Shown one piece after another: positions 1 to 28,465 of a stretch of DNA of 28,465 bases. A program made the translations under genes and the position numbers. Within the stretch, counting starts at the first letter, position 1; each line of letters starts with the position of its first letter. The notes beneath the pieces are model-generated. The model did no database searches. It had not been told where the DNA came from and worked only from the letters and a program-made list of their open reading frames with translations. The stretch lies in the IMG/VR virus record IMGVR_UViG_3300037840_000560, positions 1-28,465 of that record; one strand, written 5' to 3'. The stretch comes from a virus.

Positions 1-87
1 AACTGTGATGAATCTCAAAGTGTTAGCACACGGCCAACAGATTTCACATTTCAGATGGGGAAAATGGACATGAAGCGAATTTGAACA

Positions 88-121
88 ATAAAAAAGGCCG
101 AGTCCCGCGAAGAAATCGGCC
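88..121 (-). terminator. terminator-like hairpin reading leftward
   Basis: On the minus strand a 6-bp stem (GGCCGA and TCGGCC, arms at 116-121 and 96-101) is followed by a run of six T. The 14-nt loop is long, and no leftward gene is seen inside the window upstream of it. It may isolate the early promoter region from leftward transcription. The rest of 1-186 shows no gene, only AAATGGACA twice (about 62 and 129). Confidence 0.35.
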
Positions 122-186
122 CAACTAAAAATGGACAGTCACGGACAGACATATAACCGCTTTTGCGCCCAAAATCAAGGTGTTTT

Positions 187-211
187 GGTAGGGCGTTGCT
201 GCCGCAACGCC
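187..211. repeat. hairpin repeat copy 1
   Basis: GGTAG is followed by the stem GGCGTTGC (192-199), the loop TGCC and the stem GCAACGCC (204-211). This is one of seven copies in the window. It lies in the leader of the replication initiator gene. Confidence 0.85.
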
Positions 212-255
212 TGGTGGCCGTCCGCAAGGACCCGCTCCAGCCTGGAGGCGGCCCG

Positions 256-1665
256 ATGATTTTCCGGGGCGCGATGATCCAGTGGTCGGCTGTTGAATCG
301 GTCACGGCGGAAGCGGCGTTTCGCCGCGAGGCGGCCCGGCGCAAGTTCAACACGGAGGACATTCGGTTTTTATATTTCATTCTGGAACATTCCTGGATGG
401 AGGGATGGGCCTGGATGCGCGCCAAGCGGCGGCGGTCGTTTCGCGCCATCGAGCGGCACAAGGCGGTGATTACGCGCACTTTGGACCGGCTTTTGGCGTG
501 GAAGGTGCTGCTTTTAGGCCCGAATGATGTATATTGGATCAATCCGGATTTTGACGCCTGGATGGTGGAGCGGAAGGACGAAACGGACGCGGGCAACGGC
601 AAGCGGGAGCCGGACCTGCCCTTCGAGCCGGACCTGCCCGCGGCGCTTGAGGAATTTTATCTTGAAAAACTCGCGGGAAAGTTTACCAAGATTTTCGCAA
701 TTTTGCCTGCCTCGGACCGGACCCCTGTTTCGGACGAGAGCAAACCAGAAGCCGAGCAACCCATCCCTGGTCAACGCGCGGATGAGGGAATGGGCGGGGG
801 CAAAAACGACAGCAATGTCGTGGGCTCGCAGCCTTTGGGGCTGAGGCCGGAGGCAATCCCTCCGGCCTATTCTATTTCGTCAACCAGCGTGGGGCCCAGT
901 GGCCCTGCGCAAGTAGCGGTTGCGCACGGCCACGGTGGATCACCGCTGGCCGCGGCGCAAGCACCAACTCCCACCGGCCACGAAGCGACCGCGGGAGTTG
1001 ATAAAAAATCAACTTCTCCTTCCCTAAGCGCGATGGTCGCGGCGGAAGTTGATAAAAAATCAACTTTTAGCGGTGAGATGCAAGCCGTGAAAGTTGATAA
1101 AAAATCAACTTCTCAACTTCCGGCTGCGGCCGCGCGAGTTGATAAAAAATCAACTTTGGCGGTTCCAGCCAATGTTTGCGGGCTTCTCTTCGCGGTTGAT
1201 AAAAAATCAACTTTCGCCAGCGTTGCCGCCCCGCTTTCCCCCCCTCTGTACTCCCCCCAAGTACTTGAAGAAGTACCTGTAAAGACAAGTACTCAGACAG
1301 GTACTTGGGGGGAAAAATCCGGAGTAACTGGATTGGCAAAAATGCCCCTGCGTAACTGGCGCGACGAACACGCGCTCGTGGATTTGATCAGGGAATTCCT
1401 GGGCCGAACGGTGATGGATGGGGATGGAACATTGCTTCCCAATGGGAAACCCAACTTGGGTTCGGGCGGCTGGTGGCGCAAGCATGTAGTGAGGAATTTT
1501 CCGGCGGACATCATCGAGGAGGCGTGCGGCGAGGGCCGCATGATGGTGTTGACCAACCGGCCATTCAACAATTGCCGTGAGGCCTGGCTGAAGGGATACC
1601 TCGCGAAGCTGGCCGGTCGGGAGAATTTGCGCGGGCTGCCGCCCGGGCCGCCGCCAGTCAAATAG
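256..1665 (+). CDS. lambda-O-like replication initiator with internal iterons
   Basis: Probable phage replication initiator that binds the origin and recruits the host replisome. The N-terminal ~100 residues read as a winged helix resembling the phage replication protein O N-terminal domain: a helix with FLYFILEH, a recognition-helix region with TRTLDRLLAW, and a wing ending in VYWINPDFDAW. A long low-complexity linker follows, carrying five VDKKST hexapeptides. The C-terminal ~90 residues (GGWWRKHVV, FNNCREAWLKGYLAKLAG) form a second compact domain, perhaps for partner binding. The ATG at 256 is chosen because GGAGG lies 7 nt upstream; an in-frame TTG at 163 would translate through a hairpin repeat. 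The layout of DNA-binding domain, iterons in the linker and partner domain matches lambda O. The family call rests on pattern recognition; that it is a DNA-binding protein is more certain than that it is an initiator. Confidence 0.65.
   Translation: MIFRGAMIQWSAVESVTAEAAFRREAARRKFNTEDIRFLYFILEHSWMEGWAWMRAKRRRSFRAIERHKAVITRTLDRLLAWKVLLLGPNDVYWINPDFDAWMVERKDETDAGNGKREPDLPFEPDLPAALEEFYLEKLAGKFTKIFAILPASDRTPVSDESKPEAEQPIPGQRADEGMGGGKNDSNVVGSQPLGLRPEAIPPAYSISSTSVGPSGPAQVAVAHGHGGSPLAAAQAPTPTGHEATAGVDKKSTSPSLSAMVAAEVDKKSTFSGEMQAVKVDKKSTSQLPAAAARVDKKSTLAVPANVCGLLFAVDKKSTFASVAAPLSPPLYSPQVLEEVPVKTSTQTGTWGEKSGVTGLAKMPLRNWRDEHALVDLIREFLGRTVMDGDGTLLPNGKPNLGSGGWWRKHVVRNFPADIIEEACGEGRMMVLTNRPFNNCREAWLKGYLAKLAGRENLRGLPPGPPPVK
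996..1212. repeat. five iteron-like 19-bp palindromes (candidate origin)
   Basis: The unit AGTTGATAAAAAATCAACT has 7-bp arms and an A5 centre. Copies lie at 996-1014, 1047-1065, 1092-1110, 1137-1155 and 1194-1212; only the last differs, with G at its first base. Start-to-start distances are 51, 45, 45 and 57 bp, all multiples of three because the array is translated. The intervening sequence is GC-rich and not repeated. In lambda the O-binding iterons also lie inside the O gene and have dyad symmetry, so an origin is the leading reading. An operator array is the alternative. Confidence 0.7.
1248..1313. repeat. GTAC-box cluster with nested inverted repeats
   Basis: Five GTAC cores start at 1248, 1261, 1273, 1289 and 1301; the last four are spaced symmetrically 12, 16 and 12 bp. 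AAGTACCTGT (1271-1280) is perfectly inverted at 1297-1306. The outer arms start with CCCCCCAAGTAC on the left and mirror GTACTTGGGGGG on the right. CAAGTACTTG at 1258-1267 is itself a palindrome. The cluster lies 36 bp after the last iteron inside the initiator gene and may be a second binding site of the origin. Confidence 0.55.
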
Positions 1666-1673
1666 CACCGCTT

Positions 1674-2546
1674 ATGGATCGCAACGCAATGTTGATCTCG
1701 CACGGCGGCACGATGGCTTTTGAGGAACAGAAGCCGGTGCTGGTTTCTGATTTTGATTTCGAGGGGGTGGATGCGCGCTTGGACGCCGGTTCGTCCGAGG
1801 AAGCGGAAATGTTGGCGCTGGATGATTTCAATCATGAGCGCGCGCGGCGCGCTGCTGCCAGGCATTTGAAAAAATCCAGTTGCGGTCGGCGCGGCCTGCC
1901 GGAAGACATCGTGCGGCAGATGTTCCGTGATTATCAACGGCTCGGATCATTGGCCCGCGTGGCGCGGATTTACAAGCGTTCCCGGCAGGCTATGTGGGAA
2001 ATTTTCAAGGCTCACGGATTGAAGATGAATGAGCGCCAGTTTCACGCGGTGATTTTGTTTGGTGGCAAGAAGTGGACGCCGGGCAAGAACGGCACGTATC
2101 GCGAAACCGGCGAGCGGAGTCGGCCGCAGCTTTTGCATCGGGCGATCTGGGAAGCGTGCAACGGATGCTCGGTGCCGGCGGGATGGCAGGTGACTTTCAA
2201 GGACGGCGACAATACGAATATCAGCACGAAAAATCTTGTGGCGCTGCCGATGAATGAAGTGGTGTTGCTGCATTATCACCGGCGCTACAAGGAGCGCGCC
2301 GGTTTCAGCGCCCAGCAATTGCGGGAATTCTGGAAGAAATATTACCGCGACTTGATGCGCAAAAAAATGGCGGCATTTGTAGCCAGTGGCTTAAGGACCG
2401 ACGGGAAGCCACGGCTGCGATTGGATGTCGCGCATATCACGCGCAAAATGTTGAAGCGTCAAATAGGGTCGAGGGGACAGCGCACCATCCCGCTCGACCC
2501 CGCTGGCTCGCCAATGGGGCGCGCGGAATATATTTTGAAACCATGA
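1674..2546 (+). CDS. HTH and HNH-type endonuclease-like protein
   Basis: The middle (about residues 75-115) reads as a helix-turn-helix with LARVARIYKRSRQAMWEIFKAHG. Residues ~150-195 resemble HNH_3-type homing endonucleases: LHRAIWEACNG, then FKDGDNTNISTKNL. In most relatives the second motif is HKDG...N...NL; here the His is Phe, so the nuclease may be inactive or use another residue. Such proteins are commonly free-standing homing endonucleases or DNA-binding factors in phages. The gene starts 8 bp after the initiator stop, so co-transcription is likely. No Shine-Dalgarno sequence precedes ATG 1674, and in-frame ATGs at 1689 and 1713 are possible starts. Confidence 0.6.
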   Translation: MDRNAMLISHGGTMAFEEQKPVLVSDFDFEGVDARLDAGSSEEAEMLALDDFNHERARRAAARHLKKSSCGRRGLPEDIVRQMFRDYQRLGSLARVARIYKRSRQAMWEIFKAHGLKMNERQFHAVILFGGKKWTPGKNGTYRETGERSRPQLLHRAIWEACNGCSVPAGWQVTFKDGDNTNISTKNLVALPMNEVVLLHYHRRYKERAGFSAQQLREFWKKYYRDLMRKKMAAFVASGLRTDGKPRLRLDVAHITRKMLKRQIGSRGQRTIPLDPAGSPMGRAEYILKP

Positions 2547-2571
2547 ACTTTGTGAATCAGGTGTTTTACTA

Positions 2572-2868
2572 ATGAGCGCGAAGGCAATTTTAGAGCCGGT
2601 GGATTTGAAACAGTGCCAGGCCTGGCGTAAGGGCGTGGACAATTGGTGCGGCACTTTGCGGCGATGCAAAAACAAGCCGATTTATTTTATCACGCAGCGC
2701 CGGCCGCAAGCCGATGGTCTGCGCGGCTCGATGTCGGTCTGCCAGTTGTGTTTGAAAAAGGCGTTTGAGGTCATGCCGGGAATGTTTTCAATGCATGATC
2801 TGGTCATCGCCAAACGCAGAATTCTGCGCGGAGCGCCGAGCGACATTAAAGAAGGATTTTATTTATGA
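2572..2868 (+). CDS. small Cys-pair protein, probable zinc binder
   Basis: A 98-residue protein of unknown function. Cys26 and Cys32 plus the pair Cys57-x2-Cys60 could hold one zinc ion; Cys15 is extra. There is no signal peptide or membrane segment. Its stop overlaps the next start as ATGA (2865-2868), which points to translational coupling in the early operon. A role in DNA metabolism or transcription is only inferred from position. Confidence 0.6.
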   Translation: MSAKAILEPVDLKQCQAWRKGVDNWCGTLRRCKNKPIYFITQRRPQADGLRGSMSVCQLCLKKAFEVMPGMFSMHDLVIAKRRILRGAPSDIKEGFYL

Positions 2869-3155
2869 TCGTCATCACCACCCAGATCCAGCATCTGCCC
2901 GGCAAAGGCGTTTCGACGGTCGGCCTGATGGAAAGTTTTGAGGCGACGGAGATGGAAAAGCAAATCGCGCAGACGCTGGACGGGGTCATCACGGCGGCGT
3001 TTGAGGAACTGATGAAACTGGCCAGCGCCGGCAATGCGATTTCCGGCGATGACGCCGTCATTGACCTGGTCAGGGCGCGCATCGAGAATTCTGGGCTGAA
3101 GTTCGACGGCACGCCGGTCGGGAAGATTTTGAAGCAAAGGAAAAAGCGTGAATGA
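2865..3155 (+). CDS. hypothetical early protein
   Basis: A 96-residue, acidic-to-neutral and largely helical protein with a basic end (KILKQRKKRE). No family is recognised. AAGGA lies about 10 nt before ATG 2865, one of the few good Shine-Dalgarno sequences here. It overlaps the preceding gene by 4 nt and the next by 8 nt, so it sits in a tightly coupled early operon. Confidence 0.6.
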   Translation: MIVITTQIQHLPGKGVSTVGLMESFEATEMEKQIAQTLDGVITAAFEELMKLASAGNAISGDDAVIDLVRARIENSGLKFDGTPVGKILKQRKKRE

Positions 3156-3522
3156 TCATACCATCGTCCTGGACGAATCCCAACGCCAGGCGGTTCTATT
3201 GGCTTTGGCGCATCTCGCTTTGGAGCGGCCCGGCTGGGATTACATGCTCTCCATCATCGCCGGCAAAATGGATAACCAGACGCCGGAAGGCCGGCCCGCA
3301 ATGTATGAGGAGTTCAAGCGGATGCACCGGCCTGGTCAATTCCATTCCCCATCGGATGTTCCGGCCGGGTTGGCCGGCTTGGAGACTTCACAATTCATCA
3401 TCGCTCCCGACGGCGCGGCGATCACCTGCAAAACCTGCCAGCGGACCAGCTATAACCTTAACGACGTGCGCAACGGTTATTGCGGCTTCTGCAAGGTGTT
3501 TCACGACCTGCCGACCGTCTGA
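3148..3522 (+). CDS. small protein with C-terminal zinc ribbon
   Basis: A 124-residue protein. The C-terminal ~35 residues contain CKTC...YNLNDVRNGYCGFC followed by FH, a two-pair zinc-ribbon pattern that I associate with small phage proteins of unknown function. The N-terminal half is helical. The start is GTG 3148, overlapping the previous gene by 8 nt, with AAGGA about 8 nt upstream. It closes the tightly packed part of the early operon. Confidence 0.65.
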   Translation: MNDHTIVLDESQRQAVLLALAHLALERPGWDYMLSIIAGKMDNQTPEGRPAMYEEFKRMHRPGQFHSPSDVPAGLAGLETSQFIIAPDGAAITCKTCQRTSYNLNDVRNGYCGFCKVFHDLPTV

Positions 3523-3525
3523 ACC

Positions 3526-3550
3526 GGTAGGGCGCCGCTGCCGCGGTGCC
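3526..3550. repeat. hairpin repeat copy 2
   Basis: GGTAG, stem GGCGCCGC (3531-3538), loop TGCC, stem GCGGTGCC (3543-3550) with one G-T wobble. It lies directly after one early gene and 16 nt before the next start. Confidence 0.8.
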
Positions 3551-3566
3551 TTCCCAGCTTCCCGTT

Positions 3567-3908
3567 ATGAACGATCCCTTCCAAGAAATCTGCCGGGAAG
3601 CCCTCGCCACTTTTCAGCGGCATAGCGATGAGGCCCTGTTGCGCATCCGCAAATACAAGCGGCAGCGCATCGTGTTTTCAATCTTGCCCGTGCCATTCCT
3701 TCTCTTCTCAGCCGGTATGGCTTTTTACCGGCTCGACTATGGGTGGGGCATTTTTGATTGCATCATGGCCATGTTTTTCGCCTCCCTGAATTGGTGGCTC
3801 TGGTCCGGGACAATCGCCAGCGGCCGCCAGAGCCGGAGACACGCCGCTTCGTGCAAACTCCAGGTTCAGGAACAACTCGATCTGTATCGCAAGGAGCGCG
3901 GCTTTTGA
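3567..3908 (+). CDS. two-helix membrane protein
   Basis: A 113-residue protein. A charged N-terminal region (about 35 residues) is followed by two hydrophobic stretches, one around IVFSILPVPFLLFSAGMAFY and one around CIMAMFFASLNWWLW, then a basic-polar tail, which suggests an integral inner-membrane protein. No family is recognised. It could be a holin-like, superinfection-exclusion or moron protein, but nothing decides this. ATG 3567 is preferred over an in-frame GTG at 3546 because the latter lies inside a hairpin repeat. It is the last rightward gene before the convergent late operon. Confidence 0.55.
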   Translation: MNDPFQEICREALATFQRHSDEALLRIRKYKRQRIVFSILPVPFLLFSAGMAFYRLDYGWGIFDCIMAMFFASLNWWLWSGTIASGRQSRRHAASCKLQVQEQLDLYRKERGF

Positions 3909-3918
3909 ATTCCGCCTC

Positions 3919-3950
3919 CGCGCCTCTGCGTCTCTGCGGTGAAAAATCAG
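3919..3950. repeat. CTCTGCGTCTCTGCGGTGAAAAA-type repeat at convergent gene ends
   Basis: The string TCTCTGCGGTGAAAAATCAG recurs at 18740-18759. Both copies supply the stop codon of a leftward gene. Here it fills the short gap between two converging genes. Related sequence occurs at 23919-23990. Confidence 0.7.
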
Positions 3951-4576
3951 TTCGCAAAGAGCAGCTTCATGCTCCGGTCAAAATGCTCCGGCAGCCACCA
4001 ATCCGAGTGCCCGAATTCCGCCACCGTCAGCGTCCCCACACTCTCCCGCGCGTCATCCGACACATTCAGCGCGCCCTTGAGGCCCAGCACGCCATAACCC
4101 AGCAGCCGGCCAAGCCAATGACTCGCCAGCCGCAGCGCCAGGTCCTTCCCGCCCACATAAACAAACACCTTGCCCACGCGCCCATCCTCAATCGCCTCAT
4201 TCAAACCGTTCAACCGGAAATCCGCCTGGCACGCCCCGCTGAACAAATGGATCGCTTTCACCGTCGGCCACGTCAGCGACGCATCGAGCGCCGCCAGAAT
4301 CACCGCGCACCCATTCGAGTGCCCCACCAGCGTGATTTCAAACTTGTCCTCGTCGCCATAAGATTGCAGCAACGCCGTGATCCGCCTCGCCCGCGCCCCC
4401 TGGCAGAACGCCCGCCCGATGATGCCGCAGAAATATTCCACCGCCAGCACCCGGCAATCCGTGTACTTGTGCGCCCACACGCACGTCCGGAAATTCCAGC
4501 ACGACCAGTCCCACGGCCACTTCAGAATCCCGTTTACACAAATGACAATTTGTTTTTTACTGCTCGCGTCGGTCAT
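3947..4576 (-). CDS. alpha/beta hydrolase (lipase/esterase-like)
   Basis: A 209-residue serine hydrolase of the alpha/beta fold. The nucleophile elbow is GHSNG with Ser87. Asp145 (GGKDLAL) and His190 (EFGHSD) are in the expected order to complete the triad, and IVICVNGI near the N-terminus fits strand one and the oxyanion region. There is no signal peptide. It is the last gene of the leftward late region, downstream of holin-like genes and two lipoproteins, so a role in lysis by cutting envelope lipids or esters (functionally like mycobacteriophage LysB) is possible. A virion-modifying or cargo role is also possible. The start has CTTATG without a Shine-Dalgarno sequence. Confidence 0.65.
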   Translation of the reverse strand: MTDASSKKQIVICVNGILKWPWDWSCWNFRTCVWAHKYTDCRVLAVEYFCGIIGRAFCQGARARRITALLQSYGDEDKFEITLVGHSNGCAVILAALDASLTWPTVKAIHLFSGACQADFRLNGLNEAIEDGRVGKVFVYVGGKDLALRLASHWLGRLLGYGVLGLKGALNVSDDARESVGTLTVAEFGHSDWWLPEHFDRSMKLLFAN

Positions 4577-4601
4577 AAGTACAGCAACGAACTCACGGTC
4601 A

Positions 4602-4632
4602 GCCGCTGCCGGGTCCCACAGCCCGCAGCGGC
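4602..4632. promoter_or_regulatory. stable stem-loop upstream of the hydrolase gene
   Basis: GCCGCTGC (4602-4609) pairs perfectly with GCAGCGGC (4625-4632), extended by GGG (4611-4613) with CCC (4622-4624) across a one-base bulge. It has no T tract on either strand, so it is not an ordinary terminator. It lies 26 nt before the hydrolase start and could limit readthrough or protect the message. The rest of 4577-4701 has no gene. Confidence 0.5.
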
Positions 4633-4701
4633 TATTTACTCTCTATGAAAACCGAAATCTCAAATTCTAAAACCTTTCCCCCAATGCCCGTCCGCCAGCC
4701 C

Positions 4702-5124
4702 TCACTTGGGCTTGCCCGCCATAGCGCCCGGCGCGACGGCCGGGTTGTTCGCCAGGAACGTCATCTTCTGGAAAGCGTCCAGTCTTTCCGCGTCAATAAT
4801 CCAGGGCGTGCCATTGGTCCCAGTACTCAGGCCGACTCCCGCGAGCAATGGCGGAATCAGCCGGGCGCCGTAGTGCGCCTGCAACCACACAAACCGATCC
4901 CGGCCGCCTTGCGTGAGATTGCCGCTGCCGTCCGCATTGAACGACACCAGGCCGGAATTCGCCGCGTTGCCGTCCAATGACGCCATGGCCGGCTGGGTTG
5001 CTTTCTCCGTGACCGTCAGGCAGCCGGCCAATGACAAAGTCAAAATTAACAATTCAAAAGCGACGAGTGCGACGGGAGGCAGCATCCCCCAGCCATTTTT
5101 AACTTTGAACTTTGAATTTTTCAT
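4702..5124 (-). CDS. small lipoprotein
   Basis: A 140-residue protein with a basic n-region, a hydrophobic core and the lipobox LAGC (Cys about residue 35), so it should be lipid-anchored in the envelope. The first ten residues (MKNSKFKVKN) are encoded by an AAAGTTCAAAGTT-type intergenic repeat; an internal Met at residue 14 (position 5085) would still give a complete signal peptide. The C-terminus APGAMAGKPK is encoded by another repeat shared with the gene at 6079-6363. The start overlaps the upstream stop as ATGA. A spanin-type or surface role in lysis or exclusion is conceivable; no family is recognised. Confidence 0.6.
   Translation of the reverse strand: MKNSKFKVKNGWGMLPPVALVAFELLILTLSLAGCLTVTEKATQPAMASLDGNAANSGLVSFNADGSGNLTQGGRDRFVWLQAHYGARLIPPLLAGVGLSTGTNGTPWIIDAERLDAFQKMTFLANNPAVAPGAMAGKPK
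4711..4740. repeat. CCGCCATAGCG repeat copy 1
   Basis: A 30-bp segment matches 6094-6123 at 27 of 30 positions. Read on the minus strand it gives the peptide APGAMAGK. A third, diverged copy lies in reverse orientation at 19691-19720. Confidence 0.6.
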
Positions 5125-5345
5125 TGAGTCCCCGCCGCAATATTTTTCCGGACCTGTTCAAGATTCCTTTCCGCGACCGCTCGCGTCATAGAGTCAAAGA
5201 TTGCCTGCACCTTTTTATTTTCCGCCGCGAGCTGCTCGGCCGGCGTGTTCTCCTCCGCGTCGCGCTGCTTCAGCGCCAGTTCGAGATCCGCGATCGCCTG
5301 CGCGACCGCGGACACGTCATCAGTGGGTGCGGAAACAGTGGCCAT
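5121..5345 (-). CDS. small coiled-coil-like protein
   Basis: A 74-residue soluble protein, mostly helical, with the heptad-like stretch AIADLELALKQRDAEENTPA and a helix to the end. There is no signal peptide or membrane segment. It overlaps the lipoprotein start by 4 nt, so the two are probably made together. The function is unknown. ATG 5345 has no Shine-Dalgarno sequence, only an AT-rich leader with a dyad. Confidence 0.5.
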   Translation of the reverse strand: MATVSAPTDDVSAVAQAIADLELALKQRDAEENTPAEQLAAENKKVQAIFDSMTRAVAERNLEQVRKNIAAGTQ

Positions 5346-5353
5346 ATTTGATT

Positions 5354-5411
5354 AAAGTATTACTTTATTCAAAGAACCCCTTTGTTATCGGGAGAATCTA
5401 ATTAGATTCTC
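5354..5411. promoter_or_regulatory. cluster of three dyads
   Basis: Three inverted repeats sit within 58 bp: AAAGTA-T-TACTTT (5354-5366), CAAAG-N5-CTTTG (5370-5384) and the perfect 20-bp palindrome GAGAATCTAATTAGATTCTC (5392-5411). The last lies in the final codons of the lipoprotein gene. No T tract follows on either strand. Operator sites or an RNA structure between two leftward genes are possible. Confidence 0.5.
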
Positions 5412-6074
5412 GGCAGTTTGCGTCGGCGCGACCGCGAGCTTGTCCTGCACCTCGGTCCATCGAGCGCGCGGGATCAAACACTCCGCACTCCCCACTCCGA
5501 ACTCCTCGCTAAAGAGCGGTTGCGGCGCCACAATTCCCAGCGCATCCCCGATGCCGTCAAAGATCCCCTGCAACGCCGGCGTGATGAACTTGTTTTTTGA
5601 ATTCACCTGCACCGCCAGGATCGGCTCCAGAATCGCAAACGCCTGGATGCCGGCATTGATCGCCATCAGCGCGTCCGGGTTTTTGATCGAGCCAATCGGC
5701 AGACCCTTGAACGCCGCCTGCAGCGCCCCCGAATCATAAGCCGTCGAGCCGACCGCATTCGCGAGCACCGCGCGCGCCGCGTTCAGATAAGGCAGTGAGT
5801 TGGTGGGGTCCGCCTGCAGGGCGATGCGCGCATTCTGCGCCGTGCCCGCGCGCAGCGTGTTATAGACCGATTGCGGCGTGATGACTATGCCCAGGACGGT
5901 TTGATTCGTGGTGACCACCGTGTTTGTGACCGTGACGCCATTCACCGTGGAAACCACCGGCGCGGTGGACGTCGTCGTGCCGCAACCCGCGAGCAACGCG
6001 AGCGCCAGCGCCCCCGCGAGGATCGTCGCCGCCAGTTTCAATTCCAAGGACCCGTTTCGTTTTCTATTTTTCAT
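5385..6074 (-). CDS. lipoprotein with hydrophobic, low-charge body
   Basis: About 229 residues from ATG 6074. The signal peptide ends in the lipobox LAGC (KLAATILAGALALALLAGC), so the mature protein should be lipid-anchored. The Thr/Val-rich segment after the Cys is a typical linker, and the remainder (QSVYNTLRAGTAQNARIAL... to ...GDALGIV) is helical. Near the end, FSEEFGVGSAEC is encoded by a GTGCGGAGT-type repeat at 5479-5508 read in frame, followed by ~30 more residues, so the repeat appears to have inserted without breaking the gene. Function unknown; a place in a lysis or surface cassette is inferred from neighbours. Confidence 0.6.
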   Translation of the reverse strand: MKNRKRNGSLELKLAATILAGALALALLAGCGTTTSTAPVVSTVNGVTVTNTVVTTNQTVLGIVITPQSVYNTLRAGTAQNARIALQADPTNSLPYLNAARAVLANAVGSTAYDSGALQAAFKGLPIGSIKNPDALMAINAGIQAFAILEPILAVQVNSKNKFITPALQGIFDGIGDALGIVAPQPLFSEEFGVGSAECLIPRARWTEVQDKLAVAPTQTAENLIRFSR

Positions 6075-6078
6075 AATT

Positions 6079-6363
6079 TTATTTGATTGATTGCTTGTCC
6101 GCCATAGCGCCAGGCGCGGCGGCGGATTGGTTTGCCGGCGCAATCGCGGCCGGCTGCAAAACAGTGGCCGTGCGCAAGCACCCGAACCTCAACGTACGCC
6201 CGAATCCCTCCAACCCCCCATTATTTCCGAGCCAGACATAAGCCACCACCACCCCGCGCCCTGCCGCCTTCAGGCCAGCCCAGGCAATGTGCGACGCCGG
6301 GATCGCCAGCGCGAGCAACGCCCGCTGATGGTTTCCGACAAAATTAAAAATCAATTGGACCAT
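6079..6363 (-). CDS. membrane-associated small protein
   Basis: 94 residues from ATG 6363, preceded by AAGGA at about 9 nt; a GTG at 6381 is an alternative. The hydrophobic segment ALLALAIPASHIAWAGLKAAGRGVVVAYVWLG could span a membrane once or form a hairpin. The start lies inside the preceding holin-like gene (13-nt overlap), so the two are coupled. The last residues APGAMADKQSIK come from a repeat shared with the lipoprotein at 4702. Possible holin/antiholin partner; no family recognised. Confidence 0.5.
   Translation of the reverse strand: MVQLIFNFVGNHQRALLALAIPASHIAWAGLKAAGRGVVVAYVWLGNNGGLEGFGRTLRFGCLRTATVLQPAAIAPANQSAAAPGAMADKQSIK
6094..6123. repeat. CCGCCATAGCG repeat copy 2
   Basis: It matches 4711-4740 at 27 of 30 bases and encodes the C-terminal end of the leftward gene at 6079-6363. 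Confidence 0.6.
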
Positions 6364-6518
6364 TTGTTGCGTTCCTTCCACTTCTTGCGCACGTCCAGCG
6401 AGAAACTGATGAAGCTCACCACCACCACGATCGCGCCGCCGTAGAAGGCGATGCCGGCGACGATCGGATCAATCGCGTGAAAATTCTGACCCAACCAGGT
6501 AGAGAAAGATCCCATCAT
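6351..6518 (-). CDS. holin-like one-helix membrane protein
   Basis: 55 residues from ATG 6518, which has GGAG about 9 nt upstream; a GTG at 6560 would add 14 residues. A single hydrophobic helix (PIVAGIAFYGGAIVVVVSFISF) is followed by a strongly basic tail (DVRKKWKERNKW). Small size, one central helix and a cationic C-terminus resemble small phage holins. It lies in the late operon between fibre genes and lipoproteins, where a lysis cassette would fit. Without a recognisable endolysin nearby the call stays tentative. Confidence 0.5.
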   Translation of the reverse strand: MMGSFSTWLGQNFHAIDPIVAGIAFYGGAIVVVVSFISFSLDVRKKWKERNKWSN

Positions 6519-6612
6519 GGCAAGCGCTCCGTTGTAAAAGTTTTTATGGTGAGGTTTCACTTGATGGCCATCCGCAAGGATTTTGAAATCTGAAATTTTG
6601 GATTTGAGATCG

Positions 6613-7068
6613 TCATTGCGTCACCCAGGTTGCCGGCTGCACCGTGGACCGCGCCACGCGAAACACATTCAGCGGCGCAAAATCATTCGTGAGAATTTCC
6701 GCAATATCATTCGTCTCCACCAGATACCACGGCCCGACATTGCTCCAGGTGATCAAATCCTGCGACTCCTGCAGCGTATCAAACCATTGCGCCAGCGATG
6801 GCAGCAACGTTTCACCGTTCCAGGCGAGCGTGAAAAAATTATTCTGATTCGTCGGCGCCGGATGCAGCACGCTCCAGGCCGCCCATCCGCCGGGAGGGAA
6901 GCTATTGGTGTCAGTCGTTTCGTCTTCCGGAAACAGGCTGGGCACGACCGAATGGTCCGGCTCCAATTGCAGCGCGCCCGCCACCGGCGGCAGGGCCGGC
7001 TGGGCGCAAGCGAACCAACCGCAAAGAGCGCAGAGAGCGCAAAATAAAATCAGGAAAGCGCGGTTCAT
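6613..7068 (-). CDS. exported small protein downstream of the fibre
   Basis: 151 residues from ATG 7068, which follows the fibre stop by 4 nt. The N-terminus MNRAFLILFCALCALCGWFA is a Sec signal-type sequence with CAQ as a likely cleavage region. Its Leu/Cys core is encoded by a GCAAAGAGCGCAGAGAGCGC-type repeat (7019-7052, plus strand). The mature part (FFTLAWNGETLLPSLAQWFDTLQESQDLITWSNVGP...) resembles secreted domains with a WSNVG-type strand, but no family is assigned. It may be a fibre-associated or surface protein. Confidence 0.5.
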   Translation of the reverse strand: MNRAFLILFCALCALCGWFACAQPALPPVAGALQLEPDHSVVPSLFPEDETTDTNSFPPGGWAAWSVLHPAPTNQNNFFTLAWNGETLLPSLAQWFDTLQESQDLITWSNVGPWYLVETNDIAEILTNDFAPLNVFRVARSTVQPATWVTQ

Positions 7069-7072
7069 TGGT

Positions 7073-10000
7073 TTACCAGGGAATGACATTGCCGCTTAAC
7101 CCTGAGGCGGCCGTAATGCTGCCGCCCGGTTGCAGGTTGAACGCTTGATGGACGAACGTCGCCGTCGTATTGGTCAGAACTGCAGCGCCGGCATTGTTGA
7201 ACACGGTCGAAGTAATAGAGGTGCAGGACAAATAAGCCGTGGCGTTCCGTCCGAGCGTATTGGTGATTCCCGTTCCGGTGATGACCAGCCCCGCGATGGC
7301 TGATCGGGAATACAGCGAGCCGGCTGCCGAAGGCATTGGAAAGAAATTCGCAAATGGCGTCCCCGCCGGAAGCGTTACCTGCAAATTCCATTTATAAGCC
7401 AGATAGGCTTCAAGAATCTGCCGGTCGGCATCCGTGATGGCTGTATCGAGAATGATGACCTCGCGCACATGGCCGCCTAAATAGTTTCCAGCGGACACTG
7501 CCGAACCAATTTCAATTACCGCCGTGGTGTTGGGAACATTGCCAGCGGTTTCAGTCGTGCTGATGGCCACGCCATTCAGCCACACGCGCGAGCGCGAAGC
7601 GGAAACCGTTGCCGTGATGATTATCGGTTGAAAATTCGCAAGACTTCCAAATGGCCCGAACGCTCTGGGGGCATTGCCGCTGGAATAACCGTTTCCAAAA
7701 ATCGCGAGGTCATTGACCAGCCAGTCGTTGCCCGTGCCGCCAGTTGTGAATAATGCCTTCCCGGAACTGCCCCCTGAATTATAAGATTGCGAAACGAACG
7801 GCGCGTAATTCGCCGAGGTCCAATTCTCATCCGCACACACTATGATGGTGAGATTCGTTCCAGTGGTAGTGGAAGCGGTCTGCATGGAGTTATTGTTGGC
7901 GTTGAAGAACACCCAGGGCAATCCGTTGGAATCAACCCCATAAACCGGAGCCGAGCCGCCAGCGGATGTGGTATTCAGCGCTTGCGGGCCTGAATCGGGC
8001 CAATTAACCACACTACTGCCAATGACCAGATTGGTTACGGCATCAGCCTTCAAATGCAGGTGGACCGTGTAATTGCTCTCCACCACGAAGCCGCCCAGTC
8101 CCAGCGTGGTGATTTTGGCGTTGGTGGAAACGAGCAGTGAATTTGTAAGCGTTCCAATATTTCCGTTGGTGGCCTGGATATTTGTCGTCGCCGTCACCAC
8201 TCGGTCGCTACTGATATTTTTGCCCAGTGCCGCCAGATAGATATTTTGCGTATCATCCCACATCACCTTCGGACCGTTATCCATGAACAATTCAAAGCTC
8301 TGGGCTTGACCTGTCCATCCAGAAATCGGGACGTGAATGGGACTGGACCAGTTCGTTAAATCAACACTGGTAGTCAAATCTGCGATGCTGGTTGAGCCGC
8401 AGCAGAGCGAGCAAGCCATTACGAACGAGCCGTCCAACATCCGCAATATGGACGGGTCCTGCGTGTAGTTATTGGTGGTGGACGTGTCATCGAACACCGG
8501 CAAGCCATATTTCGTAAAAGGTCCCTGCGGATTTGAGGCGGTCGCAAAACCAATGCGTTCATGCAAGTCGCCGCCGCTGCCGTTATAAAACAAATAATAG
8601 AGTCCGTTGTTTTTAAGTCCAAAACCGCGCCAACAATTGCCCTGGTCGAAGGTTGCAGCAGTGGGAGTCAGCAGCGGGTTGTTCGCCGACTTCGTCCAAT
8701 TCGTGGGATTCCAATTGGTCGAGATTAATTGGTAAGCGACCCCGATTGAATGCGATCCCAACTCAAAACCGGCGGTTGTGCCGCCGAAATAATACATGTA
8801 GTCATAAGCGCCATCGGTGAAGATTCGCGGACCTTGCACCTGCGCAGAGTCCCAGGTTGCGGCGGTGTTGCTCAACGCGACGCCGCCTGGAACCAATGAG
8901 TAAAAATCCCGGCCGGAAGCATAAGCGATGACGGCGTGATCCGTTCCACCTGACGCGGTGTTGACGCCGTAAAACACATAAAGCTTTCCGTTGCGCACAA
9001 TGTGAGTTGAGCAGCGCAGATTGTAAGTATCGTAATTGGACTGATTGTAAGACATCACCGCGCCTGCGTAATTCCACTGCGAAAAAGCAGATGCCGCTAC
9101 GTCGAGGGACATTGGCGTATTAGAACTGGAAAGTTGGCTCGCGATATTCGTTCCGGTTAGTGCCGTCAGAAGCGCGCCGTTGCCGCCTAATTGATTCGCT
9201 GGATTGGTCGCGTTCAATACGCCCGCGACGCCTTCATTGCCGGAATTGGTCCCGCTTGAATTGGTTAATGCGCCAGTCGTGACGCTGGAGACATTCAGCG
9301 GGATGCTGCCCGCTGCCAGTGCATTAGTCAGATTGTTCGTCGCGATATTGCCCGTAATCGCCGCCGCCGGCGCGACCGCCACCACCGTCGCCCCCTGCGT
9401 CCCCGTCACATTGCCCGCCAGGTTGCCGCTGAAACTCCCCGCGCTCGTCGCCAGCGGCACCGTCCCCGTCACATTCGCCCCCGTCAAACCCGTCAACGCC
9501 GCCCCGCTGATCGCCGGCAGCGAGGCCACCACCGTCGCCCCCTGCGTCCCCGTCACATTGCCTGAAAGCGATCCGCTGAAATTCACCGCGCTACCAGCCA
9601 GCGCCAGTTGCGCCTTCGTCGCCGCATTAAGCGCGTTGCTGCTCACCGTTCCCGGCGTAATGTTCGCGCCAGGCAGTCCGGTCAGCAACGAGCCATCGCC
9701 CTGATAGCCTGGCACACTCGCCGCATAATACGCCGCGCTGCCATCCGTCCCGCCAATGCCATAAAATCCATACCCCGCCTGGTTGGGCGACACCACCACG
9801 GTCCCGTCAAAATCAAAATCCGCGCCTGAGACGGTGTGAAAACGCAAATTGCTACCGTAATCATAGAGCAGAAATTTATTCGCCCCCGTGGTGTCCACGA
9901 CGGACAGCGCGCCGGTCCCGTTGCCCGTCGGATTCACGCTGGCATCCTGGAAGGTGGTCCCGCCCGGATTGACGGCGCCGGCATGCAGGTACAGGCTGTC

Positions 10001-10411
10001 GCTCGCCGTCGTGTTGTAAGCCACACCCGATCCCGCCACGCCGCAGCCCGTCACGGAATTCTGCGTCACGTAATTCGTCGAGTTGTAATTCGTGATGCTG
10101 AACGTGGCCGGCGTGATCCCCTGGTAAATCCCCGTCGCGCTCGCCGTCCATACGCCGAGCAACAGATTCGTCATCGTCACCAGGCCGTTGGAATCGCTGT
10201 AGAAATAAAGCGGGTCGGACGTTGCCCAACCGCCGTTCGCGTTCATCACCGGGCCGCTCGCCACCACTTGCACCATCGCATTGGTCACGGCAACATTGTT
10301 TCCCGTCGTCAGCGGCCAAAGCTCGGTGGCCGCCCGCGCCGGCGAGGATCCGAGCGTGAGAGCGGCGAGAAGCCAGGGAAGTTTGCGGGCAAGTCTGCTG
10401 ATGATGTTCAC
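7073..10411 (-). CDS. large exported tail fibre/spike with beta-propeller and LamG-like domains
   Basis: 1112 residues from GTG 10411. Residues 1-28 form a clear Sec signal peptide (basic RLARK, core LLAALTLG, cleavage ARA-A). Residues ~30-430 are fibre-like and repetitive; GNVTGTQGATVVA occurs twice, 49 codons apart. Residues ~450-740 resemble five-bladed propeller glycosidases of the GH43/GH32 type (blade-like strings STHIVRNGKLYVFYG, DPSILRMLDGSFVMACS). Residues ~780-1015 form a concanavalin/LamG-like domain ending in ILEAYLAYKWNL. The tail is Ser/Thr-rich. Position after the tape measure and minor tail genes indicates a receptor-binding or glycan-degrading spike. A signal peptide on such a protein is unusual. 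An RTTGACT box lies 13 nt upstream of the start. Confidence 0.65.
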   Translation of the reverse strand: MNIISRLARKLPWLLAALTLGSSPARAATELWPLTTGNNVAVTNAMVQVVASGPVMNANGGWATSDPLYFYSDSNGLVTMTNLLLGVWTASATGIYQGITPATFSITNYNSTNYVTQNSVTGCGVAGSGVAYNTTASDSLYLHAGAVNPGGTTFQDASVNPTGNGTGALSVVDTTGANKFLLYDYGSNLRFHTVSGADFDFDGTVVVSPNQAGYGFYGIGGTDGSAAYYAASVPGYQGDGSLLTGLPGANITPGTVSSNALNAATKAQLALAGSAVNFSGSLSGNVTGTQGATVVASLPAISGAALTGLTGANVTGTVPLATSAGSFSGNLAGNVTGTQGATVVAVAPAAAITGNIATNNLTNALAAGSIPLNVSSVTTGALTNSSGTNSGNEGVAGVLNATNPANQLGGNGALLTALTGTNIASQLSSSNTPMSLDVAASAFSQWNYAGAVMSYNQSNYDTYNLRCSTHIVRNGKLYVFYGVNTASGGTDHAVIAYASGRDFYSLVPGGVALSNTAATWDSAQVQGPRIFTDGAYDYMYYFGGTTAGFELGSHSIGVAYQLISTNWNPTNWTKSANNPLLTPTAATFDQGNCWRGFGLKNNGLYYLFYNGSGGDLHERIGFATASNPQGPFTKYGLPVFDDTSTTNNYTQDPSILRMLDGSFVMACSLCCGSTSIADLTTSVDLTNWSSPIHVPISGWTGQAQSFELFMDNGPKVMWDDTQNIYLAALGKNISSDRVVTATTNIQATNGNIGTLTNSLLVSTNAKITTLGLGGFVVESNYTVHLHLKADAVTNLVIGSSVVNWPDSGPQALNTTSAGGSAPVYGVDSNGLPWVFFNANNNSMQTASTTTGTNLTIIVCADENWTSANYAPFVSQSYNSGGSSGKALFTTGGTGNDWLVNDLAIFGNGYSSGNAPRAFGPFGSLANFQPIIITATVSASRSRVWLNGVAISTTETAGNVPNTTAVIEIGSAVSAGNYLGGHVREVIILDTAITDADRQILEAYLAYKWNLQVTLPAGTPFANFFPMPSAAGSLYSRSAIAGLVITGTGITNTLGRNATAYLSCTSITSTVFNNAGAAVLTNTTATFVHQAFNLQPGGSITAASGLSGNVIPW
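9378..9562. repeat. 38-bp direct repeat inside the fibre gene
   Basis: An identical 38-bp segment lies at 9378-9415 and 9525-9562, 147 bp apart, encoding GNVTGTQGATVVA twice. The surrounding codons are also similar, which suggests in-frame duplication of a fibre repeat. Confidence 0.75.
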
Positions 10412-10424
10412 GCCCGTCGCCGCC

Positions 10425-10430
10425 AGTCAA
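10425..10430 (-). promoter_or_regulatory. RTTGACT box before the fibre gene
   Basis: The minus strand reads GTTGACT here, 13 nt before the GTG start at 10411. It is one of six such boxes. Confidence 0.5.
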
Positions 10431-10445
10431 CCATCCTTCGGAAAG

Positions 10446-10559
10446 TTACAAGTTCAAGGTTTCAAGTTTAAAGTCAAGGAGCGCGGTTTCCCAACTTGAA
10501 ACCTTAAACTTGAAACCTATCGGGGACTTGAAACTTTAAACCTTAAACCTTGAACCTTT
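10446..10559. repeat. AAACCTTGAAACTT-type repeat region with inverted arms
   Basis: The gap between two fibre genes is mostly low-complexity sequence. AGGTTTCAAGTTTAA (10457-10471) is perfectly inverted at 10504-10518. CGGGGACTTGAAAC (10521-10534) recurs at 13736-13749. I see no gene in it. Confidence 0.75.
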
Positions 10560-11399
10560 TTAAAACGACGCGTACCCGAGGCCCGAGCCGCCGTTGTACA
10601 GCCGCGTGCGTTCCGCCGTCGTCAGCGTCCGCGCCCAAATCCCCATTTCATCGTACTTCTCCGTCGAGGCCGAATAATTCAACAGGAACGTGCTGTCCGC
10701 GCCGCCGCCCGCCGTGCCCGGCGTCCCGGTGATGCCCGTGGAAACCACCGTGCCGTTGTTCATCTGAATGTTCACCGTGGCGGAAGGCTGGTCATACCAG
10801 GCCACGACATAATTCCACTGGTTCAAGGGCAGCACGGCAATGCTCGCGGCGAACGGCGTTGACGCCGTGTTGTAAACCGTGAACTTGACGATGGTGTCAA
10901 GCCCGCTGGCGTTGTACGTCAGCGCGTACGCGTTGACCAACTTGTTGAAAAGCTGGATCGTGCCCGCGCCGGCAGGCACATAGTACCAGCCCGCAACGGT
11001 GAAAGAGGTTGAGCCGTCAATGCGGAAATTAACCTGGTCGGCGCGCGAAAACCCCGCCGAACCGGTCACACTCGCGGCATTATTCACCACTCCCGCCACC
11101 GAGGCGGGACTGCCGCTCGGCGTGAGATTGTACGCGTCGGAAGTTGAATCCGCGCCCAGCGACCCGCCGTTGTCAAAGGTGTAATACGCCAGCAGGCTGT
11201 TATACAACGAATGCGCATTCGTCGTGCCGCCGCCATAGACCGTCGTCCCGTTGCCATAAACCGAGGACGCGGCGTTCATGGTGAAATTCGGATTGCGCGT
11301 CATCGGCTGCCCCGCCGCCAAATCCGCAATCGCCAGCCCGGCCGCAATTGTCCAGAACGCGCCAACTTTAAACCTTAAACTTGAAACTTTAAACTTCAT
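10560..11399 (-). CDS. exported LamG-like minor fibre protein
   Basis: 279 residues. The first 12 residues (MKFKVSSLRFKV) are encoded by an intergenic AAGTTTAAAGTTTCAAG-type repeat and act as the basic n-region of a likely signal peptide, with the core AFWTIAAGLAIADLAAG. Residues ~65-275 form a Laminin_G_3/concanavalin-like lectin domain (LLAYYTFDNGGSLGADS; FTVAGWYYVPA; ...YDEMGIWARTLTTAERTRLYNGG). Its position between fibre genes suggests a carbohydrate-binding accessory. The start lies 4 nt downstream of the preceding stop with no Shine-Dalgarno sequence. Confidence 0.65.
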   Translation of the reverse strand: MKFKVSSLRFKVGAFWTIAAGLAIADLAAGQPMTRNPNFTMNAASSVYGNGTTVYGGGTTNAHSLYNSLLAYYTFDNGGSLGADSTSDAYNLTPSGSPASVAGVVNNAASVTGSAGFSRADQVNFRIDGSTSFTVAGWYYVPAGAGTIQLFNKLVNAYALTYNASGLDTIVKFTVYNTASTPFAASIAVLPLNQWNYVVAWYDQPSATVNIQMNNGTVVSTGITGTPGTAGGGADSTFLLNYSASTEKYDEMGIWARTLTTAERTRLYNGGSGLGYASF

Positions 11400-11403
11400 G
11401 CCG

Positions 11404-12975
11404 CTAAGGTGAAATCAGCGCCGAAAGAATCACATTCGTGTCCGGCGGATTATTGACCCGCGCGCCCACCACCAGTTGCGCCACGCGATACGGGCCGTTG
11501 TTGGTCAGCAGCATTCCCCAGTTCGTGGCGGCGACCGGGATCAATCCGGTCGTGTTCAAAGTGATCATGTTCGTCGGCCAGGAAATCAGGCGCACCGTGC
11601 CATCCGCATTGCCCAGAATCGTGACCGTCAGCCACCGCGGCCCGTTCGTGGCGTAGCTGAAATGCACATCCCCGGTGCCCGCGATCACCGCGCTGTCGTA
11701 ACTCGTGAAATCAAAGACAAAATTCGTCACCGCGCTGAACGCCGTCCACGTGCCAAACGCCTGGGGACTCAACAATCCCGCCATGTCCGCCGCCACCATC
11801 GCCCGCTGCGTCAGCGGCGCGGTGCTCCCGCTCGCCGGCCCCGCCACAAACATGTTCGCGTTCGCCGTCGCCGGCTGCAGCGTGATGCTGCCCGCGGTCG
11901 TGACCGGCGACCCCAGCGGCGTCGCGCCCGAAGTCACACTGTCGCCGATGACGCCGATGCTCGTCACCGTGCCGCCGTTCGCAAACACCTGCCAGCCCGA
12001 TCGCGTCAAAATCGCCTGCGGCAGCGCGGACCCGTTGCCCAGGTAACTCGGGATGGCCACGCCGCCGGACAGCGGCACAAAATAATTGGAAGCCACGCTC
12101 CCCGTGAGCAGCGAACTCCCGCCCGTATAAGTCTGGTTCGGCGCGATATTGTTCGCCTCCGAGAAGGTGGCGGCGCCCGTGCCAATGCTGATGCCGTTCA
12201 CGCCGCCCGGATCATACAGATTATCAAACCCCGCGTTGATCAGCCAGCGCGGCACCAGGCCCGCGCCATAATCCAGCTCGTAATGGTTCGTCACCGCCTG
12301 GTACAGATTGTTCTCGCTGAACTGGACGAAATTATTCGTCGCCGTCACGCCCGTGATAAACGAATTACTCGCCGCCGTCCCCGTGATGAAACCCGCCACC
12401 GCGGTGGCCGGCGCAAACAGCGCCATTGCCTTCGCATTGGTCGGGATCGCGGTCGTCACCGCGCTCGAGGCGATAAACGATTCAATCCCGTTTGCCGTGT
12501 TCGTCAGCTCATCCAGCCCCACAATCGCCGCGTTCCCGCGAAACACCGTCCAGTTGCCGGCGAGGCCTTGCGTCGCGAAAGTCAGCGTGCACCAATACGA
12601 AAACCCGTTCGTCAACACCGCCAGCGCCGCGGCGTTCTGCCCCTGAAACACCACCGTGTTCGTCCCCACCATCCGGACTGAGACATTCGGCGCTGGCACG
12701 GCCGCATAAGCGAAAAACAAATTGGTGGCCGCTCCGCCGATCGTGCCCGCGATCAATAGCTGGTTGTTCGCCGAGGTGACATTGTTCGTCCACGTCCGCA
12801 CCGCGCCGTTCACGCTGAACGTGTTGCCGTAAGCGACCCCGGCCGTATTCGTGACCACCACCGTGCAAGTCACAATCTGCGCGTGAAGAGAGCAGGGGAG
12901 CAAAGCCATCAACGCCAGGGCGCCAAGCCGCAAACTCGCTTTGAAATTTGAGATTTGAAATTTTAAATTTGTCAT
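11404..12975 (-). CDS. exported fibre-like protein
   Basis: 523 residues from ATG 12975. The N-terminus reads as a Sec signal peptide: n-region TNLKFQISNFKASLRL, core GALALMALLP, cleavage near LHA-Q. The n-region is encoded by an AAATTTGAAATTT-type repeat. The body is beta-rich with Thr/Asn/Gly-rich repeats such as FITGTAASNSFITGVTATNNF and a later PLTQRAMVAADMAG segment typical of fibre shafts. No enzymatic motif is seen. A tail fibre or surface adhesin is the likely role. An upstream in-frame start at 13005 would lie in a GCAGGC-CTC-GCCTGC hairpin (12987-13001) and is not preferred. Confidence 0.55.
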   Translation of the reverse strand: MTNLKFQISNFKASLRLGALALMALLPCSLHAQIVTCTVVVTNTAGVAYGNTFSVNGAVRTWTNNVTSANNQLLIAGTIGGAATNLFFAYAAVPAPNVSVRMVGTNTVVFQGQNAAALAVLTNGFSYWCTLTFATQGLAGNWTVFRGNAAIVGLDELTNTANGIESFIASSAVTTAIPTNAKAMALFAPATAVAGFITGTAASNSFITGVTATNNFVQFSENNLYQAVTNHYELDYGAGLVPRWLINAGFDNLYDPGGVNGISIGTGAATFSEANNIAPNQTYTGGSSLLTGSVASNYFVPLSGGVAIPSYLGNGSALPQAILTRSGWQVFANGGTVTSIGVIGDSVTSGATPLGSPVTTAGSITLQPATANANMFVAGPASGSTAPLTQRAMVAADMAGLLSPQAFGTWTAFSAVTNFVFDFTSYDSAVIAGTGDVHFSYATNGPRWLTVTILGNADGTVRLISWPTNMITLNTTGLIPVAATNWGMLLTNNGPYRVAQLVVGARVNNPPDTNVILSALISP

Positions 12976-12986
12976 TTTTGTTGGGT

Positions 12987-13001
12987 GCAGGCCTCGCCTG
13001 C
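12987..13001. repeat. small hairpin GCAGGC-CTC-GCCTGC
   Basis: A perfect 6-bp stem with a 3-nt loop sits between two leftward genes and ends immediately before the upstream gene's stop. There is no T tract. Confidence 0.45.
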
Positions 13002-13646
13002 TCAATTCTGCGGAATGTCCTGCCGGCTCGCCGTTCCATCGGGATTGTCCACCGCCGCGATCAAAATGATCTTCCCCAGCGGCGAAGTCACAAACAGCGG
13101 CAACCCCGCCACCGGCGCCTGCGGATAATACGTCTGGTTGGAAACCTCCACCGTCGCCGGCGTCAGCGTCGCCGGCGCCGTGGCAATCGCCGTGCCCACG
13201 CCGATGCTGATGGGCACCTCGTTGTTATAAACATCCGTCTGGTACCCGTTCTGGACATACGCAAGCTTGAGCCATACCGACGCCTCGCCCGGCTCGTTCG
13301 CCATCAGCAGCGCCAGGATGTTCGCCGTCGCCAGCGACAGATTGGCGTAAAAATACGAATTCGTCGGGTCCGTCTGCCACACCACCTGGTTCGCGTAAAT
13401 CGTGCGCCCGGCGCCGACCTCGCCGTCCGTCATCTCCAACAGCAGCGACATCCCCGTCGTGTTCAGCACTTCGTAGGGATAAACCTGCGGATCCGCCGTC
13501 TGCAACCGGTCCATCAGGTAAATCCGCACCGGCACCGTATCCGGGTACGAAAGCAGCAATGACGCCGGGTCAACATTCGTCGTGGAATTCAGCCCCGCCA
13601 GCAGTGCATTCCCCTCGATATCAATGTAAAAAGTCTTTTGCGCCAT
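13002..13646 (-). CDS. minor tail / baseplate-like protein
   Basis: 214 residues without a signal peptide. The N-terminus (KTFYIDIEGNALLAGL...PVRIYLMDRL) reads like the folded attachment domain of phage baseplate or receptor-binding upper proteins. The C-terminal part carries a short linker (TLTPATVEVSNQTYYPQAP) and a final strand-rich segment. Placed between distal tail and exported fibres, it could be the adaptor that holds them. An RTTGACT box lies 18 nt upstream of ATG 13646. Family not confirmed. Confidence 0.5.
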   Translation of the reverse strand: MAQKTFYIDIEGNALLAGLNSTTNVDPASLLLSYPDTVPVRIYLMDRLQTADPQVYPYEVLNTTGMSLLLEMTDGEVGAGRTIYANQVVWQTDPTNSYFYANLSLATANILALLMANEPGEASVWLKLAYVQNGYQTDVYNNEVPISIGVGTAIATAPATLTPATVEVSNQTYYPQAPVAGLPLFVTSPLGKIILIAAVDNPDGTASRQDIPQN

Positions 13647-13664
13647 GCGTTACCCCGGCGCCCA

Positions 13665-13670
13665 AGTCAA
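13665..13670 (-). promoter_or_regulatory. RTTGACT box
   Basis: The minus strand reads ATTGACT 18 nt before the ATG at 13646, followed by a G-rich stretch. Confidence 0.5.
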
Positions 13671-13680
13671 TTACACGGGG

Positions 13681-13769
13681 AGTTTCAGGTTTGAAGTTTC
13701 AAGTTTAAAGTTGAAAACCAGCTCAAAGTTTGTTTCGGGGACTTGAAACCTTAAACCTTGAACTTTAAA
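13681..13769. repeat. AAACCTTGAAACTT-type repeat region
   Basis: This intergenic region has the same make-up as 10446-10559, including CGGGGACTTGAAAC at 13736-13749 in the same orientation. The two regions bracket the three genes at 10560-13646. No gene is seen in it. Confidence 0.7.
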
Positions 13770-13770
13770 C

Positions 13771-14499
13771 TTATTGGGGAATCCCGCTCAGAACCGCCGC
13801 GTAAGTAAAAGTATCATTCGCCGACAGCAGCTCTGTGTTCGGGAAAGTCGTCATCGGATAAAACGGCGTGGACCGGCCGAACAAAACCGTGGTGTCAATG
13901 GCCGTGTTGCTGATCGTGGCGCAATCAATGGTTTGCGTCCCGTCCGCGCTCACCAGCAGGTTTTTCGGCACCGGCACGCCCAGGGTGAAGCCGTTCACGA
14001 GTCCGGAAGGCGTCTGCCAGGCAAAACCAATCTCGGTATCGAGGAAATATTTTCCTGCTTTCGCCGGCGCGGCCCATTTCATCGTAAATGCGTTCTTGCC
14101 GAATGGCGCATAGGCAAAATAACCCTCCTGGAAGAAAGCGCTTCCGGTCAGCGCGTTGAATGCGGCCGTGGGAATGACCGTCCATTCCGCGCCCAGGTAA
14201 AACACCACGTCCTCGGTGTTCGGATATGCCTGCTGCCCGGCCGGGGCCGTTTGCGCCTTGCAAAAATAATTTCCGCCCGGCAGCGCGGTGACCGGGTTGA
14301 ATAGGAAAAGAATGCTGTATAGCCCGTTGAGCGGCGCCGCCCCTCCGGTGGCTGAATACATTTCCTGCCCGCTCTCCGGGTAACCCACATAGCCGCCGGA
14401 AAAAAACCAGCCCTTATTCAGGACCTGCGAACGGCCAAGCACGTGCCCGGCGCTCTCGGTGCCGGCGTGCGCCCGGCTTTCTGGCGGGGCAATGCTCAT
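13771..14499 (-). CDS. hypothetical tail protein
   Basis: 242 residues, beta-rich, with many Gly, Phe and Tyr (GWFFSGGYVGYPESGQEMY; YFAYAPFGKNAFTMKWAAPAKAGKYFLDTEIGFAW). No signal peptide or known motif. ATG 14499 follows the preceding stop by about one nucleotide (TAA ATG), so it is translationally coupled. Its position among minor tail genes supports a structural role. The minus strand has a run of six T at about 14400-14405 inside the gene; I take it as part of the frame. Confidence 0.5.
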   Translation of the reverse strand: MSIAPPESRAHAGTESAGHVLGRSQVLNKGWFFSGGYVGYPESGQEMYSATGGAAPLNGLYSILFLFNPVTALPGGNYFCKAQTAPAGQQAYPNTEDVVFYLGAEWTVIPTAAFNALTGSAFFQEGYFAYAPFGKNAFTMKWAAPAKAGKYFLDTEIGFAWQTPSGLVNGFTLGVPVPKNLLVSADGTQTIDCATISNTAIDTTVLFGRSTPFYPMTTFPNTELLSANDTFTYAAVLSGIPQ

Positions 14500-15099
14500 T
14501 TATGAATCCACCACCGACCACTGGCAGGACCTCCCGCGCAACATCAGCGATATCGCCGTGCCATCCGCCGCCTGCAGGTTCAGACCGGCTGAAAATGCAA
14601 ACACGATCTCGCCCACGCCCGGCCCGCACACCCAGGGAGGCGTAATTCGCTGATATTCCGGCGTCCCGCTGTAAGTGTCCGTGCGAAAAACGTTGTTCAC
14701 ATCCGCCGGATTCAATCCTCCCGGCGGCGCCAATCCTGGCTGATATGTGTAATTGTGCGCCACCCCAAAAATCATTTCCGACAGCAGGCTGTTTTGGTGC
14801 TTCCATTCCTTCGCGAGATAAATGGGTGCGGAGCCGCTGGTGTCCATCGCCGCGTCATAATCAAACACCGTGATGTAATCGTCCTGCACACTCTGGACCT
14901 CAAACGGCCCCGCCTCCGGCTGTGATCCACTGCCGCCCGACACCGCGTGCCACGAAAACCCCTTCGACGTCTCGCTCACCTTCACCGTGCTCGTGTTATT
15001 GAACTGCGAAGGCGGCCCAAACACCTTGTCCCAAACCGCCTGCATGAACACCGCCTCCGCCGTGTCCCCCGTCGGCCGCAATGGAATGTTACCCCTCAT
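14500..15099 (-). CDS. hypothetical distal tail protein
   Basis: 199 residues from ATG 15099 (MRGNIPLRPTGDTAEAV). A start at 15153 would add 18 residues encoded by GTGCGGAGT-type repeats, which I reject. The start context is TTTTATG with no Shine-Dalgarno sequence. The body has aromatic-rich segments (WKHQNSLLSEMIFGVAHNY) and CGPGVGEIVFAFS. No family recognised. It lies between the distal-tail candidate and a coupled downstream gene, so a minor tail component is likely. Confidence 0.5.
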   Translation of the reverse strand: MRGNIPLRPTGDTAEAVFMQAVWDKVFGPPSQFNNTSTVKVSETSKGFSWHAVSGGSGSQPEAGPFEVQSVQDDYITVFDYDAAMDTSGSAPIYLAKEWKHQNSLLSEMIFGVAHNYTYQPGLAPPGGLNPADVNNVFRTDTYSGTPEYQRITPPWVCGPGVGEIVFAFSAGLNLQAADGTAISLMLRGRSCQWSVVDS

Positions 15100-15102
15100 A
15101 AA

Positions 15103-15200
15103 AGTGCGGAGTGCGGAGTGACGAGTGCGGAATTTCCGGAGTCCGGTGTCCACGCTTTAGCGTGTCCCAACTCCGCGCTCCGCACTCCGCATTCCGCATT
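15103..15200. repeat. GTGCGGAGT repeat with 14-bp inverted arms
   Basis: TGCGGAGTGCGGAG (15105-15118) is perfectly inverted at 15178-15191. Between the arms lies a second hairpin, CACGCT-TT-AGCGTG (15151-15164). The whole gap between two genes is repeat-derived. No gene is seen in it. Confidence 0.75.
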
Positions 15201-15204
15201 TATT

Positions 15205-16014
15205 TCATCCCTCATACGCCGCGTAATAAGTGAACGGCCATTGGTCCAGTGAATATTCCGTCACGATGTTCACCCGGTTGTTCGCCGCGCTCGTCTCCGT
15301 CGAGCCGTCCTTCAGCCAGCCCCATTCGTAGCCCTCCACCGCGGGCGGGAAAGGGATCGCCCCGATTTTATAAACCATCCGCGGCGGCAGTGGCAGGATC
15401 CACAACGCCGTGCTCTGGACCTCCGTCAGCAATTGCGCCGTCGAATAAATCTCGTCAATCCCGAAGTCCGCCACATTCACGCCCCAGCGGTTCGAGACAT
15501 TGGTGGTATGGCGCACGACATACTGCTGCCGGCGATACTCGCCCTGGCCCTGCTGCGCCAGCACCACGAAATCCCCCAGCGTGTCAAAATCCTCGTCCGA
15601 CAGCGCCAGCAACGCCGCATTCGTGGTGATGTCATAATCCGCGCTCGTCTGCACCAGGTCCTTGAGCGCCGCCACGATGGCCGTGGGATTCGCATAACGA
15701 TTGAGAATCTGCAGCACCGTCGGATGCGCAAACCCGCTCGGGTTCTCCCGGTTGTCCACAATCTCCCACACGTCAATCGCGTACTGCTGCGTGCTGTCAT
15801 TCACCCCCAGCGAGACTTTGCCGCCCTTGTGATACGTGAGCGCGCAGGCCACCCCCGCTCGCACCTCGTCCTGCTGCAGCGCCAGCATCGTGGCCTGGTT
15901 CGCGCCCTCGTATTGCGAGCGCACCAGGTAACCCGTCGCCGGCCCGAAATCATAAGTGATCTCCTGCAACTGCGGCAGCATCGAGCCGTTAATAATCGGT
16001 TGCGGCGAACTCAT
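15205..16014 (-). CDS. distal-tail-like protein
   Basis: 269 residues immediately downstream of the tape measure, the usual place of a distal tail or hub protein. It contains YDFGPATGYLVRSQYEG near the N-terminus, a helical middle (PTVLQILNRYANPTAIVAALKDLV) and a C-terminal strand region (PPAVEGYEWGWLKDGS...RVNIVTEYSLDQWPFTYYA). No signal peptide. The assignment is by position; sequence motifs do not settle it. Confidence 0.5.
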   Translation of the reverse strand: MSSPQPIINGSMLPQLQEITYDFGPATGYLVRSQYEGANQATMLALQQDEVRAGVACALTYHKGGKVSLGVNDSTQQYAIDVWEIVDNRENPSGFAHPTVLQILNRYANPTAIVAALKDLVQTSADYDITTNAALLALSDEDFDTLGDFVVLAQQGQGEYRRQQYVVRHTTNVSNRWGVNVADFGIDEIYSTAQLLTEVQSTALWILPLPPRMVYKIGAIPFPPAVEGYEWGWLKDGSTETSAANNRVNIVTEYSLDQWPFTYYAAYEG

Positions 16015-16020
16015 GGTCTA

Positions 16021-16054
16021 TTCATTTGAAATTTGAAATTTGGCATTTGAAATT
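16021..16054. repeat. AAATTTGAAATTT-type repeat
   Basis: Three near-repeats of TTTGAAATTTG fill the gap between the tape measure and distal-tail genes. The same family occurs at 6578-6611, 12940-12975, 17764-17800 and 19228-19262. Confidence 0.65.
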
Positions 16055-16067
16055 GGCGTCTTCGCCG

Positions 16068-17708
16068 CTACGCCTGGTTGTCCCCGAAATTCACTCCCTC
16101 ACCGCTGAACCCCACCGCCCGCGACCCGCCCGGCGGCCGTGGCGTCGTGTTCTTGGCAATACTCGCCAGATGCCGGTTCGCCGTCTGCTGCAACCCCACC
16201 ATCACCGCCGGCCCGCCATACGCGCCGATCTGCTGGTTCGCCGTCAAATGCGCGTGCTCGCCCGCCCGGTTATGCTTGTCCGCGGCGATCTGCGGCAAAA
16301 ATTCCGTCTTCAGCGCGATGTCCGATTTCAAGTCCGCCGATTCCTTGTTGAGCCGCTTCAACAATTGCAAATCCTCGTTGGAAAGCTTTTTGTCCCTGGC
16401 CAGCAAATCCGCCTTTTCCTTTTGCAACGCCGCCAGCTTGGTTTCCTCATCAGTCACCGCTTTATACTTGGCCTGCATTTCCGCCAGGCTCACCGTGATG
16501 TCCTTCCCGTCCGCGCCCTTCACCGTGAATTTGTCCTCGGCGGTACCCAACCGCTGGCGGTAACGGATCGCGTCCGATGAAACCGCCGACCCGCGATTGC
16601 TCGGGTCCACCTCCTTGACCCCTTCGGCCATTTTCTTCTGCAGCTCCTCGATGACGCTTTCAAATTGTTTCGCCTTCGTGCCCAGTTGCCCCAGATGCGC
16701 CGCGCGATCCGGATCATTGGCGTCCTTCTCGGCCTGCCGGGCTTCCGACTCGTGGAACGCCAGGTTCTTTTGCGCCTGTTCGCGGAACGCCTCCACCACC
16801 GCCAGTTCTTTTTTCGCCGCCTCAATATCCATCCCCGCCAGCCCTTGTTTCGACATCCCGCGTTCCGCCGCCAGTTCGCGTTGAAACCGCGCCCGCTCCC
16901 GCAACGCGTGCAGATTTTCCTCCAGCGCATCCGTCCAGTTGGTTTCGGAATCAGCGAGGCCAGAGAGCCAATCCTTGAAATTCTGCGCCTCCTCGGCCGC
17001 GCGCCGGATCGCCTCCGCATGATCATGAAAACTCACCGTCGTGGTATCCAGCAACTCGCGCAAATTTCTCTGTTCTTCCGCCACCGCGCGCAAATGCCGC
17101 ACCAGGAAAAACGCCGCCGTCCCCGCCGCAATCAACCCGATGACCAGCCACCCGATCGGACCCACCGATAACGCCGCCGCCCCGCCTTCCGCCGTCATGG
17201 CTTCCGCCGCTTGTGTCGCGGCCACCGCCTTGGCCCGGTCGGCCACCGCCGAGGCCTCCGCCGCCGCCGCGCGCTCGACGTCGGCCGCTGCCGCCCTCAT
17301 TTCGCTTTCCGTCACGCGATTCAGGCCGGCCATGCCCAGATTATTGGCCGCCACCTGGGCTTTCGCCGCGAGCGCCGCCGCCTGCGATTCGTCCGCCACG
17401 GCCGTCAAGCCTTGCGCCGCGATCATCGCCGCCGCCGCATTATCCTTGAACAGGAATTTCAAAATCCCCAATTGCGAAAGCAAAATGGACAGGCTCCCCG
17501 GCACCCGCGTCCAGTTCCCGCGTGACATCTCGCGCATCAACACCAGGATTTCCCGCATCGCGATCGTGTTCATGCCGATGCCCGCGTGCGTCCCCTGGAT
17601 GCCCGACGTAATCCGCCGGCCGGCGCGGTCCGCCATCGCGCCCACCAATTCAAATTCCCGCGCCATCTCGCTCGCGTCCGCCCCGATTTTTGCGTCCAAT
17701 GCCGGCAT
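16068..17708 (-). CDS. tape measure protein
   Basis: 546 residues from ATG 17708. It sets tail length and later occupies the tail lumen. Ala- and charge-rich helices dominate, with a long coiled-coil stretch (about residues 220-480). One hydrophobic segment at ~180-202 (VGPIGWLVIGLIAAGTAAFFLV) is typical of tape measures, and the C-terminus reads LQQTANRHLASIAKNTTP. At this length the tail would be short for a siphovirus. It follows the chaperone-position gene directly. A TTG at 17714 is an alternative start. Confidence 0.8.
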   Translation of the reverse strand: MPALDAKIGADASEMAREFELVGAMADRAGRRITSGIQGTHAGIGMNTIAMREILVLMREMSRGNWTRVPGSLSILLSQLGILKFLFKDNAAAAMIAAQGLTAVADESQAAALAAKAQVAANNLGMAGLNRVTESEMRAAAADVERAAAAEASAVADRAKAVAATQAAEAMTAEGGAAALSVGPIGWLVIGLIAAGTAAFFLVRHLRAVAEEQRNLRELLDTTTVSFHDHAEAIRRAAEEAQNFKDWLSGLADSETNWTDALEENLHALRERARFQRELAAERGMSKQGLAGMDIEAAKKELAVVEAFREQAQKNLAFHESEARQAEKDANDPDRAAHLGQLGTKAKQFESVIEELQKKMAEGVKEVDPSNRGSAVSSDAIRYRQRLGTAEDKFTVKGADGKDITVSLAEMQAKYKAVTDEETKLAALQKEKADLLARDKKLSNEDLQLLKRLNKESADLKSDIALKTEFLPQIAADKHNRAGEHAHLTANQQIGAYGGPAVMVGLQQTANRHLASIAKNTTPRPPGGSRAVGFSGEGVNFGDNQA

Positions 17709-17710
17709 AA

Positions 17711-18427
17711 TCAACTTGGGTTCTGGTAGGGCGTCGCTGCCGCGACGCCTTTTCCCGCCGCCGGTTTGGAATTTGAAATTTTAGATTTGAGATGTGAAAT
17801 ATGTTCCTCCGTGGTGGCAAACCCCGCCTTCCTTGCCGCCTCGAGATCCTTCAGGCGGCAACTCTCCTCAAACTCGTATTCCGCCGCGTTGATGATCCGC
17901 ACCGCGCCCGTCGCCTCCGCCGCCGCGTAATAATGGAACTTCGCCAGGCTGAGCGGATAATCAAAACACTCCGCCTCCGTCAGCCGCAGCGCCTCGATCA
18001 AAAACTGGATCAACCCCGCGTGAAACGGCGCGCCCGGGTCCCGCCCGTTCGATTGCTCCCCACGCTCCACCGGCGGTCCTTTCGAACCAGCCCGCAGATA
18101 ATCCTGGAATTTCCGCGTTTCCACCTCCCAATCCACCGACCGCAACGCCCGATCCCATTTCGCCCAAACCTTCCGACTGCGCCGCCGCTCGCCCCAGCTC
18201 GAGGGCACAAACAAATTCTGGGCGTAAGTCTGGCTGCAAACATTCACCGCCTGAATCAGCGCCGCGCGTTTTAGGTGAGCCGGCAGGGAATCAAAATTCT
18301 CCAACAACAGCGCGTTGCGCCGCGAAAACAGAAGAATTTCGTGCCCAATGGAGAATGGCCGCAGGCCCAGTTTGAGCACCGCGCAGGTGTCCGGCTGGAC
18401 CGCATCCGCAAATTGAAGCTCGTGCAT
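17711..18427 (-). CDS. tail assembly chaperone-position protein
   Basis: 238 residues between the tail tube region and tape measure, where tail assembly chaperones normally lie. It is helical and soluble; the N-terminus is MHELQFADAVQPDTCAVLKL, and the middle carries LFVPSSWGERRRSRKVWAKWDRALRS. No -1 frameshift site was identified. The last ~30 residues come from two repeats: an AAATTTGAAAT-type (HISHLKSKISNSK) and a hairpin repeat (GVAAATPYQNPS). The true ancestral C-terminus therefore probably ended near ATTEEH. An RTTGACT box lies 16 nt upstream. Confidence 0.5.
   Translation of the reverse strand: MHELQFADAVQPDTCAVLKLGLRPFSIGHEILLFSRRNALLLENFDSLPAHLKRAALIQAVNVCSQTYAQNLFVPSSWGERRRSRKVWAKWDRALRSVDWEVETRKFQDYLRAGSKGPPVERGEQSNGRDPGAPFHAGLIQFLIEALRLTEAECFDYPLSLAKFHYYAAAEATGAVRIINAAEYEFEESCRLKDLEAARKAGFATTEEHISHLKSKISNSKPAAGKGVAAATPYQNPS
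17725..17749. repeat. hairpin repeat copy 3, inside a gene end
   Basis: GGTAG, stem GGCGTCGC (17730-17737), loop TGCC, stem GCGACGCC (17742-17749). On the minus strand it is read as GVAAATPYQ, the C-terminal residues of the gene at 17711-18427. It is the same sequence as copy 7. Confidence 0.85.
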
Positions 18428-18443
18428 TTCAACCCACGCACCG

Positions 18444-18449
18444 AGTCAA
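18444..18449 (-). promoter_or_regulatory. RTTGACT box
   Basis: The minus strand reads ATTGACT 16 nt before ATG 18427. Confidence 0.5.
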
Positions 18450-18458
18450 TGCGGTTGG

Positions 18459-18704
18459 TTACTTTCCGTCCGGGCGCTTACTCAGCCCTTTTTCGGCTAA
18501 AATTGCGGCCAGGTCGTCCACATGCAGGCAGTCGCACATGCACGCCATCGTGTCAGTGATCAATGGCGCGATTCCGCCGTTGCAATAATCATTGCCCGGC
18601 GTGGCGCTGTGCAGCACCCCGAACGAAACAATTTTACCGCTTTCAACTTCGAGCTTCACGATTTTGTCGCCGTTCTTCGCTTCCCGGCCATTTCGATAGT
18701 GCAT
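18459..18704 (-). CDS. small conserved-looking phage protein
   Basis: 81 residues. The N-terminus MHYRNGREAKNGDKIVKLE reads like an SH3/KOW-type beta strand pair, followed by SATPGNDYCNGGIAPL and a helical end with MACMCDCLHVDDLAAILAE. Four Cys residues are present, but they are not arranged as an obvious zinc site. It sits between the tail tube and chaperone-position genes. The start is ATTTATG without a Shine-Dalgarno sequence. Function unknown. Confidence 0.55.
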   Translation of the reverse strand: MHYRNGREAKNGDKIVKLEVESGKIVSFGVLHSATPGNDYCNGGIAPLITDTMACMCDCLHVDDLAAILAEKGLSKRPDGK

Positions 18705-18720
18705 AAATTCAGTTTGTTTT

Positions 18721-18759
18721 ATCTCTGCGTTCTCTGTGTTCTCTGCGGTGAAAAATCAG
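18721..18759. repeat. CTCTGTGTTCTCTGCGGTG-type repeat
   Basis: Tandem TCTCTGYGTTCTCTG units end in GGTGAAAAATCAG and supply the stop codon of the tail tube gene. On the plus strand they would encode LCVLCVLCG. Confidence 0.75.
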
Positions 18760-19211
18760 CTTGCCGCCGTCGTCGCCGCCGTATTCTGCGTCGGATTCGC
18801 GTACTTCCGCAAATTCAACTCAATCCCGCCCGTCTTGTCGTTCATCAGGTCAATCGAGGCGCCGCGATACTGGCAGTTCCCGGTGTAAGTCCCGTTCGCC
18901 ATCCCCGCCGCGTTCAAAAATCCCAGGTCAAACCCCGACAGCACCACCGCCGAAAGCGGGACCATGTAAGCGCCGTTCGCAATCGCCAGCGCCTTGCTCG
19001 CGCCCGTCAGCTTCGCGGAAATCTTGATCTCCACGTATTCGTTGCGCGCCAGCCAGGTCGCGTCAAAGCCCGCGAAATCCTGCACCTCCTCAAAATTGAT
19101 GTGCTGGTCGCCCTTGATGCTGTGGATCGTCAGCGACGCGTACACGTTCAACGCGCCCGCCGTGGTGATCACCACCCCCGTCCCGTTCATCGTCGTTCTG
19201 CTGTCAGCCAT
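18756..19211 (-). CDS. probable major tail tube protein
   Basis: 151 residues, beta-rich, with no signal peptide. Segments such as VVITTAGALNVYASLTIHSIKGDQ and VVLSGFDLGFLNAAGMANGTYTGN fit a tail tube fold, and the position two genes before the tape measure is standard for it. Start context CTTTTATG, no Shine-Dalgarno sequence. If it is the tube protein it should be among the most abundant virion proteins. The assignment is positional plus secondary-structure reading. Confidence 0.55.
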   Translation of the reverse strand: MADSRTTMNGTGVVITTAGALNVYASLTIHSIKGDQHINFEEVQDFAGFDATWLARNEYVEIKISAKLTGASKALAIANGAYMVPLSAVVLSGFDLGFLNAAGMANGTYTGNCQYRGASIDLMNDKTGGIELNLRKYANPTQNTAATTAAS

Positions 19212-19264
19212 AAAAGTTTATGCCCCCTGCGGGTTTGAAATCTGAAATGTGAAATTTGAAAGCA

Positions 19265-19666
19265 TCAGCCGTTCGCCGCCGTGACCTCCGCGCGCAGCGT
19301 GAAAGTCGTCCCCGCCATGCTCGAGAGAAAAAGCTTCGTCACATCCGCCGTGGGAAAGGGATCCGCGCCAATCGCCTGGATGCCCGTCGCGGCAATGCAC
19401 CAAACCAAAATCTGTCCGGCCGTCAGCGCCACCGTGTCACCCGGTGAACCGGTGGAATTGGTCTTGATGGTGAGATCCCCGCCGACGCTCTGCAGCACGA
19501 TGGACTGGATGTCCGCGCGCGTGAGCACGATATCAATTTCAGTGTTGGTGGTGGCCGGCGCGAGGACCAGCGGCCCGATGCCGCGCTTCTGCGCGCCCGT
19601 CACCGCCTGGACGACGTTGAAATTCGTGACACCGTCCGAGATGGCGAGAGAAATGGTCTGCGACAT
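19265..19666 (-). CDS. beta-rich structural protein
   Basis: 133 residues with alternating strands (SIVLQSVGGDLTIKTNSTGSPGDTVAL; KLFLSSMAGTTFTLRAEVTAANG) and no signal peptide. It may be a second tail or decoration protein; no family is recognised. An RTTGACT box lies 16 nt before ATG 19666. Confidence 0.5.
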   Translation of the reverse strand: MSQTISLAISDGVTNFNVVQAVTGAQKRGIGPLVLAPATTNTEIDIVLTRADIQSIVLQSVGGDLTIKTNSTGSPGDTVALTAGQILVWCIAATGIQAIGADPFPTADVTKLFLSSMAGTTFTLRAEVTAANG

Positions 19667-19682
19667 TACGCCCCTGCCGCAA

Positions 19683-19688
19683 AGTCAA
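19683..19688 (-). promoter_or_regulatory. RTTGACT box
   Basis: The minus strand reads GTTGACT 16 nt before ATG 19666. Confidence 0.5.
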
Positions 19689-19690
19689 CC

Positions 19691-19753
19691 CGCCGCCGCG
19701 AAAGACGCTATGGCGGGCAGGCCCGCCCGGTAGGGCGTCGCGGCCGCGACGCC
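19691..19753. repeat. composite: CCGCCATAGCG repeat plus hairpin repeat copy 4
   Basis: 19691-19720 is a diverged third copy of the repeat at 4711 and 6094, in reverse orientation. It merges into a GGCGGGC-AG-GCCCGCC dyad (19712-19727). Hairpin repeat copy 4 follows: GGTAG, stem GGCGTCGC (19734-19741), loop GGCC, stem GCGACGCC (19746-19753). Confidence 0.75.
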
Positions 19754-19785
19754 TCCTTTTGCAATTTGAAATCTGAGATGCCTGG

Positions 19786-20250
19786 TCAGACCAGGCCGCT
19801 TGTCGGCGTGACCGTCACCGTCAGCCGCGCCGAACCATTCACCAGGTGGTAATGCGCATCGAGCTTCACCAGATTATACTGCGCGCCCAACCCCGCGATT
19901 TCCGCCGCCAACAGCGTTTTATACCGGTCCGGAATCGCCGAGGCGTTAACCGCCTTCGCGACCCCGTCCCGCGTCCCCGATAACCCCATCAACTCCCACC
20001 ACCCCGCCGGCTTGCTGCGCGGCCCATGGACCGGCTCCGGTAGGGCGGCGCTGCCGCGCCGCCGCCGCAACACCGCCTGCACCCCAATCGCCGACGGCCC
20101 CGGCATTGGTCCCCCGACCGGCGCCGGCAATTTGACCGGCGGTGGCACTACGCTAGTAGCCGGCGCTGCTGTTTCCACTCCCTCGCCCCTCGGAGGGGAG
20201 AGGGCCGGGGTGAGGGGTGCAGTCGGCTTTGAAATTGGAGGTGTGTCCAT
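19786..20250 (-). CDS. small tail-module protein with repeat-built N-terminal half
   Basis: 154 residues. Residues ~1-75 are Pro-rich and include LTPALSPPRGEG, encoded by the hairpin-forming repeat at 20180-20218, and RGSAALPEP, encoded by hairpin repeat copy 5 (20039-20063). The folded part is the C-terminal ~70 residues (GWWELMGLSGTRDGVAKAVNASAIPDRYKTLLAAEIAGLGAQYN...). The gene's start lies next to a four-copy AAATCGT tandem. Function unknown. The native start may be lost or lie downstream, and the long N-terminal half may be an accretion of repeats. Confidence 0.5.
   Translation of the reverse strand: MDTPPISKPTAPLTPALSPPRGEGVETAAPATSVVPPPVKLPAPVGGPMPGPSAIGVQAVLRRRRGSAALPEPVHGPRSKPAGWWELMGLSGTRDGVAKAVNASAIPDRYKTLLAAEIAGLGAQYNLVKLDAHYHLVNGSARLTVTVTPTSGLV
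20039..20063. repeat. hairpin repeat copy 5, inside a gene
   Basis: GGTAG, stem GGCGGCGC (20044-20051), loop TGCC, stem GCGCCGCC (20056-20063). It is read in frame by the leftward gene. Confidence 0.85.
20180..20218. repeat. dispersed CCCTCGCCCCTCGG-type repeat
   Basis: The stem CCCTC-x-CCCCT is mirrored by AGGGG-x-GAGGG at 20180-20204. The encoded LTPALSPPRGEG resembles peptides seen widely where this kind of repeat enters coding sequence. Confidence 0.6.
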
Positions 20251-20251
20251 A

Positions 20252-20279
20252 AAATCGTAAATCGTAAATCGTAAATCGT
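20252..20279. repeat. AAATCGT tandem, four copies
   Basis: Four exact 7-bp units sit between the genes at 19786 and 20287. They form the AT-rich leader of the downstream gene. Confidence 0.85.
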
Positions 20280-20286
20280 AAATTCC

Positions 20287-20829
20287 TCAATCCACATTCG
20301 CCCCGCAACCAACCGCCGTGAACAACAACACTATTTCCCAGATGCACCCCTCATCCTTCGCCTCGCCCTTGCCAAACCCCGCCTCAAACCACCCATTGAT
20401 CGTAAAATCCCCCATGTCGGCATTATTCGTCTGATCTTGCGCCGACCCGGTCGTCGCCAGCGCCCGCCCCGCCGCATTGATATCCGTCGCCGTCGCCTGC
20501 AAATTCTGCCCATTGCCCGTCTGCACCAGCATGTCCCCGGTCAGGGCCACCCGCGCGTCAAACGCCAGCCGTTGCGCCGCCGGATTCGTCGCGTTCGGCT
20601 CCTCGCTGGCTGAAGCCTGCACCGACACCACCACCGGGATCCGGTAATTGCCCGTGAACTGCACGTCCGGCACCGCGATCCCCGTATTCACCGTCGTCAT
20701 CAGCGATTTGCGCGTAATCTCATACTCAAACGGCACAATGTCATTGCTGGTCCCGCACCCCTTGGAAATCAGATACGCCACAATCGCCCGCTCCAGCTTG
20801 GACTGCAGATTAGAAAAAGGTGACGCCAT
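20287..20829 (-). CDS. tail terminator/completion candidate
   Basis: 180 residues with no signal peptide. The N-terminal helix SNLQSKLERAIVAYL is followed by strands (YRIPVVVSVQASASEEPN), a pattern seen in tail-terminator-type proteins, and the position between the neck protein and the tube is right for one. The motif is not specific, so the confidence is modest. An RTTGACT box lies 15 nt before ATG 20829. Confidence 0.45.
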   Translation of the reverse strand: MASPFSNLQSKLERAIVAYLISKGCGTSNDIVPFEYEITRKSLMTTVNTGIAVPDVQFTGNYRIPVVVSVQASASEEPNATNPAAQRLAFDARVALTGDMLVQTGNGQNLQATATDINAAGRALATTGSAQDQTNNADMGDFTINGWFEAGFGKGEAKDEGCIWEIVLLFTAVGCGANVD

Positions 20830-20844
20830 TCGCCCAAGCCCCTA

Positions 20845-20850
20845 AGTCAA
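20845..20850 (-). promoter_or_regulatory. RTTGACT box
   Basis: The minus strand reads ATTGACT 15 nt before ATG 20829, followed by a G-rich stretch. Confidence 0.5.
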
Positions 20851-20860
20851 TCCTTCCCAG

Positions 20861-20943
20861 TGCGGAGTGTTGAGCGCGGAATAGGGCAGGGAACTTTTGC
20901 CGCCAGGTCTTCACTCCGCACTCCGCACTCCGAATTCCGCACT
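20861..20943. repeat. GTGCGGAGT repeat region with opposed arms
   Basis: AGTGCGGAGTG-type sequence at 20861-20882 faces CACTCCGCACTCCGCACTCC at about 20911-20935. This is the same family as 15103-15200 and 26160-26196. It fills the gap before the neck protein's stop codon. Confidence 0.65.
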
Positions 20944-21790
20944 ACTTCCACTCGGCATTGACCACGTCGTAAAGCTCCTCCTTTGCCGCCCGGTCCAGAA
21001 AATACTGCAATTGCGCCGCGCCCTCGCCGTCCACCGCCCGTTGCAACGGCAACTGCCCATGCTCCCAAAGCGCCTGGTTGAAACTGAACGCATTCTTCCC
21101 CGCGCCGCCGATATTGTTCGTGATGATGCACAGCGCCATCGTCCCGCCCTCCATTGCCGGCAACGCGTCACCGAGATCGGCGCCGTAATATTCCGTGCGC
21201 CCCTCCAACGGCGGCCCGCGCATCCGGTCCCGCCCCTTGTTCACCGAAAACGGCAGCAGCGTCTTCACACACTGGATCCACCCCGCCATCAGAAAATGCC
21301 CCGAGCGATGCCGCGCCTTGATCATGTTGTCAATCAGCGTCGTCATCTTGAACTGCCCCAATGCCCGCGAAAACCCCTTGAACGGATTCCGGTCCAGCGC
21401 ATACCGGCCGCCCGTGATCCGGTTGTAGTTCGATCCCGGCTTCGCCCGCGCCGCGATGATCAGCGCCGTCAGCGGCACCTCGCTCGTCGCCGCATATTTG
21501 CCCATCCGCGTGCCATACAGGATTTTATTCTTCGCGACCGATTTCCCCTTTTTGGTGAACTGCTGCAGCACCCGGCCGCTCTTGCCGATTTTCGGCACGC
21601 TCATCACCAGCAACTCCGTGTCAATCGTCTGCGCCGTCACAAACGGCATCCCGTTCTTCGCGCCAATCGCCACCTCGCACGCCGCCGTGTTCACCGCCTG
21701 CGCCGGCGTCCGCTTCGTAAACCGCGCCGCCAGCACCAGCCCCCGGTTGAGTTTCCGCGTGTCAATCACGCATCTTATTTTCAGCACCAC
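20942..21790 (-). CDS. neck/connector candidate (HK97 gp10-like position)
   Basis: 282 residues from GTG 21790; in-frame GTGs at 21787 and 21769 are alternatives. The N-terminus IDTRKLNRGLVLAARFTKRTPAQAVNTAACEVA resembles the first helix of gp10-like head-tail joining proteins, but the protein is about twice their usual length. The C-terminal half carries GGAGKNAFSFNQALWEHGQL and a helical tail. It is the first gene of the tail segment after the rightward insert, with an RTTGACT box 13 nt upstream. Confidence 0.45.
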   Translation of the reverse strand: MVLKIRCVIDTRKLNRGLVLAARFTKRTPAQAVNTAACEVAIGAKNGMPFVTAQTIDTELLVMSVPKIGKSGRVLQQFTKKGKSVAKNKILYGTRMGKYAATSEVPLTALIIAARAKPGSNYNRITGGRYALDRNPFKGFSRALGQFKMTTLIDNMIKARHRSGHFLMAGWIQCVKTLLPFSVNKGRDRMRGPPLEGRTEYYGADLGDALPAMEGGTMALCIITNNIGGAGKNAFSFNQALWEHGQLPLQRAVDGEGAAQLQYFLDRAAKEELYDVVNAEWK

Positions 21791-21803
21791 ACCCGGACCC
21801 CCC

Positions 21804-21809
21804 AGTCAA
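21804..21809 (-). promoter_or_regulatory. RTTGACT box
   Basis: The minus strand reads ATTGACT 13 nt before GTG 21790, followed by six G. Confidence 0.5.
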
Positions 21810-21854
21810 TCCCGGCTCTTTGAGAGTTGCGCGTCAATCCTGTTTCCGTTTTGT

Positions 21855-21901
21855 ACTATATACTTGACACGGCCTGCAGTACCTCGCCGCCCCAGGTACT
21901 G
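21855..21901 (-). promoter_or_regulatory. candidate leftward late promoter with GTAC dyad
   Basis: The minus strand has TATAGT (21860-21855), five of six bases of a -10 element. Its -35 position falls on a perfect 8-bp inverted repeat, CAGTACCT (21877-21884) and AGGTACTG (21894-21901). The core matches the GTAC boxes in the initiator gene. The layout suggests a promoter controlled by a DNA-binding protein, about 58 nt ahead of the neck gene. Not proven. Confidence 0.35.
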
Positions 21902-21992
21902 TAACCGTCCGCCGCTTTCCACCCCGGCCATTTTCCACAAAAAAACTGTCGGTTAAGCTGGCAAACGCATTCTGGTACTCTAAGCCAGCTTC

Positions 21993-22140
21993 GGAAACTC
22001 CCGGCAAAATCTTAAACTTGCGGCGAAACTTTCGATATAAACTTTCGGTGAAAACTTCGGCAAAAATCTGAAAATTTCGGTGAACATTTCGGCAAAATCT
22101 TAAACTTTTGGTGAAACTTTCGGTGTAAAACCAAAATTTC
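21993..22140. repeat. AT-rich imperfect repeats in a gene-free region
   Basis: CGGCAAAA occurs at 22002, 22058 and 22090, and CGGYGAA or a close variant at 22021, 22046, 22078, 22109 and 22121. The region is AT-rich against GC-rich surroundings. The whole of 21791-22297 shows no convincing gene: a leftward frame across it is made of these repeats. It separates the leftward tail operon from the rightward insert and may hold control sites. Confidence 0.55.
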
Positions 22141-22260
22141 AATCTCCTCATGCGCGACCCCAGCGGTTCGGAAACCTGCTCCCGCGGGGCGGTGGGAAAT
22201 AGATTCCTTAGACCGGGGGGCATGGCCAGCCTTCGTCGGCTTTTGTTGTGATGCACAATG

Positions 22261-22270
22261 GGTGTTGACA
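22261..22270 (+). promoter_or_regulatory. GGTGTTGACA box, copy 1
   Basis: The same ten bases recur at 22538-22547, ahead of the second gene of the insert; the matches extend to GGTGTTGACA-N-TGC. It contains a -35-like TTGACA, but no good -10 element follows. Confidence 0.4.
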
Positions 22271-22297
22271 ATGCTACTCCGATTGCCAAGCTGCTCC

Positions 22298-22537
22298 ATG
22301 CCGACACGCCAAGCTGTCCACGCGAAAGCACTCCGACTCCGCCGGCGTGCTGCCGGTCTTTGTGCCAAGTGCGGTAGTGGGTCTGACACTTATTACTGCT
22401 TAGACTGCCAGGACGGCAGGCGCAAGCCGGCGCCCAAGCGGTCTGTGTTGTCTGCAATCAGACGGCGGGCAGCTCGAGTACGATGGACAAAGCACAAAGC
22501 TAAACGCAAAAAGAAAAAACGAAATAATGCAAAATAG
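22298..22537 (+). CDS. small basic Cys-pair protein
   Basis: 79 residues from ATG 22298; ATG 22271 is an alternative that would add nine. Two CxxC pairs (CAKC, CLDC) separated by ~10 residues could bind zinc. The Arg-rich leader (ALRLRRRAAGLC) and the strongly basic tail (KHKAKRKKKKRNNAK) indicate nucleic-acid binding. The pattern RRAAGLC.KCG is common in small phage proteins of unknown role. It is rightward, opposite to the surrounding late genes, and pairs with the ligase gene. Confidence 0.55.
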   Translation: MPTRQAVHAKALRLRRRAAGLCAKCGSGSDTYYCLDCQDGRRKPAPKRSVLSAIRRRAARVRWTKHKAKRKKKKRNNAK

Positions 22538-22547
22538 GTGTTGACAC
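22538..22547 (+). promoter_or_regulatory. GGTGTTGACA box, copy 2
   Basis: Repeats the ten bases at 22261-22270; it begins right after the stop of the upstream gene and lies 32 nt before the ligase ATG. Confidence 0.4.
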
Positions 22548-22579
22548 TGCCGGCTGGTCTGCTAATCTCATTCACAATT

Positions 22580-23203
22580 ATGAACCTGACGATTGAACGA
22601 CCCAAGTTTATCAACGTGCCGCTGGCAGACGGTTTGAAGTGGCGCGGTGGTGGTGGCTGGCTCTATACCGAAAAATTTGATGGCGTGTGGGCCGTGCGCG
22701 ATATGCTGGACGCTACCTTTGCCGGCGAACAAATGCGCGACGGCTCTTTTTGGGCGTTCGATTGCCTGCGCATCGGCGATAGCGACCTGCGCCGTCGTCC
22801 GCGCGCGGAGCGATGGCACAATCTATTGACGTTTAATGGCAGCGTGCTAATCGTGCCTGCCGGCAACGGCGGCGAATTTCTCGAAACTGTGTTGAGCAGG
22901 GGAGGGGAGGGCGTCGTGGCGTCGCACCTCGATGCGCCGTACGGCGAGCCGTGGTTTAAGTGCAAGCGCGTGGAAACCCATGATTTGATCGTCGCGGACA
23001 AGATTCATCCGTCCATCCGGCTCCAGACGGCCGAGGGCGAAGATCGTGGCTGGTGTTGCGCGCGCGCCAAGTATGACGAAATCAAGCTGGGTGACGTGGT
23101 GGAAGTCGCCGCGTACTCACTCACAGCCAAAGGCAAATTACGCGAGCCGCGCTTGGTGCGGATTCGGACGGATAAAATGGGCGTTATGCGCCCCGGTCTT
23201 TGA
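22580..23203 (+). CDS. very small ATP-dependent DNA ligase
   Basis: 207 residues from ATG 22580. It would seal nicks in DNA using ATP. Nucleotidyltransferase motifs appear in order: motif I EKFDG with Lys32 as the AMP acceptor, FAGE with Glu50, FWAFDCL (57-63) as motif III, EGVV (110-113) as motif IV, and WFKCKR (125-130) as motif V. The last ~60 residues look like an OB fold (GDVVEVAAYSL) ending in LREPRLVRIRTDK, which resembles motif VI. The family's small members, such as the Chlorella virus enzyme, have about 298 residues, so this is unusually compact. The usual Arg just after KxDG is absent at its normal place (KFDGVW). The gene's 3' end overlaps the converging head gene by 20 nt. Confidence 0.75.
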   Translation: MNLTIERPKFINVPLADGLKWRGGGGWLYTEKFDGVWAVRDMLDATFAGEQMRDGSFWAFDCLRIGDSDLRRRPRAERWHNLLTFNGSVLIVPAGNGGEFLETVLSRGGEGVVASHLDAPYGEPWFKCKRVETHDLIVADKIHPSIRLQTAEGEDRGWCCARAKYDEIKLGDVVEVAAYSLTAKGKLREPRLVRIRTDKMGVMRPGL

Positions 23204-23537
23204 CCGCGCAATCCAGGAAGATAAACGCGCCGTCCGCCGAATTGTCCATGTCCAGGATGCGCCAGATCTGCCCGTTGAACTTGAGATGTTGTTGCGATGC
23301 CGGCAGCACGCCATTGGCGAACAAACCGACGCGCAGGAAAAATCCGGCCGTGCCCTTGGGCGAGTAACCGCCGCCGGTCGCGGCCAGCATCTTGCCGAAC
23401 ATGCTTTGCGCCGGCACACACACATAACTCGCGCCGCCGAGGCCCGTGCTGGGCGAGACCGGCCAGGTGAGCGTGTAACCCAGGTCACGTTCCATCTCCT
23501 TCAGCCCCCGGATGGATTCCCGCGAAATTCTGCTCAC
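23184..23537 (-). CDS. head-closure (stopper) candidate
   Basis: 117 residues with no signal peptide. The C-terminal strand pattern FNGQIWRILDMDNSADGAFIFLDCAVK is reminiscent of small head-tail joining or stopper proteins, which sit between capsid and tail genes as here. The start is GTG 23537, immediately after the preceding stop (TAA GTG), so translation is coupled to the exported protein upstream. Confidence 0.45.
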   Translation of the reverse strand: MSRISRESIRGLKEMERDLGYTLTWPVSPSTGLGGASYVCVPAQSMFGKMLAATGGGYSPKGTAGFFLRVGLFANGVLPASQQHLKFNGQIWRILDMDNSADGAFIFLDCAVKDRGA

Positions 23538-24002
23538 TTAATTGCCCCCAAAATAACTGACGACCGCACTGGCATTCGTGCCGGTGAAGCGCGCGCGGAA
23601 GAAATACCATTTGCCCGCCAGCACAAAATCATTGGTGGCCGTCGAGGAGCTGGTGTTCGTAAAGAACGGCGTCCAGTTCACCGCGTCGAGACTGCGATCC
23701 AGATAGATGCTCGCGTTGGTGCCGGTGGCATTGGTGATCACCATTTGAAACGTGTGCTGTTTCGCGGTCGGGCTGGGGAACGCGGCGCCGTTGGTGTTGT
23801 TCGTGGCGTTGGCGGTGGACGTGGCCAGCATCGTGCCGGCATAAGTGTTCAGCGCCCACGCGAACGGAACGCTGGTCGGCGTATTGCTCTGCGCCAGGGC
23901 GGCGAAGCTGATGCCACAGAGACACAGAACGCACAGAGAAAAAAGCTGCAGCATTCCTCTGCGGGTTCTCTGTGCCTCGGTGGCGAAAAAGTTTTGTTTC
24001 AT
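23538..24002 (-). CDS. small exported protein in the head module
   Basis: 154 residues from ATG 24002, or 138 from ATG 23954. The N-terminus is a strong Sec signal peptide (MLQLFSLCVLCLCGISFAALAQ, shown in two overlapping parts: MLQLFSLCVLCLCG and ISFAALAQ), whose hydrophobic core is encoded by a CTCTGTGCGTTCTGTG-type repeat. The upstream residues ATEAQRTRRG are also repeat-derived. The mature part is Thr/Asn-rich with SIYLDRSLDAVNWTPFF, a pattern of extracellular beta-domains. It lies between the terminator after the capsid genes and the head-closure gene. An exported protein in the head module is unexpected. Function unknown. Confidence 0.55.
   Translation of the reverse strand: MKQNFFATEAQRTRRGMLQLFSLCVLCLCGISFAALAQSNTPTSVPFAWALNTYAGTMLATSTANATNNTNGAAFPSPTAKQHTFQMVITNATGTNASIYLDRSLDAVNWTPFFTNTSSSTATNDFVLAGKWYFFRARFTGTNASAVVSYFGGN
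23919..23990. repeat. CACAGAGACACAGAACGCACAG-type repeat, coding for a signal peptide
   Basis: Two opposed repeat blocks flank a short spacer. On the minus strand the left block encodes LFSLCVLCLCG, the right block ATEAQRTRRG. Confidence 0.65.
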
Positions 24003-24014
24003 AAATTTTATCCA

Positions 24015-24048
24015 ACAAAAAAGCCAGCCAGTAATGCCGGCTGGCTTT
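24015..24048 (-). terminator. Rho-independent terminator after the capsid genes
   Basis: AAAGCCAGCC (24020-24029) pairs perfectly with GGCTGGCTTT (24039-24048). On the minus strand the stem is followed by TTTTTTG. It should stop leftward transcription just downstream of the gene at 24073, which allows separate control of capsid and tail genes. Confidence 0.75.
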
Positions 24049-24072
24049 GGTGAAAATGTGTTATTGCGTTGC

Positions 24073-24498
24073 TTACACCAAAAGCGAAGCCGTGATACTC
24101 ACGCCCGTGTTGGCGCCCGTGCCGCTGGTGGCCACGATGCTAAAACCGATGTATTGCCGGGTGTTGACCGGCAGCTTGATCGTCTTGACCAGCGCGAGAC
24201 TGCCGGTGCTGGCCACGCCCGGCACAACGAGCTCGACGACCGGCGATACGGCCGCGAAAGTCGAATTGTCGGCGCTGTCGTAAAGCTGGACCGTGTAGGT
24301 GTCGCCGGTGCTCGTGTTGTTCGCGGCGGCCGGGAACGCGATTTCCACGTCAATCTCCTCGGCGTGAAACGGACCGACGCCGATATTGATGCTGGTGGTG
24401 CTGCCCGGCGAGGTCGTGCCGCTCGCGGCGGGAAGCGCCGCGGTATAGGAAAGCGCGGAGTCTCGCAACTGCCGGCGATTGGAAACTTGAGTAGCCAT
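24073..24498 (-). CDS. capsid accessory/decoration candidate
   Basis: 141 residues. The basic helical N-terminus (MATQVSNRRQLRDSALSY) is followed by a beta-rich Thr/Ser/Ala domain (TYTVQLYDSADNSTFAAVSPVVELVVPG; QYIGFSIVATSGTGANTGVSI) like a jelly-roll or Ig-type fold. It directly follows the major capsid gene and precedes a terminator, where decoration or head fibre proteins often lie. No signal peptide. Start AATTTATG without a Shine-Dalgarno sequence. Confidence 0.5.
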   Translation of the reverse strand: MATQVSNRRQLRDSALSYTAALPAASGTTSPGSTTSINIGVGPFHAEEIDVEIAFPAAANNTSTGDTYTVQLYDSADNSTFAAVSPVVELVVPGVASTGSLALVKTIKLPVNTRQYIGFSIVATSGTGANTGVSITASLLV

Positions 24499-24515
24499 AA
24501 ATTTTGTTTTTCAGT

Positions 24516-24540
24516 GGTCGGGCGTTGCTGCGGCAATGCC
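24516..24540. repeat. hairpin repeat copy 6
   Basis: GGTCG, stem GGCGTTGC (24521-24528), loop TGCG, stem GCAATGCC (24533-24540) with one G-T wobble. It lies just after the capsid gene's stop. Confidence 0.75.
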
Positions 24541-24554
24541 TTCCCGTAATTGGT

Positions 24555-25556
24555 TTAGAACTTCGCGACGCCGGCAGCCGAGTAATTCTCGGTTTGGGTG
24601 ATCGAATCCGTCACATGCAACGGGATGCCGTTTGATTCGTTCGGAATCGTGGGGTATTGTACCGCCGTGGCGGCCGTGACTGCGCTGGTGCCCGAGGCAT
24701 AGACCGGCGCGCGGCTCTTTTGGAGCAGGCGGCGCTGGGTACGATTGCAGAACAGATGCGTGGGCACCGTGCCGACCGGGAACAAAGCCAGCGCGTCCGC
24801 CACGACCGAGTCCGTGAGGGCGTTAGTGCTGCTGTCCAGATTCTTGATGCGGCAGGCGCCCTTGGAATAATTGAAGCTCAAGCCCACGTAACCCGACAAA
24901 TTGTTCAGGAACGCGCGGTATTGTTTGCTGGACGAATCCAGGACATACTGCGGGACCCACTGTTTCAATTGCAGGCCCTGGTTGTTGCCGTAAATGAACT
25001 CGACGCAATCCGGCATATTGACGATCAACCAGGCGGAAGAGAGAGCCGAACCACTGGTGGCGCCGCCCATGATTTCCATGGTGGCCGGATCATAAAGATT
25101 GGTGAGACCGGGAAAGCCGTAATTGGCGTTGCCGCCTTGCACGTTGGTCTGGCTCGTGGCGCCGGGGGTGCCGTAATACAACTGCCAGCCCAGCGCGATC
25201 ATTTTCTGGCGGCTCACGCCCAACGCTTCATTGGCCAGCGTCCATTCCGCGCCAAATTCGCTGGCGTCCAGGACCATTTCATCCACGCGCATTTGACCGT
25301 CAAAGAAAAAAGCCTGATTGATGCGCTGGTCCCAGGTGCTCGCGACCACGTTCGATCCCTGGTTCGCCGCGCGGAACGCGGGCCCGGTCGGGAGATTGGT
25401 GCGGACGAGGCCCTTGTAGGTCGTGCCCTTGATGGGCCGGCCGCGCAGGACTTCAACCTCGGGAGCAAAAGTGCGAACTTCCTCGATTATCCCCACAGCC
25501 TGGTCGGTGCCGTTCTGTTTGGTGATGTCGAGCAGTGTTAAAAATAAGTCAGCCAT
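24555..25556 (-). CDS. major capsid protein
   Basis: 333 residues forming the icosahedral shell. The N-terminus (LTLLDITKQNG...VGIIEEVRTFAPEV, then IKGTTYKGLVRTNLPTGPAFRAANQG) matches the pattern of HK97-fold major capsid proteins from many podo- and siphoviruses. There is no large cleavable delta domain; the scaffold is probably separate (next gene). No signal peptide. The start is TTTTTATG with no Shine-Dalgarno sequence, which is notable for a gene needing very high expression. Gene order portal, protease, scaffold, capsid supports the call. Confidence 0.85.
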   Translation of the reverse strand: MADLFLTLLDITKQNGTDQAVGIIEEVRTFAPEVEVLRGRPIKGTTYKGLVRTNLPTGPAFRAANQGSNVVASTWDQRINQAFFFDGQMRVDEMVLDASEFGAEWTLANEALGVSRQKMIALGWQLYYGTPGATSQTNVQGGNANYGFPGLTNLYDPATMEIMGGATSGSALSSAWLIVNMPDCVEFIYGNNQGLQLKQWVPQYVLDSSSKQYRAFLNNLSGYVGLSFNYSKGACRIKNLDSSTNALTDSVVADALALFPVGTVPTHLFCNRTQRRLLQKSRAPVYASGTSAVTAATAVQYPTIPNESNGIPLHVTDSITQTENYSAAGVAKF

Positions 25557-25579
25557 AAAAAGTGTGTGGGGTTGTTAAA

Positions 25580-26101
25580 TTATTTGCCTTTGGCGACGAA
25601 ACCGCAGCGATCCAGGTCGGCCTTGGCCGCATTGACCAGACGGCTGAGGCCGCTGGCGGATTTGTCCGCGGGATTCTTCGCGTCAGCGGGTGCGGCGGCA
25701 GCGGCGGGTGCGCCGGCGCCGGCCGTGATTTCCAAAGCTTTGCGCGAGGCGATGGTCGCAACGCCCGTTGAAAGTAAAGTGACCAGTTCAACGCTGGTGG
25801 CGTTGGCGGCAACGTCGAGCCGATGAGTCACACACGCGGTCTTGATGGCCGCGCCGATACTATTGACCTGCTCCTGGGCAGTCTGAAGCTGGGCGGACAG
25901 CGTCACATTCGTCTGCTTTGCAGCAGCCAGGGACGTATTCGCCTGCTCCAATTCGAGGGAAATTTGTTCGTTGCTGGAAACGGCGTCAGCCAGTTGAGCG
26001 ACTTCCGCGCCCGCGGGCTTGGCGGCTTTCAGTGAGGCGTTTTCGGCTTCGAGCCGGGCGATCTCCGCGTTCGCTTTTCCAATATTAAAAAACTTGAGCA
26101 T
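25580..26101 (-). CDS. coiled-coil scaffold candidate
   Basis: 173 residues, with a coiled coil at about 8-75 (NAEIARLEAENASLKAA...ISLELEQANTSLAAAKQTN), an Ala-rich linker and a basic C-terminal helix (GLSRLVNAAKADLDRCGF). Length, coiled coil and position between protease and capsid fit a scaffolding protein, whose C-terminal helix usually binds capsid subunits. A GTTGACT box lies 41 nt upstream (26143-26148), farther than in the other cases. Confidence 0.6.
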   Translation of the reverse strand: MLKFFNIGKANAEIARLEAENASLKAAKPAGAEVAQLADAVSSNEQISLELEQANTSLAAAKQTNVTLSAQLQTAQEQVNSIGAAIKTACVTHRLDVAANATSVELVTLLSTGVATIASRKALEITAGAGAPAAAAAPADAKNPADKSASGLSRLVNAAKADLDRCGFVAKGK

Positions 26102-26159
26102 AGGTTTGATGGCGATTGCTCGCGATTACAAACCTGTGATGAAGTCAACCGGCGTAGGT

Positions 26160-26196
26160 CTTCACTCCGCACTCCTCACTCCGAATTCCGCACTCT
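26160..26196. repeat. GTGCGGAGT-type repeat at a gene end
   Basis: The repeat supplies the final codons and stop of the prohead protease gene (RNSE and TGA). Confidence 0.65.
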
Positions 26197-27021
26197 GACG
26201 AACTCGTTCAAAATATCCTCCATGTCCTCCACGACGCCGTCTATCAGGCCGCGGTCGCACGCCTCTTCGCCGTCGAAAACCAAACCGTTGCCCATGCCCT
26301 CCTCGCTGCATGAACGCACCGCGCACACCGCCGTCTTGAACTGGCCCCAGATTTTATCAATGTCGCGCTGGATCAGGGCCGTCTCGTCGGCGGTGAGCGG
26401 TTTCCAGTACGCGCCCATCAGCTTGTGCTTGCCCGCGCTGATGGCCTGCATGTTCTCGCCCTCCATGGCCATCTGCCGCGACAGGTCCAGATACGCGCAC
26501 CACACGCCGATGCTGCCCAGATACGCCGACCCGGTCGCATAAAACTTCTGGCATTGCGACGCCAGATACATCCCGCCGCTGCAGCATTCCGAATCCGTGA
26601 ACGCGATCGTTTCCTTTTCACAGCGCAAAATCTTCCGCGCGCTCTCCGGCACGCCCACCACCGAGCCGCCGGGCGTGCGGAAATCAAAAATGATTTTCCC
26701 GACGGATTCGTCCATTTCCGCCACGTCAATCATGCCGTTGAGCGTGTCCAGGTCACAACCCGGCGCCGCGCTCGCCATCTGCTGCAGATGTTTTTCGATC
26801 ACTCCATGCACCGGAATCACCGCCACGTCCCCGTATTGCTCGTAATCTTTCTGGTCCGGGTCTTCGTCATCGGGTTTAGCCTCCCTGGCTTGGTAGGGCG
26901 TCGCTGCCGCGACGCCTCGTAAATGCGCTTCCACCACCTGACAAATGGCCGCGTGCTTTTGCGGCGTGATCATCAGCGGCTCGTAAAACAGTTTGGAAAT
27001 GATGTGCGGAAATTGTTTCAT
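26176..27021 (-). CDS. S49-family (SppA-like) prohead protease
   Basis: 281 residues from ATG 27021, two nt after the portal stop. It should cleave scaffold and capsid proteins during head maturation. The ClpP-crotonase-type core has VIPVHGVI, FRTPGGSVVG near residue 115, the nucleophile region SECCSGGMYLAS with Ser at about 147, YLGSIGVW, and a Lys-rich SAGKHKLMGAYWKPL near 197 that likely holds the catalytic Lys. Residues ~35-43 (GVAAATPYQ) come from a hairpin repeat inserted in frame before the domain. The last residues are also repeat-derived. Portal, protease, scaffold and capsid order supports the call. Confidence 0.8.
   Translation of the reverse strand: MKQFPHIISKLFYEPLMITPQKHAAICQVVEAHLRGVAAATPYQAREAKPDDEDPDQKDYEQYGDVAVIPVHGVIEKHLQQMASAAPGCDLDTLNGMIDVAEMDESVGKIIFDFRTPGGSVVGVPESARKILRCEKETIAFTDSECCSGGMYLASQCQKFYATGSAYLGSIGVWCAYLDLSRQMAMEGENMQAISAGKHKLMGAYWKPLTADETALIQRDIDKIWGQFKTAVCAVRSCSEEGMGNGLVFDGEEACDRGLIDGVVEDMEDILNEFVRVRNSE
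26892..26916. repeat. hairpin repeat copy 7, inside the protease gene
   Basis: GGTAG, stem GGCGTCGC (26897-26904), loop TGCC, stem GCGACGCC (26909-26916). It is read in frame as GVAAATPYQ, the same peptide as in the gene at 17711-18427. Confidence 0.85.
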
Positions 27022-27023
27022 GG

Positions 27024-28465
27024 TTATGGCTTGTTCGGTTTGCCGGGATTCCCGGCCGTATGGCCGCCCACGTCCTCGCCTTCCTGTTCGATTTCCCGGC
27101 GCTGCAGCGAGCTGGTGCCGGTTTCGCCGAGTTCCTGCATGGCTTCCTGGATGGAAATCTTGTATTTGTCGGAGATCCGTTTCGCGCGCTCCATCTTGTC
27201 CACCACCTCGATTTCCTTCTGGTCGCGGGTGAGTTTCCAATCGCCGTTGCGGCTTTTTTCAATTTTCTCCAGTGTGCTGAAGCCCTTGTCGTATTCCTCG
27301 ATGTCCGTTTGCGCGTCGTAACGCCGGTCGGCGGTCACGTCAGGCGGTCCCTGGTGCGTCCATTTATACCAGTCCACGTCGAACGGCAGTTCGCCGCGCG
27401 CAATCGCGCAACTCAGCGCGTACCGCGTCGCGCGCGTGGCGTTCTTGTTCGCCATCTTGCGGCGTTTCCGCAGCGTGCGGTTGACCCGGTCCACCACCAC
27501 GCGCATCGGCGCGCCGCCCACGTGTTTCGGGTCCAGCGAGAAGAAGGCGTCCCATTCCGTGCCGCGCATCGCGTCGCGCACCATCATTTCGTTGAAATCC
27601 TGGCTCGAAACCTTGGGCCGGTCCCAGTCAAACGCCTCCAGCTTGCTGCCCGAATTCGCCTTCAAATAAGTGTAAGTGCCGCCGTCTATCTGCTGCCGCA
27701 TCAGCGCAATCTTCTTGCCGCTGGCGTCAAACTGCGCCGGCGCCGGCAACACTTGCGTGCCTTCCTCCGCGTCGCCGGATTCGTTGTTCTCCACAATCGT
27801 GCGCGACGAGAAAATCTTCTGGGCCAGCAATTCAAACCGGCGCCATTCGCGCACGTCCTGCCAGTCGAAAATCGAACTGGCCAGCAGCGAAGGCCCGCGC
27901 AATTGTCCCGGCACCATCGGCAGGAACGCCGGGAACAAATCCCGCGCCGAATAATCCTGATAGAGCGAGCTGACCGCCGGGTCGGTATAAACCCGGTAAG
28001 CCAGCGGCCGCGATTGATTGTCCACGATGACGCCGTCAATGATCGGCGCCATCCATTCGCGCGCGGGATTGAAAGAGTAGGGGAGGTTGTCGTCCACCAG
28101 CACGTCGTCTATGTAAAGCTGGTTGCCGACGCAGCGCACTTCGCACGAACCGCCGGTCAGGTACCGCGAGCCGACCCGATGCGACCCGATTTGCTGGATG
28201 CGCGGCGAACCGTCGGCATCCGTGGTCAACAGCGTGAAGATATCGCCGTCGACAATGTTGTTGATTACCGTGGTTTCGTTATACGTCTCGAAGTCGTACG
28301 GCCAGCCGGCAATGTCCGCGACCTGGTGCCACTCCGTCAGCCATTCAAACGCCTCCTCACCAAAAGCCTTGTTCTTGCCGTAAAACCGGCTGGTGAACGG
28401 ATTCACCGCCAGCGTGGCCTGCTCGAGCACCGCCGCTTGCAACGCCGGGATTCTCCAAAACATCG
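27024..28465 (-). CDS. lambda-type portal protein (5' end outside the window)
   Basis: At least 479 residues; the frame is open at the right edge, so the Met near 28463 may be internal. The portal forms the dodecameric channel at the capsid vertex. It has the lambda gpB-type layout: FNPAREWMAPIIDGVIVDNQSRPLAYRV, then PGQLRGPSLLASSIFDWQDVREWRRFELLAQKIFSSRT, and late DFNEMMVRDAMRGTEWDAFF. The C-terminus is long and charged. Sequence is shown here in separate parts of the frame: AREWMAPIIDG, RGPSLLASSIFDW and EFNEMM-like DFNEMMVRDAM are the key ones. The terminase should lie upstream, beyond 28465. Confidence 0.8.
   Translation of the reverse strand, partial: MFWRIPALQAAVLEQATLAVNPFTSRFYGKNKAFGEEAFEWLTEWHQVADIAGWPYDFETYNETTVINNIVDGDIFTLLTTDADGSPRIQQIGSHRVGSRYLTGGSCEVRCVGNQLYIDDVLVDDNLPYSFNPAREWMAPIIDGVIVDNQSRPLAYRVYTDPAVSSLYQDYSARDLFPAFLPMVPGQLRGPSLLASSIFDWQDVREWRRFELLAQKIFSSRTIVENNESGDAEEGTQVLPAPAQFDASGKKIALMRQQIDGGTYTYLKANSGSKLEAFDWDRPKVSSQDFNEMMVRDAMRGTEWDAFFSLDPKHVGGAPMRVVVDRVNRTLRKRRKMANKNATRATRYALSCAIARGELPFDVDWYKWTHQGPPDVTADRRYDAQTDIEEYDKGFSTLEKIEKSRNGDWKLTRDQKEIEVVDKMERAKRISDKYKISIQEAMQELGETGTSSLQRREIEQEGEDVGGHTAGNPGKPNKP

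Follow-up and report, generated by a model that had tools for sequence, protein, structure and literature searches.

Iteron-like dyads inside a phage initiator gene: a candidate lambda-type replication origin

Why would a phage gene carry five identical palindromes within its coding sequence, each read as the same six residues in the same six codons? Such a gene lies near the start of the window (the whole 28,465-bp stretch of viral DNA, from an IMG/VR virus record, that was analyzed). The initial annotation proposed that DNA, not peptide, is selected here, and that the palindromes form a replication origin arranged as in phage lambda. Two questions follow: is the host gene an initiator; and do its repeats evolve as DNA sites or as a peptide?

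The initiator gene and its dyads

The gene (256..1665, + strand) encodes a protein of 469 residues, with its start at ATG 256 and GGAGG at 244-248; the longest open reading frame begins at TTG 163. Homology and predicted fold place it among winged-helix replication initiators, in the lambda O and DnaD-like loader group, in agreement with the initial annotation of an initiator gene. The amino-terminal part matches PHROG 16826 (DnaD-like helicase loader; E 2e-5 to 7e-6), and the nearest homologue, in contig L108, is 35% identical (E 1.7e-16). In hhalign, a two-sequence profile (window plus L108) of the amino-terminal domain matched a Phage_rep_O-type profile that includes lambda O at 96% (E 2.8e-9); two control comparisons gave 0.1-0.2%. 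A Pfam search of the window protein returned no hit, Phage_rep_O (PF04492) at its gathering score included, and the corresponding protein of a related phage, G012, reaches only E 0.013 against that family.

AlphaFold predicts two domains. The first, a winged-helix DNA-binding domain (approximately residues 12-102; 289..561, +), has the order H-H-E-H-H-E-E and a core pLDDT of ~90; among PDB structures, Foldseek matched it best to a winged-helix repressor (probability 0.99, E 0.06). The predicted recognition helix comprises residues 69-81 (460-498, +). The second is a carboxyl-terminal helical domain (1354..1665, +; core pLDDT ~90), which is common, by HMM and alignment, to the initiators of G012, G018, G013, G014, and L116; the HMM was built partly from the window and G018 sequences themselves. 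Searches with the carboxyl-terminal 115 residues gave no Pfam or PHROG hit and no DnaB_2 (DnaD) domain, and a PDB fold search with this domain gave no match. Presumably, it contacts the helicase or its loader. Among the window's genes, none was identified as a helicase.

The linker between these domains contains the array. The 19-bp sequence GTTGATAAAAAATCAACTT occurs five times at 997-1213 (997-1015, 1048-1066, 1093-1111, 1138-1156, and 1195-1213), with copy-to-copy spacings of 51, 45, 45, and 57 bp, and is absent from the rest of the window. The 17-bp core forms a perfect dyad of 6-5-6 geometry, with 6-bp arms on either side of a 5-bp A-tract. In iterons 1 to 4 the symmetry extends to 19 bp, AGTTGAT-AAAAA-ATCAACT (996..1014, 1047..1065, 1092..1110, and 1137..1155, all +). 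Iteron 5 is preceded by G, leaving a 17-bp dyad, GTTGAT-AAAAA-ATCAAC (1195..1211, +). The earlier description of five 19-bp dyads is therefore correct as to five identical copies, but its 19-bp symmetry holds for the first four only. Shuffled sequence (100 shuffles) gave an expectation of 0.71 dyads with at most two mismatches per window, and a maximum of 2; the window has five perfect matches, all in the array, and one other, with two mismatches, at 2264.

All five copies are spelled GTT GAT AAA AAA TCA ACT (VDKKST), the identical codon choice that was annotated. The probability of identical spelling, given this phage's codon usage, is ~1e-8; GTT, TCA, and ACT are each only ~10% of codons in this phage. 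The sequences between the dyads are mutually unrelated, and so the array did not arise by segmental duplication. They are not, however, GC-rich as first described: their 46-68% GC is close to the phage average of 59%. AT-rich units set in GC-richer DNA might also be imagined as a mobile palindromic element, or an assembly artefact, inserted five times. This is scarcely credible, in view of the unrelated spacers, the absence of any copy elsewhere in the phage, and the different sequences that relatives carry in the same gene.

The reading frame also bears on the matter. Of the three possible frames, one places a stop codon (TGA) inside the dyad, so two were available; all five copies use a single one, and their spacings are all divisible by three. 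These features alone fail to separate selection on DNA from selection on peptide, and would also be found if VDKKST were a functional peptide repeat whose DNA identity reflected recent duplication or gene conversion. That account is very unlikely: the codons chosen are both rare and identical, and relatives retain a dyad even where they read it as another peptide, in another frame, or have it in non-coding DNA.

Dyads in related phages

About 25 related contigs were obtained from capsid and protease searches, and the window and those related contigs that were retrieved were scanned for arrays (at least three same-arm dyads within 600 bp). Only three phages scored: the window, G018, and G012, the latter two with a capsid protein ~70% identical to that of the window. 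In each, the array lies inside an initiator-like gene. The G018 initiator linker contains four dyads of the type AGTTGGT-AAATT-ACCAACT (arms GTTGGT/ACCAAC); that of G012 contains four copies of TGTTGGG-AAAAT-CCCAACA (arms GTTGGG/CCCAAC). Both arrays were found without a fixed arm sequence in the scan. Half-site changes between the phages (GTTGAT, GTTGGT, and GTTGGG) are mirrored on the opposite arm. Because both arms change, the dyad survives while VDKKST gives way to VGKLPT or VGKIPT in the peptide. Moreover, one of the four G012 dyads lies in another frame (CWENPN versus VGKIPT), and one is in the opposite orientation.

These phages belong to the same clade as the window by capsid, protease, and portal. 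A BLASTP comparison of the window and G018 initiators was not significant, and so the kinship of these two proteins rests on the carboxyl-terminal HMM, the place of the gene, and the layout. G013 and G014 have the carboxyl-terminal domain, a different amino terminus, and no clear array of the window's kind. No array was found in Akkermansia phage Chantilly.

A second scan, for GTTGG-N7-CCAAC pairs, prescribes arm positions 1-5, and so in its hits only positions 6-8 are informative on covariation. L108, grouped with the window by its initiator amino terminus, has six dyads with half-sites GTTGGC/T, of which two are in the initiator gene and four lie past its stop codon. Its array thus runs on into non-coding DNA, unlike that of the window. 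L126/L110 (one contig) carries ten copies, of which the visible ones use all three frames (VGESPT, CWRITN, and LLANHQ), and dyads in mixed frames occur also in G022, L116, and L100. L143 and L168 (winged-helix initiators, a function judged by eye from sequence) have dyads of the GTTGAC type, which fall in two frames. By contrast, where comparable dyads recur within the peptide repeats of tail-like or low-complexity proteins (L121, L114, L149, L156, L164, and L148), they keep to one frame. Several arrays contain unpaired arm positions (C-A, G-G).

Together with the codon identity, these changed arms, several frames, and non-coding copies support the view that the dyads are selected as a DNA signal rather than as a peptide repeat. 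Had the peptide been the object of selection, relatives might keep VDKKST with other codons; the opposite is seen, with the dyad kept in place and both arms and peptide altered. The search for the dyad in related initiator genes, suggested in the initial annotation, finds arrays with altered half-sites, in four to six copies, in G018, G012, and L108.

Comparison with lambda and a proposed origin

Proteins of the lambda O family form dimers and bind iterons located midway along gene O (PMC7466680). The layout of an origin within its own initiator gene is already known from lambda. Lambda iteron 1, as annotated, is TCCCTC-AAAAC-GAGGGA: a 6-5-6 dyad with an A-rich spacer, the same geometry as in the window, which upholds the analogy first drawn with lambda O. 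The four lambda iterons are spread over three frames of gene O. Both systems place their iterons in the linker of the initiator gene, between a winged-helix, O-type amino-terminal domain and a separate carboxyl-terminal domain.

The two also differ: in half-site, TCCCTC in lambda and GTTGAT in the window; in iteron spacing, 20-24 bp versus 45-57 bp; and in iteron number, four versus five. The window's carboxyl-terminal domain is not recognizably that of lambda, and the protein lacks a Pfam Phage_rep_O score. Lambda has an AT-rich tract of 85% AT in 20 bp, whereas no such tract was found adjoining the window array (at most ~65% AT per 20 bp outside the dyads, 980-1400). For this reason the window array is proposed to work like the lambda origin rather than to reproduce it exactly. 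The GC skew of the window fragment gave no origin signal.

A further comparison is provided by PHROG 16826 and its member L100, which has both Phage_rep_O and DnaB_2 domains. The amino-terminal domain of this family is homologous to that of the window protein (E 2e-5), and the L100 linker contains seven GTTGG-type dyads. The match is restricted to the amino-terminal domain, however: where L100 has its terminal DnaB_2 domain, the window protein has a different helical one. Base 5 of the dyad differs as well (L100, G; window, A).

The five dyads, then, are very probably the iterons of a lambda-type in-gene origin, each bound by a dimer of the encoded initiator. In the proposed mechanism, the winged-helix domain would bind GTTGAT-AAAAA-ATCAAC as a dimer, with one subunit per half-site, and the five loaded iterons would form a nucleoprotein complex. 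The carboxyl-terminal domain would then bring the replicative helicase, or a loader for it, alongside the array. The VDKKST-bearing linker peptide would be mainly a passive by-product of retaining the DNA sites. Computation shows the array, its symmetry and codon identity, the homology and predicted winged helix of the initiator, and the retention of an array at the same place in relatives; dimer binding, unwinding, origin activity, and helicase contact are inferred. The candidate in-gene origin with a new iteron sequence, as initially put forward, is thus supported. As far as the searches show, novelty lies in the iteron sequence, in the clade, and in how widely GTTGR-type in-gene arrays occur.

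Dyads of this form could instead be operators, bound by a phage repressor or by the initiator as an autoregulator only, so that they control transcription and form no origin. The 17-mer GTTGATAAAAAATCAAC does occur between divergent HTH-like genes in L028 (9327-9380) and beside a gene resembling an S24-type repressor in L044 (1456-1717), the genes in both cases being identified by eye; and many phage GTTGA-N7-TCAAC pairs have an operator-like spacing of 37-38 bp. Arrays in the window's clade are built otherwise: they lie in the linker or at the 3' end of the initiator gene, in 3-10 copies, and mostly at spacings of 22-60 bp. The identical layout serves as an origin in lambda. Operator function alone is accordingly judged unlikely.

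The covariation of the arms fits RNA as well as DNA, and any perfect dyad can give a hairpin, here with a 6-bp stem and a 5-nt loop. Hairpins in the initiator transcript, acting like terminators or in translational control, are nonetheless highly improbable. Such stems would be weak and AT-rich, without a T-run; copies are found in either orientation, and also 3' of a stop codon; several arrays have the unpaired arm positions noted above; and the lambda counterpart is a DNA site.

If the dyads are indeed iterons, the origin model offers a specific candidate origin for a clade of uncultured phages with an Akkermansia phage as a relative. The model would also mean that lambda's layout recurs, with new iterons, in very divergent phages, and that phage origins may be sought from sequence alone, by looking in initiator genes for dyad arrays that disregard the reading frame.

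How might initiator and iterons change together? At the recognition-helix position of window Val71, the seven aligned initiators that have GTTGG arrays all carry Asp or Asn, and the three that have GTTGA arrays carry Val, Ala, or Gly; lambda O carries Pro. Possibly, though with rather less than even confidence, this residue sets half-site base 5, so that iterons and initiator co-evolve by a simple code. The pattern is offered as a hypothesis only, because it was noticed afterwards, the sequences are non-independent, and L143 and L168 align weakly. If true, the in-gene origins of unrelated phages could be re-addressed by paired changes of helix and iteron within one gene, and the sequence of a phage initiator could reveal its iteron specificity.

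Clade, wider searches, and neighboring features

Among named phages, a related capsid was found only in Akkermansia phage Chantilly (31%), which suggests that the host is probably a member of the Verrucomicrobiota. No match came from tblastn against named phages, from capsid alignment against genome contigs, or from a search by peptide patterns for close protein relatives. Pairs of the exact dyad were absent from 84,980 genomes, and no GTTGAT pairs were found in viral contigs outside this record. The exact 17-mer occurs at 45 places in viral contigs, mostly AT-rich; these are mostly single copies, some of them probable repressor operators in unrelated phages.

A second palindromic element (1248..1313) follows the last iteron: a 29-nt inverted repeat with five GTAC-centred sites around it (1248, 1261, 1273, 1289, and 1301). 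At the corresponding place after its iterons, L108 has a cluster of four GTAC sites in ~50 bp (6525-6576). An HNH endonuclease gene (1674-2546, +) lies directly 3' of the initiator gene, and G012 has a homologue (56% over 180 aa).

Farther along, the window contains tandem arrays with a period of exactly 7 bp (10526-10558, 12940-12970, 15170-15201, and 20249-20286), each with a different unit and mostly between minus-strand genes. The same scan found none at periods 4-6 or 8-12. Similar 7-bp arrays are present elsewhere: nine in G012, two in L108, and one each in L051 and G021. The minus-strand gene at 7073-10411 encodes a 1112-aa protein with a weak match to glycosyl hydrolase family 43/32, possibly a tail-associated depolymerase. 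Finally, the dyad array of L126/L110 (contig IMGVR_UViG_3300038466_000012) spans both contig ends, which suggests that the genome is circular and was broken at the repeats of its origin.
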